Positions 1 to 64,000 of a stretch of 64,000 nucleotides of DNA are shown piece by piece. How positions within the stretch are numbered: the stretch's first letter is position 1; the number at the start of each line of letters is the position of its first letter. The position numbers and the translations under genes were made by a program. Origin of the DNA: Sporolactobacillus sp. THM19-2 (GTDB taxonomy: Bacteria; Bacillota; Bacilli; Bacillales; Sporolactobacillaceae); contig NZ_SEMC01000001.1 of NCBI RefSeq assembly GCF_004153195.1, positions 248,001 through 312,000 of the forward strand, written 5' to 3'. The notes below the pieces were generated by a model. That model was given only the letters and a program-made list of their open reading frames with translations, was not told the origin of the DNA and searched no databases.

Positions 1-736
1 GGGACGGAAGATCCGTAAAGCTTTTTTACCGGCTGAGAAGGGCTGGCAGATGTTCTCGGCGGATTATTCTCAAATAGAACTGCGTGTTCTCGCACATATT
101 GCTGATGATGATCATTTGAAACAGGCCTTTATCGATGGACTGGATATCCATACCAAAACCGCGATGGACGTTTTCGGCGTGGATCGTGAGAGCGTCACAC
201 CGCTGATGCGGCGGCATGCCAAGGCTGTAAATTTCGGTATTATTTACGGGATCAGTGATTATGGACTCTCGCAGAACATCGGCATTACACGGAAACAGGC
301 AGGAAAGTTTATTGAAAAATATCTCGAAAGTTATCCCGGAGTTCAGCGTTATATGAAAGAAATTGTCGAAAGCGCAAGAAGAAATGGTTATGTGACGACA
401 TTACTCAATCGGAGACGCTATCTTCCTGATATCCGAAGCAGAAATTTTAACAGGCGCAGTTTTGCAGAAAGAACCGCAATGAATACACCGATTCAGGGCA
501 GTGCGGCCGACATCATCAAGCAGGCGATGATCAATATGGACCAGCGTCTTGAAGCATTGCATCTTCAATCGCGTATGCTTCTCCAGGTGCACGACGAACT
601 TATTTTCGAAGTTCCTGAGGAGGAGCTTGAAACTATGAAACAGGTTGTTCCTGAGATTATGGAGCATGCCATTGAACTGACTGTACCCCTGAAAGTAGAA
701 TGCGCCTGCGGTCCGACATGGTATGATGCCAAATAA
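1..736 (+). CDS. polA: DNA polymerase I, C-terminal part
   Basis: This is the 3' end of polA; the frame is open from base 2 and gives 244 residues, so the 5'-3' exonuclease part and most of the protein lie outside the window. The visible part is the family A polymerase palm and fingers. It contains the motif A segment DYSQIELR near residue 20, the O-helix region KAVNFGIIYG with its essential lysine and tyrosine, and motif C QVHDEL near the end. The enzyme fills gaps in excision repair and Okazaki fragment processing. It heads the polA-mutM-coaE order known from Bacillus. The family assignment is certain from these motifs. Confidence 0.97.
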   Translation, partial: GRKIRKAFLPAEKGWQMFSADYSQIELRVLAHIADDDHLKQAFIDGLDIHTKTAMDVFGVDRESVTPLMRRHAKAVNFGIIYGISDYGLSQNIGITRKQAGKFIEKYLESYPGVQRYMKEIVESARRNGYVTTLLNRRRYLPDIRSRNFNRRSFAERTAMNTPIQGSAADIIKQAMINMDQRLEALHLQSRMLLQVHDELIFEVPEEELETMKQVVPEIMEHAIELTVPLKVECACGPTWYDAK

Positions 737-780
737 CGGGTACAGGTCATTCTTTGCGGGAAAAAGATAAGAAAAACGAA

Positions 781-813
781 GCTGGCCATTCTGCAACCGG
801 CCAGCCGTTTTTT
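781..813 (+). terminator. Terminator or attenuator between polA and mutM
   Basis: A perfect 7-bp stem (GCTGGCC at 781-787 with GGCCAGC at 799-805) is followed by six T at 808-813. It ends only about 8 bases before the mutM ribosome binding site at 821-826, so it may attenuate read-through from polA rather than end the operon. Confidence 0.65.
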
Positions 814-834
814 AACATACAGAGGGGAAATATT

Positions 835-1674
835 ATGCCTGAGTTACCTGAGGTAGAGACGGTGAAAAGGACATTAAATCAGCTTGTCATCGGGAAGACG
901 GTGAAAAGTGTCGAAGTACGCTGGAAGAAAATCATTCGCAGACCGGAAGATACGGACGCATTTTGCCGTTTGTTGCGCGGACAGACTATTCATCATGTTG
1001 GTCGAAGAGGAAAATTTCTGCTGATCTATTTTGACCGGTATGTACTGATTTCTCATCTGCGCATGGAAGGAAGATACAGGCTGGATCCGGAATCTGAACC
1101 GGTTGATCAATATACGCATGTCATCTTCCACTTTACCGATCGGACGGCACTCCGTTACCGGGATGTCCGTAAATTTGGGACGATGCACTTATTTAAAAAA
1201 GGAGAGGAGTGGAATCAGCTTCCACTGAATAAGCTCGGCCCGGAACCCTTCTCCCCGTCGTTTACAGCCGATACTCTGGCTGCGGCCTGTCGAAAAACAT
1301 CAAGACCGGTTAAACCTTTTCTTCTTGATCAGTCAATCGTCGTCGGACTGGGGAATATTTACGTAGATGAGGCCCTGTTCCGGGCAGGAATTCATCCTCT
1401 GAGTCCGGCATCTTTCCTGACGAAGCGTGATATTTCCAGACTCTTCAGGGCTATCGTTGGTACTTTGAAAGCAGCGATAAAAATGGGTGGAACCAGTATC
1501 CGGACATTTGTAAACAGCCGGGGAGAAATGGGCTTTTTCCAGCAGAAACTGCAGGTTTACGGACGCGCCGGAGAGCCTTGTCTAAACTGCGGAACTCTGA
1601 TTGAAAAAATAAAAGTTGACGGGCGGGGTACACACTTCTGTCCATCCTGCCAGAGAAGAAGGCGCGCCAGATGA
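835..1674 (+). CDS. mutM: Formamidopyrimidine-DNA glycosylase
   Basis: This bifunctional base-excision glycosylase and AP lyase removes 8-oxoguanine and other oxidised purines. The protein has 279 residues. It begins MPELPEVE, where the proline after the initiator Met is the catalytic nucleophile and Glu3 is the catalytic acid in this family. The C-terminus carries a four-cysteine zinc finger (CLNC...CPSC). The start at 835 was chosen because the free N-terminal proline is obligatory and AGAGGGG lies 9 bases upstream; an upstream in-frame ATG at 754 is not used. The stop overlaps the coaE start, indicating translational coupling. Confidence 0.97.
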   Translation: MPELPEVETVKRTLNQLVIGKTVKSVEVRWKKIIRRPEDTDAFCRLLRGQTIHHVGRRGKFLLIYFDRYVLISHLRMEGRYRLDPESEPVDQYTHVIFHFTDRTALRYRDVRKFGTMHLFKKGEEWNQLPLNKLGPEPFSPSFTADTLAAACRKTSRPVKPFLLDQSIVVGLGNIYVDEALFRAGIHPLSPASFLTKRDISRLFRAIVGTLKAAIKMGGTSIRTFVNSRGEMGFFQQKLQVYGRAGEPCLNCGTLIEKIKVDGRGTHFCPSCQRRRRAR

Positions 1675-2291
1675 TCATCATTGGGCTCACAGGAGGAATC
1701 GCCAGCGGGAAAAGCACCCTGTCCGCCTGGCTGAATCGGCATCATTATCCGCTGATCGATGCGGACCGGATTTCCCGTGAGGTTGTCGAGCCGGGGAGTG
1801 GTGCACTGAAGCAAATTGCGGATGCTTTCGGCCCGCATATCCTGCACAAGGATGGTTCTCTTGACCGGCAGGCGCTTGGCAGGATTATTTTTACAGATAA
1901 GGAGAAACGGCGAAGGCTGAATGAAATGCTGCATCCCCTGATTCGTGCGCGTATGAGGAAAGAAATTTCCACCTTCAGGAAGCTCGGCGCACCGGTCGTT
2001 TTTCTCGATGTCCCGCTGCTTTTTGAAGGCGGTCTGGATCACTGGGCGGATAAGACGATCGTTGTCACGGTGAACCGGGAAAATCAGTTGCACAGACTTA
2101 TGACGAGAAACGGATTAAGTCGATCGCAGGCAGAAACACGTATAGCAGCACAGATGCCGCTTAAGGAGAAAGAGCGAAAAGCGAGCGCTGTGATCGATAA
2201 TAACGGGTCCATCCGGCAGACAGAAGAACAAATGGCTGCCCTGCTTAAACTCTGGGGCATCTCCTGCTGCCCGGATAACCGGAGAATTTAG
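1671..2291 (+). CDS. coaE: Dephospho-CoA kinase
   Basis: This enzyme catalyses the last step of coenzyme A biosynthesis, phosphorylating dephospho-CoA on the ribose 3' hydroxyl. The 206-residue protein has a P-loop at residues 8-16 (GGIASGKST) and the DADRISREVVEPG substrate segment seen in the family. Its ATG overlaps the mutM stop codon by four bases. The adjacency mutM-coaE is conserved in Bacillales. Length and motifs are normal for the family. Confidence 0.96.
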   Translation: MIIIGLTGGIASGKSTLSAWLNRHHYPLIDADRISREVVEPGSGALKQIADAFGPHILHKDGSLDRQALGRIIFTDKEKRRRLNEMLHPLIRARMRKEISTFRKLGAPVVFLDVPLLFEGGLDHWADKTIVVTVNRENQLHRLMTRNGLSRSQAETRIAAQMPLKEKERKASAVIDNNGSIRQTEEQMAALLKLWGISCCPDNRRI

Positions 2292-2361
2292 CCAGACCTT
2301 TTCATACGTAACCGTGTAGGATAAAATAAAAGTAATATATACCACAATAAGAGGTGGGAAA

Positions 2362-2850
2362 ATGCGCTGTCCAAGCTGCAGGAAAGATGGGACAAAAGTG
2401 CTGGACTCTCGTCCTGTTAACAGCGGACGGGCTATTCGGAGACGCAGAGAATGTGAATTCTGTCATTATCGTTTCACAACTTTTGAGAAGGTTGAAGAAA
2501 TGCCGCTTGTCGTTGTCAAAAAGGGAGACAACCGGGAAGCATTCAGCAGAGATAAAATTCTGCGCGGCCTGATTAAAGCCTGTGAAAAAAGGCCGGTGCC
2601 GCTTGAGCAGCTTGAGGATCTGGCAAACAGTGTTGAAAAAAAGCTGCGCGACCAGGGGCGTTCAGAGGTCAACAGCCATGAAATCGGTGAACTGGTGATG
2701 AATGAACTGGCAAAAGTAGATGAAGTGGCTTATGTCCGTTTTGCATCCGTTTATCGTCAGTTTAAAGATATTAATGTTTTTGCCCGCGAGATACAGGAAC
2801 TGAAAGATCAGCTGGAAAAAGAAAAAGGCAGCAAATCAGATCACTCCTGA
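2362..2850 (+). CDS. nrdR: Transcriptional repressor NrdR
   Basis: NrdR represses ribonucleotide reductase genes in response to the nucleotide bound in its ATP-cone. The 162-residue protein has an N-terminal zinc ribbon with Cys3, Cys6, Cys31 and Cys34, an arginine-rich DNA-binding stretch (residues 26-29), and an ATP-cone domain from about residue 46. A GAGGTGG ribosome binding site lies just before the ATG. It precedes dnaB-dnaI as in Bacillus, which fits a role in matching dNTP supply to replication. No ribonucleotide reductase gene lies in this window. Confidence 0.96.
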
Positions 2851-2913
2851 ATGTGTGTCAGTCTCTCCGTCGTTTCCGCTGATTGACAAAGGATGAGGGG
2901 AGGATGCAGTGCA

Positions 2914-4287
2914 ATGCTGCAATCATGGAAAGAAATTTTGCCCGGCGATCATTATGCGGTCCGATCAGTCGGGATTCTTCATTTCTATGACCAGAAAATT
3001 ATTACGAGTTTGTATCAGCCGCTGGTTGGAATTGAAGCCACAAGCCTGTATTTTACCCTCTGGCAGGAGCTGGATGCGTCTGTACAGGGGATTCTGTCCA
3101 CTCACCACCATCTGATGAGTGTGATGAATCTGTCACTTGATCGGATCCTTAAGGCAAGAAAGAAACTGGAGGCTGTCGGACTGATACAGACGTTAAAGAA
3201 AAAGCAGTCCGACCCGGGCCTGTTTCTATACCGGCTTTTTCCTCCAATGACGCCCGCCCGTTTTTTTCATGATGACCTTCTGAGTGTGTTCCTCTATCAT
3301 CAGATCGGGTCGCGTGATTTTAAAAAGCTGGCGCAGCTTTTCGAAGTGAAAACCATTCGCATGGACGAGTTCCAGGATCTTTCGGCAGCATTCGATGATG
3401 TTTTCGAATCCCTTCCTTCGGGGGAGGTTTCTGAGGAAAAAGCAGCAACACCTGATGGGACATCCTGGGAAGGACGTGCGGAATCGGGGCAGATTCATCT
3501 GCGCAAACCATTCAATTTTCAAGAACTGAGGGGTTACCTTTCCGATGCTATACTGACTGAGGATGCGCTGACCGATGAAGTCAAGGCAGCCGTTGAAAAA
3601 CTGGCATTTGTCTATCAGACAACGCCCTTTGATATGAGCCGGGCAATTGAATCGGCCTCACTTCATACCGGTATCGTTGATATCGAGATGCTCCGGAAAG
3701 AGGTCAGAGACTTCTACAAACTGGAACATGGTCCGGAAGAAATGCCTGCCCTGTACGACCGAACCCAGCCGTCATCACATAGTGAAATGAAAGGTAAAGA
3801 ACCACGTAATGAGGAAGAGCAGCTGATCGCCTGGTACGAAACCAATTCGCCTTACCAGCTGCTTGAACAGCTTGGGTATGGCAGTCGTCCGGCGGCGCCG
3901 GACCTCAGACTGGTTGAGAATCTGATGTTCGACACGAAACTGCCCCCCGGTGTAATTAATGTATTGATTGATTATGTGGCGAAAGTCAACGATAATAATT
4001 TAAATAAATCTTTTGTCGAAAAAATAGCCGCCCAATGGTCCCGGGCAAATGTCCGGACAGTTCGTGAGGCGATGTTTGTGGCAAGAGAGGAGAAAAGAAA
4101 ACGGGATGATCAGAAACAGTCTCCCGTTAAAAAGACGAACCGTCCGCGCCGGACAGCCGAGCGTGTGCATCATGAGGTTGTCCCGGAATGGATGAAAGGG
4201 AAAAGTCATGAAACAAAGGACAAAGTCTCTGAAGAAGAAGCCAGAAAAAGAGCCAAATGGCTGGAAGATTACCTGAACAGCATCTGA
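2914..4287 (+). CDS. dnaB: Replication initiation and membrane attachment protein DnaB
   Basis: This is the Bacillus-type DnaB, not the replicative helicase of the same name in E. coli. With DnaD and DnaI it loads the DnaC helicase at oriC and at stalled forks. The 457-residue protein contains the DnaB/DnaD-type helical domain, with the C-terminal segment LIDYVAKVNDNNLN...VEKIAAQW typical of the DnaD/DnaB2 fold. The start at 2914 is preferred because GGGAGG lies 10 bases upstream; the in-frame ATG at 2893 lies upstream of that site. dnaI follows 23 bases downstream. Confidence 0.93.
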   Translation: MLQSWKEILPGDHYAVRSVGILHFYDQKIITSLYQPLVGIEATSLYFTLWQELDASVQGILSTHHHLMSVMNLSLDRILKARKKLEAVGLIQTLKKKQSDPGLFLYRLFPPMTPARFFHDDLLSVFLYHQIGSRDFKKLAQLFEVKTIRMDEFQDLSAAFDDVFESLPSGEVSEEKAATPDGTSWEGRAESGQIHLRKPFNFQELRGYLSDAILTEDALTDEVKAAVEKLAFVYQTTPFDMSRAIESASLHTGIVDIEMLRKEVRDFYKLEHGPEEMPALYDRTQPSSHSEMKGKEPRNEEEQLIAWYETNSPYQLLEQLGYGSRPAAPDLRLVENLMFDTKLPPGVINVLIDYVAKVNDNNLNKSFVEKIAAQWSRANVRTVREAMFVAREEKRKRDDQKQSPVKKTNRPRRTAERVHHEVVPEWMKGKSHETKDKVSEEEARKRAKWLEDYLNSI

Positions 4288-4310
4288 AGCTATTTGCCGG
4301 GAGTGGGAAA

Positions 4311-5243
4311 ATGGAGCCGATCAAATCACTGATGAAAGGTCTCATAGGCCAGCAGGAACTTCAACGTCGTACGGAAAAAATAAGAAAAATTCTAATAGAA
4401 AACCCGAAAATCCGGTCATTTATGGACCAAAATCCACAAATTGACCAGGAAAAATGGACCAGACATCTGCCCGAACTGTATCAGTTTGTCGAGGAATGGC
4501 AACATTGTGCCCATTGTCCGGGCCTTGAGCAATGTCCCAATATGATGAAGGGATTTCGCCCGGAACTGATTAATGATCATGGCGATCCGGCTTTGACTTT
4601 CAAAGCCTGTCCTCTGCTTCGTGAAGATCAGAACAGGCGTCGTCAAAGCAGGTTGATTCGCAGTTACTATGTGCCCAAAGAAATACTGAGCGCAACATTT
4701 AAAACCATTGACAAAAATGAAGTGGGGCGTCAGGAAGCGCTGAAAGCGGCTGGTGATTTTGTCCGTGATTATCTTAAAGATCCGGAAACAGCCAAGGGGC
4801 TGTATCTATGCGGTGAATTCGGAGTTGGAAAGACCTATCTGATGGGGGCAATTATGAATAGTCTTGCTCAGAAACGTCATGTCGCCTCTCTGATCATTTA
4901 TGTCCCTGATTTCTTCAGAGAAATTAAGGGCGCCATTCAGGATAATACCGTTGATTCCAAACTGGATGTGCTGAAAAAAACGCCCGTTCTGATTCTGGAT
5001 GATATTGGTGCAGAGACGATGACACCCTGGGTACGTGATGAGGTGCTGGGCAGTGTCCTTCAATATCGCATGATGGAGCATCTGCCCACTCTGTACACCT
5101 CTAATTTTAACTATGATGAGCTGGAAAACCACTTTTCCTATTCTCAGAAAAGCGGGATAGAAAATGTCAAAGCCAAACGAGTGATGGAACGTATTCGACA
5201 TTTTACTAAATTGATTCAGATGGATGGCAAAAATCGAAGATAA
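4311..5243 (+). CDS. dnaI: Helicase loader DnaI
   Basis: DnaI is the AAA+ loader that places the replicative helicase ring on DNA at initiation and restart. The 310-residue protein has an N-terminal helicase-binding domain with zinc-ligand-type residues Cys66, His68, Cys69, Cys75 and Cys100. Its C-terminal ATPase has a Walker A at 168-175 (GEFGVGKT) and a Walker B ILDDIGAE. The ATG at 4311 follows a GGGAGTGGG site; a longer in-frame start at 4257 would overlap dnaB and add unrelated residues. A strong terminator follows directly. Confidence 0.95.
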   Translation: MEPIKSLMKGLIGQQELQRRTEKIRKILIENPKIRSFMDQNPQIDQEKWTRHLPELYQFVEEWQHCAHCPGLEQCPNMMKGFRPELINDHGDPALTFKACPLLREDQNRRRQSRLIRSYYVPKEILSATFKTIDKNEVGRQEALKAAGDFVRDYLKDPETAKGLYLCGEFGVGKTYLMGAIMNSLAQKRHVASLIIYVPDFFREIKGAIQDNTVDSKLDVLKKTPVLILDDIGAETMTPWVRDEVLGSVLQYRMMEHLPTLYTSNFNYDELENHFSYSQKSGIENVKAKRVMERIRHFTKLIQMDGKNRR

Positions 5244-5249
5244 ATCAGT

Positions 5250-5275
5250 GCGGCAAGGGTTGCCGCTTTTTTTTT
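5250..5275 (+). terminator. Terminator after dnaI
   Basis: A 7-bp GC-rich stem (GCGGCAA with TTGCCGC) and three-base loop are followed by nine T. It closes the polA-to-dnaI gene group. Repeat copy A starts immediately after the T-run. Confidence 0.9.
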
Positions 5276-5488
5276 CCCGCATGAACGGGCAGGTCCACCT
5301 CCGGGTCATGCGGGTAAACGAATTGGCCGGGCAGGGGATACCTTGCTGTAAAATCCCGCCGGATTCAACAACGAATAATCCGATTCGTGGGGGATGCGCA
5401 GGCTAAAATGCGTACGTCCTATCGCAACGCCTGCACGAAAACGTCCTGTACGCTCGGGCTCCCCACTGATTGACGTTTCACTTTATTT
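5276..5488 (+). repeat. Dispersed intergenic repeat, copy A (full length)
   Basis: About 210 bases that align with 55397-55609 (copy B) and, in shortened form, with 45640-45738 (copy C). Shared blocks are CCCGC.TGAACGGGCAGGT at the left end, a GGGTCATG box, an AAACGAA box, two ACGTCCT boxes about 30 bases apart, and CTGATTGA near the right end. It has no convincing reading frame, as the copies differ by indels. It fills the gap between dnaI and ytxC. Confidence 0.85.
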
Positions 5489-5569
5489 TCCAGATGGTTT
5501 TTTTATACGTATGATTCGTTCCTTCCACCCATATAGTTGTAAAAAGAATAGGACGGGGAGGAAGAATCA

Positions 5570-6394
5570 TTGGATATTGTGTTTGAGACAAGGCAGGAAG
5601 CGGTTGAATTTTACAGGAGTATGCCGTCTGCTTACAGACAGGATGTCCGTGTACTGCTGTTTAACAGCCGTCTGGCCATATTTCCGGAAACGGGCACCGA
5701 CTGGAGGACTTTATCTTCCCTGATAACAAAATATATCATAGGGAAATATGAGAACGGCTGGCTGTATAACATCATCGAGAAATATTATTTTTTTAAGGAT
5801 CCGGGAGAGAAAACAGCCATCATGAATATTATCACGGCCATTCTCGCCGGTGAAAAAAACGATCTTCCGCGCATGGAGACACTGCCGGACCGGAAACAGC
5901 TGATTCAGGAGGCGCTGGAGGGTGTTTTGACGGAACACAGTACCCTCTCTTTTGCGTCCATTTTACATTTCCGACTCACTTCATATAAGCGGACATTGCG
6001 ACGGATCACCGAGCTGGCCATTGATGAATATAAGCTGGAGCAGGAATATCAGGTTTTTATTGATAAGCTGCGCCGGATTATCCGCGCGTACAAACCGCTT
6101 TGTGAAAAAATCGAAGTCTATGATGATGAACCGTTCAAAATCTTTGACGAAAATCACCGGCTGATCCGCAATGTACAGTCTGTACGCTCCTTTTATCCGT
6201 TACTCAGACAATGGGGGATCGACGCGGAGCCCTCCATAATCCTGAGCCTGATCGCTCTGGCACCGGAGCAGGTAGTCATTTTTACAGATCGTCCGGAACA
6301 CAGCATTATGAAAACACTGAGTACAGTATTTGAAGATCGGGTTTTTTTCTTTCCACGGGAAGTTCAGACGGAGCATGGAGCGGGACTTCATTGA
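5570..6394 (+). CDS. ytxC: Putative sporulation protein YtxC
   Basis: This is a 274-residue member of the YtxC family, found in spore-forming Bacilli between dnaI and thrS; its biochemical function is unknown. It starts with TTG at 5570, with GGGGAGG eight bases upstream. The sequence is rich in charged residues and aromatic residues and has no signal peptide or clear membrane segment. The assignment rests on position in the conserved dnaB-dnaI-ytxC-thrS order and on general resemblance in length and composition. Confidence 0.85.
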   Translation: MDIVFETRQEAVEFYRSMPSAYRQDVRVLLFNSRLAIFPETGTDWRTLSSLITKYIIGKYENGWLYNIIEKYYFFKDPGEKTAIMNIITAILAGEKNDLPRMETLPDRKQLIQEALEGVLTEHSTLSFASILHFRLTSYKRTLRRITELAIDEYKLEQEYQVFIDKLRRIIRAYKPLCEKIEVYDDEPFKIFDENHRLIRNVQSVRSFYPLLRQWGIDAEPSIILSLIALAPEQVVIFTDRPEHSIMKTLSTVFEDRVFFFPREVQTEHGAGLH

Positions 6395-6413
6395 AAAAAG
6401 GCAGAATTAAGGG

Positions 6414-6442
6414 TTTACAAAATGAATGACCAGGGATATACT
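6414..6442 (+). promoter_or_regulatory. Sigma-A promoter of the first tiny transcript
   Basis: TTTACA at 6414-6419 and TATACT at 6437-6442 are separated by exactly 17 bases. Predicted transcription starts near 6449, 28 bases before the ATG of the 22-codon reading frame. Confidence 0.8.
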
Positions 6443-6476
6443 GGAAAAAGCGAAACAAATGAAGGAGGCCATCGCA

Positions 6477-6545
6477 ATGATGACTGAAAATGTCAGAACG
6501 ACTACAGCATCAACTGAATACGATTTGACGATGGTCCCGGCATGA
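6477..6545 (+). CDS. 22-residue peptide of unknown function
   Basis: A tiny reading frame (ATG ATG ... TGA) that would make MMTENVRTTTASTEYDLTMVPA. It has everything a gene needs: a near-consensus promoter at 6414-6442, a full AAGGAGG site at 6462-6468 nine bases before the ATG, and an intrinsic terminator ending at 6616. The predicted transcript is only about 165 bases. The peptide is polar with many Thr and no membrane segment. It could be a real small protein or the translated part of a regulatory RNA. I know no family for it. Confidence 0.55.
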   Translation: MMTENVRTTTASTEYDLTMVPA

Positions 6546-6586
6546 ACTGACAGTGAGACAGATAAAAAAATTGAACTGAAGAACAG

Positions 6587-6616
6587 CCGCAGGCCACCGG
6601 TATCTGCGGTTTTTTT
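6587..6616 (+). terminator. Terminator of the 22-codon transcript
   Basis: A CCGCAG/CTGCGG stem with an 11-base loop is followed by seven T. A second, weaker hairpin with five T follows at about 6637-6667. Confidence 0.85.
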
Positions 6617-6744
6617 GCGCTCTTTTTTCTGAAAGACCGCGGATCCGTAATGGACTGCGGCCTTTTTGCGTCTTGTGTATAAGGTTGTCCCGCCGGTGCG
6701 GGATACCTTTATATAAATACAATGAAAACAGGAGGCATTGAAAG

Positions 6745-6987
6745 ATGCAACAGCTTGCAGTGAAAGCGCCCCGTACCATTGCGGGGAAGAATTTTTTGAG
6801 AGAAACCATCCCGGTACAGGGAGGAGGGAAACGAATGCTGAGTATAAACTTTCTGACCATCAGTCTGACGGTATCAGTCAGACCGTCCAGGTCAAGAATT
6901 CGGCGCTATGAGGACAATAAACGGATTAAACGGCTGCGGGAAGATATGCTGAACCGGCGGGCTGAGATGTCACGTTATCTTTATTAA
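6745..6987 (+). CDS. YrzI-like small protein (80 or 50 residues)
   Basis: The frame has two starts, each with a strong ribosome binding site: ATG 6745 with AGGAGG nine bases upstream (80 residues) and ATG 6835 with GGAGGAGGG just upstream (50 residues). The 50-residue product begins MLSINFLTISLTV and ends with a Lys/Arg-rich helix and SRYLY. That layout resembles the small Bacillus YrzI family: a short hydrophobic N-terminus and a basic tail ending in Tyr. The first 30 residues of the longer form have no such match, so the internal start may be the main one. The family call is from memory of the pattern. Confidence 0.6.
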   Translation: MQQLAVKAPRTIAGKNFLRETIPVQGGGKRMLSINFLTISLTVSVRPSRSRIRRYEDNKRIKRLREDMLNRRAEMSRYLY

Positions 6988-7024
6988 TGCGAGCATGAAA
7001 AATACGTTACAGGGGGAGATTAGA

Positions 7025-7096
7025 ATGATGAAATATAAGGTATATGTATTCAGAAAATCAGAGGCAGTACGTAAAGCGGGTATGATCATCCGGTGA
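7025..7096 (+). CDS. 23-residue basic peptide of unknown function
   Basis: ATG ATG ... TGA encoding MMKYKVYVFRKSEAVRKAGMIIR. GGGGGAG lies at 7012-7018, six bases before the first ATG, and a very strong terminator follows at 7099-7147. It sits 37 bases after the YrzI-like frame and is probably co-transcribed with it. The peptide has a beta-prone start (KYKVYVF) and a basic second half. Tiny downstream frames like this are part of the B. subtilis yrzI operon, but I cannot match the sequence itself. Confidence 0.5.
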   Translation: MMKYKVYVFRKSEAVRKAGMIIR

Positions 7097-7098
7097 CT

Positions 7099-7147
7099 GC
7101 CGGCAGCCGGCCGACCCTCAGGGTTGTGCCCGGCTGCCGGCTTTTTT
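7099..7147 (+). terminator. Strong terminator after the tiny-ORF cluster
   Basis: An 11-12 bp GC-rich stem (GCCGGCAGCCGG with CGGCTGCCGGC) followed by six T. Confidence 0.92.
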
Positions 7148-7224
7148 CTCTACAGCATGAGCGTATCATCTGGATGATGGATATGGTACGATAAAGACAA
7201 TGAATCTGAACAGGAGGGATCTTT

Positions 7225-7803
7225 TTGAAGAGAATACTTGTGCTTCTTGCTGAGGGCTTTGAAGAAACAGAAGCAGTCACAGCGATTGATGTACTCCGCA
7301 GAGGCGGTGTGGAAGTGGTTCTGTGCTCTCTTGGCGGCAAACTGGTCGAAGGTTCCAGACATATAGTGATTCAGGCAGATACGGACATCAACAGTTCCGG
7401 ACTGAAAGATTTTGACGGTATTTATCTGCCGGGAGGAACGAAAGGGGCAACAACACTCCGGGATGATGAACGTGTTCAGGAGCTGATCCGCTATTATCAT
7501 GACAGTGGGAAAAAAGTAGCGGCCATTTGTGCAGGACCGATTGCCCTGGAACGTACCGGTATATTGAAAGGTGAAACGGTGACCAGCAATCCGGATTTCA
7601 GGAGCCATATCAAAGATGCGGATTATTCAGAAGATCCGGTCGTTGTCTCCGGGAATATTATTACTTCGAGAGCAGCCGGGACGACGCTCCCGATGGGTCT
7701 GGAAATTCTGCGTCAGCTCGGACTGACTGAGAAAGCAGAACAGGTCAGTAAAGACATGCTGTTTGATTTTCTGATGACGAATAAGGAGAAAATAAAAGCG
7801 TAA
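7225..7803 (+). CDS. DJ-1/PfpI family protein
   Basis: This 192-residue protein belongs to the DJ-1/ThiJ/PfpI superfamily, close to the YajL/DJ-1 type. It has Glu residues at 14-15 (GFEETEA) and the nucleophile-elbow cysteine Cys102 in AAICAGP, the residues that make the reactive cysteine site. Members act as protein or nucleotide deglycases or stress chaperones; the exact role here cannot be read from sequence. Translation starts at TTG 7225, with AGGAGGG seven bases upstream. It is a single gene between a strong terminator and the thrS leader. Confidence 0.9.
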   Translation: MKRILVLLAEGFEETEAVTAIDVLRRGGVEVVLCSLGGKLVEGSRHIVIQADTDINSSGLKDFDGIYLPGGTKGATTLRDDERVQELIRYYHDSGKKVAAICAGPIALERTGILKGETVTSNPDFRSHIKDADYSEDPVVVSGNIITSRAAGTTLPMGLEILRQLGLTEKAEQVSKDMLFDFLMTNKEKIKA

Positions 7804-7840
7804 ACCAGGCCCGGACGTTTTATCGTTCTTTTGGGGTCAC

Positions 7841-7869
7841 TTGATTTTCCTTCATGGGGAGCCTATAAT
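7841..7869 (+). promoter_or_regulatory. Sigma-A promoter of the thrS T-box leader
   Basis: TTGATT at 7841-7846 and TATAAT at 7864-7869 with a 17-base spacer. Predicted start near 7876. Confidence 0.85.
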
Positions 7870-7875
7870 CAGTTT

Positions 7876-8133
7876 ATACTTTGAATATATGATCGGTGAA
7901 GATGAGGACACGGATTTTCCTGTTCTGTTTTCAGAGAGGAGGCGTCTGGTGCAAGCCTCTGGCAGACGGGTTGATTTACCACCTCTGAGCTTTGGCGGAG
8001 AAATGAGTATCTGCCGGCGGACACCTGTCCGTTATCAGCAATCTTGAGCCGCCCGGATACTGCAGATTCGGGCGGGAACAAGGGTGGAACCACGAGAAAG
8101 CACTCGTCCCTTTTAGCGGACGGGTGCTTTTTT
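7876..8133 (+). promoter_or_regulatory. T-box riboswitch (threonine) upstream of thrS
   Basis: The leader carries the T-box motif AGGGTGGAACCACG at 8081-8094 and an intrinsic terminator at 8100-8133 (GCACTCGTCC with GGACGGGTGC, then six T). A stem I region around 7932-7990 includes AGAGAGGAGG and the conserved GTCTGGTG-type loop. The candidate specifier is ACC (threonine) at 7978-7983. Uncharged tRNA-Thr would stabilise the antiterminator and turn on thrS. A 68-codon open frame at 7841-8047 is only leader sequence. Confidence 0.93.
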
Positions 8134-8205
8134 ATTTTTTCTTTCTTCATTCACCTGGTCTTTCAAAGCAGTGCTGAAAAACATGTTACTGAGGAGTGAA
8201 TATCT

Positions 8206-10137
8206 ATGTCTGAAATTAATCTGACTTTTCCTGATAAGTCGGTACGTAAATTTCCGCAGGGCGTAACAACTGAACAGGTCGCCGCTTCTATTTCGAACAG
8301 TCTGAAGAAGAAGGCTGTCGCCGGAAAGATTAATGGTGAATTATATGATGTTACAAGACCCATTGAAAAAGATGCGGCAATAGAAATTCTCGGTCTGGAT
8401 ACGGATGAGGGACTGCACATCATGAGACACAGTTGCGCTCATCTGCTGGCACAGGCACTCAGGCGCCTTTATCCCGATGTAAAACTCGGAATCGGCCCGG
8501 TGATCGAAAACGGTTTTTATTACGATGTTGATCTCGAACATTCACTGACGAAGGACGATTTCCCGGCAATCGAAAAAGAAATGAAGAAGATTGTCAGCGA
8601 GAATCTTCCAATTACCCGTAAAGAAATTTCCCGTGCGGATGCGCTGAAGATATTCAGTGAGATCAATGATCCGCTGAAACTGGAACTGATCCATGATCTT
8701 CCGGAAGACGCGACGATCTCCATTTACAGGCAGGGTGAATATGTGGACCTCTGCCGCGGACCACATCTTCCTTCTACCGGCCGGATCAGGGCGTTTAAGC
8801 TGATGAGCGTTGCCGGGGCTTACTGGCGCGGCGACAGTAATAATAAAATGCTGCAACGCGTGTACGGTGTCGCTTTTCTGAATCAGAAAGATCTGGATAA
8901 ACATCTTCACTTTCTTGAAGAGGCCCAGAAACGGGATCACCGTAAACTGGGAAAACAGCTGGAACTTTTCATGTTTTCTGAAGAAGCGCCAGGCATGCCG
9001 TTTTATCTGGAAAACGGACAGATCATCCGTACGGAACTTGAAAATTTCGCCCGTGAACTGCAGCGCCAGAATGACTATGAAGAGGTCCGTACGCCGCTGA
9101 TCATGAATCAGAGGTTGTGGGAGAATTCGGGGCACTGGGACCATTACCACGAGAATATGTATTTTACGAAAGTGGATGATGTCAATTATGCCCTCAAGCC
9201 GATGAACTGCCCCGGGCATATGCTCATATATAAAGACACCCTGCATTCCTACCGGGATCTGCCCATCCGGATTGCCGAATTCGGTCAGGTTCACAGGCAT
9301 GAACTCAGCGGAGCACTTAACGGTTTGCTGCGTGTGCGCACGTTCTGCCAGGATGATGCCCATATTTTTGTCCGCCCGGATCAGATTGAAAGTGAAATCA
9401 AAAATATTTTCAAATTGATTGGAAAAATTTACAGCACATTTGGATTTGATTATTCGGTTGAACTGTCGACAATGCCTGAAGACCACATGGGTACAGTTGA
9501 CATGTGGCAGAAGGCGGAGAAAGCCCTGAGCAATGTACTGGAAGCCATTCATATGCCTTACACCATCAACGAAGGGGATGGCGCATTCTACGGGCCGAAG
9601 ATTGATTTCCATATCAAGGATGCGCTGGGAAGAAGCCACCAGTGTGCAACGATTCAGCTGGACTACCAGATGCCGGAAAAATTTGATTTGACCTATATTG
9701 ATGAGAACAATGAGAAGGTCCGCCCGGTCGTTATTCACCGCGCCGTTTATGGTTCACTGGACAGATTCTTTGCCATTCTCATCGAACATTTTGCTGGGGC
9801 GTTCCCGACCTGGCTGGCACCGGTTCAGGCTGAGCTGGTTCCGGTTGCAGATGTTCATCATGATCACATCAGGAAACTGGAACATGATCTGAAAATGGCC
9901 GGAATCCGCGCCCATGCCGATCTCCGTGGGGAGAAACTCAGCTACAAGATTCGTGATGCCCAGACTCACAAAATACCGTACACTCTGGTCATCGGTGATC
10001 AGGAAATTAAAGAGGACAGTGTAAATGTACGCAAATACGGTGAAAAGGCAACGAATACACTGCCTTATGAGGATTTTAAAGCCCATATTCTTGAAGAGAT
10101 CCGGAAACGCATCACAAAGAAACCAATTGTGAAATAA
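8206..10137 (+). CDS. thrS: Threonine--tRNA ligase
   Basis: This class II aminoacyl-tRNA synthetase charges tRNA-Thr. The 643-residue protein has the normal domain order: an N-terminal TGS domain (residues 1-61), a second additional editing domain with HSCAHLLAQAL near residue 75, a catalytic core with the zinc-ligand motif MNCPGHML, motif 3 around HRAVYGSLDRF, and a C-terminal anticodon-binding domain. GAGGAGTG precedes the ATG. Expression is controlled by the T-box upstream. A 398-codon antisense frame inside the gene is an artefact of codon bias. Confidence 0.98.
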   Translation: MSEINLTFPDKSVRKFPQGVTTEQVAASISNSLKKKAVAGKINGELYDVTRPIEKDAAIEILGLDTDEGLHIMRHSCAHLLAQALRRLYPDVKLGIGPVIENGFYYDVDLEHSLTKDDFPAIEKEMKKIVSENLPITRKEISRADALKIFSEINDPLKLELIHDLPEDATISIYRQGEYVDLCRGPHLPSTGRIRAFKLMSVAGAYWRGDSNNKMLQRVYGVAFLNQKDLDKHLHFLEEAQKRDHRKLGKQLELFMFSEEAPGMPFYLENGQIIRTELENFARELQRQNDYEEVRTPLIMNQRLWENSGHWDHYHENMYFTKVDDVNYALKPMNCPGHMLIYKDTLHSYRDLPIRIAEFGQVHRHELSGALNGLLRVRTFCQDDAHIFVRPDQIESEIKNIFKLIGKIYSTFGFDYSVELSTMPEDHMGTVDMWQKAEKALSNVLEAIHMPYTINEGDGAFYGPKIDFHIKDALGRSHQCATIQLDYQMPEKFDLTYIDENNEKVRPVVIHRAVYGSLDRFFAILIEHFAGAFPTWLAPVQAELVPVADVHHDHIRKLEHDLKMAGIRAHADLRGEKLSYKIRDAQTHKIPYTLVIGDQEIKEDSVNVRKYGEKATNTLPYEDFKAHILEEIRKRITKKPIVK

Positions 10138-10146
10138 GGAAATACC

Positions 10147-10175
10147 TTGCAATTACCGGGGCGTCATGGTATACT
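10147..10175 (+). promoter_or_regulatory. Sigma-A promoter of the infC operon
   Basis: TTGCAA at 10147-10152 and TATACT at 10170-10175 with a 17-base spacer. Transcription would start near 10182, giving a leader of about 210 bases before infC. Confidence 0.85.
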
Positions 10176-10181
10176 TTTTGA

Positions 10182-10390
10182 GTTAATGAATCGAGTAAAA
10201 GCGGAGGCGCCCGGCTTCTCACCTGAACGACGCAGCAATGCTGTTGTCAGGTTGAACAGGTAACAGAATGAACATACGGGCGTTTTGTGCGCCCGTATTT
10301 TTGTATGTGCAGGTATTGAGACCTGAAAAGCGGTCTTTTCAGATCCCGGCAGCCTGTGTTTTACTCACATAAAACTGGAGGTGTCTCAAT
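10182..10390 (+). promoter_or_regulatory. L20-type autoregulatory leader of infC-rpmI-rplT
   Basis: The 5' leader contains a terminator (ATACGGGCG with CGCCCGTAT at 10274-10298, then T-run to 10302) preceded by a structured region with repeated CACCTGAAC and CAGGTTGAAC elements. In Bacillus, ribosomal protein L20 binds a leader at this position and promotes premature termination. Position and layout match; the precise L20-binding fold was not computed. Confidence 0.75.
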
Positions 10391-10906
10391 ATTAGCAAAG
10401 ACATGATTGTCAATGAGGGGATCCGTGCTCAGCAGGTTCGGCTCATCGGTCAGAATGGGGAACAAATCGGTATAAAGTCCAAGGCGGAAGCTTTGACAAT
10501 GGCCCGCCACGTTAATCTTGATCTGGTTATGGTAGCACCCGGAGCCAAACCGCCGGTATGCCGCATTATGGATTACGGTAAGTTTCGCTTTGAACAGCAG
10601 AAAAAGGAACGTGAAGCCCGTAAGAAGCAGAAAGTGATCAATATTAAAGAAATACGGCTAAGCCCGAGTATCGAGGAACATGATTTTAATACGAAAATGC
10701 GTAATGCAAAAAAGTTTCTTGAAAAAGGTGACAAAGTCAAAGCTTCGGTCCGCTTCAGAGGACGCGCGATCACACATTCTAATCTCGGCCGTCAGGTCCT
10801 TGAGAAGCTTGCTCAGGAATGTGCAGATATCAGCGTTGTCGAAGCAAGGCCAAAGATGGAAGGACGCAGTATGTTTCTCGTACTGGCTCCTAAAGTCGAA
10901 AAGTAA
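10391..10906 (+). CDS. infC: Translation initiation factor IF-3
   Basis: IF-3 keeps 30S subunits free and proofreads start-codon selection. The 171-residue protein shows the N-domain ([12 protein letters not shown]), the lysine-rich linker after [16 protein letters not shown], and the C-domain ending FLVLAPK. I place the start at the non-canonical ATT 10391, giving an N-terminus of Ser-Lys-Asp after the initiator, as in Geobacillus IF-3. GGAGGTG lies seven bases before it, whereas ATG 10403 is 19 bases from that site. Rare AUU starts allow IF-3 to limit its own synthesis. Confidence 0.95.
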
Positions 10907-10973
10907 GAAAACAGGATCGGGTGTTTATGCAGAGGTTTTCATGCAGCCCGCTTCCGTCAGGAGGAATTATTTT

Positions 10974-11168
10974 ATGCCAAAAATGAAAACACACAAAGGT
11001 GCCGCAAAGCGTTTCAAGAAGACAGGTACCGGTAAAATGAAACGGAATCATTCATATACCAGCCATATGATGATTCATAAGTCACAGAAGCAGAAACGTA
11101 ATCTCCGCAAGGGTACAATGGCAACGTCTACTCTGGCGAAAAAAGTCAAGAAAATGATTAATGACTGA
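10974..11168 (+). CDS. rpmI: 50S ribosomal protein L35
   Basis: L35 is a small basic large-subunit protein. The 64-residue product begins [15 protein letters not shown] and is almost half Lys/Arg and Thr/Ser, typical of the family. The start at 10974 follows AGGAGG nine bases upstream. The same frame stays open upstream through infC, but that extension is not coding. It is the second gene of infC-rpmI-rplT. Confidence 0.97.
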
Positions 11169-11272
11169 GATAACCAGTATATTTTTTAATAGCCGTTCAG
11201 ACTGAGTGGATCCGCTGATGATGCGGACATACTGAAATGCGGTCTGGCGGCCTATTTTAGGAGGTTTTTACA

Positions 11273-11626
11273 ATGGCAAGAGTAAAAGGCGGATATGTAA
11301 CCCGACGCAGACGTAAGAAAGTATTGAAGCTCGCCAAGGGTTATTTCGGCGCAAAACATAAATTATTTAAAGTGGCACAAGAGCAGGTCTTCAAATCACT
11401 GACCTATGCTTACCGTGACCGTCGTCAGACGAAACGGAATTTCCGTAAGCTGTGGATTGCACGGATCAATGCTGCAGCACGGATCAACGGTCTGTCTTAC
11501 AGCAAAATGATTTACGGTCTGAAGGCGGCTGGTATCGAAGTCAACCGGAAGATGCTCGCTGATCTGGCCGTACACGACGAAAAAGCATTTGCAACGCTTG
11601 CTGAAAAAGCAAAAGCCGCAATGTAA
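11273..11626 (+). CDS. rplT: 50S ribosomal protein L20
   Basis: L20 binds 23S rRNA early in 50S assembly and, in Bacillus, represses its own operon through the leader upstream of infC. The 117-residue protein begins [16 protein letters not shown] and has the normal length and basic composition. AGGAGG lies nine bases before the ATG. It ends the operon and is followed by a bidirectional terminator. Confidence 0.98.
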
Positions 11627-11642
11627 CACATTTTCATCCATG

Positions 11643-11684
11643 AAACACCCCCGCTTATCAGACAGATAAGTGGGGGTGTTTCTG
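11643..11684. terminator. Bidirectional terminator between rplT and the ABC exporter genes
   Basis: A near-perfect 17-bp stem (left arm 11643-11659, right arm 11665-11681) with A-rich and T-rich flanks on both sides can end rplT on the plus strand and the exporter operon on the minus strand. Confidence 0.9.
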
Positions 11685-11708
11685 TTATTCAGGTGATAGG
11701 GCCTTCTG

Positions 11709-13574
11709 TCAGGCATTCTCTTTGTAGTACTGCGCCTGCGCCTGCCACAGTTTGAAATACTGCCCATTCTCTTCATGGATCAGTTCGTTATGCGATCCAC
11801 TTTGGATCAGGTTGCCCTTATTGAACACAAGAATGCGATCACAGAAACGGCAGGAAGACAGGCGGTGTGAGATATAAATAGCCGTCTTATTACCGACAAT
11901 CTCCTGGAATTTTGCGTATATCTCATATTCTGCAACGGGGTCCAGCGCAGCCGTTGGTTCGTCCAGAACAACGAACGGGGCATTTTTGTATAGAGCACGG
12001 GCGATAGCGATTTTCTGCGCTTCACCGCCGGAAATATCAACGCCGTCATCACCAACTTTATAGAGCGGTGTATCCAGCCCCTCCGGCATCCTTCTGATCC
12101 GATTGCCAACACCTGCCTCATCCAGACAGGCCATCGCACGTTCACGGTCATAATGCACATCGGTTGCGACATTCTGACCAGCAGAGAACGCGAAAAGCTG
12201 AAAATCCTGAAAGACGACAGAGAATAGGTTCAGGTATTCCTGATAATTATATTTCTGAATATTAATACCGTTAAGCAGAATTTCTCCTTCCTGTGGATCA
12301 TAAAGGCGGGTCAGAAGTTTGATGAACGTCGTTTTTCCGGATCCATTTCTGCCGACTACCGCAAAGTGCTGGCCGATTTTCAGCTTGAGAGAGATGTTTT
12401 TCAGTGCCGGGGACTCCGCACCAGGATATGTGAAAGATACATTTCTGAACTCTATTTCATAATCATTATCCATCCGTTTCTCAACAGGCAGGGTCCCTTT
12501 ATATTTTGGATTCGGGGTATCGAGAAAATCAAAATACAAATTGACGTAATCAATATTCTGCCAGCTGTCGGTCGCCGAAGTAATCAGTTCAGCAAAGCCT
12601 GTTGTAAATTGACTGATCGCTCCGACATACTGAACAACGGAACCGATACTGATCAGGCCGATCAGCGCCTTCATACCGACAAACAGATAGACAAAACCGG
12701 TGATGATTGAAGAAATAGCTGCATTAACCCCATAAAAGCGATTTTGTTTTTTTGATATATCATGTTCAAATAATTTCTGATTGCCTGTTATAAAGCGTTT
12801 ATATGACTCACTGATGAGCGATTGCTGCTGGTAAATGCGGACGTCTTTTCCAAATTTATGATCTTCCATCAGGTCTGCATAAAAAGAGAAAATCCGATTG
12901 ATCGGCATCACACGATCCATCCTTTTAAACGCCCATTTACTGAATCGGGCGTTTGACCAGACGGTGTATGCAGATGAAAGGATAATCATTCCCAGAAACA
13001 GTACCGAAAGCCATGGTGAGGCAATAAATGAATGAGAAACGTTTGAAGCAGGTGGAATAAAGACCGGAAAAGCAAGTATGATTGAGAACACTACGGTACA
13101 TAAACTGGTCAGGAACCGTTCGGTCAGCTCTGGTAATTGCCAGATACCTCTTCTATGCATTTGACAGGCTTCATCAATTTTTTGTTTTCTTAAATGAAAG
13201 TCAGGCTTTTCCACATTTTCATAATCTGTACTGAGAATCAGTCCGTCCATTTCTATCTTTCCAAAATAATATAAACGATAATCGCCCTTGTCTTTGATCC
13301 GCTCCATGGCTTTCTGCAAAAGGAGGGCCGCCAGATTCAGAATGATAGCAGTACCAACTAAGAAAGCAAGCTTTGAGACGGAACGGGAGCCAAAGAGTTC
13401 ATCGATAATCCGGGCCGTTATATAAATTGTAATGAATGGGCTGAATGATTTCAGCAGCGCTCCGGCTGCAGCCGCCGGGAGAAGGGAGGGGACCATCCGC
13501 TGAACAATCCCCATTCCCCTCCAGAGAATATGCCACCTGTCTTTAAGTGATGTTTTGTCCGTTGTCCGGTTCAT
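11709..13574 (-). CDS. ABC exporter half-transporter (permease-ATPase fusion), second gene
   Basis: This 621-residue protein has an N-terminal six-helix exporter membrane domain and a C-terminal ATPase. The ATPase shows a Walker A GRNGSGKT near residue 405, the signature ISGGEAQ (a variant of LSGGQ), a Walker B FVVLDEPTAALD and a switch His in YISHRLSS. Its start overlaps the stop of the preceding half-transporter by four bases, so the two probably form a heterodimer. The substrate is unknown; peptide or drug export are the usual roles. It is the last gene of a regulator-kinase-exporter unit. Confidence 0.88.
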   Translation of the reverse strand: MNRTTDKTSLKDRWHILWRGMGIVQRMVPSLLPAAAAGALLKSFSPFITIYITARIIDELFGSRSVSKLAFLVGTAIILNLAALLLQKAMERIKDKGDYRLYYFGKIEMDGLILSTDYENVEKPDFHLRKQKIDEACQMHRRGIWQLPELTERFLTSLCTVVFSIILAFPVFIPPASNVSHSFIASPWLSVLFLGMIILSSAYTVWSNARFSKWAFKRMDRVMPINRIFSFYADLMEDHKFGKDVRIYQQQSLISESYKRFITGNQKLFEHDISKKQNRFYGVNAAISSIITGFVYLFVGMKALIGLISIGSVVQYVGAISQFTTGFAELITSATDSWQNIDYVNLYFDFLDTPNPKYKGTLPVEKRMDNDYEIEFRNVSFTYPGAESPALKNISLKLKIGQHFAVVGRNGSGKTTFIKLLTRLYDPQEGEILLNGINIQKYNYQEYLNLFSVVFQDFQLFAFSAGQNVATDVHYDRERAMACLDEAGVGNRIRRMPEGLDTPLYKVGDDGVDISGGEAQKIAIARALYKNAPFVVLDEPTAALDPVAEYEIYAKFQEIVGNKTAIYISHRLSSCRFCDRILVFNKGNLIQSGSHNELIHEENGQYFKLWQAQAQYYKENA

Positions 13575-15421
13575 AGGCGTTCACCCTCGTCTTTTAGTTC
13601 GTCAATGTGATCCCTGTAATAATGGCTTTGAATCGTGAACAGCCGGGTATATTTACCATTTTTCCTCATGAGTTCGTCGTGTGTCCCACTTTCCGCAATC
13701 TTTCCATCAGATAGGAAAATAATTTTGTCGCAGAAGCGGGTGCTGGACAATCTGTGGGAAATAAAGATGGATGTCCGGCCCGAAACAAGTTTTCCGTAAC
13801 GCTGGTAGAGCTCGTCTTCGGCAATGGGGTCAAGAGCGGCTGTCGGCTCATCGAGTATTAAAAAGGGTGATTCCTTATACAATGCTCGCGCCAGCAGCAG
13901 TTTCTGAAGCTCTCCCCCGGAAAACTGCACCGCGCCTTCGTTCACTTCTTTAACCATCATCGTATTGACCCCATGAGTGAGGCCGTCTATTTTTTCTTTC
14001 AATCCGGAGAGCTCCAGGCAGCGGCCGACTCTATCCGGGTCAATAGTCTTACTTAACTGGGGCGCAATGTTCCGGGCAATGGAGACGGGCAGGATATGAA
14101 TATCCTGAAAAACGGCAGTGAATAAACGATAATAATCATCCCTGTTGAAGGTGGTCATGTCTTTTCCATTGATGAGAATTCGTCCAGATGTCGGATGGTA
14201 AAAGCCGCAAAGTAATTTAATACAGGTGGTCTTTCCGGCACCGTTCATGCCGACAAGAGCTATTTTTTCGCCTTGTTCGATGTGCAGGCTGACATCATCC
14301 AATATCTTTCTTCCACTACCCGGATAAGAAAAAGAAACATGATCAAACGTGATGGAACATGGCCAGTGTCCCCTTTCCGGCAGAGGAATGCCTTTACCAC
14401 GGTTGAAATGGTCTTTGAGGCCGAGATAATTACGGACATCACAGATTTCCAGACTCATATGTTTGACTTTCGACAAATAGTCCGTCAGTCCGGTCATCCA
14501 TATAGAAAATCCAGTAATGGTACCAAAATAGAGCGTGAAATTCGCCACGGTCATCTGGCCGTTCAGTACAAGATAGAGCAGATAGGTATAGGCAACGCCA
14601 TCCCGCAGGAAAGCCATCAGACCGACAGCGCCATCGGCAAAATAATGGCGAAGCCCGATACGATGCAGCCAGAGTGTCCGCTCTGCCATTAATCCTTGAA
14701 ATCTCTGACCAAACCAATGGGTCATCCGGTAAAGCCGTAAATCTTTACCGGATGAGAAGTCATTGCATTTTTTAATCAGATAGTCCAGTTTCTTTTCAGT
14801 TGGCGTCCAATCGTCTTTGTGCTGATGTTCATAGTTCTGTGCATGATTGGCAAATAAAAGGCCGATGAAAGCCGTGCCCAGTAAAAAAGCGATCAAGAGG
14901 GGGTTCAGTGCGGTCAGTATCCCTCCATAAAGGGCGATGCCGAACAAATTAGCTGACAGCATAATTAATGCATTGATGATCGCTTCGGTACCGCTGCTGT
15001 TTGAGTAATTCGCCTGGAATGCTTTTTCTAATTTTTTCTGTCCTTCCGGACTCTCCAGGTTTTCATAATCTGTATCCATGATCTTCTCATAAATGAGGCC
15101 GAGGTAACGCATTCTGATTGATGTGACATTCCATCTGATCCAGGCTTCCAGTGATTGGCTGATTACGCTGCAAGCAATGATGCCCAGTGTTGCCACTCCA
15201 ATGACAGTCGCGAACTGAAAAAGGCCCGCCTTTTCAGTCAGACTGTCAATCACCAGCTTCGGCATCAGAATTCCAAGAAAAGGAAGAAAAACAAGTGCCG
15301 GAATCCTGACAATGGAAAGAAAAAGTAATTTTCTGTTCCAGTGCCATACATTCTTGATCACGTAACCGATATTCTGTAAAGTGGAATATTCCGGTTTGTT
15401 TTTTGATCTCATCTGGCTCAA
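13571..15421 (-). CDS. ABC exporter half-transporter (permease-ATPase fusion), first gene
   Basis: This 616-residue exporter half has six predicted membrane helices in the first 330 residues. Its ATPase has a Walker A GMNGAGKT, a signature FSGGELQ, a Walker B FLILDEPTAALD and switch region FISHRLSS. Both halves keep a Glu after Walker B, so neither ATP site looks degenerate from that residue. It lies about 90 bases downstream of the histidine kinase gene, with a possible weak terminator between. The partner gene overlaps its 3' end. Confidence 0.88.
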   Translation of the reverse strand: MSQMRSKNKPEYSTLQNIGYVIKNVWHWNRKLLFLSIVRIPALVFLPFLGILMPKLVIDSLTEKAGLFQFATVIGVATLGIIACSVISQSLEAWIRWNVTSIRMRYLGLIYEKIMDTDYENLESPEGQKKLEKAFQANYSNSSGTEAIINALIMLSANLFGIALYGGILTALNPLLIAFLLGTAFIGLLFANHAQNYEHQHKDDWTPTEKKLDYLIKKCNDFSSGKDLRLYRMTHWFGQRFQGLMAERTLWLHRIGLRHYFADGAVGLMAFLRDGVAYTYLLYLVLNGQMTVANFTLYFGTITGFSIWMTGLTDYLSKVKHMSLEICDVRNYLGLKDHFNRGKGIPLPERGHWPCSITFDHVSFSYPGSGRKILDDVSLHIEQGEKIALVGMNGAGKTTCIKLLCGFYHPTSGRILINGKDMTTFNRDDYYRLFTAVFQDIHILPVSIARNIAPQLSKTIDPDRVGRCLELSGLKEKIDGLTHGVNTMMVKEVNEGAVQFSGGELQKLLLARALYKESPFLILDEPTAALDPIAEDELYQRYGKLVSGRTSIFISHRLSSTRFCDKIIFLSDGKIAESGTHDELMRKNGKYTRLFTIQSHYYRDHIDELKDEGERL

Positions 15422-15465
15422 CTCCTTGTTCTTCTAATGTAGCATCGGTTATTCAGTTATAAATA

Positions 15466-15498
15466 AAAAAGCGCACGAACGGTATCGATTCGCGCACG
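15466..15498 (-). terminator. Possible weak terminator or attenuator before the exporter genes
   Basis: On the minus strand a GCGC-containing imperfect hairpin is followed by TTTTTTATTT. It would reduce, not abolish, read-through from the kinase gene into the exporter genes. Confidence 0.4.
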
Positions 15499-15512
15499 AA
15501 TGGTTTATAAAT

Positions 15513-16241
15513 TCACAGTGGCAACATAATCTCCGTCGCAAAGACGCCGGGTTCATTCTGTCGGTTAAGGTAGCCGCCGTACTTCCTGATGAGGGTGTCG
15601 ATGCGTTTCAGACCGTATCCGTGTCCGCTGCCTTTCGTCGTAAGATACCGCCCGGTTCTGACTTTATTCAGTTCGCCGGCAGAATTGGTGACGGACAGGT
15701 ATAGCTGCTGTTTGAACACGCCAATGTAGATTCGGATAAATCGGTCATTAATCCGCGGCACTTTTTCGCAGCCTTCCATTGCGTTGTCAAGCAGGTTGCC
15801 GATGATGCTGCACAGGTCACATTCATTGACCGTAAGGACGGCGGGGACCTGTGCTTTGGCGTTAACCCTGATTTTACGGGCAGCCATTAAGGAGAGTTTG
15901 CTGTTGAGGATGGCGTCCAGACGGATGTTTCCGGTCTTGATGACCGTATCCACGGTCTCCAGGTCGTTATCAAGCCTGTCCAGATAATCTTTCAGCTCAT
16001 CCAGCTGGTTCATGGCCAGATGTGCTTTCATCGCCTGAATATGATTGTGATAGTCGTGCCGCCAGCCGCGCATTTTCATATAGATGTTCTGAACTTCTTC
16101 GTAGTGCTTGACCAAAAGATCATTCTGATAGCCGGCAACGCGTTGATCAATATGTTTAGAAATAGCCAGCCGAATAAAGAAATACAGGCCGTAAGCGAAT
16201 GCGGCTATGCCGAGAGGGACCAACAACCACAGATAAATCAT
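15513..16241 (-). CDS. GHKL-type sensor histidine kinase with a minimal sensor region
   Basis: This 242-residue kinase has one N-terminal membrane helix (about residues 3-25), then the AgrC/ComD-like phosphoacceptor segment WRHDYHNH (His62 is the likely phosphosite). The ATPase domain has an N-box NLLDNAMEG near residue 150 and a G-box GHGYGL. Typical peptide-sensing members have five to seven membrane helices; this one has only one, so it may sense through the exporter or another partner. Its ATG overlaps the response regulator stop by four bases. Confidence 0.85.
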   Translation of the reverse strand: MIYLWLLVPLGIAAFAYGLYFFIRLAISKHIDQRVAGYQNDLLVKHYEEVQNIYMKMRGWRHDYHNHIQAMKAHLAMNQLDELKDYLDRLDNDLETVDTVIKTGNIRLDAILNSKLSLMAARKIRVNAKAQVPAVLTVNECDLCSIIGNLLDNAMEGCEKVPRINDRFIRIYIGVFKQQLYLSVTNSAGELNKVRTGRYLTTKGSGHGYGLKRIDTLIRKYGGYLNRQNEPGVFATEIMLPL

Positions 16242-16954
16242 CTTCCAGACCCCCTGAAAAAATCAATAAAAGCCTGATTCGCCGCCTTATAGCGGCGTCT
16301 GCTCACCGGAATCTGCCTCCCGTTGTCGAGGATCATTTCATTCTTTCCAAATCTACGGATGAAACGTAAACCGACTAAATAGGAGCGATGCGGGCGGAAA
16401 AAGGTGCCGGGATCCAGCATTTTTTCAAGATTTTCGATACTCATATTTACTCGAAGGTGCTGATTCGTCGTCGTTATGTCCAGGGTATGGGCGAAGGCTT
16501 CCGCGCAGACGATCTCGTTCTGCGGGATCCGCTGCATTTCTCCGCCCGATTCAACCAGTATGACTTTCGGCTTGGTTTTGTTTCTCTTCGAAGCCCGATT
16601 GAGGCAGGAGTAGAGTTTCTCCTCTTTTACCGGCTTCATCAGATAATGCAGGGCTGAGACTTCATAACCCTCATCCATATAATCCGAGTAGCCGGTGATG
16701 AAAATGATGGCCAGTGATTCGTCGCATTTGCGGATGGTTCTGGCGAGCTCCATGCCGTTCAGCCCCGGCATCTGAATATCGAGGAGCAGTACGTCATAAC
16801 TTTTATCTTTGCTCCAGGAAAAAAGAAAGGCCCCGGCGGATATGAAATTTTCAGTAATAACATGGATCCGGTTATTTGAAGCCCACTTGTTCACAAGAGA
16901 GGTCAGATAGTCACACTGCGTTTTGTCATCATCACAGATTGCAATTTTCATCAT
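16238..16954 (-). CDS. LytTR-family response regulator
   Basis: This 238-residue regulator has an N-terminal receiver domain (acidic pocket CDDD at residues 7-10, phosphoacceptor Asp59 in LLLDIQMPG) and a C-terminal LytTR DNA-binding domain (from about residue 135, with FFRPHRSYLV). It is of the AgrA/ComE type. The start at 16954 was chosen because GGAG lies seven bases upstream; the longer frame to 17002 lacks a site. It is first in the unit and presumably controls the exporter genes. No pheromone-like precursor gene was found next to it. Confidence 0.88.
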   Translation of the reverse strand: MMKIAICDDDKTQCDYLTSLVNKWASNNRIHVITENFISAGAFLFSWSKDKSYDVLLLDIQMPGLNGMELARTIRKCDESLAIIFITGYSDYMDEGYEVSALHYLMKPVKEEKLYSCLNRASKRNKTKPKVILVESGGEMQRIPQNEIVCAEAFAHTLDITTTNQHLRVNMSIENLEKMLDPGTFFRPHRSYLVGLRFIRRFGKNEMILDNGRQIPVSRRRYKAANQAFIDFFRGSGR

Positions 16955-17298
16955 GGTCAGACTCCGAATATAAAGGATAAATCTATCATACCTTACGCGC
17001 ACTGAATCAGCCAGGGGGCGGAGGATGGAAGAGAAGATCGGTCGGATGGCTGAGGAGGTATACCGTTTTTTATTAGATTCTCAGTGAGCATACTCGCCAC
17101 TTCAGTGGTGAGATGAATCACTGAACCTGGACTCTATTTTGATTTAACCATGTGAAAATGGGGAAAACCCCATTCATGTGAATATAGTGAACAAAATATG
17201 AAACAATCGATCATAGATGATATGCTGTTTTTATTAGTAAGCGGGTAACAGGTCACGGATCCGCAAAATCCATTTTTGATATAGGGAGCGATGACATC
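16955..17298. other. Intergenic region with inverted repeats upstream of the regulator
   Basis: About 340 bases without a firm gene. Visible elements are a TTCAGTG/CACTGAA hairpin at 17101-17125, an AATGGGG/CCCCATT hairpin at about 17157-17174, and CATGTGAA occurring twice around it. These could be regulator sites for the LytTR protein. A 20-codon frame starting ATG at about 17025 has its GGAGG touching the ATG, which is poor spacing. Confidence 0.4.
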
Positions 17299-17439
17299 GT
17301 GCTTACCGAACAGCTGACTATTACTGAATTGTTTCTGAAAATCAGACAGCGTCTGGACCGTGTTGAAGACACTATTTCTTATTTAAATGAACTATGTGAT
17401 GCTATTGAGAAACGGGAATCGTTGCGGAAAGAAGCCTGA
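17299..17439 (+). CDS. 46-residue hypothetical helical protein
   Basis: A GTG-start frame with AGGGAGCG eight bases upstream and a strong terminator right after the stop. The product (MLTEQLTITELFLKIRQ... to ...LRKEA) is a single amphipathic, charge-rich helix with heptad-like spacing of Leu and Ile, so it probably forms a coiled coil or binds another protein. It lacks the SQELD motif of Spo0E-type phosphatases. I recognise no family. The signals around it make a real gene more likely than chance. Confidence 0.55.
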   Translation: MLTEQLTITELFLKIRQRLDRVEDTISYLNELCDAIEKRESLRKEA

Positions 17440-17455
17440 TTTGTTGATGAATGTG

Positions 17456-17489
17456 AAAGATCGGAAAGGTATCCTTTCCGATCTTTTTC
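17456..17489. terminator. Terminator between the 46-residue gene and sspI
   Basis: A perfect 11-bp stem (GATCGGAAAGG at 17459-17469 with CCTTTCCGATC at 17473-17483) and five T on the plus strand. It may also serve sspI in the other direction. Confidence 0.9.
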
Positions 17490-17493
17490 CGTA

Positions 17494-17697
17494 TTAAACG
17501 CCCTGTTCCAGTCGCGTCAGCATCTGATCTCGAAAGGATGCATCCGATTTATTCCAGATGACTTCAAGCAGAACGCCGAGACCCGGGAGCATCTTTTCCT
17601 CACCCTTACGTATGGCGTCGACGATCGTCTCCTGAAGCTGTTCTTTGTTATCTCCGGACAGGTTATGCATCACGGCACGACGAATATCAAGATCCAT
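17494..17697 (-). CDS. sspI: Small acid-soluble spore protein SspI
   Basis: SspI is a minor acid-soluble protein of the spore core made in the forespore. The 67-residue product MDLDIRRAVMHNL... with the central block VDAIRKGEEKMLPGLGVL.EVIW matches the family closely in length and sequence. The start at 17697 follows AAAGGAG. A longer in-frame extension to 17817 would read through the promoter. A consensus sigma-G promoter lies upstream, at 17743-17772. Confidence 0.96.
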   Translation of the reverse strand: MDLDIRRAVMHNLSGDNKEQLQETIVDAIRKGEEKMLPGLGVLLEVIWNKSDASFRDQMLTRLEQGV

Positions 17698-17742
17698 TTT
17701 ATTCTCTCCTTTCCTCAGGCATTCATTTCTGACAATATGGTA

Positions 17743-17772
17743 TAGTATGGATAATGTCAGGCAGATTATGCA
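17743..17772 (-). promoter_or_regulatory. Sigma-G promoter of sspI
   Basis: On the minus strand TGCATA (plus 17767-17772) and CATACTA (plus 17743-17749) are 17 bases apart, an excellent fit to the forespore sigma-G consensus. The -35 lies just upstream of the ribosome binding site of the divergent methyltransferase gene. Confidence 0.88.
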
Positions 17773-17793
17773 GACCAGAAGGAGTTCTTGTAT

Positions 17794-18570
17794 TTGAGAA
17801 GAATGGTATCCATGCAAAATGAGAAAGTCAGACGGTGGAAAAAATTAAAATTGAAGAAATGGCGGGAACGTGAGCAGGCTTATTTGATTGAAGGGCCGCA
17901 TCTTGTTCAGGAAGCCGCCCTGTCTGCCCGCCACTTATTAAATACAGTTCTAATTGATGAAGCGTTCCATCTTCCTGCGGACTGGCCGCTGGATGGCGTT
18001 GAGGTTTATCAGGTAACGCATAAAATTTTTACTGAGCTTTCCGATACTGAGAAGCCGCAGGGGATTATCGGGGTATGCAGGATGGCGCATCCTGATGTAT
18101 CCATCGATCAGGGCCGTTACCTGCTGGTTGATGGTGTTCAGGATCCGGGGAATCTCGGTACTTTGATTCGAACCGCTGATGCGTTCGGGATCGACGCCGT
18201 GTTCTTAGGTGAAGGAACCGTAGACGGGTATAACAGCAAAACGCTGCGCTCAGCTCAGGGCTCACATTTTCATCTGCCGGTGCTTCATCAGAATCTTTTT
18301 CACGTGGTGGCGGAGTTGAAAGGGCAGGGCATCCCGGTGTACGGTTCCTCACTTCAGGGCGAAGATATGTCACAGAAGAAAGTTCGGGAAAAGCCTTTTG
18401 GACTGATTGTCGGAAATGAGGGGAATGGCGCAAGCCCCGAACTGCTTGCCGAAGCAGACCTGAAAGTGAAAATACCGATGGCCGGGCGCGCCGAATCGAT
18501 GAATGTTGCCGTGGCGGCAGGTATTCTTCTGTACTGGCTGGACGTGGAAGGACTTGCACATTCAAAATAA
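17794..18570 (+). CDS. TrmH/SpoU-family RNA 2'-O-methyltransferase (YsgA-like)
   Basis: This is a SPOUT-fold methyltransferase, probably acting on rRNA as its YsgA relatives do. The 258-residue protein has an N-terminal substrate-binding domain (KLKKWREREQAYLIEGPHLV) and a C-terminal catalytic domain with the family motifs LVDGVQDPGNLGTLIRTADAFG, LIVGNEGNG and IPMAGRAESMNVAVAAG-type segments. I prefer the TTG at 17794, nine bases after AAGGAG; TTG 17788 is too close and ATG 17803 or 17812 are further away. It lies before pheS as in B. subtilis. Confidence 0.92.
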   Translation: MRRMVSMQNEKVRRWKKLKLKKWREREQAYLIEGPHLVQEAALSARHLLNTVLIDEAFHLPADWPLDGVEVYQVTHKIFTELSDTEKPQGIIGVCRMAHPDVSIDQGRYLLVDGVQDPGNLGTLIRTADAFGIDAVFLGEGTVDGYNSKTLRSAQGSHFHLPVLHQNLFHVVAELKGQGIPVYGSSLQGEDMSQKKVREKPFGLIVGNEGNGASPELLAEADLKVKIPMAGRAESMNVAVAAGILLYWLDVEGLAHSK

Positions 18571-18582
18571 AATGCCTATACT
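18554..18582 (+). promoter_or_regulatory. Sigma-A promoter of the pheST leader
   Basis: TTGCAC at 18554-18559 and TATACT at 18577-18582, spacer 17 bases. The -35 box lies inside the last codons of the methyltransferase gene. Confidence 0.85.
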
Positions 18583-18588
18583 ATCCAT

Positions 18589-18883
18589 ATGCAGCAAAAA
18601 AATGCAGGATATTTAATGAATCACATTTAAATAAAAAGCTATGATGGAGAGCAGTACTCCTGTACCGCCGCCCAGGGATAATGCGTCATCGACTGGAAGC
18701 GCGTTTGCGAAACGGACAGGACGAATTCACTCCGGAGCTGCCGTCTGAACGCTGATAAAGCCAAGGACGCGCCGGCTGATCGTCGTTACAGGATAGTTGA
18801 GTGGACAGTAGTTTTTACATTATTATTGTCAACAAGGGTGGTACCGCGACGCTTCGTCCCTTTTCAGGGACGGAGCGTTTTTT
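18589..18883 (+). promoter_or_regulatory. T-box riboswitch (phenylalanine) upstream of pheST
   Basis: The leader has the T-box motif AAGGGTGGTACCGCG at 18834-18848 and a terminator at 18850-18883 (stem CGCTTCGTCCC/GGGACGGAGCG, then T-run). Its stem I includes the GATGGAGAGCAGTA start near 18640 and GACTGGAAGC. The specifier candidate is TTC (Phe) at 18726-18728. It couples pheST expression to uncharged tRNA-Phe. Confidence 0.93.
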
Positions 18884-18924
18884 GTGCATCAGATACGAAA
18901 ATACAGGAAGGGATGGAACAGAGC

Positions 18925-19962
18925 ATGTTGAAGGACAAACTGATTGAACTGCGGAGAAAAGCACTGGACAGCATTTCATCTGCAGATAATCTGAAAAAGC
19001 TTCAGGAGATTCATATACGTTTTCTGGGGAAAAAAGGACCGATTACCGAAGTGCTGAAAGGAATGGGAAAGCTTTCGAAAGAAGAACGGTCGGTCGTCGG
19101 TCAGCTGGCGAATGATGTTCGTAAGGTGATCGCAGAAGGGATTGATCAAAAGAAAGCGGAAATTGAAAAAGCCCTTCTCGAACAGAAACTGGATCGGGAG
19201 AAAATTGACGTCACTCTGCCGGGAAGAAGGGTTCGGACAGGAGGGCATCATCTGTTGGCATCGGTGATCCGCGAAGTAGAGGATCTGTTTATCGGACTTG
19301 GATTCTCTGTAGCCGAAGGACCCGAAGTTGAAGAAGATTATTATAACTTCGAAGCACTGAATCTGCCCAAAGATCACCCGGCACGTGATATGCAGGATTC
19401 CTTTTATATTACCGATGAGATTCTGATGCGGACACATACCTCACCGATGCAGGCAAGAACGCTTGAGGCCCATAAAGGAAAAGGACCGGTAAAGATTATC
19501 TGTCCGGGCAAAGTATACCGCCGTGACACGGATGATGCGACGCACTCTCACCAGTTCATGCAGATTGAAGGTCTTTATGTTGACCACCATGTCAGGCTGA
19601 GCGATCTGAAAGGGGTACTTACCGTTTTTGCCAGGCATATATTCGGACCGGGACGGGAAATCCGGCTTCGCCCAAGCTTTTTCCCATTCACTGAACCCTC
19701 GGTGGAAATGGATATTTCCTGCTTCCGGTGCGGTGGACAGGGTTGCCCGGTCTGCAAAGGTACGGGCTGGATTGAAATCCTTGGCGCAGGCATGGTTCAT
19801 CCGAATGTTCTCCGGATGTCGGGCTTTGACCCGGCAGCCTATACGGGTTTTGCTTTCGGTATGGGTCCGGAACGCATTGCCATGCTGAAATATGGCATTG
19901 AAGATATCAGACACTTTTACACAAACGACATCCGGTTTCTGAAACAATTCAAGAGGTCATGA
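18925..19962 (+). CDS. pheS: Phenylalanine--tRNA ligase alpha subunit
   Basis: PheS is the catalytic subunit of the alpha2-beta2 synthetase. The 345-residue protein has an N-terminal coiled coil (residues 1-85) and a class II core with [11 protein letters not shown], motif 2 ([17 protein letters not shown]), a zinc-like cluster [17 protein letters not shown] and motif 3 ([14 protein letters not shown]). The start at 18925 follows AGGAAGGG by 12 bases and gives the family's usual length; upstream in-frame ATGs fall in the T-box or touch the ribosome site. Confidence 0.97.
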
Positions 19963-19980
19963 GAGGGGAGTAACAGGAAT

Positions 19981-22392
19981 ATGCTGGTTTCTTATAAATG
20001 GTTAAACGATTATGTGGATCTTGACGGCATCAGTCCGGAAGAACTCGCCGACAGGATCACAAATTCAGGTATTGAGGTCGAACATCTGAGCTATCCGGGA
20101 AAGGGGCTAAAAGGGATTGTGGTTGGCAGGATTTTATCATGCGAACCACATCCTGAATCGGATCATCTGAAGCTGTGCCGGGTGGACATTGGCACAGAAA
20201 CGGTTCAGATTGTCTGCGGTGCCCCGAATGTTGCTGCGGGCCAGAAGGTGCCGGTTGCAAAGGCCGGCGCACAGATTGGGGGAGATGTACAGATCGGGAA
20301 GACGGAATTTCGCGGCGAAGAATCTGACGGAATGATCTGCGCCCTGTCTGAACTGGGTATTGATGAAGCACTTGCTCCTCACGCGGAGGGCATTTTTGTA
20401 TTTGATGAGGATGTACCGACAGGAGCTGATGCCCTGCCTTATCTGAATCTGGATGATGCGATCCTTGATCTGGATATTCTTGTCAACAGTGCCCACTGTA
20501 TGAACATGATCGGGGTTGCGCATGAGGTCGCTGCCATACTCGATCGGCCGCTCCATATCAGCAAACCGGATCCGCATGAAACCGGCAAGGCGGCTGCTGA
20601 TAAAATTTCCGTCACTGTAGAAACTGATGATTTGGTCCCTTATTACGGTGCACGTCTGATGGAGGGGATCACGGTTGGCCCGTCACCATGCTGGATGCAG
20701 CTCCGACTGATCGCCTCAGGTGTCCGCCCAATCAATAATGTGGTCGATATCGCAAATTATGTCATGATCGAGTACGGACAGCCACTGCACACCTTTGATC
20801 TTGATGCCTTTGGATCGGATCATGTGCTCGTCCGGCTCGCCAGGCAGAACGAAATCATGCAGACACTTGACAGCCAGAAGAGGAAACTGACTCCGAACGA
20901 TATTGTGATCACAAACGGTAAGAAGGCGGAAGCTGTTGCCGGGGTGATGGGCGGAGAAAGTTCAGAAGTGACGTCATCAACGAAAAAGGTATTGCTTGAA
21001 GCGGCGGTTTTTGATCCCATGTCGATCAGAAAGACAGCGCAGCGTCTTCAAATGCGAACAGATGCGAGCAGCCGTTATGAAAAAGGCGTCGACAGAAACC
21101 GTGTGACTCTTGCCGCCGACCGGGCGGCAGAGCTCCTGACGCACTATGCTTCCGCGCACGTACTGAAAGGTATCGTGGAACAAGGAGCGCGAACCGTTCC
21201 GGAAACCGTCATTACGATGCGCTGGCAGAAAATCAATGATGTACTCGGCACTTCACTCTCACCCGGCCTCATAGAGGGTATATTGAAACGATTAGGATTT
21301 GGAATAGAAACAGAGGGAGAAATCATTCACGTGACCGTACCGACACGACGCTTTGATGTCTCCATCCCGGAAGATCTCATTGAAGAAGTCGGGAGGCTGT
21401 ATGGCTATAATCGGATTCCAGCGACTCTTCCTGAAGGATCTTCAGTTCACGCCGGACTGACCGGTTACCAGAAACTCTGCCGGCGTACCGAACAATTCAT
21501 GGAAAATGCAGGATTTTATCAGGCGTTTACTTACTCCCTGACAACGGCGGAACATGCTTCGGCTTTTTCCATAAATCATTCAGAAGAACAGCCGGTTAAA
21601 GTCATCTGGCCGATGAGTGAGGAACATGCCGTACTTCGGCAGAGCATCGTTCCACAGCTGCTGGACGTGGTTAAATATCATCTGAACCGTCAGATGCATG
21701 ATGTTGCACTCTACGAAATGGGTAAAGTATTTTTGCCGAAACCGGGGCAAGCGCGCCCCGATGAAGAAGAACATCTGGCGGGCGCGATTACGGGTACGGT
21801 TTCTGAAAAAAGCTGGGAAGATGATGCACAATCTGCTGATTTCTTTACAGCAAAAGGGGTTGTTGAATCCTTATTCGATTCACTCGCCCTGTCGGAAAGC
21901 GTGACGTTTAAACCTGTAAAACGGCCCGGCATGCATCCCGGGCAGACGGCAGATATACTGCTGGATCAGAAAGTGATCGGTTATGTCGGCGCTATCCATC
22001 CTGAAGTCCAGAAAGATCTCGGCATTCGGGCAACCTATGTTTTCGAAATTGCGATTGAACAGATCCTGCGCCGTGAACAACCTGAGATCACTTATTCAGG
22101 GCTGCCGCGTTTCCCCTCTGTTTCCCGTGATATAGCTCTTGTCATGAAACGCTCTGTTCCTGCCGCGGATCTGTATCGGGTGATCCGCGAAAATGGCGGA
22201 CCGCTTCTGCAGTCAATCAGGCTGTTTGATATTTATGAAGGCAGCCATGTCGCGGAAGATGAGAAATCCATGGCCTTCTCGCTTGTTTACTACGATCCGG
22301 AACGCACATTGACCGACGATGAAGTCAATAAAGTGCACGGGAAAATCATTGATGCTGTAGCGAAAGAATGCGGTGCAGAACTACGCGGATGA
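19981..22392 (+). CDS. pheT: Phenylalanine--tRNA ligase beta subunit
   Basis: PheT carries tRNA binding and editing. The 803-residue protein (usual length about 800) has an N-terminal OB-fold tRNA-binding domain (residues 40-150), the B3/B4 editing domain, the B5 domain around TRRFDVSIPEDLIEEVGRLYGY, a catalytic-like core and a C-terminal ferredoxin-fold anticodon-binding domain (FPSVSRDIALVM...). It starts 18 bases after pheS and is co-transcribed from the T-box promoter. rnhC and zapA, which follow pheT in B. subtilis, are not here. Confidence 0.97.
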   Translation: MLVSYKWLNDYVDLDGISPEELADRITNSGIEVEHLSYPGKGLKGIVVGRILSCEPHPESDHLKLCRVDIGTETVQIVCGAPNVAAGQKVPVAKAGAQIGGDVQIGKTEFRGEESDGMICALSELGIDEALAPHAEGIFVFDEDVPTGADALPYLNLDDAILDLDILVNSAHCMNMIGVAHEVAAILDRPLHISKPDPHETGKAAADKISVTVETDDLVPYYGARLMEGITVGPSPCWMQLRLIASGVRPINNVVDIANYVMIEYGQPLHTFDLDAFGSDHVLVRLARQNEIMQTLDSQKRKLTPNDIVITNGKKAEAVAGVMGGESSEVTSSTKKVLLEAAVFDPMSIRKTAQRLQMRTDASSRYEKGVDRNRVTLAADRAAELLTHYASAHVLKGIVEQGARTVPETVITMRWQKINDVLGTSLSPGLIEGILKRLGFGIETEGEIIHVTVPTRRFDVSIPEDLIEEVGRLYGYNRIPATLPEGSSVHAGLTGYQKLCRRTEQFMENAGFYQAFTYSLTTAEHASAFSINHSEEQPVKVIWPMSEEHAVLRQSIVPQLLDVVKYHLNRQMHDVALYEMGKVFLPKPGQARPDEEEHLAGAITGTVSEKSWEDDAQSADFFTAKGVVESLFDSLALSESVTFKPVKRPGMHPGQTADILLDQKVIGYVGAIHPEVQKDLGIRATYVFEIAIEQILRREQPEITYSGLPRFPSVSRDIALVMKRSVPAADLYRVIRENGGPLLQSIRLFDIYEGSHVAEDEKSMAFSLVYYDPERTLTDDEVNKVHGKIIDAVAKECGAELRG

Positions 22393-22404
22393 CATCTGTT
22401 TCAC

Positions 22405-22445
22405 AGCCGGTGCTCCTCTGAAAAGGGGGAAGCATCGGCTTTTTG
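22405..22445 (+). terminator. Terminator after pheT
   Basis: A 10-bp stem (AGCCGGTGCT at 22405-22414 with AGCATCGGCT at 22431-22440, one G-T pair) followed by TTTTT. Confidence 0.85.
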
Positions 22446-22639
22446 CAGGGGTACGGTCATCTGACTATCCATGCCGGATGCATGAGTCCTTTTACCTTCT
22501 CTAATGATCCAGTTTCTGATATGATAAATACGAATAAAGCCGGTTTGTGATCTCCCCGTGTTTCAGAGAGTTCCAGACTGTCTATACTGATTCTGATTGT
22601 TATTTTTGAAAAGTGATACAGGAAAGATGGGATCATTTT

Positions 22640-23188
22640 ATGCTACTGACAGTGATTATCCTGCTGCTTCTTGCTTCAGGATTTTTTATGGGATTCCGGC
22701 GCGGGCTCGTCCTTCAGCTTGTTCATCTGGCCGGTTTCATTATTGCTTATATTGTCGCCATTTTGTATTTTAAACAACTGGCACCGGTGCTGAAGTTCTG
22801 GATTCCGTTCCCTTCTTCTGCTGCCGACAGTGATATGTTCCGCATGTTCGGAGATGTTGATCTGCAGACTGCCTATTATCGGGCAATCGCCTTTGTCATC
22901 CTGTTTATCGGGACGAAAATTATTGTCTCTGTTTTCGGCCATATGCTTGATTTTCTGGCAGAACTTCCTCTGATTCGTTCAGTCAACCATTTATCGGGAG
23001 GGGTTCTTGGATTTGCAGAAATTTATCTCATTATTTTTCTGCTGCTTTATGCGGGAGCGCTGACACCGGTCGCGGGCATTCAGTCGGCCATTGACAGTTC
23101 TTCGCTTGCCGGGTCGATGATCGGACATACACCGGTTTTTTCAAAAATATTCAGGGAGTTGTGGGTGGCATTTGCTGAACTCCACTGA
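22640..23188 (+). CDS. yshB: CvpA family membrane protein (YshB)
   Basis: This 182-residue integral membrane protein has about four hydrophobic helices (starting at residues 2, 27, 85 and 125) and the GF.RGLVLQL.HL.GFIIAY signature of the CvpA/colicin V production family. The molecular role in Bacilli is unclear; it is linked to the cell envelope. The start at 22640 is chosen over GTG 22613, with a weak GGAAAGATGGGA region upstream. polX follows 15 bases later, as in B. subtilis. Confidence 0.88.
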   Translation: MLLTVIILLLLASGFFMGFRRGLVLQLVHLAGFIIAYIVAILYFKQLAPVLKFWIPFPSSAADSDMFRMFGDVDLQTAYYRAIAFVILFIGTKIIVSVFGHMLDFLAELPLIRSVNHLSGGVLGFAEIYLIIFLLLYAGALTPVAGIQSAIDSSSLAGSMIGHTPVFSKIFRELWVAFAELH

Positions 23189-23203
23189 CCAAGAGGGATA
23201 GTG

Positions 23204-24922
23204 ATGAATAAAAAGCAGCTTATTGATCAACTGGACAGAATGGCTCTGTACATGGAAATACAGGGAGAAAATCCATTTAAAATTGCCGCTTATCGCCGGG
23301 CCGGGCAGGCACTGGAAACCGATCAGCGGTCTCTTTCAGGAATTGACGATTTCAGTAAAATCAAAGGAATCGGAGTCGCAATCGCTCAGGTGATAGAAGA
23401 ACTGGTCGCGACGGGTAAGTCGGCCCGGCTGCAGACCCTTCAGGAAGAAACACCCCCAGGCCTGCTTGAACTTGTGGCTATTCCCGGGCTTGGTGGCAAA
23501 AAAATCGGAAAGTTGTATCGAGAGCTCGGTGTAACCGGTCCAATAGAACTCCGGAAAGCCTGTGAAAGCGGACAGGTTCGAGCGCTGACCGGATTCGGTG
23601 AAAAAACGGAAAGAAAATTGCTGAAAGCGATGAATGATATGAATCATCGTCCTGATATTTTACCGATCTCCTATATGGCCGACCTTGCCGGACAAATTGA
23701 TAAGGTACTGACTCAGGTGGAGGAAATCGGCCGTTTTTCATGTGCGGGCAGTCTCCGCCGGGCAAAAGAATACATGAAAGATCTTGATTTTGTACTGGAG
23801 ACAGAAACTCCTGATCAGGCGGCAGACCATGTGCTGGATGCCCTGCCCGTCCATGATGTCGTCGGTCGCGGGGAAGCAAAAATGACGGTGACACTCGAAG
23901 ACAGATATCATACCTCGGTTGACTTTCGTTTTGCCTCCCCCGCTGCTTATATAACGACATTAAATCACTTTACCGGATCCAGGGAACATAACATTCTGAT
24001 GCGCCATCTGGCTAAAGAACGTGACGAAAGAATCAGTGAGTACGGGGTAAAGACGGATACCGGAAAAATCCGCACTTTTTCCAGTGAAGCAGATTTCTAC
24101 GGCCATTTCGGGCTGTATGAGATTCCCCCGGAGGTCAGGGAAGGGACGGAGGAAGTTGAGCGGGCCGGTCAGGCTCCGCTTGGTTTACTGAAACTGTCTG
24201 ATATAAAAGGTGACCTGCATATGCACTCTGCCTGGAGTGACGGATCCTATACGATCCAGGAAATGGCTGAGGCAATGCGGGCAAAAGGATACGCCTATGC
24301 CTGTTTAACAGATCATTCAAAATCCCTGCGTGTGGCTTCCGGTTTATCCGAATACCGGCTCCTGAAACAACAGGAAGAAGTGGCCCGTGTTAATGCCCTT
24401 TTCAATGATTTTACCTTGTTTTCCGGAACAGAGATGGACATTCTGCCGGACGGAACTCTGGACTTCTCCGACGAGCTTTTAAAACAGCTGGACTTTGTGA
24501 TTGCATCGATTCATACGGCTTTTTCGCAAAGCACGGATCAGATTATGAAACGGATGGAAGCAGCCTGTAACAATCCTTACGTCCGTCTGATCGCACACCC
24601 GACCGGCCGTTTGCTGGGCAAACGCCCCGGTTACGCTGCAGATGTCGACCGGCTGATCGACATGGCAGCAAAGACAGGCACCGTGCTGGAGCTGAACAGT
24701 AACCGCAGGCGGCTTGACTTGTCGGCGAAATGGGTAAGGAAAGCGCAGGCGGCAGGCGTACGCATTGCAATCGACACGGACAGCCATTCGAAAAAAATGA
24801 TGGATGATATGGCACTTGGCGTCAGCACCGCCGTACGGGGATGGATTCGCCCGGAAACAGTCATCAATACCATGACAAAAGAAGAATTCACCACATTTAT
24901 AAAAAACGGTAAAACCGTATGA
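23204..24922 (+). CDS. polX: DNA polymerase/3'-5' exonuclease PolX
   Basis: PolX is a family X gap-filling repair polymerase fused to a PHP-domain exonuclease. The 572-residue protein has an N-terminal helix-hairpin-helix region (residues 1-150), a nucleotidyltransferase core with AGSLRRAKEYMKDLDFVLE bearing the metal-binding aspartates, and a C-terminal PHP domain with the DLHMHSAWSDG, LTDHS and HPTGR metal motifs. The ATG at 23204 is used with GAGGGATA upstream; a GTG immediately before it is also possible. mutS2 follows 27 bases later. Confidence 0.95.
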   Translation: MNKKQLIDQLDRMALYMEIQGENPFKIAAYRRAGQALETDQRSLSGIDDFSKIKGIGVAIAQVIEELVATGKSARLQTLQEETPPGLLELVAIPGLGGKKIGKLYRELGVTGPIELRKACESGQVRALTGFGEKTERKLLKAMNDMNHRPDILPISYMADLAGQIDKVLTQVEEIGRFSCAGSLRRAKEYMKDLDFVLETETPDQAADHVLDALPVHDVVGRGEAKMTVTLEDRYHTSVDFRFASPAAYITTLNHFTGSREHNILMRHLAKERDERISEYGVKTDTGKIRTFSSEADFYGHFGLYEIPPEVREGTEEVERAGQAPLGLLKLSDIKGDLHMHSAWSDGSYTIQEMAEAMRAKGYAYACLTDHSKSLRVASGLSEYRLLKQQEEVARVNALFNDFTLFSGTEMDILPDGTLDFSDELLKQLDFVIASIHTAFSQSTDQIMKRMEAACNNPYVRLIAHPTGRLLGKRPGYAADVDRLIDMAAKTGTVLELNSNRRRLDLSAKWVRKAQAAGVRIAIDTDSHSKKMMDDMALGVSTAVRGWIRPETVINTMTKEEFTTFIKNGKTV

Positions 24923-24949
24923 TCATCCTCATACTGGGAGATGCGTACC

Positions 24950-27304
24950 TTGAATGAACATGCTTTAAAATCTTTGGAGTATAACAAAATTAAACAACAG
25001 CTCATGAACTATACGGCGTCTTCGCTGGGAAAAAGCCGGATTGCGCAACTCAGGCCGTCCGGTGTTCAGGAGGAAGTGGAGAAACTTCAGGAAGAAACAG
25101 ATGAAGGAGCAACTGTTCTGCGCTTAAAAGGTTCCGTGCCTTTTGGCGGGATCACAGATATTCGTCCGGCTCTGAAACGTTCAAAAATCGGTGGCATGCT
25201 TCAGGCAAAAGAACTGATCGATATTGCTGATACTGTTCGTGGTACACGGATCATGAAGAAATTCATTCTTGATCTGGTGGATGAGAAAGAGCTTGAACTG
25301 CCTGTCCTGTCCCGGCTTGCGGGTGAAATGAGCGTGCCCGGGGGACTGGAAAGGCGTATCCGGAGTGCGATAGACGACCAGGGGGGTGTCATGGACTCAG
25401 CCAGTCCGGCGCTCCGTCATATTCGCGCGCAGATCCGCACCTGTGACGGCCGCGTCAAGCAGAAGCTGGACAACATCGTCCGGTCCAGCGGCCGAATGCT
25501 GTCCGAAGCGATTATTACCATCCGCAACGACAGGCAGGTGATCCCGGTGAAACAGGAATACCGCGGGTCGTTTGGCGGAATCGTGCATGATCAGTCCGCT
25601 TCCGGAGCAACCTTTTTTATAGAACCGCAGGCCATTGTCGATCTGAATAATCAGTTAAGCGAAGCAAAAGCAAAAGAACGTCATGAGATTGAACGTATCC
25701 TGCGCGTGCTCACGGGTGAAGCAGCTGAATCTGCAGATGAGATGCTGGAGGATGTTGAACGGCTTGCCCGTCTGGACTTTATTTTTGCGAAGGCGTCATA
25801 TGGTCATCAGATGAGGGGGACACGACCGAAACTCAATGACAGTGGACAGATCAGATTAAAAAAAGCCCGTCATCCTCTGATTCCGGCTGACCGCGTCGTG
25901 CCGATTGATGTTATTTTTGATGAACACACGCATGCTCTGATTATTACCGGACCGAATACAGGCGGCAAGACGGTATCCCTGAAAACCACGGGGCTGATCA
26001 CATTAATGGCACAATCCGGGTTACAGATTCCTGCGGATGAAGGATCTGAAGTCAGTGTTTTTCGGAAAATATTTGCTGATATCGGTGATGAACAGTCGAT
26101 CGAGCAGAGTCTCAGTACGTTCTCCTCGCATATGACGAACATTGTCGATATCTTAAAAGAACTGGATGATCAAAGTCTGGTGCTTTTTGATGAACTGGGC
26201 GCGGGAACAGATCCTCAGGAAGGGGCAGCTTTGTCCATTGCCATTCTGGATGCAGCCCTCGGCCGCGGCGCAACGATCGTCTGTACCACGCATTACAGTG
26301 AACTGAAAGCATACGCCTATGAACGCCAGGGTGTGGTGAATGCCAGTGTTGAATTTAATGTTGAAACCCTTAGTCCGACCTATCGGCTGCTTCTGGGCGT
26401 ACCGGGGCGAAGTAATGCCTTTGAAATTTCAAAAAAGCTTGGACTGCCAGGCGAAATTATTGACGAAGCGCGAGAGAGAATCAGCCAGGAAACCAACCAG
26501 ATTGATAAAATGATTGCGTCACTGGAGAAGAATCGCAAGATGGCAGAGAAGGAAGAAGAGAACGCGCACCGGCTCAGGCTGGAAGCAGAGGAGAAAACCT
26601 CTGAACTGAACAGGAAACTCAAAGAACTGGATCGTAATAAAGAACAGATTCTGAACAAGGCCAGAGAAAAAGCCGAACGTTCACTGAAAAATGCGCGATA
26701 TGAGGCAGAAGAAATTATCGAGGAACTCAGGCAATTCAAGCAAAAAGGAGGAGCCAGGCAGCACCAGATCATTGATGCAAAAACGCGTCTTTCCCATGCT
26801 ATGGATGCTCTGGATGAGCCGGAAAAACGCACGTCGCACCCAATCCGCGTGAAGAAACATAATGAAGCATTTGCTGCCGGCGATCACGTCAGGATTCTCA
26901 GTTTCGGTCAGGAGGGTTACATTGTCGAAAAGATAAACAGCCGGGAATACCTGGTGCAGGCAGGTATTTTGAAGATGAACGTTGCAGCAGATGATCTGAA
27001 AAAAATCAAAGAAGAAAAAAAGGTGACCCCTGTTGTCAATGTCAGAACCGCCGGGGACACCGTGAAGCCGGAGCTGGACCTGCGCGGGGCACGATATGAA
27101 GAGGCCATGCGGAAAGTGGAGAAATACCTGGACGAGGCCATGCTGGCCGGTTATCCACGTGTTTCAATCATTCACGGGAAAGGAACCGGCGCGTTGAGAA
27201 AGGGTGTCGCCCGACTGGTTGAAGGTAATACACGGATTAAGAATGCACGCCTGGGCAGTCAGGGCGAAGGCGGCAGTGGCGTGACCGTTGTCGAGTTTAA
27301 ATAG
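24950..27304 (+). CDS. mutS2: Endonuclease MutS2
   Basis: MutS2 acts on collided ribosomes and branched DNA rather than in mismatch repair. The 784-residue protein has a core and ATPase domain with a Walker A TGPNTGGKTVSLKT near residue 330 and a Walker B VLFDELGAGTDPQEG. A long charged coiled coil (residues 515-610) and a C-terminal Smr nuclease domain (LDLRGARYEEAM ... IIHGKGTGALRKGV) follow. I prefer TTG 24950, nine bases from GGGAG; ATG 24941 would touch that site. In B. subtilis etf and fatty-acid genes follow, but here trxA follows directly. Confidence 0.95.
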   Translation: MNEHALKSLEYNKIKQQLMNYTASSLGKSRIAQLRPSGVQEEVEKLQEETDEGATVLRLKGSVPFGGITDIRPALKRSKIGGMLQAKELIDIADTVRGTRIMKKFILDLVDEKELELPVLSRLAGEMSVPGGLERRIRSAIDDQGGVMDSASPALRHIRAQIRTCDGRVKQKLDNIVRSSGRMLSEAIITIRNDRQVIPVKQEYRGSFGGIVHDQSASGATFFIEPQAIVDLNNQLSEAKAKERHEIERILRVLTGEAAESADEMLEDVERLARLDFIFAKASYGHQMRGTRPKLNDSGQIRLKKARHPLIPADRVVPIDVIFDEHTHALIITGPNTGGKTVSLKTTGLITLMAQSGLQIPADEGSEVSVFRKIFADIGDEQSIEQSLSTFSSHMTNIVDILKELDDQSLVLFDELGAGTDPQEGAALSIAILDAALGRGATIVCTTHYSELKAYAYERQGVVNASVEFNVETLSPTYRLLLGVPGRSNAFEISKKLGLPGEIIDEARERISQETNQIDKMIASLEKNRKMAEKEEENAHRLRLEAEEKTSELNRKLKELDRNKEQILNKAREKAERSLKNARYEAEEIIEELRQFKQKGGARQHQIIDAKTRLSHAMDALDEPEKRTSHPIRVKKHNEAFAAGDHVRILSFGQEGYIVEKINSREYLVQAGILKMNVAADDLKKIKEEKKVTPVVNVRTAGDTVKPELDLRGARYEEAMRKVEKYLDEAMLAGYPRVSIIHGKGTGALRKGVARLVEGNTRIKNARLGSQGEGGSGVTVVEFK

Positions 27305-27390
27305 TGTAAATACCCGTAAGCTGAATAATGGCATAACCTGCCCGGAGATGCTATACTTTGTGGAAGAATGAACTAAGGAGGTTTTTTTGA

Positions 27391-27708
27391 ATGGCTATCA
27401 GTCAGGTAACAGACGCAAATTTTGCGGATGAAACGTCTAAAGGACTTGTACTGGCCGATTTTTGGGCTACATGGTGCGGACCATGCAAAATGATGGCTCC
27501 GGTTCTTGAAGAAGTGGATTCTGAATTAGCAGATAAGGTGAAAATCGTTAAACTGGATGTCGACAAAAATCAGTCGACTGCAAGCAAGTATGGCGTCATG
27601 AGCATTCCGACCATGTTCCTGTTCAAGGATGGCGAAATTGCGGATAAGATCGTCGGCTTCACACCTAAAGAAGCATTGGTTGACCGGATTAACGAGCATG
27701 TCGGCTGA
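27391..27708 (+). CDS. trxA: Thioredoxin
   Basis: TrxA is the main cytoplasmic disulfide reductant. The 105-residue protein has the active site WCGPCK with Cys29 and Cys32, the cis-proline segment SIPTMFLFKDGE, and normal family length. AAGGAGG lies 10 bases upstream of the ATG. A TATACT element at 27352 is a possible -10 box, though its -35 partner is poor. A terminator follows at 27735-27768. Confidence 0.98.
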   Translation: MAISQVTDANFADETSKGLVLADFWATWCGPCKMMAPVLEEVDSELADKVKIVKLDVDKNQSTASKYGVMSIPTMFLFKDGEIADKIVGFTPKEALVDRINEHVG

Positions 27709-27734
27709 TTGTTTTATTCTGACAAAGATTCATT

Positions 27735-27768
27735 AAAAAGGGCTGTCCGGCAGGATAGCTCTTTTTTC
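27735..27768 (+). terminator. Terminator after trxA
   Basis: An A/T-flanked stem (AAAGGGCT with AGCTCTTT) with a G-T pair, followed by a T-run. Confidence 0.75.
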
Positions 27769-27851
27769 ATTGCCCGGACAGTTGATTGTCTGGCGCTTGT
27801 GACTAATAATAAAAACGGTCTGTATGAATGATTGTAAAGGATGTACACGTT

Positions 27852-29636
27852 ATGGAAAACAGGAAAATAAAAGAAAAACTCAGTCTACTTCCCAAACAGC
27901 CCGGCTGCTACCTGATGAAGAATGCCCGCGGTGAAATCATCTATGTCGGAAAGGCAAAAAATCTTTTCAACCGGGTCCATTCGTATTTCAGCGGGTCGCA
28001 TGATGCTAAAACGCAGCGCCTGGTGGCGGACATTGCCGATTTTGAATACATCGTTGTTTCGTCAGAAATTGAGTCTTTATTGCTTGAGATCAACTTAATA
28101 AAGAAACACGAACCCCACTACAACATCATGTTAAAGGATGACAAAAGTTATCCCTACATCAAATTAACGTCTGAAAAATATCCGCGTCTGATTATTACCA
28201 GGAAAGTGAACCGGAGAAGCGGCAAATATTTTGGCCCCTATCCCAACGTGACCGCGGCGAATGAAACCAAGCGGCTGCTTGACCGACTCTATCCACTTCG
28301 CAAGTGTCACATTATGCCAAAAAGAGTATGTCTGTATTATCACATTGGCCAGTGTCTCGCTCCCTGTGTGAATGATATTCCCGCCAGCACCTACCGGAAA
28401 ATGTCGGAGGATATTACCCATTTTCTGAACGGTGGAGGCTATCGGGATGTGAAACGGGAACTGAAAAAAAAGATGATGGAAGCAGCAGATAAGCTGAATT
28501 TCGAAAAAGCAAAAGAACTCCGTGATCAGATCCGAAGTATTGAAACGGTGATGGAGAAACAGAAGATTATATTGAACGACATGGATGACCGTGATATATT
28601 CGGCTATGCTTATGATAAAGGCTGGATGTGTGTGCAGGTATTCTTCATGCGCCAGGGAAAGCTGATCGAACGGGCGGTATCCATGTTTCCTTTTTATCAG
28701 GAACCGGAAGAAGATTTCCTGACTTTTATGGGTCAGTTCTACTCTCGTCAGAATCATATCAAGCCGAAGGAAGTCCTTATACCGGATCGTGTCAACCGCG
28801 ATCTTGCCGAACAGATGCTGGGTATTACGGTCCTTCAGCCTCAGCGCGGGCGGAAGAAGGATCTTGTGCAAATGGCAGTCAAGAACGGCCAGATTGCGTT
28901 ACGGGAGAAATTCGCATTAATTGAAAAAGACGAGAAGCGGACGACCGGAGCGGTAGAACAGCTTGGTGAAGCACTTGACATGCCGGCACCGCATCGAATC
29001 GAAACCTTTGACAATTCCAATATTCAGGGTGCGGATCCGGTATCGGCCATGGTCGTTTTTGAAGACGGACGTCCAAAGAAAAGTGATTACCGCAAGTATC
29101 GGGTAAAGACGGTCCATGGTCCGGATGATTACGCAACCATGAAAGAAGTGGTGCGTCGCCGCTATACCCGTCTGCTGAAGGAAGGAGCGGTGCTTCCGGA
29201 TCTGATTCTGATCGATGGGGGAAAAGGCCAGTTATCAGCAGCCATCGATGTGCTCGAAAATGAATTTGGCCTTTATATCCCGGTTTGCGGACTGGCCAAG
29301 GATGACCGGCACAGAACAGCCCAGCTGGTTGCCGGAGAGCCTCCCGTGATTGTTCCGCTTGCCCGTAACAGCCAGGCTTTCTATCTGCTGCAGCGGATTC
29401 AGGATGAAGTACACCGCTTCGCGATTACATTTCATCGTCATGTACGTCAGAAAGAAATGCTGCACTCCGTCCTGGACGATATTCCGGGGGTGGGCAGGCA
29501 GCGTAAAAGGACTTTACTGCGCAAGTTCGGATCAATAAAAAAAATCCGTGAAGCAAGCAGTGAAGAACTGAAGGAAGCCGGTCTGCCGCAGAAAGTAGCG
29601 GAGTCCGTAAAAAAATATCTGGACAACTCCGACTGA
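27852..29636 (+). CDS. uvrC: Excinuclease ABC subunit C
   Basis: UvrC makes both incisions in nucleotide excision repair. The 594-residue protein shows the N-terminal GIY-YIG nuclease ([21 protein letters not shown]), a cysteine-rich segment, the UvrB-binding UVR helix pair ([18 protein letters not shown]) near residue 210, an RNase H-like second nuclease domain with [10 protein letters not shown] and [11 protein letters not shown], and C-terminal helix-hairpin-helix motifs ([18 protein letters not shown]). ATG 27852 is preferred over 27828 because AAAGGA lies 11 bases upstream. Confidence 0.97.
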
Positions 29637-29642
29637 AAGTGT

Positions 29643-29671
29643 TTGTTTCAGAACTTTTATTTTGTTATACT
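29643..29671 (+). promoter_or_regulatory. Sigma-A promoter of the lysC leader
   Basis: TTGTTT at 29643-29648 and TATACT at 29666-29671 with a 17-base spacer, giving a start near 29678 and a leader of about 420 bases. Confidence 0.8.
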
Positions 29672-29775
29672 TTAGAAAAGTACAGTATTTTTGCGGAATA
29701 AGAATCAGAAAAACTGAGGCTCTGGCGGCGCCAGTGGATGTGTTTTTCTTTATTCACTTAAATTCATATTTCTAA

Positions 29776-29997
29776 TGTGATAGAGGCGCAGATTCCATGA
29801 ATAGGCAGTATGAGAAGGATGAAATTCGATGAGTACTGCGGGAAAGGGGAATCTGCCGAAGCCGGTCCGGTTCATCGCGGATTTGTGCTGGATCTGTATT
29901 GAACAAATGCAGGGCTGTCATACTTTTCGGGTGTGGAGAACTATCTCAGCATGTTGTGGAAAAACAGTTCAGCAGCGGGAGATTCTCGCTGCTTTTT
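29776..29997 (+). promoter_or_regulatory. Lysine riboswitch (L-box) and terminator upstream of lysC
   Basis: Conserved L-box elements appear in order: GATAGAGGCGCA at about 29779-29790, GGCAGTA, GAAAGGGGAATCTGCCGAAG near 29840, a GCTGG segment, GGGCTGTCATAC and GTGTGGAGAACTATCTC near 29935-29947. A terminator follows at 29971-29997 (AGCAGCG/CGCTGCT, then TTTTT). Lysine binding should stop transcription before lysC. A 83-codon open frame at 29829-30080 is riboswitch sequence, not a gene. Confidence 0.93.
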
Positions 29998-30095
29998 GTC
30001 ATCCGGGGAAAATACCGGCAGAAAGTTTCGGATCCCGGAAAGGGTATAAAGAACAGCGCAGACAAGCCGTGATCATATAAAGGAGCGAGTGACGA

Positions 30096-31340
30096 GTGGC
30101 TTTATTAGTAATGAAATTCGGCGGGACGTCGGTAGCGACAGTTGAGCGTCTCCGAAGGGCAGCAGACAGAATTATTCAGGAGAAAGAGGCGGGAAACCAG
30201 ATCATTGTTGTGGTTTCTGCAATGGGCGGAACAACGGATGACCTGCTTGCAAAAGCGAAACAGATTTCAAATCATCCATCAAAACGGGAAACGGACGTAC
30301 TCTTGTCTACAGGAGAACAGGTCACAATTGCTCTCTTATCTATGGTACTCATTGAAAAAGGGTATGAGGCCGTTTCTTTCACAGGCTGGCAGGCAGGTAT
30401 AAGGACGGAAGCGAGTTATGGGCGTGCCCGGATTTCTGCTATCGATACCTCACTGATCCGTCCCTGTCTCAGGCAGGGAGTCATTGTCGTTGTCGCAGGT
30501 TTTCAGGGGATGACAGAGTCCGGAGACATCACAACGCTTGGCAGAGGAGGATCCGACACCTCAGCTGTAGCGCTGGCTGCGGCTTTCGGTGCTTCAAGGT
30601 GTGACATTTATACAGACGTCACCGGCGTATTCACAACAGATCCCCGTTATGTAGACCAGGCGAGAAAACTGCGGGAAATCAGCTACGATGAAATGCTGGA
30701 GCTAGCCTATCTCGGTGCAGGTGTCCTGCATCCCCGCGCTGTAGAATATGCTAAGGATAATCATATTGAGCTGGTTGTCCGTTCCTCGTTTTCCAATGAA
30801 CCGGGAACTGTGATAAAGGAGGAAGTCGGGATGGAGAAAACCAAATTGGTCAGAGGTCTGGCCTTTGAGAAAAATGTCAGTAAGGTTACACTTCTTGGTC
30901 TGTCAAATTCTGTGAGTGCTGTTTCACGGGTTTTCGATGTCATTGCGTCAAAACAGATCAGTATTGATGTTATTGTTCAGAATGTACTTGATGAGGCACA
31001 AACAAACCTTTCCTTTACAGTAGACAGGGATTTGCTGGATGAGACACTGGACGTTCTGCGGACTCACGAGAAGGACCTTGAATTTAACCGGCTGATTTTC
31101 GAATCGGGTCTTGCTAAAGTGTCCATCGTCGGCTCTGGCATGGCATCGAATCCCGGGGTTGCCGCGGAGATGTTTCATACCCTGGCAAAGGAAAAAATAA
31201 AGGTAAAAATGATCAGTACGTCTGAAATCAAGGTTTCAACAATTATTGATGAAGAAAAGCTGCCTGCAGCACTGGACACGCTGCACGAGACGTTCCATCT
31301 TGCGGAAGAGGAATCGAACAGCTTCCGGCCGGGGAATTAA
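30096..31340 (+). CDS. lysC: Aspartokinase, lysine-regulated
   Basis: Aspartokinase makes aspartyl phosphate, the first step to lysine, diaminopimelate and threonine. The 414-residue alpha subunit begins MALLVMKFGGTSVA (GTG start at 30096, AAGGAG ten bases upstream), has the kinase core with GRGGSDTSAVALA, and two C-terminal ACT domains. Like B. subtilis aspartokinase II, it contains an internal start for a separate beta subunit. Control by the upstream lysine riboswitch points to lysine and diaminopimelate supply. Confidence 0.96.
   Translation: MALLVMKFGGTSVATVERLRRAADRIIQEKEAGNQIIVVVSAMGGTTDDLLAKAKQISNHPSKRETDVLLSTGEQVTIALLSMVLIEKGYEAVSFTGWQAGIRTEASYGRARISAIDTSLIRPCLRQGVIVVVAGFQGMTESGDITTLGRGGSDTSAVALAAAFGASRCDIYTDVTGVFTTDPRYVDQARKLREISYDEMLELAYLGAGVLHPRAVEYAKDNHIELVVRSSFSNEPGTVIKEEVGMEKTKLVRGLAFEKNVSKVTLLGLSNSVSAVSRVFDVIASKQISIDVIVQNVLDEAQTNLSFTVDRDLLDETLDVLRTHEKDLEFNRLIFESGLAKVSIVGSGMASNPGVAAEMFHTLAKEKIKVKMISTSEIKVSTIIDEEKLPAALDTLHETFHLAEEESNSFRPGN
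30831..31340 (+). CDS. lysC: Aspartokinase beta subunit from internal start
   Basis: An in-frame ATG at 30831 is preceded by a full AAGGAGG at 30816-30822 with 8-base spacing inside the lysC coding region. It would give a 169-residue product that consists only of the ACT regulatory domains (MEKTKLVRGLAFEKNVSKV...). B. subtilis aspartokinase II has such alpha and beta subunits from one gene, so this is very probably a real nested product. Confidence 0.8.
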   Translation: MEKTKLVRGLAFEKNVSKVTLLGLSNSVSAVSRVFDVIASKQISIDVIVQNVLDEAQTNLSFTVDRDLLDETLDVLRTHEKDLEFNRLIFESGLAKVSIVGSGMASNPGVAAEMFHTLAKEKIKVKMISTSEIKVSTIIDEEKLPAALDTLHETFHLAEEESNSFRPGN

Positions 31341-31352
31341 TCAATCCGTATT

Positions 31353-31393
31353 GAAAAAGGTTTCGGCAGGACGTCTCCTCCGAAACCTTTTTC
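31353..31393. terminator. Bidirectional terminator between lysC and yslB
   Basis: A perfect 14-bp stem (GAAAAAGGTTTCGG with CCGAAACCTTTTTC) with U-rich ends in both directions, serving lysC on plus and yslB on minus. Confidence 0.9.
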
Positions 31394-31405
31394 ATTACCC
31401 GGGCG

Positions 31406-31882
31406 TTATTTTGATGACTGATTGGCAGGTACAGGGTCTGACGCATCCCACCTAATATGGAAGATAACTTTTTTATTTTTTCCCGTTTTAATTTCTGTAA
31501 CAGCTTCTGCAATAAAACCGTATATTTGCTGGATCTGTTCTGCAATGAATCCGGCTTCAAGGGAAAACAGAGCCGAATCCTGATCTTCCTTGATTTGATA
31601 ATCGATAAGTGAGGAACGGCATTCAAAATCCATTTTTTTTCTGCTTTTATCCACTAGCTTCAGCGTTCCCCATCCAGCCTGCTCGAAGAACAATGGGATT
31701 TTCTCCTCACTCCCGGCTGGATAAAGGCGCGCCAGTTTGCGCCCCGACCAGTAGAGAATTGATGCGGATTCTTTACCGAGCAATTCGGGAATCAGCTGAT
31801 TTCTGATTAATTCGTAACCGAAAGCCGGAACAGTGGCATCGCCGAACTGCTCCGGCTGCGGACAGGTTTCACGTCTCGTCAT
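31406..31882 (-). CDS. yslB: YslB family protein (DUF2507)
   Basis: This 158-residue protein belongs to the YslB/DUF2507 family, small soluble proteins with a V4R-like fold; function is unknown. The family pattern FGYELIRNQLIPELLGKE...ILYWSGRKLAR is visible in the first half. GGAGGG lies seven bases before the ATG. It lies between lysC and sdhC as in B. subtilis, but on the minus strand. No signal peptide or membrane segment is seen. Confidence 0.88.
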   Translation of the reverse strand: MTRRETCPQPEQFGDATVPAFGYELIRNQLIPELLGKESASILYWSGRKLARLYPAGSEEKIPLFFEQAGWGTLKLVDKSRKKMDFECRSSLIDYQIKEDQDSALFSLEAGFIAEQIQQIYGFIAEAVTEIKTGKNKKVIFHIRWDASDPVPANQSSK

Positions 31883-31943
31883 CTTTCCATCCCTCCAATA
31901 GTATTATAACTTTTTTTACTTCTGTTCACTATGAGAATATTAT

Positions 31944-31993
31944 AGATAACGCTTACATTATGGATTGACTGTGCAAAATTCGAGGTTTACAAT
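31944..31993 (+). promoter_or_regulatory. sdhC promoter with a candidate cre site
   Basis: TTGACT at 31965-31970 and TACAAT at 31988-31993 with a 17-base spacer form a strong sigma-A promoter. Just upstream, AGATAACGCTTACA at 31944-31957 fits the CcpA cre consensus TGWAANCGNTNWCA with two mismatches. Confidence 0.75.
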
Positions 31994-32098
31994 AAATCTG
32001 TGACAGATTGTAGTATTTTTTGATCAGCTAGTCTTACTACAATTCGGGTTAAATAAAATTTAAAGCGGTAACAATTCACTTGGAGGGGGAGAGGAAAC

Positions 32099-32710
32099 AT
32101 GGCTTTGGCTGATCATGAGTATGCCAGACACCGTTGGCATTCTCTGCTTGGCGTGGTTCCTGTCGGGTTATTTCTGGTTGTGCATCTGACTGTCAATTAT
32201 CAGGCAACAAAGGGGCCTGGTGCGTTCAACAATGCCGCGGCGTTTATGGAGAGTTTGCCGTACCTGCTGTTTATGGAGATCGTGCTGATTTATCTGCCGA
32301 TTCTGTTCCATGCTATTTACGGCATCTATATTGCTTTTACCGCAAAAAGCAATGTCAGAAACTTCGGGTTTTTAAGAAACTGGATGTTCCTGCTGCAAAG
32401 ATTATCGGGTTTATTTCTGGTCATCTTTATCGCATGGCATGTCTGGGAGACGCGGGTCGCCATGGCTTTAGGCACGCCGCTTAATTTTGACTTAATGGCA
32501 AATGTTCTGGGTAATACAGGTATTATCGTGTTTTATATTATCGGCATTTTGAGTGCTGTGTTCCATTTCTCAAATGGACTTTGGTCGTTCTGTGTCCATT
32601 GGGGAATACTTGTTTCTCCCAAATCTCAGAGATTCGGTACCTATGCAGCGCTTGTTATTTTTGTCCTGCTGGGTTACGTGGGCGTCCGCGCACTGTTCGC
32701 ATTCATCTAA
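32099..32710 (+). CDS. sdhC: Succinate dehydrogenase cytochrome b558 subunit
   Basis: SdhC anchors the dehydrogenase in the membrane and carries heme b. The 203-residue protein has five hydrophobic helices and conserved histidines, including HRWHSLLGVVP near residue 12 and LVVHLTVNY. It is the single-polypeptide anchor type of Bacillus (type B enzyme, menaquinone-linked). GGAGGGGGAGAGG lies before the ATG. It starts the sdhCAB operon. Confidence 0.95.
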   Translation: MALADHEYARHRWHSLLGVVPVGLFLVVHLTVNYQATKGPGAFNNAAAFMESLPYLLFMEIVLIYLPILFHAIYGIYIAFTAKSNVRNFGFLRNWMFLLQRLSGLFLVIFIAWHVWETRVAMALGTPLNFDLMANVLGNTGIIVFYIIGILSAVFHFSNGLWSFCVHWGILVSPKSQRFGTYAALVIFVLLGYVGVRALFAFI

Positions 32711-32746
32711 ACTATCTGACTACCAAATGAAAAGGAGTGAGCCCAC

Positions 32747-34498
32747 TTGAGTAAAGGAAAATTAATCATAGTCGGCGGCGGCCTCGCCGGACTGATGTCG
32801 GCGGTTAAAGCGGCCGAAGCCGGTGTGGAAGTTGATTTGTTCTCAGTTGTCCCGGTGAAACGTTCCCATTCGGTTTGTGCGCAGGGCGGGATCAACGGGG
32901 CTGTCAATACAAAAGGTGAAGGAGATTCACCATGGCATCACTTTGACGATACGATTTATGGCGGAGACTTTCTGGCAAATCAGCCCCCTGTAAAGGCAAT
33001 GTGTGAAGCGGCACCGGGCATCATTCACTTACTGGACCGTATGGGTGTCATGTTTAATCGTACGCGTGAGGGATTGCTGGATTTCCGTCGGTTCGGTGGA
33101 ACGACCTTTCATCGCACGGCGTATGCCGGAGCAACCACAGGACAGCAGCTGCTTTATGCGCTGGATGAACAGACCCGACGCCAGGAAGTGAAGGGCCTTG
33201 TCCATAAACACGAATACTATGAGTTTCTGAGAGCGGTTATCGATGAAGATCATGTCTGCCGGGGTGTTGTGGTCATGAACATGAGATCGATGGAGATTTC
33301 GGTGTTCCGTGCTGATGCGGTGATCATGGCAAGCGGTGGCCTGGGAATGGTTTATGGGAAATCAACAAACTCGATGATCAACACAGGTTCAGCTGCCTCC
33401 ACCCTTTATCAGCAGGGAGCCTTCTTCGCTAACGGGGAATTCATTCAGATCCATCCGACAGCGATTCCCGGTCAGGACAAACTCAGACTGATGAGTGAAT
33501 CCGCCCGTGGCGAAGGCGGCCGGCTTTGGACATATAAAGATGGCAAACCGTGGTACTTCCTTGAGGAGATGTATCCGGCGTATGGTAACCTTGTGCCACG
33601 TGACGTCGCAACACGCGCCATCTTTGACGTTTGTATCAATAAGCACCTTGGTATCAACGGAGAAAATATGGTCTATCTGGACCTTTCGTTTAAGGATCCA
33701 CATGAACTTGATGTGAAACTGGGCGGCATCATTGATATTTATGAAAAATTTGTCGGTGAGGATCCACATAAAGTACCGATGAAAGTTTTCCCGGCCGTTC
33801 ATTACTCAATGGGTGGACTGTGGGTTGATTTTAACCAGATGACCAATATTAAGGGTCTGTTTGCCTGTGGTGAATGTGATTACCAGTATCATGGTGCCAA
33901 CCGTCTCGGTGCCAATTCACTTCTCTCCGCGCTATATGGCGGCATGGTGGCCGGTCCGAATGCGGTTTCCTACATTTCAGGACTGGAAAAGAGTGGCGAC
34001 GATGTACCGTCTTATATCTTCGACGACGCGCTGATGCAGGAAAAAGAAAAATACAAGGAAATTATCTCACTTGACGGGACGGAAAATGCTTACGCTCTGC
34101 ACCAGGAACTTGGTGAATGGATGACCAAATACGTCACCGTCGTTCGCGAAAATAAAACATTGCTGGAGACGGATGAACATATTCAGGAATTAATGGAGCG
34201 GTTCAAGAACATAAACATTAATGATACGTCCAAATGGAGTAATGGGGCTGTATCCTTCACACGTCAGCTGTGGGATATGCTTCAGCTCGCCAGAGTCATT
34301 ACACTGGGTGCTTATAATCGTAATGAAAGCCGGGGTGCCCATTATAAACCGGAATTCCCTGAGCGTGATGATAAAAACTGGCTGAAAACAACGAAAGCGA
34401 AGTTCAATCCGGAGAAAAACGGACCGGACTTTGAATATGAAGACGTTGACATTTCTTTGATTAAACCGCGTAAAAGAGATTATACTCATGCACATTAA
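32747..34498 (+). CDS. sdhA: Succinate dehydrogenase flavoprotein subunit
   Basis: SdhA oxidises succinate with covalently bound FAD. The 583-residue protein has the N-terminal dinucleotide fold IIVGGGLAGLMSAVKAAEAG, the flavin-attachment segment HSVCAQGGINGA, and the active-site regions with HPTAIPG and RGEGGRL. Translation starts at TTG 32747, nine bases after AAAGGAG. It could also run as a fumarate reductase under anaerobic conditions in a fermentative host. Confidence 0.97.
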   Translation: MSKGKLIIVGGGLAGLMSAVKAAEAGVEVDLFSVVPVKRSHSVCAQGGINGAVNTKGEGDSPWHHFDDTIYGGDFLANQPPVKAMCEAAPGIIHLLDRMGVMFNRTREGLLDFRRFGGTTFHRTAYAGATTGQQLLYALDEQTRRQEVKGLVHKHEYYEFLRAVIDEDHVCRGVVVMNMRSMEISVFRADAVIMASGGLGMVYGKSTNSMINTGSAASTLYQQGAFFANGEFIQIHPTAIPGQDKLRLMSESARGEGGRLWTYKDGKPWYFLEEMYPAYGNLVPRDVATRAIFDVCINKHLGINGENMVYLDLSFKDPHELDVKLGGIIDIYEKFVGEDPHKVPMKVFPAVHYSMGGLWVDFNQMTNIKGLFACGECDYQYHGANRLGANSLLSALYGGMVAGPNAVSYISGLEKSGDDVPSYIFDDALMQEKEKYKEIISLDGTENAYALHQELGEWMTKYVTVVRENKTLLETDEHIQELMERFKNININDTSKWSNGAVSFTRQLWDMLQLARVITLGAYNRNESRGAHYKPEFPERDDKNWLKTTKAKFNPEKNGPDFEYEDVDISLIKPRKRDYTHAH

Positions 34499-34515
34499 CA
34501 GGGGGGGAAGAAACC

Positions 34516-35286
34516 ATGAGTGAATCTAATCATCCGAAATCTTTTCAGCTGATTATCACACGACAGGACGGGCCGGGTTCAACCCCTTATCAGGAAACGT
34601 TTAATGTCCCCTATCGCCCGAATATGAACGTGATTTCAGCACTGATGGCGATTAGAAAAAATCCGGTCAATGCCAGCGGAGAGAAGACCACTGCGCCGCA
34701 ATGGGAGATGAGCTGTCTGGAGGAAGTGTGCGGTGCCTGTTCGATGGTCATTAACGGACGTCCGCGCCAGGCCTGCACCGCACTTATCGATAAACTGGAA
34801 AAACCGGTGCATCTGGAACCGATGAAGACCTTTCCGATCGTCCGTGATCTGATTGTCGACCGTAGCAGGATGTTTGACGCACTGAAAAAAGTCAAAGCAT
34901 GGATTCCGATTGACGGCACATATGATCTGGGACCCGGTCCGCGAATGGCCGAAAGTAAACGTGAGTGGGCTTATGAACTGTCAAAATGTATGACCTGCGG
35001 GGTCTGCCTGGAAGCCTGCCCGAATGTCAACAGTAAATCTGATTTTATGGGACCTGCCCCACTGTCTCAGGTACGTCTGTTCAACGCCCACCCGACTGGA
35101 GCGCTCAATCGGGCAGAACGGCTGCATGCCATTATGGGTAAAGGCGGTATTGAAGGCTGCGGCAACTCGCAGAACTGTGTTCAGGTTTGCCCGAAAGGGA
35201 TTCCTCTGACCACATCAATCGCAGCCCTGAACCGTGCGACAGTCGGTCAGTCCTTCCGGGATTTCTTCGGCAGCGACAAAGTATAA
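34516..35286 (+). CDS. sdhB: Succinate dehydrogenase iron-sulfur subunit
   Basis: SdhB passes electrons from FAD to menaquinone through three iron-sulfur clusters. The 256-residue protein has the plant-type 2Fe-2S motif CLEEVCGACSM with the later Cys in ACTAL, the 4Fe-4S motif CMTCGVCLEACP and the 3Fe-4S motif with CGNSQNCVQVCPKG. It follows sdhA by 17 bases with a strong GGGGGG site. Length is normal for the Bacillus type. Confidence 0.97.
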   Translation: MSESNHPKSFQLIITRQDGPGSTPYQETFNVPYRPNMNVISALMAIRKNPVNASGEKTTAPQWEMSCLEEVCGACSMVINGRPRQACTALIDKLEKPVHLEPMKTFPIVRDLIVDRSRMFDALKKVKAWIPIDGTYDLGPGPRMAESKREWAYELSKCMTCGVCLEACPNVNSKSDFMGPAPLSQVRLFNAHPTGALNRAERLHAIMGKGGIEGCGNSQNCVQVCPKGIPLTTSIAALNRATVGQSFRDFFGSDKV

Positions 35287-35301
35287 GCATAAAAGAGTCT
35301 C

Positions 35302-35329
35302 ACCAATCATTTACACCTTTCATAAAATA
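35302..35329 (+). promoter_or_regulatory. Sigma-K promoter of gerE
   Basis: AC at 35302-35303 followed by 17 bases and CATAAAATA at 35321-35329, a full match to the mother-cell sigma-K pattern AC-N17-CATANNNTA. B. subtilis gerE is also sigma-K dependent. Confidence 0.82.
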
Positions 35330-35385
35330 AAGATGACTAAAAGCCTTCCCCGCCCGCTCTCCTGCTGAGCAAGGAGGGGGAATTG

Positions 35386-35610
35386 TTGAAGGAAGATTAT
35401 TACCGTCCGAAACCTTTACTGACAAAGAGGGAAAGAGAAGTTTTTGAACTGCTCGTTCAAGATAAAACAACGAGGGACATTGCCAAAGAACTCTTTATCA
35501 GTGAAAAAACAGTTCGAAACCATATATCAAACACCATGCAGAAGCTGGGTGTGAAAGGACGCTCCCAGGCGGTTGTCGAACTGCTCAGGCTCGGAGAACT
35601 AAAGCTATAG
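35386..35610 (+). CDS. gerE: Spore germination and coat regulator GerE
   Basis: GerE is a small LuxR-type DNA-binding protein that adjusts late mother-cell coat gene expression. The 74-residue product is almost entirely the helix-turn-helix domain (LTKREREVFELLVQDKTT...ISEKTVRNHISN.MQKLGVKGRSQAVVELLRLGEL) and is very close to the Bacillus protein. TTG at 35386 is chosen because it gives the family start MKE and lies eight bases after AAGGAGG; a tandem TTG at 35383 is the alternative. Confidence 0.97.
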   Translation: MKEDYYRPKPLLTKREREVFELLVQDKTTRDIAKELFISEKTVRNHISNTMQKLGVKGRSQAVVELLRLGELKL

Positions 35611-35614
35611 CACT

Positions 35615-35645
35615 GGCCGGCTCTGGTTGAGCCGGCTGTGTTTTT
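35615..35645 (+). terminator. Terminator after gerE
   Basis: An 8-bp GC-rich stem (GCCGGCTC with GAGCCGGC) followed by GTGTTTTT. Confidence 0.85.
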
Positions 35646-35646
35646 C

Positions 35647-35690
35647 GAAAAACAGGAGGATGAGTCCCGACAGACCCATCCTCCTGTTTA
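35647..35690 (-). terminator. Terminator of a minus-strand unit facing gerE
   Basis: A 12-bp stem (AACAGGAGGATG at 35651-35662 with CATCCTCCTGTT at 35677-35688) with a TTTTTC tail on the minus strand. It implies a minus-strand transcript from the 36 kb region. Confidence 0.85.
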
Positions 35691-35793
35691 TTATTTTAGC
35701 CTGATCCTTTGCGAGGGACAGATGATCGACAGGATCAGAAATGCAGGAGCATCTTTCGGCTCAGAAAAAGAGCGCCGGATATCCCTGAACCCA

Positions 35794-36162
35794 TTACAGA
35801 AGGTAAATCCCTTTAACCAGGCGACCCATGAAGCAGACCTTGTGAAAATCGATCACCTCGCAGTTAATATTTTTGTTGTTTCTGATAATCAGATTGTCAC
35901 TGGTCAGCAGTTTCGACTTTCCGGTAAAAAGCCGTCCATCCTGCATCAGGGCGACAATCCGGTCGTTATCGATGAACATACGACGGGGTTCTATAATCCA
36001 TACAGGAAAGTGTGACTGTCCAATATAGTCGATAATATTGGCACCGCAAGTGTCCAGAGCGAATGTACCCGGATAAACCTGCTCGCCCTTTCCGACCGGG
36101 CAGGTATAAAAATGACCGGATGGCGATAACGAAGAGGAATCATGAGCATGGATTTGCGTCAT
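35794..36162 (-). CDS. Hypothetical protein of about 122-135 residues
   Basis: I do not recognise this protein. The ATG at 36162 has no ribosome binding site. The frame stays open upstream, and a GGAGG (plus 36210-36214) sits eight bases before an in-frame ATC at 36201, which would give a 135-residue product. Notable residues are HAHD near the N-terminus and CPVGKGEQ. An extended -10 TATACT (plus 36320-36325) and a strong minus-strand terminator at 35647-35690 support transcription. No signal peptide or membrane segment is seen. It lies between gerE and gerM, where B. subtilis has unrelated genes. Confidence 0.45.
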   Translation of the reverse strand: MTQIHAHDSSSLSPSGHFYTCPVGKGEQVYPGTFALDTCGANIIDYIGQSHFPVWIIEPRRMFIDNDRIVALMQDGRLFTGKSKLLTSDNLIIRNNKNINCEVIDFHKVCFMGRLVKGIYLL

Positions 36163-36463
36163 CAGGGGGACTTTTATATAACGAATCGGTTCAAGTCTGA
36201 TTGTAAAAACCTCCGAATCTTAACTTGCCGGGTATCACCCGGACAGGTGGTCCATATTTTCAGAAATCATCCAAATTTGTCAGCTGGCAAATTTTTCTTT
36301 ATTTTACTTCTGTTGTACAAGTATACCATGATCACCTGTGAAAATAAATTTCATCTCTCACGAATGTGATCGAAATCATGACCTTGTGAAAGTCGTTGGT
36401 CTTTTTGGTGGACAGCCCCGTATACATGGTAGTACAACCTACGGGGATCAGGGGGGTCAAACG

Positions 36464-37480
36464 ATGATTCGTCGGTCATTTTTTGTACTGGCTTCGGTTA
36501 TAGTGTTGTTATCTTTTACGCTGTTGTCTGCGTGCGGAGATAAGGACAGCGAGCCTGACACGATAAAATATGTAAAAGATAAGCAGGCATTGAAGGAGGC
36601 ATCAAAAAACGCAACGTACATTCAGCGGAAACTCTATCTTTCCGATGCGAACGGACTGCTTATACCGCAAGTTACAGGTTTGCCTGAATCCGGCGCACCT
36701 GAAAGTCAGGTCCTGAATTATCTCGTCAAAGGGGGTCCGGTGACGGAACTGCTGCCTAATGGTTTCCAGGCCGTTCTTCCTGCCGAAACGGAGGTCGTCA
36801 ATGTGGATATGGATAAGCGTGGTAATCTGACGGTCGATTTTTCCAGGGAGTTTCTTGAGACACGGCCTGAGGACCAGGAGCGTGCCGTCCAGTCAGTGGT
36901 CTGGACACTGACGGAATTTAATACTGTAAAAAGTGTTTCCATCAGTGTGGACGGTAAAGTCCTGGACGAATGGCCGGATACCAGACGGTCGATCGGCAGA
37001 GGCCTGACACGCCAGGACGGGATTAATACCACATTCGGCGATGTTTCAGATGTTGCGGCCAGTGGATCATTGACTGTTTTTTATCTCACGACGTATAAAA
37101 ACAAAACCTATGAAGTTCCGGTTACTGTACGAACGATCACGGGAAATGACAGAGTATCCGACCTGGTTTCTGCACTGGTCGATGAACCTGCGGACAGTCC
37201 ATTCATCTCAACTTTCAATCCCGACACACGTCTGATTGATAAACCCATGATAAAAGATGGCGTAGTAACTCTGCACTTTAACGATGCCGTCTATGAGGAT
37301 AAAGCAGCAAAGACAATCAGTGAACGGGCGCTCCGCTGTCTTGTCAGGACGCTGACCAGTCAGAAAGGAATCAATAAAGTCGAGATAAAAGCGGGAGATT
37401 CGGATAAAGTGATGCTGGAGTCTGGTAAAACACTGACGGGTCCGGTTTCAGAATCCATGGTGAGCGCTTCAGGTCTATAA
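36464..37480 (+). CDS. gerM: Spore germination lipoprotein GerM
   Basis: GerM is needed for sporulation and germination in B. subtilis and acts at the membrane, probably near the engulfment complex. The 338-residue protein has a lipoprotein signal (MIRRSFFVLASVIVLLSFTLLSAC, lipobox LSAC with the acylated Cys at residue 24), then two GerMN domains (about residues 70-180 and 210-325). The start at 36464 follows AGGGGGG; the upstream frame to 36338 is not coding. Confidence 0.93.
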   Translation: MIRRSFFVLASVIVLLSFTLLSACGDKDSEPDTIKYVKDKQALKEASKNATYIQRKLYLSDANGLLIPQVTGLPESGAPESQVLNYLVKGGPVTELLPNGFQAVLPAETEVVNVDMDKRGNLTVDFSREFLETRPEDQERAVQSVVWTLTEFNTVKSVSISVDGKVLDEWPDTRRSIGRGLTRQDGINTTFGDVSDVAASGSLTVFYLTTYKNKTYEVPVTVRTITGNDRVSDLVSALVDEPADSPFISTFNPDTRLIDKPMIKDGVVTLHFNDAVYEDKAAKTISERALRCLVRTLTSQKGINKVEIKAGDSDKVMLESGKTLTGPVSESMVSASGL

Positions 37481-37500
37481 TGATTTCTTGCGTATTATGG

Positions 37501-37530
37501 TATAGTAAAAAGGAGCGGCATGCCGCTCCT
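37501..37530 (+). promoter_or_regulatory. Extended -10 promoter and perfect palindrome before rph
   Basis: TGGTATAGT (extended -10 box, TATAGT at 37501-37506) is followed at 37511-37530 by the exact palindrome AGGAGCGGCATGCCGCTCCT. No T-run follows, so it is a 5'-end hairpin or an operator rather than a terminator. Confidence 0.6.
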
Positions 37531-37616
37531 CTATTCGTGTAGTGATCGAACGGGATACTGTTGTATTTCATCCATTAACAGATCCTGAATTCTGTAATTC
37601 AAAGGAACTGACTGAA

Positions 37617-38369
37617 ATGAGACCAGATGGAAGAGCAAGTGACGAGCTCAGACACATTCTGATACAGCCTGATTTTATTATCCATCCTGAAGGTTCTGTA
37701 CTGATGACTGTCGGGCGGACAAAGGTCATCTGTAACGCAAGCATTGAGGACAGAGTGCCCCCGTTTTTGCGCGGGCAGAAGAAGGGATGGATTACAGCAG
37801 AATATGCCATGCTTCCCCGGGCGACACCTGAGCGAACCATTCGCGAGTCCTCGCGCGGAAAGCAGGCCGGACGGACCATGGAAATTCAGCGCCTGATCGG
37901 CCGGGCATTACGTTCTGTTGTTGATCTGGAAAAGATAGGTGAACGCACGATATGGATTGACTGTGACGTAATTCAGGCAGACGGGGGGACACGAACAGCC
38001 TCAATCACCGGGGCATTTGTCGCTCTGGTACTGGCTTTCAGGAAAGCAATGGAACGGAATATGATCAGTCAGCTACCGGTCAGAACTTATCTGGCAGCGA
38101 CGTCTGTCGGGATCCATCCACAGTATGGACCGATTCTTGATCTGTGTTATAAAGAGGACGCAACTACGAATGTCGATATGAATATTGTGATGAATGGTAA
38201 AGGTGAATTTGTGGAAATTCAGGGCACTGGAGAAGAGGCCACATTCAGTGAGGATGAGCTTCGAAAACTGATCCGCCTGGCCGGGAAGGGCATCCATGAA
38301 CTGATTCAGAAAGAGAAAGCCATCATTGGTGACATTTTGACAGAGCAAAAGGTGGGAAGATCGCGGTGA
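37617..38369 (+). CDS. rph: Ribonuclease PH
   Basis: RNase PH trims tRNA 3' ends phosphorolytically. The 250-residue protein begins [14 protein letters not shown], has the phosphate-binding and active-site stretch [23 protein letters not shown], and normal family length. AAAGGA lies ten bases before the ATG at 37617. It overlaps rdgB by four bases, forming an rph-rdgB-ysnB operon as in Bacillus. Confidence 0.97.
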
Positions 38370-38971
38370 CACGTATTTTGATTGCATCAAATAATCAGGG
38401 GAAAATTAAAGAAATAAAAAAAATACTGGCGGATTTTGATGTGGATGTGTTTTCATTGAAAGATCTGAATGTGATCATTGATGTGCCCGAAACAGGCAAA
38501 ACTTTTCGTGAAAACGCTGCTCTGAAGGCAGAAACCCTTTCCCGAAAAATGAATCTGCCGGTGCTTGCCGACGATTCAGGGCTGTGTGTTGACGCTCTGA
38601 GTGGTGAACCGGGGATCTTCTCCGCACGGTATGCCGGACCTGATAAAAACAGCGAACATAATATCGATAAACTGCTTGATCATTTAAAAGGGGTCCCGAT
38701 TGAGAAGCGGACGGCTCACTTTACCTGCGTTCTTGCGCTCAGCCTGCCTGGCAGAAAGACACACTTCGCTGAGGGACACTGTTCCGGTGTGATTGCAGAT
38801 AAAAGAAGAGGTGCCGATGGTTTCGGTTATGATCCAGTCTTTTTCGTTCCGGAAGAACAGATGACCTTCGCAGAAATGGGTGAGGATGTAAAAAACAGGA
38901 TCAGCCACCGGGCAAAGGCTTTGCAGGAGCTCAAAGCGAAATGGACAGCATGGATGGGGGCCCGTCAATGA
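38366..38971 (+). CDS. rdgB: XTP/dITP diphosphatase (HAM1/RdgB)
   Basis: This house-cleaning enzyme hydrolyses non-canonical purine triphosphates such as XTP and dITP. The 201-residue protein has the substrate loop [12 protein letters not shown] at residues 7-18, the metal-binding [11 protein letters not shown] and the GFGYDPVFF motif. It starts with GTG overlapping the rph stop. Its own stop overlaps the next gene, so the three are translationally coupled. Confidence 0.96.
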
Positions 38972-39489
38972 AATGGCTGATTGTCAGTGACACGCATGGC
39001 TTGAAGCGTGAGGTTGAGGAACTGAAGAACAGGTATGCCGGGAAAGTTGAAGCCTTCATCCACTGCGGCGATTCGGAATTACACGCGGATAGTCCTGAAA
39101 TGAAGGACTACCTTGCCGTTGAAGGAAACTGCGATTTTCCCGGGGCCTATCCGGATGAAGTCGTCCGTCAGTCGGGTCCATTAACCTTTCTGATTGCCCA
39201 TGGGCACTTGCTGGGTGTCCGGAATTCTCCGGTAAGACTTATTTACCGGGGTCTGGAAGTCAAAGCAGATATTCTCTGTTTCGGGCATACGCACTTCGCC
39301 GGCTCTTTCAAGGAAAACGGGATGATTGGCATTAACCCGGGCAGTCTGCGTCTGCCCCGTAATTATAAGACAGGTACATATGTCATTCTCGACCTCAGTG
39401 AAGATAAGAAGAAGATTAAAGTGAATTATTTTACGCTTAAAGGACAGCCGGTTGATTCATTTTCCGCAACGTATACATGGGAGAAATAA
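38968..39489 (+). CDS. ysnB: Metallophosphoesterase, YfcE/YsnB family
   Basis: This 173-residue calcineurin-like phosphoesterase has the metal-binding blocks SDTHG (residues 7-11), HCGDSE, VEGNCD, AHGH and FGHTH, and ends with the NPGSLRLPR segment typical of YfcE/MJ0936-type enzymes. The physiological substrate is not known. The ATG overlaps the rdgB stop (ATGA). Confidence 0.93.
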   Translation: MKWLIVSDTHGLKREVEELKNRYAGKVEAFIHCGDSELHADSPEMKDYLAVEGNCDFPGAYPDEVVRQSGPLTFLIAHGHLLGVRNSPVRLIYRGLEVKADILCFGHTHFAGSFKENGMIGINPGSLRLPRNYKTGTYVILDLSEDKKKIKVNYFTLKGQPVDSFSATYTWEK

Positions 39490-39733
39490 GAGGTACATAC
39501 AAATGACACCCTGTTAAGGTGTCATAAGGAGTGATGAAGAGATGTGCTCTGGCCGGCGGATCAGACAGTCTGAAAATCTGTCTGATCCATAATACTTTAT
39601 GTTCCTGTCCATCAGTATGAGCGGGTATACGGAGCGGTCGAAAGGCCTTTTTTTATCCGCTTTCGTATGACAGGTATGAAAGCCATTGTTTTTGGGCAGA
39701 CTGCTTCGTAAAAGTGCATCGGAGTGGTTCCAT
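39490..39733 (+). other. Intergenic stretch with two perfect hairpins
   Basis: Two exact inverted repeats occur: ATGACACC/GGTGTCAT at about 39503-39525 and an 11-bp stem GGATCAGACAG/CTGTCTGATCC at about 39556-39588. AAGGAG lies between them, ten bases before an ATG that would give a 16-residue peptide ending inside the second hairpin. No T-run follows either hairpin. The role is unknown. Confidence 0.4.
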
Positions 39734-39829
39734 ATGGACGGGAACTTTTTTAAGGGTGCTGCATGGGCTATGCTGATTTGCCTGCCATTCTGGGCGCTCG
39801 TCATTTGTGTTCTGCTGTTTGTTTTCTAA
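39734..39829 (+). CDS. 31-residue single-span membrane peptide
   Basis: A small frame MDGNFFKGAAWAMLICLPFW... with GGAG nine bases before the ATG and a stem-loop right after the stop. Residues 9-31 are strongly hydrophobic and would span the membrane once, with the short charged N-terminus outside the helix. Function is unknown; such peptides often tune membrane complexes. It lies just before the sigma-G promoter of ku and could be the last gene of the rph operon or its own unit. Confidence 0.6.
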   Translation: MDGNFFKGAAWAMLICLPFWALVICVLLFVF

Positions 39830-39872
39830 CCTCCTGAATAGGATGTGACCCATCCGGTTCAGGAGGTTTGTT
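39828..39872 (+). terminator. Stem-loop after the 31-residue peptide
   Basis: A perfect 11-bp stem (AACCTCCTGAA with TTCAGGAGGTT) with a short T-containing tail. Confidence 0.65.
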
Positions 39873-39885
39873 ATATCCGGTTTTC

Positions 39886-39916
39886 TGCATAGTCGTGGTA
39901 CGGATCGTTCATACTA
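39886..39916 (+). promoter_or_regulatory. Sigma-G promoter of the ku-ligase-polymerase operon
   Basis: TGCATA at 39886-39891 and CATACTA at 39910-39916 with 18-base spacing match the sigma-G consensus. This predicts forespore expression, as for the B. subtilis ykoV-ykoU pair. Confidence 0.85.
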
Positions 39917-39933
39917 TCCGCGAGGTGAACAAA

Positions 39934-40752
39934 ATGCGTACCATGTGGAAGGGCTCCATACAATTCGGACTGGTTTATATTCCCATTAAACTATATACCG
40001 CGACAGAAGATAAAGACATCAAATTACGCATGCTGCATAAGGACTGCATGGCTCCGATTCAATACACGCGAACCTGTTCAAAATGCGGCAAATCCGTTGC
40101 CGGTGAGGACATTGTCAAGGCCTATGAATTTTCACCGGGGCGGTTTGTGCCAATCAGTGGACAGGAAATGAGCGATTTGCAGGAAGACGGAAATAAGAGC
40201 ATCGAAATCATCCATTTTGTCAATCTCAGTGAAATTGATCCCATTTACTTTGAAAAGTCATATTTTATCGGTCCGGACAGCGGACAAGGGCTGCGTGCCT
40301 ATTCACTGCTCCGTCAGTCAATCAGCGATTCCAGCAAGATTGGATTGGCCAATATCATCATTCGTTCCAAGCAGCATCTGGCTGCTATACGCAGTTATGG
40401 AAACGGCATGTTGCTCGAAACCCTGTATTATCCGGATGAAGTACGTCATATGAATGAGGTTCCCGGACTCGGGGATGTGACAATCCAGAATGACGAAAAA
40501 GAGCTCTCGATTGCCGGGCAGTTGATCAGCCAGCTGACGGCCGCATTCGAACCGAAAAAATATAAAGACGATTATCGGATGAAACTTGAGAAACTGATAC
40601 AGGACAAAGTTGCCGGTATTCCGCCAGAAAAGAAAAAGGCTCCCGCAGCGCAGACCAGTGTTGTCGATCTCCTGTCGGCGCTGGAGGCCAGCGTCAGAGA
40701 ATCAAAGCCGAAGAAAAGGGCAGGCGGACGCAGGAAGAAGACAGTCGGATGA
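39934..40752 (+). CDS. ku: Ku protein for non-homologous end joining
   Basis: Bacterial Ku is a homodimeric ring that binds DNA ends and recruits the LigD activities. The 272-residue protein begins MRTMWKGSIQFGLVYIPIKLY, as Ku proteins do, and has the central beta-barrel followed by a lysine-rich C-terminal tail (KKKAPAA... KPKKRAGGRRKK). The start at 39934 follows GAGGTG. The stop overlaps the ligase gene by four bases. Confidence 0.96.
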   Translation: MRTMWKGSIQFGLVYIPIKLYTATEDKDIKLRMLHKDCMAPIQYTRTCSKCGKSVAGEDIVKAYEFSPGRFVPISGQEMSDLQEDGNKSIEIIHFVNLSEIDPIYFEKSYFIGPDSGQGLRAYSLLRQSISDSSKIGLANIIIRSKQHLAAIRSYGNGMLLETLYYPDEVRHMNEVPGLGDVTIQNDEKELSIAGQLISQLTAAFEPKKYKDDYRMKLEKLIQDKVAGIPPEKKKAPAAQTSVVDLLSALEASVRESKPKKRAGGRRKKTVG

Positions 40753-41705
40753 AATGGGACCCGATCATCCCTTTTGAACCGGTTATGTCCGATGAAATAC
40801 CTGATGGAAAGGAATGGATTCATCAGGTCAAGTGGGACGGCGTCAGAGTACTGGCTTATTTTTGGGGAACAGAAACACGTCTGTTTAATCGACACGGGAA
40901 CGAACGGACGGCAGTCTTTCCTGAAATTGCACGAGCACAGGATTACCTGTCCGCATCATCGGCCATTGTTGATGGAGAAGTGATCGCTCTGGATACATCT
41001 GGAAAACCTTCTTTCCATGAAGTAATGAGGCGTGACGGGATCAGTCGTATGGAAAAAATACCTGTTCTTCGCCAGAAAGTTCCGATTACCTATATGATTT
41101 TTGATTTAATCTATCGCGATGGCGAGTGGATTGATCAGGTTCCACTCGAAAGAAGATGCGACATGCTGTCAGATGTGCTGATCGAGACCGGCCAGGTCCG
41201 CAGGGTCACTTCTGAAGAGGACGGATTTGCTCTATATCAGGCTGTGAAACAGCAGGGCATGGAGGGCATCGTATCGAAAAATCTGAACAGCAAATACTTG
41301 ATCAAGGGGAAAAATGGGTCATGGAAGAAAATCAAAACGGAGCGGGATCTCATTGCCGTAATCGGTGGTGTGACGCGGCGGTCATCCCGGTTCAATGCGC
41401 TGATGCTTGGTCTCTATAACAGACAGGGCCAGCTTGTTTATATTGGTCGTGCGGGGCCGGGCAGACTTTCGGAACAGCAGTGGCAGATCTTTACCAATCA
41501 TGTCGGGCTGATCAAAACCTCTGTCTGCCCGTTTAGCAACCCGCCGGAAGCCATCAAAGATGTGCAGTGGCTGAAACCGGATCTGACCGTTAAGGTGGTC
41601 TACAGGGAGTGGACGCGGGGAGGCAATCTTCGGCAGCCGGTGATTCAGGCGATTACCGGACATCAGGCCGCGGCCGGCCTGTTTGAGGATGAGTCGCATG
41701 AATAA
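40749..41705 (+). CDS. ATP-dependent DNA ligase of NHEJ (LigD ligase part)
   Basis: This 318-residue protein is a minimal ATP-dependent ligase: adenylation domain with motif I VKWDGVR (Lys28 forms the AMP adduct), motif III-like ITYMIFDLIY, motif IV GMEGIVSKN and motif V WKKIK, then an OB-fold. In B. subtilis these sequences form the N-terminal half of the fused LigD (YkoU). Here it is a separate protein that ends where the polymerase gene begins. It has no phosphoesterase domain. Confidence 0.93.
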   Translation: MKWDPIIPFEPVMSDEIPDGKEWIHQVKWDGVRVLAYFWGTETRLFNRHGNERTAVFPEIARAQDYLSASSAIVDGEVIALDTSGKPSFHEVMRRDGISRMEKIPVLRQKVPITYMIFDLIYRDGEWIDQVPLERRCDMLSDVLIETGQVRRVTSEEDGFALYQAVKQQGMEGIVSKNLNSKYLIKGKNGSWKKIKTERDLIAVIGGVTRRSSRFNALMLGLYNRQGQLVYIGRAGPGRLSEQQWQIFTNHVGLIKTSVCPFSNPPEAIKDVQWLKPDLTVKVVYREWTRGGNLRQPVIQAITGHQAAAGLFEDESHE

Positions 41706-42618
41706 AGAGGCACAGATGTTACTTGAAGAGGAAATCAACATCACACATCCGGATAAGATCATCTGGGCTGATCCTGAGATTAACAAGGTTCAGTTTCTTT
41801 CCTACCTTGTCGCGGTCGCACCGGTCATGCTGCCTTTTTTAAGGCAGCGGGCGCTGACGGTGATTCGCTTCCCTCATGGAGCGGAGGGCCCGTCTTTTTT
41901 TCAAAAAAACTGTCCGGATTATGCGCCGGATTACGTGATGACGGCAGTTTACAGAGAAACACGGGCCATACTCTGTAACAATTTACGAACGCTGATCTGG
42001 CTGGGAAATCAGCTGGCTCTCGAATATCATCTTCCCTTCAGTCGTGTGGATTCATCCGGACCGGTGGAAATTGTCTTTGATCTGGATCCACCGGATGATT
42101 CGAAGTTTGCCCTTGCGATTAAGGCGGCGCAGGAAATGAAATCCATCTTTGACCGCCTGAATATTCGAAGCTTCCCTAAACTTACCGGAAGCAGAGGGCT
42201 GCAGATTCATATCCCTCTCCGGCCGGCATCATTGACGTATCAGGAGACGCGTCTGTTTACATCATTTGTCGCGAGCCTTCTCGTTGACGCTTATCCGGAC
42301 CTGTTTACGACAGAAAGGCTGAAGAGGCGACGTGGCGGGAAGCTGTATATTGATTATGTGCAGCATGCGCCTGGTAAAACCATGATCTGCCCGTATTCAT
42401 CACGTGGAAAGGCGGGCGGGAAAGTCGCAGCACCCCTGTTCTGGGAGGAGGTCAACGAACAGCTGCAGAGGAATCGATATACCATTCCAGAAATGTTGAA
42501 AAGGATCAAACACAAGGGCAACCCGATGGCGGGTTATTTTGAAACTGACAATCAAGTCCTGATTCATATTGTATGGAAACTGAAAGAAAAAACTTTTCAA
42601 AATAATTTTACACACTAA
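41698..42618 (+). CDS. NHEJ primase-polymerase (LigD polymerase part)
   Basis: This 306-residue protein is the archaeo-eukaryotic primase-type polymerase domain that fills gaps at broken ends. It has the catalytic FDLDPP (Asp128, Asp130), TGSRGLQIHIP near residue 165 with the conserved His171, and LYIDYVQHAPGKT. In B. subtilis it is the C-terminal half of LigD. The ATG at 41698 follows GAGGATGAG and overlaps the ligase stop; an ATG at 41689 is the alternative. Confidence 0.93.
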   Translation: MNKEAQMLLEEEINITHPDKIIWADPEINKVQFLSYLVAVAPVMLPFLRQRALTVIRFPHGAEGPSFFQKNCPDYAPDYVMTAVYRETRAILCNNLRTLIWLGNQLALEYHLPFSRVDSSGPVEIVFDLDPPDDSKFALAIKAAQEMKSIFDRLNIRSFPKLTGSRGLQIHIPLRPASLTYQETRLFTSFVASLLVDAYPDLFTTERLKRRRGGKLYIDYVQHAPGKTMICPYSSRGKAGGKVAAPLFWEEVNEQLQRNRYTIPEMLKRIKHKGNPMAGYFETDNQVLIHIVWKLKEKTFQNNFTH

Positions 42619-42683
42619 TATGGTAAAGTGATAAAATATATGCTATAGTATATGAGCAATAAATAAAGCAATACCCCCCATAT

Positions 42684-42707
42684 GAGGACCCGCCGGTTCT
42701 CTTTTTT
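42684..42707 (+). terminator. Terminator after the NHEJ operon
   Basis: GAGGACC pairs with GGTTCTC around a CGCC loop (one G-T pair), followed by six T. Confidence 0.75.
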
Positions 42708-42749
42708 CTTTTCAAAATTCGGCGAGGGCAGGGAGGCAGAGGGAAGGCG

Positions 42750-43646
42750 TCACTGCTGAACCGGACGACTTTTCGGAAGATTTGGCTCCACGTGAACCGT
42801 GGCTGAAAAAATGCCATGTTTCTTCTCCAGGACCTTCTCAACTTCTGTTGAAATATCATGTGCATGGGTCAGTCCGGATTCGGGATTGACCAGAATGACC
42901 ACATCAACAATGGTATTATTTCCATAGTTCCTTGCCTTGATCGTCCGGACGTCATCCACTTCAGAGATAGAACGGATCGTTTCTGTATATTCATTGATCT
43001 TTTTTTCATCAAATCCATCGGATAAATTAAAGGATGATTCTCTGAAAATATCCCAGCCGGTTTTACAGATCAGGATGCCAACAAGTATCGCGGCAACGGT
43101 ATCCAGCCAGGGAAGATGTAACTGAGATCCGAAAACACCGACAGCAGTCCCGATGCTTACCCAGGCATCAGACAGATTGTCTTTCGCAGCTGCCATGACC
43201 GAAGAGCTGTTGATTTTTCTGGCAAGTTTTTTATTATAACGGTAAACCAAATACATAATGACTGCGCAAAAAATACCTGTCCATGCAGCTGTGACGTCAG
43301 GAATGGTCTGATCACCTGCAAAAATGGACCGAATGCTGTCGTATAGTACATTCAGTCCAACAGCGACCATGATGAATGAAGCAACCAGTGAAGCGATGGT
43401 TTCACTGCGCCAGTGTCCATAAGGATGATCACTGTCCGCGGGACGGCGGGACATTTTTAAACCAATCAGCACAGCAAGCGATGCAGCAATATCAGTCGCA
43501 TTGTTCAGACCGTCTGCGCTTAAAGCCCTCGAATTCATGAAGAACCCGATAATCAGTTTGAGGCACGACAGAACAAGGTAAGCCATGATGCTGATCACTG
43601 CTCCCCGTTCCCCACGCTTCAAATTCATATATTTATCCTGAATCAT
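42750..43646 (-). CDS. Cation diffusion facilitator transporter
   Basis: This 298-residue protein is a CDF-family proton-coupled exporter of divalent metals such as zinc, manganese or iron. It has about six membrane helices in the first 205 residues. Conserved metal-site residues are in helix II (DGLNNATDIAASL) and helix V (DNLSDAWVSIGTAVG), and a cytoplasmic C-terminal metal-binding domain follows (residues 210-290). Helix II has the AlsaDgLNNATD pattern of the MntE/FieF-like group rather than HxxxD, which suggests manganese or iron. This is inference. Confidence 0.88.
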   Translation of the reverse strand: MIQDKYMNLKRGERGAVISIMAYLVLSCLKLIIGFFMNSRALSADGLNNATDIAASLAVLIGLKMSRRPADSDHPYGHWRSETIASLVASFIMVAVGLNVLYDSIRSIFAGDQTIPDVTAAWTGIFCAVIMYLVYRYNKKLARKINSSSVMAAAKDNLSDAWVSIGTAVGVFGSQLHLPWLDTVAAILVGILICKTGWDIFRESSFNLSDGFDEKKINEYTETIRSISEVDDVRTIKARNYGNNTIVDVVILVNPESGLTHAHDISTEVEKVLEKKHGIFSATVHVEPNLPKSRPVQQ

Positions 43647-43778
43647 ACGAACACGTCCTCAGCTTCGCTAATCTCTCCACATATTACCAGTATGGCTGTG
43701 GGTGTGTCTACGGGAACTTTTTTTCTGATGCTTATCAAATTCACCATGCTGAAAAATATTTGCCTGCAGGTAACAAAA

Positions 43779-43803
43779 ACTCCCTGCAGCAGGTGCAGGG
43801 AAT
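43779..43803 (-). terminator. Terminator after the DUF4173 gene
   Basis: On the minus strand TCCCTGCA pairs with TGCAGGGA and is followed by GTTTTTG. Confidence 0.8.
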
Positions 43804-43860
43804 CTCTATTATATCATGACTGACGTGAGTTTTTAACTTCAATCCAAACCGTTCATGATT

Positions 43861-45429
43861 TCAGGGCTCCTGGTATTCCACATGGGATTCATAACCGGGA
43901 TGGAAGGTGAAATGGTATCCGGACAGGATTTTTCGTGCTCTTTCCTTTGAGAGGTTGAATGACTGCCAGGGCAGATCAGCGTCAAGGCGCTTTTTACGCT
44001 CCAGCAATTCATTTTCCATTCTTGCCGAGACACGTTCATCTTTTGCACCAAGCAGTCGGACAAGCTCCGGTACAGCATCATCTGACAGGGTCCCAAGATA
44101 GACGGTATCTATTTTACCGGTCATCTGGTATCGGTCAATGTTGTAGTTGGCAATCAGAGCATCTATGTTCAGATAATTAATAAGAACAAAAGCCGTAACA
44201 GAACTCAGGATCAGCCCCTTCCACAAATTGATGTTTTTCCTCCAGATACGGACCAGAGTGAGGATGAGCAGGACAAAGAGAAAGATCATAAAGGCATGCG
44301 TCAGAATGCGTAAATACGTAAAACCATACATCATTTCATACAGGTACATTCTGATGAATGCGGAAAGCAGCATGATGCCTGTGCACAGAACAAGAAGGGA
44401 CTGAAAACTTTTTAAAACCAAGTTCATGCCTGTGCTGCTTTTTCTGGTAAAGTAAATCAGGATAATCAGAATGGTAAAATTAATCAGTGTGACCAGTATC
44501 AGTTCAAAGAACCCGCGTCGGGCGTATTCGGCATAAGTGAAATGATCCGGGAGCGAGAAGGAAAAGCCGCTGAACAGATAGGAGAACTGGATCCAGGTAA
44601 ACAGCAGGTAGATCATATTGATCATACTCAGCATGGTCACAGAGATGACAGGATCCAGACCGCTATCCGTGACCGTCTGTCTTTTCTTCGGAGACCGATC
44701 TGCACCGGAAGGAATAATCAGGCTCCACAAATAACTGAAGGTCAGGATCGCTACCCCCGCAGCAAATAGAAACTGTGGTAACCAATCATTAAAATTTAAA
44801 TGAAAGAAAAACCCGGGAAGCCGGTTAACCAGACGTTCAAACTCAATGTCTGCCGATGCGAGAAGCGAGACAATAATGACCAGCAGAGGAACAGTAGCTA
44901 TCACGCCCAGTATGACCTTCAGAAATGTGCTGTTTTTCTTCAGGCCCGATCGCGAACGAATGAATCCGGCAATGATCCGAAAGGGAAGCGCAATATAGGC
45001 GAACGGCCGATAGAAAAAGCCATAGAGTACATCTCTGATGAAAAAGAAGGAAGACCATTGCTCACTGGCTCTGCCGCTGATCAGTGTCGTCTGAATGACA
45101 ATAAGTATGGGTATGGCAATAAAATTCAGTGCATGGAACAGCGGATTTGAGAAGATGAGCCAGGTCAGTGACAGCAGGCTCACCGGAATCAGCAGCAGCC
45201 AGCCGAAATCCGGCCTGATCCTCATGCCCTTACCGGCGTTCAGGAAAAATGCGCCATAAAAGGCGATCACAAAAATCGGATAAGACAATCCCGGATTTTT
45301 ATCAAAAAAGAGGACATTCGCCAGAATACCGATAAGAGCCGCACTGACAATCAGTATCCAGCATCGTTTTTGATGAAGGGCAGCAGGTTGCATGTCTCCG
45401 TCTGTCTTTTGTGTTTTAAGAGGGTTCAA
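43861..45429 (-). CDS. DUF4173 domain membrane protein
   Basis: This 522-residue integral membrane protein has about twelve hydrophobic helices in the first 410 residues and a soluble C-terminal tail of about 100 residues. It matches the general pattern of DUF4173 proteins of Firmicutes, whose function is unknown. Start is TTG at 45429, nine bases after AAAGGAG. A possible in-frame ATG lies 12 codons in. It is flanked by terminators on both sides and is probably a single gene. Confidence 0.8.
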   Translation of the reverse strand: MNPLKTQKTDGDMQPAALHQKRCWILIVSAALIGILANVLFFDKNPGLSYPIFVIAFYGAFFLNAGKGMRIRPDFGWLLLIPVSLLSLTWLIFSNPLFHALNFIAIPILIVIQTTLISGRASEQWSSFFFIRDVLYGFFYRPFAYIALPFRIIAGFIRSRSGLKKNSTFLKVILGVIATVPLLVIIVSLLASADIEFERLVNRLPGFFFHLNFNDWLPQFLFAAGVAILTFSYLWSLIIPSGADRSPKKRQTVTDSGLDPVISVTMLSMINMIYLLFTWIQFSYLFSGFSFSLPDHFTYAEYARRGFFELILVTLINFTILIILIYFTRKSSTGMNLVLKSFQSLLVLCTGIMLLSAFIRMYLYEMMYGFTYLRILTHAFMIFLFVLLILTLVRIWRKNINLWKGLILSSVTAFVLINYLNIDALIANYNIDRYQMTGKIDTVYLGTLSDDAVPELVRLLGAKDERVSARMENELLERKKRLDADLPWQSFNLSKERARKILSGYHFTFHPGYESHVEYQEP

Positions 45430-45578
45430 TGTGTGACACTCCTTTACATGTCATTTTCAGGTTTAAGCTATGAGCAGAATTATTTTTCAGAACTGAGTAT
45501 AACATATTTTATGTTGAAAAACAGTATAAATTTATTGATAAACGATAATTATATATTGAATATAAGCAAACAATGGGA

Positions 45579-45616
45579 CAAAAAAACTCCGGGGATGGCT
45601 GAGCATCCCCGGAGTC
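45579..45616 (-). terminator. Terminator after fbp
   Basis: A perfect 12-bp stem (ACTCCGGGGATG at 45586-45597 with CATCCCCGGAGT at 45604-45615) followed by seven T on the minus strand. Confidence 0.92.
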
Positions 45617-45639
45617 AGATGAATATACGTTTATTTTAT

Positions 45640-45738
45640 CCCGCATGAAACGGCAGTGCTGCTTCAGGGTCAACGAACATGGCCGGGTGCAGGATCACTG
45701 CCCGTAAAACCCTCACTGATTGATGTTTTACTTATTTT
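45640..45738 (+). repeat. Dispersed repeat, copy C (internally deleted), overlapping the end of fbp
   Basis: Both ends match copies A and B (CCCGCATGAA at the left, CACTGATTGATGTTTTACTT at the right), with AACGAACATG and GGATCACTGCC blocks shared with copy B. The middle, including the two ACGTCCT boxes, is missing. The repeat runs through the last 20 or so codons and the stop codon of fbp. Confidence 0.8.
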
Positions 45739-47676
45739 GGAATATTTATATTTTAAAAGATCTTTAAGGATTAAGATCTGTTCTTTCAGCGCTTTGCCGG
45801 TATTTGTTTCTGCAACTTTTTTTCGACGCAGTTCACGGTCGACCAGCCTGCGGACGGACAGGACATCGGAACCGGTTCGCAGGACATCGGCTTTCGATGA
45901 AAAGTGCTGATGGGCGACAAGCTGCATACCGTAAGAGTTATAAAGAAGCGTGTATCCGGCGATCCCCGTCTTTGGCTGATAAGCTTTAGAAAATCCACCA
46001 TCAATGACAATCATTTTACCGTTTGCCTTAATTGGATTTTCTCCGTTTTTTTCTTCAACCGGTGTATGGCCGTTGATGATGTGCCCCTCATCTGGATCCA
46101 GATGGAATTCTGCCAATATCTTGCGGCAGACTCCTTCTTCAGCGCGCAGACGGTAATAGGGATTTTTCTTTTCCACATGCGTTTCTTTTTCACTGATAAA
46201 ATACCGTTCGAAGGTGGTCATTTCCCTTTTCCCGAAAAGTGATGAATTCTCACCTGTCCATAAATACCAGACCATGTCGGTTGCCAGATCATCCGTCTTC
46301 TCAGGGTGCGCGAAGCACTCACGCAGGTTATGTTCAAAAAGATCAAGCAGCTCTTTTCCTGCGTATGTTTTTCCTTCAATGGTCATCTTTTTCATACTGC
46401 CATCTTCGTTGAGCGGGATGCACCCGTGGATCAGCAGATTGCCGTTATATTTCAGATAAAGGCTGCCTTTTCTGACAAGAAACTGCATATGTCTGGCGAG
46501 TTTTTCAGAATGCTGCACAGAGAACAGCAGTTTATCAATAACTTTTTCTTCTTCATCGAGCAACCGTTCAGGATGTTCAGGGTCAATAGTGGAAAAACAG
46601 GTGTTCTTCAGCTTCCATGTTTTACCGCCCAGTTCAATGGTATCACGATTGTAATCTACTTTCTCCAGAACCAGACGGCGCTGCATTTGAAAATCTGGCC
46701 GGCGCTTAATAATTGGCATTTCCAGTTTAAACTGGATGATAGAGATAGCCTGATGCATCTTAGTAATCTGCAGGATCTCATTTTGGGTCAGCTGACCGTC
46801 ATCCGGTCCCAGTTTTGGCCGAAATGCCGGATTGTCATCATAGTATTTTTCTGCCAGATTGAGCAGCGGGATCAGATTGATTCCGTACACATCCTCAATA
46901 ATATCCAGATTATTATATCTGGCACATATGCGGAGAATATTGGCCAGGCAAACCTTTGATCCGGAAAAAGCGCCGATCCACAGGACGTCGTGGTTTCCCC
47001 ACTGGATGTCTACTGAGTGGTAATGCATCAGGGTATCCATAATCTTATCCGGATCCGGCCCCCGGTCATAAATATCGCCTACGACATGGAGATGATCGAC
47101 CACCAGTCGCTGAATGGTGTACGCAAGGCCAGTAATCAGTTTACCAGCTTCACCGAGTGACAGAATGCTCTGGATGATTTTCGCATAGTAGCTTTTTTTG
47201 TTGGAAAATTCATCGGTTTTATATAAGAGTTCCTCTGTAATATAGACGAATTGTTCAGGAAGGGCTTTGCGAACTTTGGAGCGGGTATACTTCGATGAGG
47301 CGAAAGCGACCAGACGAATCATTCGGGCAATCGTCTGACTGTACCACTGATTCAGTTCGTCTTCAGTTCTGATACTGCTTCTGATCAGTTTGAGTTTTTC
47401 CTCCGGATAATAGACGAGGACAGCAAACTCATTCATCTCTTCTTCAGACAGTTCATTCTGGAATAAATCCCTGATTTTCTGTTTCACATTTCCTGATCCG
47501 TTTCGGAGCACATGCTGGAACGCATGAAATTCGCCGTGCAGATCACTGACAAAATGTTCCGTTCCCTTTGGCAGGTTTAATATCGCCTCCAGGTTGATAA
47601 TCTCAGTAACGACTTTCTCTTCACAGTCATATTTCTCAGCAAGTAAATCAAGATACTTTTTATACTTTTTATCCAA
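45670..47676 (-). CDS. fbp: Fructose-1,6-bisphosphatase class III
   Basis: This enzyme catalyses the gluconeogenic step from fructose-1,6-bisphosphate to fructose-6-phosphate. The 668-residue protein is the Firmicute class III type with calcineurin-like metal motifs [24 protein letters not shown] and [11 protein letters not shown]. Translation starts at TTG 47676, seven bases after GAGGAGG. The last residues (about 20, ending DPAPGHVR) are encoded by repeat copy C, so the native C-terminus has been replaced. A perfect cre site lies in its leader. Confidence 0.96.
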
Positions 47677-47709
47677 TGGCCAGCCTCCTCATTTTTGCCG
47701 AAAACAAGC

Positions 47710-47745
47710 TGTAAACGATTACACTGTCTTTCATCATCTATTATA
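47710..47745 (-). promoter_or_regulatory. fbp promoter region with perfect cre site
   Basis: TGTAAACGATTACA at 47710-47723 fits the cre consensus TGWAANCGNTNWCA at every position, on both strands. It lies about 17 bases downstream of a minus-strand TATAAT (plus 47740-47745; the -35 is weak). CcpA bound there would block early elongation of fbp. Confidence 0.8.
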
Positions 47746-47827
47746 CAAGGAAAACAGGGTCAGAGGGTAAAATATGATATAACAATGATCAAAATGTGTT
47801 ACCAGACTTTAACCGGAAAAATGAAAA

Positions 47828-47857
47828 TAAAAAAACACCGGGCAGATTGCCGGTGTC
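47828..47857 (-). terminator. Terminator after the radical SAM gene
   Basis: ACACCGG pairs with CCGGTGT, followed by TTTTTTTAT on the minus strand. Confidence 0.85.
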
Positions 47858-47899
47858 AGGTATGATTCTATTTCAAGGTGTCCGTATCTCGCCGGGCAG

Positions 47900-49309
47900 T
47901 CAGGCTTCAGTTGCCCTTTGCTTCTGATCCTTCATAGCCTTCAGCGATTCAGCTGCTTTAATCATCATGGCACATTCGATCCGTTTACGGAAAACGTCAC
48001 AGCTGAAAGAAAAATTTCCGTTCAGCGAACCGGTGGCATGGAGTGCATTAGCCGGACATCCGCCGCTGCAATACAATTTCGCCCAGCAGTCCCGGCATTC
48101 CGGTTTGCTGTAGCAGGTGACCTGTTTGAACCGGTTCTGAATCTCCGGCTTTATGATCCCGTCCCAGATGTTGCCCATGCTGTAGGCCGGGTCGCCGACA
48201 AACTGATGACACGGGAATAATTCACCCCATGGTGTGACCGCGAGATACTCTGTTCCGGATCCGCACCCGGAAATCCTCTTATGGATGCAGGGACCTTCCG
48301 TCAAATCCAGCATGTAGTGATAGAAGATGAAGCCGTGGCCCTGTTCTTCGCGTCTGAGCATCTCTTCAGCAAGCAATTCGTACTGGTGGTAAATCTCCGG
48401 AAGGTCTTCCTGCTTCAGGGCATAAGGTTCCTTCGGGTCGCAAATGACCGGTTCCATGGAGAGCCGTTTGAATCCCAGGTCAGCCATATGGAAAATGTCA
48501 TTAGTAAAATCCACATTATTATGAGTAAATGTACCGCGTACGTAATATTCTTTATCTCCGCGCTTTTTGACGAAGTTTTGGAATTTCGGAACAATATAGT
48601 CGTAGCTGCCTTTTCCATTAACCGTTTTACGCAGCCGGTCGTGGACTTCCTTCCTGCCGTCAAGGCTCAGAACCACATTGTGCATTTCCTTATTCAGAAA
48701 ATCAACGATCTCGTCTTTCAGCAGCATGCCATTCGTCGTCAGGGTGAAACGGAAAGTTTTGCCACATGCCTTTTCCTTGCTTCGGGCGTAGGCAACCAGC
48801 TGTTTGACTACTTTCCAGTCCATCAGCGGTTCACCGCCGAAGAAATCGACATCGAGATTTCGATGGAAACCACAGTTTTCAAGGAGAAAATCAATCGCCC
48901 GTTTACCGACTTCAAAGCTCATGATTGCCCGTGCGCCATGATATTTTCCCTGACTGGCAAAGCAGTAATCACAGGACAGGTTGCAGGTATGGGCCACATT
49001 CAGACAGAGCGCTTTAATATACGTTTTTCGTTTACTCAGATCGAAGGACAGATCTTTGTATGCATCTTCGCTAAACAGCTGTCCGTTTTCTTTCAGTTTG
49101 CCGACTTCATTCCATGTGTTCCTTATCTCCTCCTTCGTGACGTCTTCATGTCCCGTATATTTCTCCATCAGCTGCGAAATAATTTCTTCAGCGGTGTGAT
49201 GTGAGTACAGGGCAATGACATCATAGGCCAGGTCGTCGACAACATGTACGGCTCCGCTGTAGGTATCAAGAACAATATTGTACCCGTTCAGTTTATATTG
49301 GTGAATCAT
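47900..49309 (-). CDS. scfB: Radical SAM/SPASM maturase of the SCIFF peptide
   Basis: This 469-residue enzyme is predicted to install a thioether bridge in the SCIFF peptide encoded just upstream. Residues 1-90 form a peptide-recognition region. The radical SAM motif CNLSCDYC gives ligands Cys109, Cys113 and Cys116. The C-terminal SPASM region has many cysteines in the pattern CGSGTEYLAVTPWGELFPC and ECRDCWAKLYCSGGCPANAL, for auxiliary iron-sulfur clusters. The start ATG is about 13 bases after AAGGAG. It is separated from the peptide gene by a terminator. Confidence 0.93.
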   Translation of the reverse strand: MIHQYKLNGYNIVLDTYSGAVHVVDDLAYDVIALYSHHTAEEIISQLMEKYTGHEDVTKEEIRNTWNEVGKLKENGQLFSEDAYKDLSFDLSKRKTYIKALCLNVAHTCNLSCDYCFASQGKYHGARAIMSFEVGKRAIDFLLENCGFHRNLDVDFFGGEPLMDWKVVKQLVAYARSKEKACGKTFRFTLTTNGMLLKDEIVDFLNKEMHNVVLSLDGRKEVHDRLRKTVNGKGSYDYIVPKFQNFVKKRGDKEYYVRGTFTHNNVDFTNDIFHMADLGFKRLSMEPVICDPKEPYALKQEDLPEIYHQYELLAEEMLRREEQGHGFIFYHYMLDLTEGPCIHKRISGCGSGTEYLAVTPWGELFPCHQFVGDPAYSMGNIWDGIIKPEIQNRFKQVTCYSKPECRDCWAKLYCSGGCPANALHATGSLNGNFSFSCDVFRKRIECAMMIKAAESLKAMKDQKQRATEA

Positions 49310-49433
49310 AAGTGGTGTTGGACTCCTTTATGAAGAAAAATCTGCCGGCCGGCAAGTCGCGGGCGTTGCCGGGGGCTTTGTTTTTCGAATACTTTTTTGA
49401 CAATGTGATTCTTCTTATGGGATGAAAAACAGC

Positions 49434-49469
49434 CGTCTGCCGCAGATCAGGCAGACGGTTTCGCAAAGA
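49434..49469 (-). terminator. Terminator between the SCIFF peptide and its maturase
   Basis: CCGTCTGCC pairs with GGCAGACGG; the minus-strand tail is CTGTTTTTC. It would let the peptide be made in excess over the enzyme. Confidence 0.85.
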
Positions 49470-49473
49470 CCAC

Positions 49474-49623
49474 TTATTTACCTGCCGGTTCAGCACATTT
49501 CTGATTAGCAACGCCACAGGAGGTTTTGCATGCAGACTGGCAGGAAGTCTGGCATTCACCATGGCCGCCATGTTTCATCGATTCTTTCAGATCCATCGTG
49601 TTCAGTGAGATGATTCTTTTCAT
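49474..49623 (-). CDS. scfA: SCIFF-type ribosomal peptide precursor
   Basis: This 49-residue peptide contains the family core GECQTSCQSACKTSC followed by GVANQKC, which identifies it as SCIFF, a thioether peptide family almost universal in Clostridia. It has five cysteines (24, 28, 32, 36, 43); the usual first cysteine, two residues after the glycines, is His21. The start at 49623 follows AAAGGGGA by seven bases. An in-frame upstream extension to 49719 lacks a start signal. The maturase gene is next downstream. Confidence 0.92.
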   Translation of the reverse strand: MKRIISLNTMDLKESMKHGGHGECQTSCQSACKTSCGVANQKCAEPAGK

Positions 49624-49761
49624 CGGTTCGTCCCCTTTGATTAAAAACATTTTTATATCTTCACCCGAACAGTTTCCAAAGCAGCATGATCGTTGCTGAT
49701 GGAAACCATTAACATTCATTATACAAAAGGGGACCGCTTCGTTCTGTGATTTTTCACATAG

Positions 49762-49795
49762 AAAAAGCAGCCGGTGAGGAATTTTATCGGCTGCT
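49762..49795 (-). terminator. Terminator after pepX
   Basis: AGCAGCCG pairs with CGGCTGCT; the minus strand continues TTTTTC. Confidence 0.85.
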
Positions 49796-49809
49796 CAGTT
49801 CATTTTTGA

Positions 49810-52233
49810 TTATTTGAAAGGAATCGTAAGAAAACTGTGGTCCAGTGCCAGTGAATAACGCAGAGGCTGGTTACCGCGCACAGTCATGCCGAAATCAGTG
49901 GCATAGACGATCAAGCCCAGACGGTGACCGGTAACCAGTTTATGGAAGGTCGGCTGTAATTCAGTGGCTATATCATAGAACTGATCCGGCTTCAGCTCAT
50001 CCACCTTCCAGGTGTTTTCTCTGTTTTGCAGATTGATATGACCTTTTGTGATCATTTTGAAGGGAGTGGGAAACCTGGCTAATGTGAATTCACGAAGCCT
50101 GTCCTCACGCCAGTGATAGCCCAGATCCAGGCGCTGAATCGGGGAAGGTGAAGCATTCAGCCGGCGCGCTTCACCGTAGTCGACCAGCTGAAAACTGAGC
50201 AGGCCGAACGGGCGGTTCGAAGCGACCCGGACATGAACGCCGACCTTTCCATCAATGATTCTGTCCCTGGTCATTTTTTCGGACTTAAGCAGCAACCGGT
50301 TTTCACTCAGCGGGTTTTTCTGATCATCGAGAATATCATGGGACCATTGATCAACATGCGCACAATAGCGATTAAAGACCTCCTCGGGCAGCTGATCTTT
50401 AAATGACAGAATCTGATGTGAATCGGGCTCTGAGGCCAGCTTTCCCGGGGAAAAATAAAGGGTGGATTTTTGCAGATCCGGTTCAGACCAATCCGGATAA
50501 GCATGCCAGGTTTCCGGAACGACATTATCCTGTACGATAACCGGCGGCAGAAGCTCTTTTACCCCGTTTGAGATGCCATACAGTTCGTGGCTGATCCAGA
50601 GATTAACGATATCTGTGTAATCAATAGAACGAAAGGCATTGATATAAATATGCTGTCCCTGATGCAGAATGATTTTTTTGCATACCGGGACATGACGCAG
50701 TTTCTGCCATAATTGTTCCGCCTGGCGGGGTTTGACGTTCCAGTCGTTCAGACCATGGACCATCAGAACATCGCATTTGATCTTTTGAACATTGTTTAAG
50801 TAATTACGGGCATCCCAGAAGGTATTGTAGTTGCCCGATTCACGGTCCATATCCCTGGCCATTTGCTTCATTTGTTTTTCAAAGAAGTTTTTTATGTTTA
50901 ACTGGTAATCGGCGGCGGATTTCATCCTGCTTAATGTTTCAATAGCCAGCACATCCGCGTCTTCTCCGGGAAAACCGCCGGGAGCCAGGGTCAGGCCGCC
51001 GGCGCGGTAATAATCGTACCAGGAAGAGATAGCTGCTTCGGGAATGATTGTTTTCAGGCCTTCAACACCGGTTGCAGCGGCTGCCGTAGCCAGCGTTCCC
51101 AGATACGAACGGCCGGTCATGGCGACAGAACCCGAGCACCACCAGGCATCGATTGCCATGTTATCGGTGCGATTGGTAAACGCCCGTCGCCTGCCGCTTA
51201 GCCATTCGATCACATCAATCGTCGCCTCTGTCTGCTGTGGGTCCCCGCAGGTCTGTATCCCGTCTGAATCCCGTGTACCGATTCCCGCAGAATAAACGAC
51301 GGCGAACCCGCGTGCCAGAAAATAATCATTTAATGTATATGACCATTCATGACTGAATGTTTCACATGTGTCTTTTGTTGTTCCGGCAACCGGGCGCGGG
51401 TCGGGCAGTGAACATTTTCTGCCCTTCCAGGCAATATCCTCATAGTGAACGTCATCCGGCTTTTTTTCTGTAAGAGGGACATTCACATTATGGGTCGCTT
51501 TCTTCCCGGCTTCATCATTGATTCCCTGATTGTAAGGACTGGCAGTATAGAGGACGGGGACTTTGAGCCCTTTGTTTGTATCCTCCGGGCGGATGATTTC
51601 GACTTTGAGTAAATCACGCATACCGTCCTGATCGGCGTCAACAGAGGATTCGACATAGACGACCTCGCGAATCAGTCGGGAGGTATCGAAGACGGCCTGG
51701 GCTTTTCCATTAAAGAACAGGGGCTTTCTGTCAGCCGGTAAATCATAAAATGGGACGAAATATCCCTGATTCGTCAACTGATCCAGAAAGGTCTGTCCTC
51801 CCTTAGTATGGGTGGTCAGAAGCAGGTACCAGGCATCCAGTAACCGATCTGTATCCCATTCTCCCCTGGCATGAAGATAGGGCAATTGTATTTTCTCCAT
51901 AGCCGCCAGCGGATCCTCTATATCATAGTCGATATCTGCGAGGAATCCGCACAGCTGAAGAGCGACAAGATAGAAGACTTTCCGGGTGACAGGCTGACCT
52001 GAGCTCAGGTAATCTGCCAGATTGATATCAGGGGCTGCGAGAATATTTTTCAGTTTGGCGTCAAAGGCACTTTCTCCTTTGACATTTAAAAAAGCTTTGC
52101 GCAGTAATAAACGATATGCAGCTGACGGCGTTGAAGCAGCCTGAACTGAGTCATCAATAAAATGAATGCGCTGCAATTCTTCAATCACCATCTGATGATC
52201 GGCGTTAAGCCTTGCAAATTGATTATTTTTCAT
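49810..52233 (-). CDS. pepX: Xaa-Pro dipeptidyl-peptidase
   Basis: PepX removes X-Pro dipeptides from peptides and belongs to serine peptidase family S15. The 807-residue protein has the family order: N-terminal helical domain, alpha/beta hydrolase core with the nucleophile Ser376 in GRSYLGT, DVLMVHGLNDWNVKPRQ with the acid, HQGQHIY with the catalytic His, and a C-terminal jelly-roll. The start at 52233 follows AAGGAG by nine bases; the frame to 52353 is not coding. It is typical of lactic acid bacteria and suits a proline-rich peptide diet. Confidence 0.93.
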   Translation of the reverse strand: MKNNQFARLNADHQMVIEELQRIHFIDDSVQAASTPSAAYRLLLRKAFLNVKGESAFDAKLKNILAAPDINLADYLSSGQPVTRKVFYLVALQLCGFLADIDYDIEDPLAAMEKIQLPYLHARGEWDTDRLLDAWYLLLTTHTKGGQTFLDQLTNQGYFVPFYDLPADRKPLFFNGKAQAVFDTSRLIREVVYVESSVDADQDGMRDLLKVEIIRPEDTNKGLKVPVLYTASPYNQGINDEAGKKATHNVNVPLTEKKPDDVHYEDIAWKGRKCSLPDPRPVAGTTKDTCETFSHEWSYTLNDYFLARGFAVVYSAGIGTRDSDGIQTCGDPQQTEATIDVIEWLSGRRRAFTNRTDNMAIDAWWCSGSVAMTGRSYLGTLATAAAATGVEGLKTIIPEAAISSWYDYYRAGGLTLAPGGFPGEDADVLAIETLSRMKSAADYQLNIKNFFEKQMKQMARDMDRESGNYNTFWDARNYLNNVQKIKCDVLMVHGLNDWNVKPRQAEQLWQKLRHVPVCKKIILHQGQHIYINAFRSIDYTDIVNLWISHELYGISNGVKELLPPVIVQDNVVPETWHAYPDWSEPDLQKSTLYFSPGKLASEPDSHQILSFKDQLPEEVFNRYCAHVDQWSHDILDDQKNPLSENRLLLKSEKMTRDRIIDGKVGVHVRVASNRPFGLLSFQLVDYGEARRLNASPSPIQRLDLGYHWREDRLREFTLARFPTPFKMITKGHINLQNRENTWKVDELKPDQFYDIATELQPTFHKLVTGHRLGLIVYATDFGMTVRGNQPLRYSLALDHSFLTIPFK

Positions 52234-52262
52234 TGAAAAGAACTCCTTATGTATTAGTCCTG

Positions 52263-52353
52263 ATGGAGTTATTATAGCATGCAGCAGGACCTTCCGGCTT
52301 TCATGCCAGGTGAACCGGATTTCAAATGCAGTTAAATGATGAGATAACTCCAT
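52263..52353 (-). promoter_or_regulatory. pepX promoter flanked by an exact inverted repeat
   Basis: ATGGAGTTAT at 52263-52272 and its exact complement ATAACTCCAT at 52344-52353 flank a minus-strand extended -10 box TGCTATAAT. They could be paired operator half-sites. Confidence 0.45.
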
Positions 52354-52360
52354 TCATATT

Positions 52361-53089
52361 GAGGATTTGTACAGTAGGGGAGGCCTGCTGAAGCGTTCGG
52401 GACTATAGAAATTGACGGACTAAGTTGCCTTTTGTTCCTGCCACCTGGGCGGCAGGAACAAACCCAGTGATACCGCTGAATGTCCAGATGGCTAATTTAT
52501 TATTGCAATCTATCTATTAAATATATTTCTCTTATCGCGTGAAAAAAACAAAAAAGGGAGTGATCGTAATGAAAGTACACAACGTCCTGGCCAGAATGTG
52601 CAAGTGGCTGCGCGATAGAGTGAATAAAAATGGCTTGCATGGAAACAGACACGAATCTTCATGGAGGGATGGTGAAGAATGGTTCGCGGTACCGCGAACG
52701 TCCTGGCTCTTTTTTGATTTCCAAATAAAAAACGTACGCTATTTCTTGCTATCATATCGATGCGGAACAAAAGTCCCATGGTTTCTCGGGAGACGACCAT
52801 GGACTTTTTCAAAAAGAAATAGGGTCAAAGACCAACGCTTATAAAATCCGAATCAGAAGAGACTTTCCTGATGGTGAAGACGATGCATTTATCCCGTTGC
52901 ACGCGTACTTAAGCAGTTAACAGAGACGGTGAATCAAGGGATAGAGTGAGAAAAATGGTAATGGAAAATAAAATACTCTCCGGGGAAATGGGCTATATCT
53001 ATCTGGTCACTTGAAAAGGTGCATGATGTCACTAAAAATAAAATTCTGCACCAATTCGCTCCCAACACCTCTTTCAACCAAATAATGGA
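52361..53089. other. Gene-poor stretch with hairpins and possible gene remnants
   Basis: No convincing gene in about 730 bases. It holds a 9-bp hairpin (GTTCCTGCC/GGCAGGAAC near 52434-52459), a GGGAG site before an ATG at 52569, an 11-base repeat AACGTCCTGGC at 52581 and 52698, and an 18-base palindrome GTTCGCGGTACCGCGAAC near 52684. There is also a terminator-like hairpin at 52770-52812 (AAAGTCCCATGGT with ACCATGGACTTTTT). One short frame ending near 52920 (AYKIRIRRDFPDGEDDAF) looks protein-like. It may be a decayed gene or a structured RNA. Confidence 0.35.
52770..52812 (+). terminator. Terminator-like hairpin in the gene-poor stretch
   Basis: A 12-13 bp stem with one bulge followed by ACTTTTT on the plus strand; the minus side also has TTTTG. 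Confidence 0.6.
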
Positions 53090-53120
53090 AAAATAAAAAA
53101 GCCTTATGTATCAAGGCTTT
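53090..53120 (-). terminator. Terminator after tRNA-Arg
   Basis: AAGCCTT pairs with AAGGCTT and the minus strand continues TTTTTATTTTT. Confidence 0.85.
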
Positions 53121-53126
53121 CCACGA

Positions 53127-53200
<74 letters not shown>

Positions 53201-53296
53201 AAATTATCTTTATGTTAACGACCTTTATTATTTTAGTGTTTCGTTGAACGTCTGTCAATGTATTCTCAAATTTTTTGTCATCCGGCCTGATCCGGT

Positions 53297-53956
53297 TTAT
53301 TTTTTGCTCAGCTTTTTTCCTGCGATAAGCAGGATGATCATCCCGATGGCAATAAGGCCAAGGATGAGCAGTGCGGCATGCAGAAAGAAGGTCTCCGGGA
53401 GAATGGTGATGACCGGGTCTGAAGCCGCATCGAAAATCCAGTAATCATTTGTAAAAAATATTTCGTGAAAAACGACAAAGGCTGTGTTGAAATCCAGTAC
53501 AAATGCAATCAGCGGGATCACCGTAAACAGAGCTAAAGCAGTTGCCGTGATTTTCAGAAAGAGAAAATCCTTCTTCTTAATATTAACATACAGACCGATT
53601 GCACTGATGATCCCGGTTATGGCGATAAGCAGATAGATGGCGGTAAAGATCCGCTTCACATCCTGAAAGTGGATCGCTCCATGGGTTGAATAGTCCAGGG
53701 ACGGAAGATGAAACTCCTGAGGAACCGGATTCAATAGAAAATTAATCATGTAATTGTAATTTTCAGTTATCGTATCCCGGTCGAGGCCGGATTGCTCTTC
53801 AATATTCAGATAACCGATATCAAAATAATAAAGCGGCTTAAAAAGAAGTGTAATCTGAACAGCTGTACAAATGATAAAAAGGGCGAGGCTGAAAGAGAGC
53901 AGCAGCTGATAGATTCGGTAAGCGGAAAAAGGCAAAGTGGACACATCCTTAGCCAT
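53297..53956 (-). CDS. TIGR01906/DUF1461 family membrane protein
   Basis: This 219-residue integral membrane protein has four hydrophobic helices (about residues 15-40, 102-125, 133-155 and 190-214). A conserved extracytoplasmic region between helices I and II includes ENYNYMINFLLNP and the HFQDVK segment, the pattern of DUF1461 proteins of Firmicutes. Function is unknown. It has no coupled neighbours and reads toward the tRNA gene. Confidence 0.82.
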   Translation of the reverse strand: MAKDVSTLPFSAYRIYQLLLSFSLALFIICTAVQITLLFKPLYYFDIGYLNIEEQSGLDRDTITENYNYMINFLLNPVPQEFHLPSLDYSTHGAIHFQDVKRIFTAIYLLIAITGIISAIGLYVNIKKKDFLFLKITATALALFTVIPLIAFVLDFNTAFVVFHEIFFTNDYWIFDAASDPVITILPETFFLHAALLILGLIAIGMIILLIAGKKLSKK

Positions 53957-54224
53957 GAATGGTGATGCAATTTTGATAGAAAGCTATTCTGTTCTATATG
54001 ATACCAGAAACAGCACGTGAAGAGAAATAGCCTGGTATGATCGTAAATGTGAACGAACCTTTATGTGTAAAATATTTCCCGGTGGGGGATTTAGCAGAAA
54101 GTCATAACGTATATGTACTAATGGATGGGCCGGGTTGCAGAGGACCTCCTGACAGATGACCGGGTCGCATCACAGCGGTATAATAAAAGTATGACTGTTA
54201 CTATGCAAAACGGGGGAATGTGTT

Positions 54225-55388
54225 TTGGATCCATTTATTTTTCATAATCCGACAAAGCTGATTTTCGGAAAGGGCCAGCTTGAGAAACTGAAAACAGAAA
54301 TACCGAAATACGGCAGAAGAGTGCTGCTTGTATATGGCGGCGGCAGTATTAAACGGACCGGACTTTACGATCAGGTAAGGGCGATCCTGGACGGCCTGCA
54401 CGCTGAAGTATCTGAGCTGCCCGGAGTAGAACCGAATCCGAGACTGACAACGGTTAAACGAGGCATTGATATCTGTGCGACAGAGGACATCCAGTTTCTT
54501 CTGGCAGTCGGCGGCGGCAGCGTTATCGACTGCACGAAAGCCATTGCGGTTGGCGCACGCTTTGACGGCGACCCGTGGGAATTTGTCACCCGGAAAAAGC
54601 CGGTTTACGATGCGCTTCCTTTTGGAACGGTGCTGACGCTTGCCGCAACCGGATCGGAAATGAATCCTAATTCAGTCATTACGAACTGGGACACGCATGA
54701 AAAATATGGATGGAGCTGCGCTTATTCCTATCCGGCATTTTCCATTCTCGACCCGACGTTTACCATTTCTGTACCAAAGAATCAGACCATTTACGGTATG
54801 GTCGATATGATGGCCCATGTTTTTGAACACTACTTTCACCAGGCGAAACATACCCCTCTTCAGGACAGAATGTGTGAGTCTATTCTGCAAACGGTCATGG
54901 AAGAAGCACCTGAACTGGTTAATGACCTGCATAATTATGAACTCCGTGAAACGATCCTGTACTGCGGCACGATGGCACTGAACGGCATGGTGTCGATGGG
55001 TTTCAATGGCGACTGGGCATCGCATAATATTGAGCATGCTGTATCCGCGGTATATGATATTCCGCATGGCGGCGGACTCGCAATCCTCTTCCCGAACTGG
55101 ATGAAACATAATGTGGATGTAAACGTCAATCGTTTCAGGCAACTGGCCGTACGTGTTTTTCATGTCGATCCGCAGGGAAAATCAGACCGTGATACAGCCC
55201 TCGAAGGGATTGAAGCACTGCGCCGTTTCTGGTCGTCCATAGGTGCACCGAGCCGCCTCGCCGATTATGATATTGATGACAGCAAGATTGATCTGATTGC
55301 CGACCGGGCCATGGCCAGAGGTAACTTTGGCCAGTTTAAGCAGCTGGACCGTGAAGATACGCTGGCCATCCTTCGCGCGTCGCTCTGA
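54225..55388 (+). CDS. Iron-containing alcohol dehydrogenase (butanol dehydrogenase type)
   Basis: This 387-residue NAD(P)H-dependent enzyme of the group III iron alcohol dehydrogenases is close to YugJ/BdhA types. It has the dinucleotide-binding [13 protein letters not shown] near residue 90, and the metal site residues in [30 protein letters not shown] and related histidines. It probably reduces short-chain aldehydes to regenerate NAD(P)+. TTG 54225 is the start, nine bases after GGGGGA. A TATAAT lies at 54179. Confidence 0.92.
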
Positions 55389-55396
55389 TCTTTTTT

Positions 55397-55609
55397 CCCG
55401 CCTGAACGGGCAGGTCTGCCTCAGGGTCATGAGGGGAAACGAACATGCTCGGGTGGGGGGGATCACTGCCTGAAGCAGCCCAATGAATCCAACGAACAAT
55501 CAGGAGGGGATGCGTGCAGACTAAAAACGGGGACGTCCTGTTGCAACGCCCGCCCAAGCACGTCCTGCGCGCTCGAAGCCTCCCTGCTGATTGAAGCTTC
55601 ATTTTATCA
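55397..55609 (+). repeat. Dispersed intergenic repeat, copy B (full length)
   Basis: It aligns over its whole length with copy A (5276-5488), sharing CCCGCCTGAACGGGCAGGT, GGGTCATGAGG, AAACGAACATG, GGATGCG, two ACGTCCTG boxes and CTGATTGAAGCTTC. It lies inside the 3' untranslated region of the alcohol dehydrogenase gene, before the terminator at 55612. Confidence 0.85.
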
Positions 55610-55611
55610 GG

Positions 55612-55637
55612 CCGTTCTGATCATAAGGACGGTTTTT
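55612..55637 (+). terminator. Terminator after the alcohol dehydrogenase and repeat B
   Basis: CCGTTC pairs with GGACGG (one T-G pair) around a nine-base loop, followed by TTTTT. Confidence 0.65.
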
Positions 55638-55646
55638 GACACTGAC

Positions 55647-55997
55647 TTATTCTTTGAGGCAGATCCCTGTGATGTCCCGGAATGCGACTTTCCATGAGAC
55701 GCCAAAGTGGTCGCTGATCTCAATTTCACGGAAAGGACCGTCCGGAAGCCGGAGTTGTCCGGACATCTTTCTGATAAATCCATCTTTATAGTATGAGACG
55801 GTGGCAGGTATCTTCCCGGCAGCTGCCCGGGCGATCTTCTGCCCGATTTCTTCCCTTTCCTGTTCATCAAGAAGCGGGCGCTCTATTTTTTCATTATCCC
55901 GGAGATGGTTTCGGAGTGCCTGAACATGTTCCGGAAGCATCATCCGACTGGACTCCCAGCGCAGATTTTGTCCCGGAGTCAGTTTATTTTTTTTCAT
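55647..55997 (-). CDS. YolD-like family protein
   Basis: This 116-residue protein resembles YolD/YqiH-type proteins that are encoded next to UvrX-like Y-family polymerases in Bacilli. The family features are the N-terminal LRWESSRMMLPEHVQAL and a C-terminal beta-rich segment with the GFIRKMSGQL and FREIEISDHFG motifs. Its role is unknown, probably linked to the polymerase. The start overlaps the polymerase stop by four bases. Confidence 0.85.
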   Translation of the reverse strand: MKKNKLTPGQNLRWESSRMMLPEHVQALRNHLRDNEKIERPLLDEQEREEIGQKIARAAAGKIPATVSYYKDGFIRKMSGQLRLPDGPFREIEISDHFGVSWKVAFRDITGICLKE

Positions 55998-57220
55998 TTA
56001 TAATGCCCCCCTATTTTTGATGCACGTGCCCGTAACTGACTGGAAGGCAGCAGTGAAGGCCCGCGGAAAATCGCTGTTCTCCCGTATTTTCGGTATATCG
56101 TATCAACGGCGGCACTCAGACGTTCTTTTTCGTCCAGCCGTCCGAAAAGATCCAGCTGGCAATTGTCGGCAGGCTGAAGTTCAGACAGGGTGACGGAGGC
56201 GGCACGTACCGGCAACCGGTCCCAGTTCTCTGTGAACAGCCGGTTTGCCGCCCGGTAAATATCCATACCGAAACGGGTGGCAAAAGGCAGCCTGGTCTGC
56301 CGGTGAAAACCGGTATGGCGGTCAAAACTGCCGGAGATGCCGACGGATACCACGCATCCCATGTAATTTTTCGAACGTGCCCGGTAGGCCACTTCTTCAC
56401 TGAGTTCAAGCAGAATCACACGAATATCTTTAATGTCCGGATAGTCGTAAGGCAGCGTCATATGATGTCCGACAGCCTTCTGTCCGCTGAAGGTGCCGCA
56501 AGAGACAGGGGAAGAATCGATGCCATGGGCGGTCATCCACAGCAGTTCACCGTTCACCCCCCATCTTTTGCGCAACAGGCCGAGCGGATAACGGGCCAGA
56601 TGGCCGATTTTCCTCAGGCCCATGCCGATCAGATGACGCTCCATCCGATGGCCGACGCCAAACAGTTCACCGACCGGAAGTGGCCACAGGCAATGTTCCA
56701 GATTATCGTGATTCAGCTCGAAAATACCCGTTTTATTCTTTTTACCAAAATGGTCGCAGGCCATCTTGGCCAGAACCTTATTGGGCCCGATACCGACTCT
56801 GGCGTAGATGCCGGCCTGGTTCAGTATCGTCTGCTGGATTTCCCGGGCGGCTGCATGCGGTGATGTATAGAAATGCATGCTTCCGGTCATGTCGATAAAT
56901 TGTTCGTCAATGGAGTAGGGCTCAACAAGATCGGTAAATTGTTCGAGAATCCGGGTAATCTGTATGGAAACATCAATATAATGCTGCATCCTCGGTCTGC
57001 AGATCACAGCCTGCGGACATTTGGCAAGCGCCTGCCCGAGCGGCTCGGCAGTGGAGACACCATACGATTTGGCAAGAGGGCAGGCCGCAAGCACAATGCC
57101 GCTCCGCTGCTCCGGATCACCGGCGACAATCAGTGGTTTGTTTCTGAACTCCGGGTGATCCGCTTTCTCACAGGAAGCATAAAATGTCTGCATATCTACA
57201 AGAAAGATCACACGATCCAT
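55994..57220 (-). CDS. uvrX: Y-family DNA polymerase of the UvrX/YqjW type
   Basis: This 408-residue translesion polymerase begins MDRVIFLVDMQTFYASCEKA, with the catalytic Asp9 and steric-gate region, and has the second catalytic motif YSIDEQFIDM. A helix-hairpin-helix region (PVGELFGVGHRMERHL) and a little-finger domain follow. It is the UvrX type rather than DinB. The upstream region has two LexA-box-like sequences, so it should be DNA-damage inducible. yolD is translationally coupled. Confidence 0.92.
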   Translation of the reverse strand: MDRVIFLVDMQTFYASCEKADHPEFRNKPLIVAGDPEQRSGIVLAACPLAKSYGVSTAEPLGQALAKCPQAVICRPRMQHYIDVSIQITRILEQFTDLVEPYSIDEQFIDMTGSMHFYTSPHAAAREIQQTILNQAGIYARVGIGPNKVLAKMACDHFGKKNKTGIFELNHDNLEHCLWPLPVGELFGVGHRMERHLIGMGLRKIGHLARYPLGLLRKRWGVNGELLWMTAHGIDSSPVSCGTFSGQKAVGHHMTLPYDYPDIKDIRVILLELSEEVAYRARSKNYMGCVVSVGISGSFDRHTGFHRQTRLPFATRFGMDIYRAANRLFTENWDRLPVRAASVTLSELQPADNCQLDLFGRLDEKERLSAAVDTIYRKYGRTAIFRGPSLLPSSQLRARASKIGGHYK

Positions 57221-57245
57221 TTTCAGTCCCCCGAATAAATAATAA

Positions 57246-57301
57246 TTTTATTATACACGAATATATGTTCCTTATGACAGGAAAATAAAAACATATGTTC
57301 C
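57246..57301 (-). promoter_or_regulatory. uvrX promoter with two LexA-box-like sites
   Basis: CGAATATATGTTCC at 57258-57271 fits the Bacillus LexA box with two mismatches and overlaps the spacer of a minus-strand promoter with TATAAT (plus 57250-57255). A second site, AAAACATATGTTCC at 57288-57301, lies 30 bases away, with three mismatches. Confidence 0.75.
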
Positions 57302-57390
57302 TGATGCACGAGCGATCATCGATTGCTTCTCAGTTTTCTGTTCAAATCAAGTCGGTTATAATAAAAGGAACATACATAGAGGTGGATCAT

Positions 57391-58635
57391 ATGGAAAAAT
57401 ATAGGGAAGAACTCAGGAAATTTGCACGGCTCGCGGTAAAAACCGGTGTCAATCTTCAGAAAGGGCAGGGTCTTGTCATCGCTGCACCAATCGAAGCTGC
57501 CCGTTTTGCAAATAAGGTCACGGAGGAGGCCTACAAGGCAGGAGCCAGAGATGTTCACCTTGAGTGGCTTGATGATACGACCCGGCTGCTTCGTTTTCAG
57601 CATGCGCCGCTTGAAGCACTCAAAAATCCCGCGCCCTGGAAATTCTATGCGGAAAATGAAGCGGTGAAAGATAATTATGCCTTTTTGAGCATTTATGGAC
57701 CGAATCCGGATCTTCTGGAAGAAGTGGACGGCGCACGTGTGGCTGCCTATATGCGTTCAGCCGGCAAAAACAGTGCGACGTTCCGGGAGTATATGATGAA
57801 CAACAGGGTCCAGTGGTCGATTATCGCCTATCCGACTGTTGCATGGACGAAGAAGGTCTTTCCGGATCAGCCGATCGCCAGGGGACAGGAACTGCTGATG
57901 AAGGAAATTCTGCGGATCAGCCGTGTGGCAGGTCATGAAGATCCGGTTGCCGCGTGGAAGGAACATGACAGAAAACTGCACACAGTCAAGGATTTTTTAA
58001 ACGCACGAAAATTCAAAAAGCTGATCTACAGCGCGCCGGGAACCCATCTGACGATCGGTTTGCCTGAAGGACATATCTGGTGCGGCGGCGATGAATCGAG
58101 CGAAGCCGGCGTGCCGTTTAACGCGAATATTCCAACTGAGGAAGTGTTTACCCTGCCGGATAAACGGGGGGTAAACGGAACCGTATCCAGTACGATGCCG
58201 CTGAACTACGATGGCAAGGTGATTGATCACTTCTCTGTGACGTTTAAAGACGGAGCTGTTGTTGCTTTTAAGGCGGAGAAGGGTGAAGAGGCACTGAGAC
58301 ATTTGATCGAGGTGGACGAGGGATCCTGCCGGCTTGGTGAAGTGGCTCTGGTCCCGCATCATTCTCCGGTATCGGAATCCGGACTGATTTTTTACAATAC
58401 GCTGTTCGATGAGAACGCATCCTGTCATCTGGCACTGGGCAAAGCCTACCCGACCTGTGCAGAAGGCGGGAGCACGATGGATCAGGCGCAGCTTGATCAG
58501 GCCGGTATCAATAACAGTATTGTCCATGAGGATTTCATGGTCGGGTCCGAAGCACTTGATATTGACGGGGTACAGACGGATGGAACACAGATACCTGTGT
58601 TCCGCAAAGGTGAATGGGCTCTGCCCATGAACTAA
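57391..58635 (+). CDS. Aminopeptidase, family M29 (AmpS/PepS type)
   Basis: This 414-residue metallo-aminopeptidase of family M29 contains the metal-binding regions PTEEVFTLPDKRGVNGTV, E..F..TLFDENASCHLALG and NNSIVHEDFMVGS. It removes N-terminal residues from peptides in the cytoplasm. The start at 57391 follows GAGGTGG and gives the family's usual length; the longer frame to 57295 crosses the divergent promoter region. A TATAAT lies at 57356. Confidence 0.95.
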   Translation: MEKYREELRKFARLAVKTGVNLQKGQGLVIAAPIEAARFANKVTEEAYKAGARDVHLEWLDDTTRLLRFQHAPLEALKNPAPWKFYAENEAVKDNYAFLSIYGPNPDLLEEVDGARVAAYMRSAGKNSATFREYMMNNRVQWSIIAYPTVAWTKKVFPDQPIARGQELLMKEILRISRVAGHEDPVAAWKEHDRKLHTVKDFLNARKFKKLIYSAPGTHLTIGLPEGHIWCGGDESSEAGVPFNANIPTEEVFTLPDKRGVNGTVSSTMPLNYDGKVIDHFSVTFKDGAVVAFKAEKGEEALRHLIEVDEGSCRLGEVALVPHHSPVSESGLIFYNTLFDENASCHLALGKAYPTCAEGGSTMDQAQLDQAGINNSIVHEDFMVGSEALDIDGVQTDGTQIPVFRKGEWALPMN

Positions 58636-58720
58636 AGAATGGGTACGTACGCCACATTGCGAAGCACCAGCGAAACTGATATTCTAAAAACAACCATAAA
58701 ATGGAACGGGACGGGACAGG

Positions 58721-59758
58721 ATGAAAAGAAACAGAAAAAAAAGACCGGTACGGCATGACGGCAATCTGGTCCTTTTTCCCGATCTTGAAAGCCGGCTTCT
58801 AAACAAAGCGATGACCCTGGTCGAAGAAAAAAAATACAGGGAAGCGCGCCCCCTGTTCGGCAAACTTCTGAGGCTGAATGTTCATGATATCAAGGGCCTG
58901 TACGGATGGGCGATCTGTTCGGTGGAACTCGGGGAATACAGCCAGGCTGAAGGTGCCGTCCGACAGCTTCTGACCGACGGTGCCCCTTATTATTATGATG
59001 TGTTCAGACTCTATCTGACCATTTTAATCGAGAAAAAGGATTATCATATGGCCCTTCATGAAATCCGGAAAGTGAACAAAGAAAAGGACATGTCCGCCGA
59101 TCTTCAGGAATTTCTCAGACAGATGGAAAAGCTTTGTGAGATTCGTCTGAATGAAAAACAAAACAGGGGTGGAGCGCCCGGACGGACCGCGAAAAGTCCT
59201 GATGATGCTTCACTGGATTTATCCGGATTTAAGCAGGCAGATCAGAAAACCCAACTGCTGCTTGCCAGGAATCTGGCGAATCAGCTGAACCGTAAGAGCC
59301 TGCCGAAAGTTGAGCAGTTTCTGCTTGACAAAAATCAGAATTCCGAAATCAAAACGATGCTGATGTGTGCTGTTAAGGAGAGTGGTTTGGTTGACGGGAT
59401 TAATGTGTGGAAGTTCGGGAAAGTGTATCATGCAACGTTCAACGAAAATTTTTTGAACAAAACCTTTGCCGGACGGGTTGAAAAACATATTCGGGACGTG
59501 CTGGATTCCGAAAATCCGACACTGGCTGATCTGGCGGCGGACGTGTGCCGTTTCTTCACCATGCAGATCTATCCCAGACCTTTTGACCCCCCGTCAATCA
59601 ATGTATGGGCCGCTGTATTTACTGTTCAGGCTGCAGAGGCAGGAAACATGCAAAAGGATATTGCCGGTATGCTTAGACTGTTTGACGTTCAGGAAAGTGA
59701 CTTTCAAAAAGCCTGTTCCATGATTAGCGACGTTGAGCGTTTCGGAATAAATGAATAA
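58721..59758 (+). CDS. ysoA: Tetratricopeptide-repeat protein (YsoA-like)
   Basis: This 345-residue protein has TPR-like helical repeats in its first 130 residues (for example NKAMTLVEEKKYREARPLFGKLL and WAICSVELGEYSQAEGAVRQLL). A middle and C-terminal part without known motifs follows. YsoA lies upstream of tig in B. subtilis, and the position here is the same. It has no signal peptide. The function is unknown; protein interaction is likely. The ATG has no strong site, with GGGACGGGACAGG just upstream. Confidence 0.82.
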   Translation: MKRNRKKRPVRHDGNLVLFPDLESRLLNKAMTLVEEKKYREARPLFGKLLRLNVHDIKGLYGWAICSVELGEYSQAEGAVRQLLTDGAPYYYDVFRLYLTILIEKKDYHMALHEIRKVNKEKDMSADLQEFLRQMEKLCEIRLNEKQNRGGAPGRTAKSPDDASLDLSGFKQADQKTQLLLARNLANQLNRKSLPKVEQFLLDKNQNSEIKTMLMCAVKESGLVDGINVWKFGKVYHATFNENFLNKTFAGRVEKHIRDVLDSENPTLADLAADVCRFFTMQIYPRPFDPPSINVWAAVFTVQAAEAGNMQKDIAGMLRLFDVQESDFQKACSMISDVERFGINE

Positions 59759-59936
59759 GGACGGGTGCGATTTCGTTCATTTCGGTTTTTCAGAGAAGGG
59801 ACTTATGTTATAATAGCGTAGTTGCATTGTTTTACTGTTATTGTGGGTATTTATTGCGCGGCGGATGTCCGCCTGAAAAGGGGAAGATACAGCTCTGCTG
59901 CAAAGAATGAAGATAGATGTTGGAGGTAAGAATGAA

Positions 59937-61265
59937 ATGACTGTAGAAGCAAAATGGGAAAAAACAAAGGGCAATGTGGGTACGCTGACATTTGGAGTCG
60001 ATGCCGACAGTTTTGATCAGGCACTTGACAAAGCCTTTAAAAAAGTAGTGAAAAAAGTCACTGTCCCGGGTTTCCGTAAAGGACGCGTCCCGCGCGGTCT
60101 GTTCGAACGCCGTTTCGGGGTTGAAGCGCTGTATGAAGATGCCATTGATTTTGTTCTGCCGTCTGCTTATTCCGAAGCTATTGACCAGACGGGAATTGAA
60201 CCGGTGGACAAGCCGCAGGTTGATGTGAAAGAAATCGGCAAGGGCAAAAAGCTCGTCCTGAAGGCTGATGTTACGGTAAAACCTGAAGTAAAACTCGGCG
60301 ACTACAAAGGCCTTGAAGTAGAAGACAAGAATACTGAAGTCACTGATGCAGATGTGGACCACGAAATCAGTCATCTCCAGGAACGCTATGCGGAACTGGT
60401 TGTTAAGGATGACGGTAAAATTGAAAAAGGGGATACCGCGGTCATCGATTTTGACGGATACGTTGACGGTAAACCTTTTGAAGGCGGCAAAGCGGAAAAT
60501 TATTCTCTTGAAATTGGTTCCGGTTCCTTCATCCCCGGCTTTGAAGATCAACTGATCGGTCTCGGGGTCGATGATGAAAAAGATGTCAACGTGACATTCC
60601 CGAAAGATTATCATGCAGAGGAGCTGAAAGGGAAAGAAGCGACCTTTAAGGTAAAGGTTCACGAAATCAAGCAGAAACAGCTTCCGAAGCTGGATGACGA
60701 ATTTGCCAAGGACGTGGACGATGATGTGGATACCTTCGATGCTCTGAAGGAGAAAATTAAAAATCATCTGAAAGAACACAGAGAACAGGACGCAGTAAAC
60801 AGCAAACGTGACAGCGTTGTTGAGCAGGCCTCTGAAAACGCTGAGATCGACATTCCTGAAGTTATGATTACCAATGAACAGGATAACATGCTGAAGGAAT
60901 TTGAACAGCGTCTGAAAGCACAGGGTCTGTCACTCGATATGTACACAAAATTGTCAGGTACAAATAAAGATGCACTTCGTGACCAGATGAAAGCAGACGC
61001 CGAAAAGAGAGTACGCGCCAATCTGACACTTGAAGCGATCGCCAAAGCTGAAAATATTGAGCCGGCTGAAGAAGAAGTAGAAGAAGAACTGAAGAAACTG
61101 TCTGAATCCTACAAAATCAGTGTTGATCAGCTGAAAAAAGCACTCGGAAGCAATAATTTTATTAAGGAAGAACTCCGGCTGCGCAAAGCGGTTGATCTGC
61201 TCGTAGAATCCAGCAAACCCAAGCCCGCTGATAAAGCTGAAAAGAAAGCCGAAGAAGAAAAATAA
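59937..61265 (+). CDS. tig: Trigger factor
   Basis: Trigger factor is the ribosome-bound chaperone and peptidyl-prolyl isomerase. The 442-residue protein has the ribosome-binding signature GFRKGRVPR at residues 44-52, a central FKBP-type domain (residues 160-245 with [14 protein letters not shown]), and a C-terminal chaperone domain ending in a Lys/Glu-rich tail. GGAGG lies ten bases before ATG 59937; the frame to 59907 is ignored. A TATAAT at about 59809 suggests its own promoter and a 120-base leader. Confidence 0.97.
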
Positions 61266-61303
61266 ATATGCACAGCGAACCTGTGCCGGATACATTGAGA
61301 TAA

Positions 61304-61335
61304 ATGGACAGACGCGTCTGTATGCGCCTGTCCAT
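61304..61335 (+). terminator. Weak terminator after tig
   Basis: GGACAG..GCG pairs with CGCCTGTCC; the tail ATCTTCTT is only moderately T-rich. Confidence 0.5.
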
Positions 61336-61607
61336 CTTCTTAAATGACCATCCCTTCAGAACCAGGTTCTGTGGGTCAGTTATCTTTCTGTTCCATGCTT
61401 TCAGATCACAGACCTGTGGGTAAAGGGGTACATATTGTTTGAAACAGGGCATATGGCTTATCGGGATAGTTTTTTTATGTTACAATGCCTACATACAGAA
61501 AACAGGCTGACATTGAGGCCGCGTTTTCCGGCTGTACAAAGCAGGGTAAAACAGGCAGCAGGTAATCCATACCTGCAAAATGTTTTATCGCTGACAGGGA
61601 AAGAATA

Positions 61608-61694
61608 ATGAACAATGAATCAGCGTACGCTTATGCTGATGGAAGTGTGCCGGCGATAGAAAGAAAGAATGCTTCGCTCTTGTCTGGAGTTTGA
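61608..61694 (+). CDS. Possible 28-residue leader peptide upstream of clpX
   Basis: A short frame MNNESAYAYADGSVPAIERK... with a GGGAAAGAA site just before the ATG, ending 30 bases before the clpX start. It has no known family. It could be an upstream ORF that affects clpX translation or simply chance. Confidence 0.3.
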   Translation: MNNESAYAYADGSVPAIERKNASLLSGV

Positions 61695-61724
61695 AATGGC
61701 ACAGAAATGATGAGGGGTGAAAAC

Positions 61725-62999
61725 ATGTTTAAATTTAATGAAGAAAAAGGACAGCTGAAATGCTCATTCTGCGGCAAAACACAGGATCAGGTCCGCAAGC
61801 TTGTCGCCGGACCGGGCGTTTATATTTGTGATGAATGCATTGAATTATGTACAGAAATTGTTGAAGAAGAACTGGGGACGGACGATGAAGTTGAATTCAA
61901 GGATATTCCGAAGCCGCAGGAAATCTGCTCGATTCTTGGGGACTATGTCATCGGTCAGAAAGAAGCCAAGAAGAACCTGTCTGTAGCCGTTTATAATCAC
62001 TACAAAAGAATTAATTCAAAACAGAAACCGGATGATGTTGAGCTTTCTAAGAGTAATATCATGATGATCGGTCCTACCGGAAGCGGGAAAACCCTTCTTG
62101 CCCAGACACTGGCCCGCATTCTTAATGTACCGTTTGCGATTGCCGATGCCACATCGCTTACTGAAGCAGGGTATGTCGGTGAGGATGTTGAGAATATTCT
62201 GCTGAAGCTGATACAGGCGGCGGATTATGATGTTGAGAAGGCCGAAAAGGGCATTATTTATATCGATGAAATCGATAAGATCGCCCGCAAATCGGAAAAC
62301 CCGTCCATTACAAGAGATGTTTCCGGTGAAGGGGTACAGCAGGCCCTTCTGAAGATTCTCGAGGGCACAGTGGCCAGTGTACCGCCGCAGGGCGGGCGTA
62401 AACATCCGCATCAGGAGTTCATCCAGATTGATACCACGAATATCCTGTTTATCTGTGGTGGTGCTTTTGACGGGATTGAACAGATCATCAAACGTCGTCT
62501 TGGCAAAAAGGTGATCGGCTTCGGAGCTTCCTCGAAGGCTCAGGATCTGGAACGTGATGACGCTCTGAAACATGTTCTTCCTGAAGATCTGCTTAAATTC
62601 GGTTTGATTCCTGAATTTATCGGCCGTCTGCCCGTCATTACCACATTGAGACAGTTGGACGAGGGTGCGCTCGTCGACATTCTGACGAAACCGAAGAACG
62701 CGCTTGCCAAACAATACAAAAAGCTGTTTGATCTGGACAATGTCGAACTCGAATTTTCTGAAGATGCACTGCGTGCTATTGCCAAACAGGCGATTGAACG
62801 GAAAACGGGTGCCCGCGGGCTGCGTTCAATTATTGAAGGTATGATGCTTGATGTGATGTATGAACTGCCTTCACGGGACGACATCGAAAAATGCGTCATC
62901 ACCAAGGAAACGGTGGAAGGAAAGGAACGTCCGACACTGCTCCTGAATGATGGAACCACTGTCATTAAAAATCTGGAGTCACCGAAAGAGAGTGCCTGA
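61725..62999 (+). CDS. clpX: ATP-dependent Clp protease ATP-binding subunit ClpX
   Basis: ClpX is the AAA+ unfoldase that feeds ClpP. The 424-residue protein has an N-terminal zinc-binding domain (Cys13, Cys16, Cys35, Cys38), a Walker A at 116-123 (GPTGSGKT), a Walker [11 protein letters not shown], the pore loop segment GYVGED, and the ClpP-contacting IGF loop (KVIGFGAS). The start at 61725 follows GAGGGGTG. tig-clpX-lonB order is as in Bacillus. Confidence 0.98.
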
Positions 63000-63024
63000 T
63001 AAGGGCAGGTATATTTTCACAGAA

Positions 63025-63070
63025 GGGCCGGGGAAAAGGATTTACAGATCCGATATCCCGGTCCTTTTTT
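63025..63070 (+). terminator. Terminator between clpX and lonB
   Basis: A GC-rich stem (GGGCCGGGG region with TCCCGGTCC) enclosing a small inner hairpin, followed by six T. Confidence 0.85.
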
Positions 63071-63099
63071 GTTTAGCTCCTCTCACGTCTGGCAATACT
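63071..63099 (+). promoter_or_regulatory. Sigma-F-type promoter of lonB
   Basis: GTTTA at 63071-63075 and GGCAATACT at 63091-63099, 15 bases apart, match the sigma-F pattern GYWTA and GGNNANANT at every defined position. B. subtilis lonB is also forespore expressed. Confidence 0.8.
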
Positions 63100-63165
63100 G
63101 GCCGGTAGAACATTCAAATGAACCGACTGTGAACAATTGTCATAAATGGGAGGCAGATGCAGAGC

Positions 63166-64000
63166 ATGAACTGGATGGTTTTACTTATTTTTACTCAGAT
63201 TTTTTTTGGAGCTATTATCGGACTTTATTTTTGGAATCTGCTGCGCAACCAGCGCGTACAGCGGATTTCGGTAGACAGGGAATCGAAAAAGGAAATGGAA
63301 CATCTGAACAGGATGCGCAGCCGATCCTTGTCGGAACCTCTGTCGGAACGGATTCGGCCGAAGACGCTTGAAGACGTCATTGGTCAGCAGGAGGGAATAA
63401 AGGCGCTGCGTGCCGCACTTTGCGGAGCCAATCCGCAGCATGTCATTATTTATGGACCTCCGGGTATTGGAAAGACTGCTGCTGCACGGCTTGTCCTTGA
63501 AGAAGCAAAAAAGAACATAAAATCCCCCTTTACCCCTTCTTCACCATTTGTTGAACTGGACGGAGCAACGGCGCGGTTTGATGAACGGGGTATCGCTGAT
63601 CCGCTGATCGGTTCGGTACACGACCCTATTTATCAGGGGGCAGGCGCCATGGGACAGGCGGGTATTCCTCAGCCTAAAGAAGGAGCCGTGACCCGGGCAC
63701 ATGGAGGCCTCCTCTTTATTGATGAAATTGGGGAACTTCACCCCATTCAGCTCAATAAGCTGCTGAAAGTGCTCGAAGATCGAAAAGTTTTTCTTGAAAG
63801 TGCCTACTACAGCGAAGAAAATCGTCAGATTCCCGTTTACATTCACGATATCTTTCAGAAAGGACTTCCCGCCGACTTCAGACTGGTCGGGGCGACCACA
63901 AGGCGCCCTGAAGAAATCCCGCCGGCCATCCGTTCACGCTGCCTGGAAATTTTCTTCAGCGAACTGAGCCGGTCGGATATTCAGCGGATTGCCGGACGCG
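63166..64000 (+). CDS. lonB: ATP-dependent protease LonB, N-terminal part
   Basis: The gene runs off the right edge; 278 residues are visible. Residues 3-25 form a membrane anchor (MVLLIFTQIFFGAIIGLYFW), followed by an AAA+ domain with a Walker A at 97-104 (GPPGIGKT) and a Walker B LLFIDEIGEL. The LonB-specific ADPLIGSVHDPIYQGAGAMGQ is also seen. The start at 63166 fits GGGAGG at 63148-63153; ATG 63157 is too close. LonB is a membrane-bound Lon-type protease of the forespore. Confidence 0.96.
   Translation, partial: MNWMVLLIFTQIFFGAIIGLYFWNLLRNQRVQRISVDRESKKEMEHLNRMRSRSLSEPLSERIRPKTLEDVIGQQEGIKALRAALCGANPQHVIIYGPPGIGKTAAARLVLEEAKKNIKSPFTPSSPFVELDGATARFDERGIADPLIGSVHDPIYQGAGAMGQAGIPQPKEGAVTRAHGGLLFIDEIGELHPIQLNKLLKVLEDRKVFLESAYYSEENRQIPVYIHDIFQKGLPADFRLVGATTRRPEEIPPAIRSRCLEIFFSELSRSDIQRIAGR

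Follow-up and report, generated by a model that had tools for sequence, protein, structure and literature searches.

REP/REPIN elements with a RAYT are short, protein-less hairpin elements that are mobilized by a single-strand nuclease, and IS200/IS605 elements make no target duplication. In the part of the literature available here, IS200/IS605 elements are described as lying beside a T-rich pentamer, with subterminal palindromes and no terminal inverted repeats (PMC4227781), and as oriented with respect to replication because they insert into the lagging-strand template (PMC5371812, PMC6006769). The bcr1 repeats of the Bacillus cereus group are described in excerpts of three papers as folded, MITE-like sequences of 147 to 167 bp with a TTTAT motif and many, mostly chromosomal copies (PMC6542083, PMC3446304, PMC2267715). 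In the same excerpts, bcr1-type mobility is described only as possible site-specific recombination or as MITE-like (PMC6542083, PMC3446304, PMC2267715).

We analyzed a stretch of 64,000 nucleotides from Sporolactobacillus sp. THM19-2 (the window), in which a first-pass annotation had reported three related intergenic stretches with their shared blocks in one order and one orientation. That observation is borne out. We trained a covariance model (R1) on 59 elements that lie elsewhere, none of them in the window and a single one (L286) in the host genome; with a cutoff as loose as an E-value of 5, it hits three places in the window and no others (all R1 E-values are rough). An 18-base left-end pattern with up to 3 mismatches likewise matches only these three places, where 0.07 matches are expected, and 0 of 100 shuffles of the window contain three matches. 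At its left edge each copy has a T-rich pentamer, and its right edge falls within or close to TTTAT; the annotation had the right three places but began the repeat 5 bases too late and ended it 2 bases too far. The features are as follows, in window coordinates:

5271..5486, + strand: copy A, long form, 216 nt (R1 E 3.3e-7, model 1-158, full; left TTTTT, right TTTAT)
5396..5459, + strand: Bacillaceae-1-like insert of copy A with paired ACGTCCT boxes, limits approximate (alignment to copy B)
45635..45736, + strand: copy C, internally deleted, 102 nt, without the Bacillaceae-1 insert (R1 E 2.4e-4, both ends present; antisense to fbp)
45673..45735, - strand: last 21 codons of the fbp frame, which are copy C read antisense (open reading frame 45670..47676, -)
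55392..55607, + strand: copy B, long form, 216 nt (R1 E 3.3e-11, model 1-158, full; left TTTTT, right TTTAT)
55505..55571, + strand: Bacillaceae-1 RNA (RF01690) in the terminal hairpin of copy B (34.6 bits, model 1-67, full; L001 1616-1682)

Pfam agrees with the gene names proposed for the neighbors, dnaI, fbp, and alcohol dehydrogenase (DnaI, Firmicute fructose-1,6-bisphosphatase, and iron alcohol dehydrogenase). A position at gene 3' ends had been proposed for all three copies. Copies A and B are co-directional with the preceding gene, but copy C is antisense and overlaps the 3' end of fbp. The fbp stop codon (45670-45672) falls inside copy C, and Pfam FBPase_2 covers residues 7-642 of the 668 in the frame, the copy C-derived tail lying beyond the end of the match. 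A second strain, G010, shares copy A at the orthologous position (L222 versus L014).

The three copies belong to a large family. Used as the query in the genome-wide search suggested earlier, copy B returns 44 matching rows from the 3.0-Mb host genome. A consensus raises this to 56 rows, and of the 105 first-look candidates that it yields, 40 were scored. We read 42 copies in element orientation, A and B among them and some of them partial; the host copy number is at least 42 and may be near 100. Rather than three copies with no common boundary, the genome thus holds dozens, with a common left end, TTTAT-CCCGC.TGAACGGGCAGT, and a common right end, CCCCCACTGATTGAAGTTTCAC-TTTAT. The core element is 156-158 nt (TTTAT-CCCGC...GTTTCAC-TTTAT), which is too short to encode an enzyme, and its consensus has no terminal inverted repeats, the ends TTTATCCCGC and GTTTCACTTTAT not being inverted copies of each other (by eye). 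Measured host copies span 120-220 nt, with one cluster at 142-159 (short form) and another at 197-220 (long form), the long form carrying about 65 nt extra within the last hairpin. In the middle forms (L004, L020, L025, L035), the two GTCCTGT boxes abut, an arrangement expected from deletion between short direct repeats. The stretch first described as one old, dispersed element of about 210 bases is accordingly an old dispersed family, but one that consists of a mobile element of 156-158 nt and a separate Bacillaceae-1 insert.

Two hairpins, P1 (GGGCAGT/ACTGCCC) and P3 (AATCAGTGGGGG/CCCCCACTGATT), are conserved and may act as DNA or as RNA. The fold alignment comprises 59 diverse short forms, the full-length ones obtained from 110 loci, and shows compensatory change in both helices, with 11 of 20 pairs changed on both sides. 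We counted 55 compensatory cells, compared with 9.6 +/- 2.5 after shuffling (0 of 500 shuffles reach 55) and 3-6 in slid controls; related sequences can inflate the shuffle test, and the slid controls are low as well. Similar motifs, TAAC and CTAA(C), lie just 5' of the hairpins in columns 13-17 and 118-122 of alignment A2, with TAAC directly 5' of P1 in 52 and CTAA directly 5' of P3 in 56 of the 59 A2 sequences; the right-hand CTAA overlaps three predicted pairs. In the host species both motifs tend to be GAAC, and the 16 of 42 host copies scored at both sites have G at both (12), T at both (3), or a different base at each (1). This motif pair may represent guide sequences.

The element is mobile, and insertion adds the element and one TTTAT, because sites occupied in one genome read through with a single TTTAT in its sister. 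When the joined flanks of copies in genome G237 were searched in sister genome G212, 5 of 11 sites read through in this way, three of them letter-clean (L291, L292, L305) and two continuous at the junction with changes nearby (L297, L307). The remaining sites hold another repeat (L259, L289), match approximately one flank only (L290, L293, L306), or are ambiguous (L298). In G212, a different repeat of about 150-300 nt, with ends like GTGTTCAAAAAGGTGAC / TTTTTGAAC, occupies or adjoins G237 element sites (L359, L361, L355).

TTTAT lies to the left of 27, to the right of 28, and on both sides of 25 of the 31 G237 copies. Flanking on both sides may mean a duplication or a right cleavage site borne by the element; mirrored variant pentamers occur in 0 of the 31 G237 copies and in one host copy (L011, TTTGAT on both sides). 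A double-strand, MITE-like element, moved by cut-and-paste by a DDE transposase in trans, would produce a true 5-bp duplication of TTTAT, and this matches the single TTTAT in empty sites, the TTTAT on both sides after insertion, and the variant pair of L011; bcr1-bcr3 are also called similar to MITEs in the available part of PMC3446304. We nevertheless regard this explanation as improbable, given the strict TTTAT target with no mirrored variants in G237, a consensus without terminal inverted repeats (by eye), the covarying subterminal hairpins, and the strong lagging-strand bias described below.

The element looks old and fixed in the host species. Between two host-species strains, 0 of 12 sites are empty and all 12 are occupied, one by a 75-nt stretch only; occupancy was judged by 75-177 nt between the flanks and, for L221, by element sequence beside one flank. 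The window copies are presumably now immobile. Tandem arrays, which share one TTTAT, differ between G010 and G000 by whole units (1 versus 2, 1 versus 2, and 3 versus 1), and a fourth array is longer in G010 by one shortened unit. A tyrosine recombinase acting site-specifically on folded single strands, as at integron attC sites, would account for both the shared TTTAT and the whole-unit changes, but ordinary recombination between direct repeats also explains the array changes, and we give this explanation only slight credence.

The flanks, when read, hinted at insertion beside terminators. Strong hairpins (-10 kcal/mol) precede 6 of 27 host copies versus 7 of 97 non-coding controls (p 0.035) and 3 of 31 G237 copies versus 6 of 204 non-coding controls (p 0.10); against all TTTAT sites, the values are p 0.016 (host) and 0.012 (G237), all four uncorrected. 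Rank tests of terminator hairpins are not significant (host p 0.08, G237 p 0.76-0.92), which gives no support to terminator targeting as a rule. Insertion at terminators is at best a mild preference that concerns a minority of copies.

Orientation relative to genes is random. The shared orientation noted in the window fails as a rule beyond it, the upstream gene being co-directional in 61 of 121 copies in three sets (15/28, 11/29, and 35/64); these counts rest on crude open reading frame calls for 131 copies, with 2 inside a reading frame and 8 at locus edges left out. Orientation relative to replication is biased in three genomes. The TTTAT strand is the lagging-strand template for 36 of 40 copies in G345, 36 of 39 in G181, and 27 of 36 in G093, or 99 of 115 in total (p about 1e-15), among the best-scored copies of the matches listed for these three genomes (G459, with 8 listed matches, is not among them). 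The counts omit five copies from undecided zones and treat pieces or tandem copies that lie within 700 bp as one; replication direction was taken from GC skew in twenty 8-kb samples per genome and, in G093, also from a first gene recognized as dnaA (L414, by eye). The pentamer itself is evenly distributed over the two strands in the non-coding sample sequence (377:376). Flanking genes agree with the element direction in 25 of 39 cases (20 G345 and G181 loci), which is too little to explain the replication bias. The host species (G010) has 29 of 46 copies on the lagging-strand template (p 0.14, not significant). The available part of PMC5371812 reports an orientation bias for transposons of other types as well.

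A replication bias combined with random gene orientation fits a folded single-stranded DNA used for mobility. It does not support a main role at gene 3' ends, either as a folded RNA or as a site bound by protein, the two possibilities that the annotation had raised; an additional role of the transcript is possible. An RNA explanation would hold that selection keeps the element at gene 3' ends because it functions in cis or as a small RNA, that the covariation reflects an RNA fold, and that Bacillaceae-1 is a CsrA-binding module. The predicted RNA fold of the consensus is indeed strong (z -5.2 and -6.1), B. cereus transcripts contain roughly half of the bcr copies, all families taken together (PMC3446304, in the part available), and the reverse complement of Bacillaceae-1 has been proposed to bind CsrA, with the strand called uncertain in the available text (PMC4333381). 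Random gene orientation, the restriction of the element within the genus to 2 of 15 genomes, each from the host's species, and the presence of Bacillaceae-1 in both orientations relative to the element make this explanation highly unlikely.

Because the element is short, lacks terminal inverted repeats, has covarying hairpins, and favors the lagging-strand template, we think it likely that it is a protein-less mobile DNA element, moved in trans by single-strand, replication-coupled insertion at TTTAT. We infer both the single-strand mechanism and the enzyme in trans; whether the agent is a Y1 enzyme is an even bet. In the proposed mechanism, the strand 5'-TTTAT-element-TTTAT-3' would be used as folded single-stranded DNA, and an enzyme acting in trans would move it in the manner of IS200/IS605 "peel and paste," with insertion at TTTAT mostly while that strand serves as lagging-strand template at the replication fork. 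In the host species, the element would have taken up a Bacillaceae-1 module in the P3 loop, giving the long form of about 216 nt; deletion between the two GTCCTGT boxes would then have given the middle forms, and other deletions would have given short copies such as C. The TTTAT at both ends could still be a true target duplication, unlike in IS200/IS605. Against single-strand insertion in trans stand the weak bias in the host species, the lack of an empty site between the two strains, and the lack of an autonomous copy.

The search for that autonomous copy covered 96 left ends in 169 loci, none of which has a right end 600-3500 bp away. None of 30 transposase loci, out of more matches listed, holds a Y1 TnpA with the element's ends, and G335 and G345 have no Y1_Tnp match; both genomes have many candidate copies, and G345 shows the strand bias. 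The host's sole Y1 transposase (C17) was rejected, as its ends differ (by eye). Transposase genes at L404, L397, L405, and L413, which we take to be RAYT-like, are flanked by their own repeats, e.g., GTGCCTGTCAC or GGGACAGGAAC. The gene at L404 lies about 450 bp from a truncated copy; its flanking repeats differ from the element, and we judged the proximity incidental.

The ACGTCCTGT motif that the first-pass annotation associated with intergenic elements of other Bacillales is that of the Rfam family RF01690, Bacillaceae-1. The same annotation had taken the ACGTCCT boxes as a sign that the element could be a folded RNA or a protein-binding site, and folded parts are indeed present, but the boxes belong to the Bacillaceae-1 insert and not to the core. 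Bacillaceae-1 lies on the element's strand in 5 of 17 host loci scanned. At the gathering score of 35 bits, Rfam has no match in the window, copy B being just below it and copy A lying outside the looser scan; L005 exceeds it (41.9), and L003 (33.0), L002 (27.5), and L022 (23.3) are the other matching loci. The long form L007 has no Bacillaceae-1 match, and most of the other non-matching scanned loci are short forms. Other Rfam families match over the element at chance level only and were dismissed.

Bacillaceae-1 is itself a separate dispersed repeat, found in 197 of 397 genomes of the order and lying mostly outside the element among the loci examined. R1 overlaps or adjoins it in 3 of 30 loci (L323, L344, L345; the best locus per genome), and L346 has a separate element copy near it, neither overlapping nor adjoining. 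Of 13 element loci picked for apparent Bacillaceae-1, 9 reach the gathering score, with 8 inserts forward and 1 reversed (L076). By reading, the host and L128 have the insert within the P3 loop, and other loci have it after CCCG(A) of the middle part. Because its direction and position vary among loci, the insert and the carrier element were probably joined more than once. Bacillaceae-1 also often occurs in tandem or within other intergenic repeats (e.g., GCGCC...CTAGCTCCAGCGCC), in both orientations (L320, L332, L341, and others of L318-L347).

Relatives in other Bacillales, which the annotation had suspected, exist in number. In the order, 91 genomes out of 397, from 47 of 136 genera, match a generic consensus of the short form (E 1e-10 or better). 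In the class as a whole, R1 reaches E 1e-5 in 46 of 398 genomes, and 31 of these belong to orders other than the host's (weakest 2.4e-7); these are genome counts by score, with rough E-values. The exact right-end pattern occurs in at least 119 stretches, and the 80 of them that were read all come from Bacilli, e.g., Niallia, Cytobacillus, Lysinibacillus, Sporosarcina, Oceanobacillus, and Peribacillus. Two further genomes of the host genus, G003 and G006, match the Bacillaceae-1 part only. Plasmids of Pseudalkalibacillus carry full-length or nearly full copies, one from Niallia covers 86% of the query, and a few others hold pieces; phage records have no match to the element, and B. cereus-group plasmid records have none to two versions of it. 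In one plasmid record labeled Klebsiella grimontii (L229), a stretch upstream of a gene for a CPBP protease matches the terminal hairpin part at 79%.

A wider reading, which we offer tentatively and think less probable than not, is that these are widespread, protein-less single-strand elements of several Bacilli orders, propagated at the replication fork by a nuclease other than a recognizable Y1 and carrying swapped RNA modules such as Bacillaceae-1. If that carrier reading is true, Bacillaceae-1 would be a repeat that hitchhikes on the element and not a small-RNA gene, and an Rfam small-RNA family would be redescribed as cargo. The analysis also unites, as one family, repeats carried by about a quarter of the genomes sampled in the order, and it offers a testable, replication-coupled mechanism for bcr1-type repeats. 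The literature searched, with the founding bcr1 paper outside it, yielded no published description of the element family, its strand bias, or its Bacillaceae-1 nesting.

Compared with known systems, the element resembles the Bacillaceae-1 RNA in the central 65 nt or so of the long form, which lie on the same strand in the host, but Bacillaceae-1 is only an insert here, and two related genomes match that part alone. It differs from a classical MITE in having no terminal inverted repeats (by eye). REP/REPIN elements are likewise short, protein-less, and hairpin forming, but REPs are 20-40 bp in the available part of PMC3733652, as opposed to 156-158 nt. With IS200/IS605 and their protein-less derivatives, the element shares the absence of terminal inverted repeats, subterminal hairpins, a left T-rich pentamer, and lagging-strand orientation; unlike them, it has TTTAT on both sides and no TnpA with matching ends among the 30 loci. 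In contrast to bcr1, described in the excerpts as restricted to the B. cereus group and with no replication bias mentioned there, it occurs in 47 of the 136 sampled genera of the order, the two being compared by description only. In its 156- to 158-nt core and its TTTAT ends (both in 25 of the 31 G237 copies), the element is like bcr1, and its kind, a protein-less mobile repeat of the bcr1-like type, is already known.
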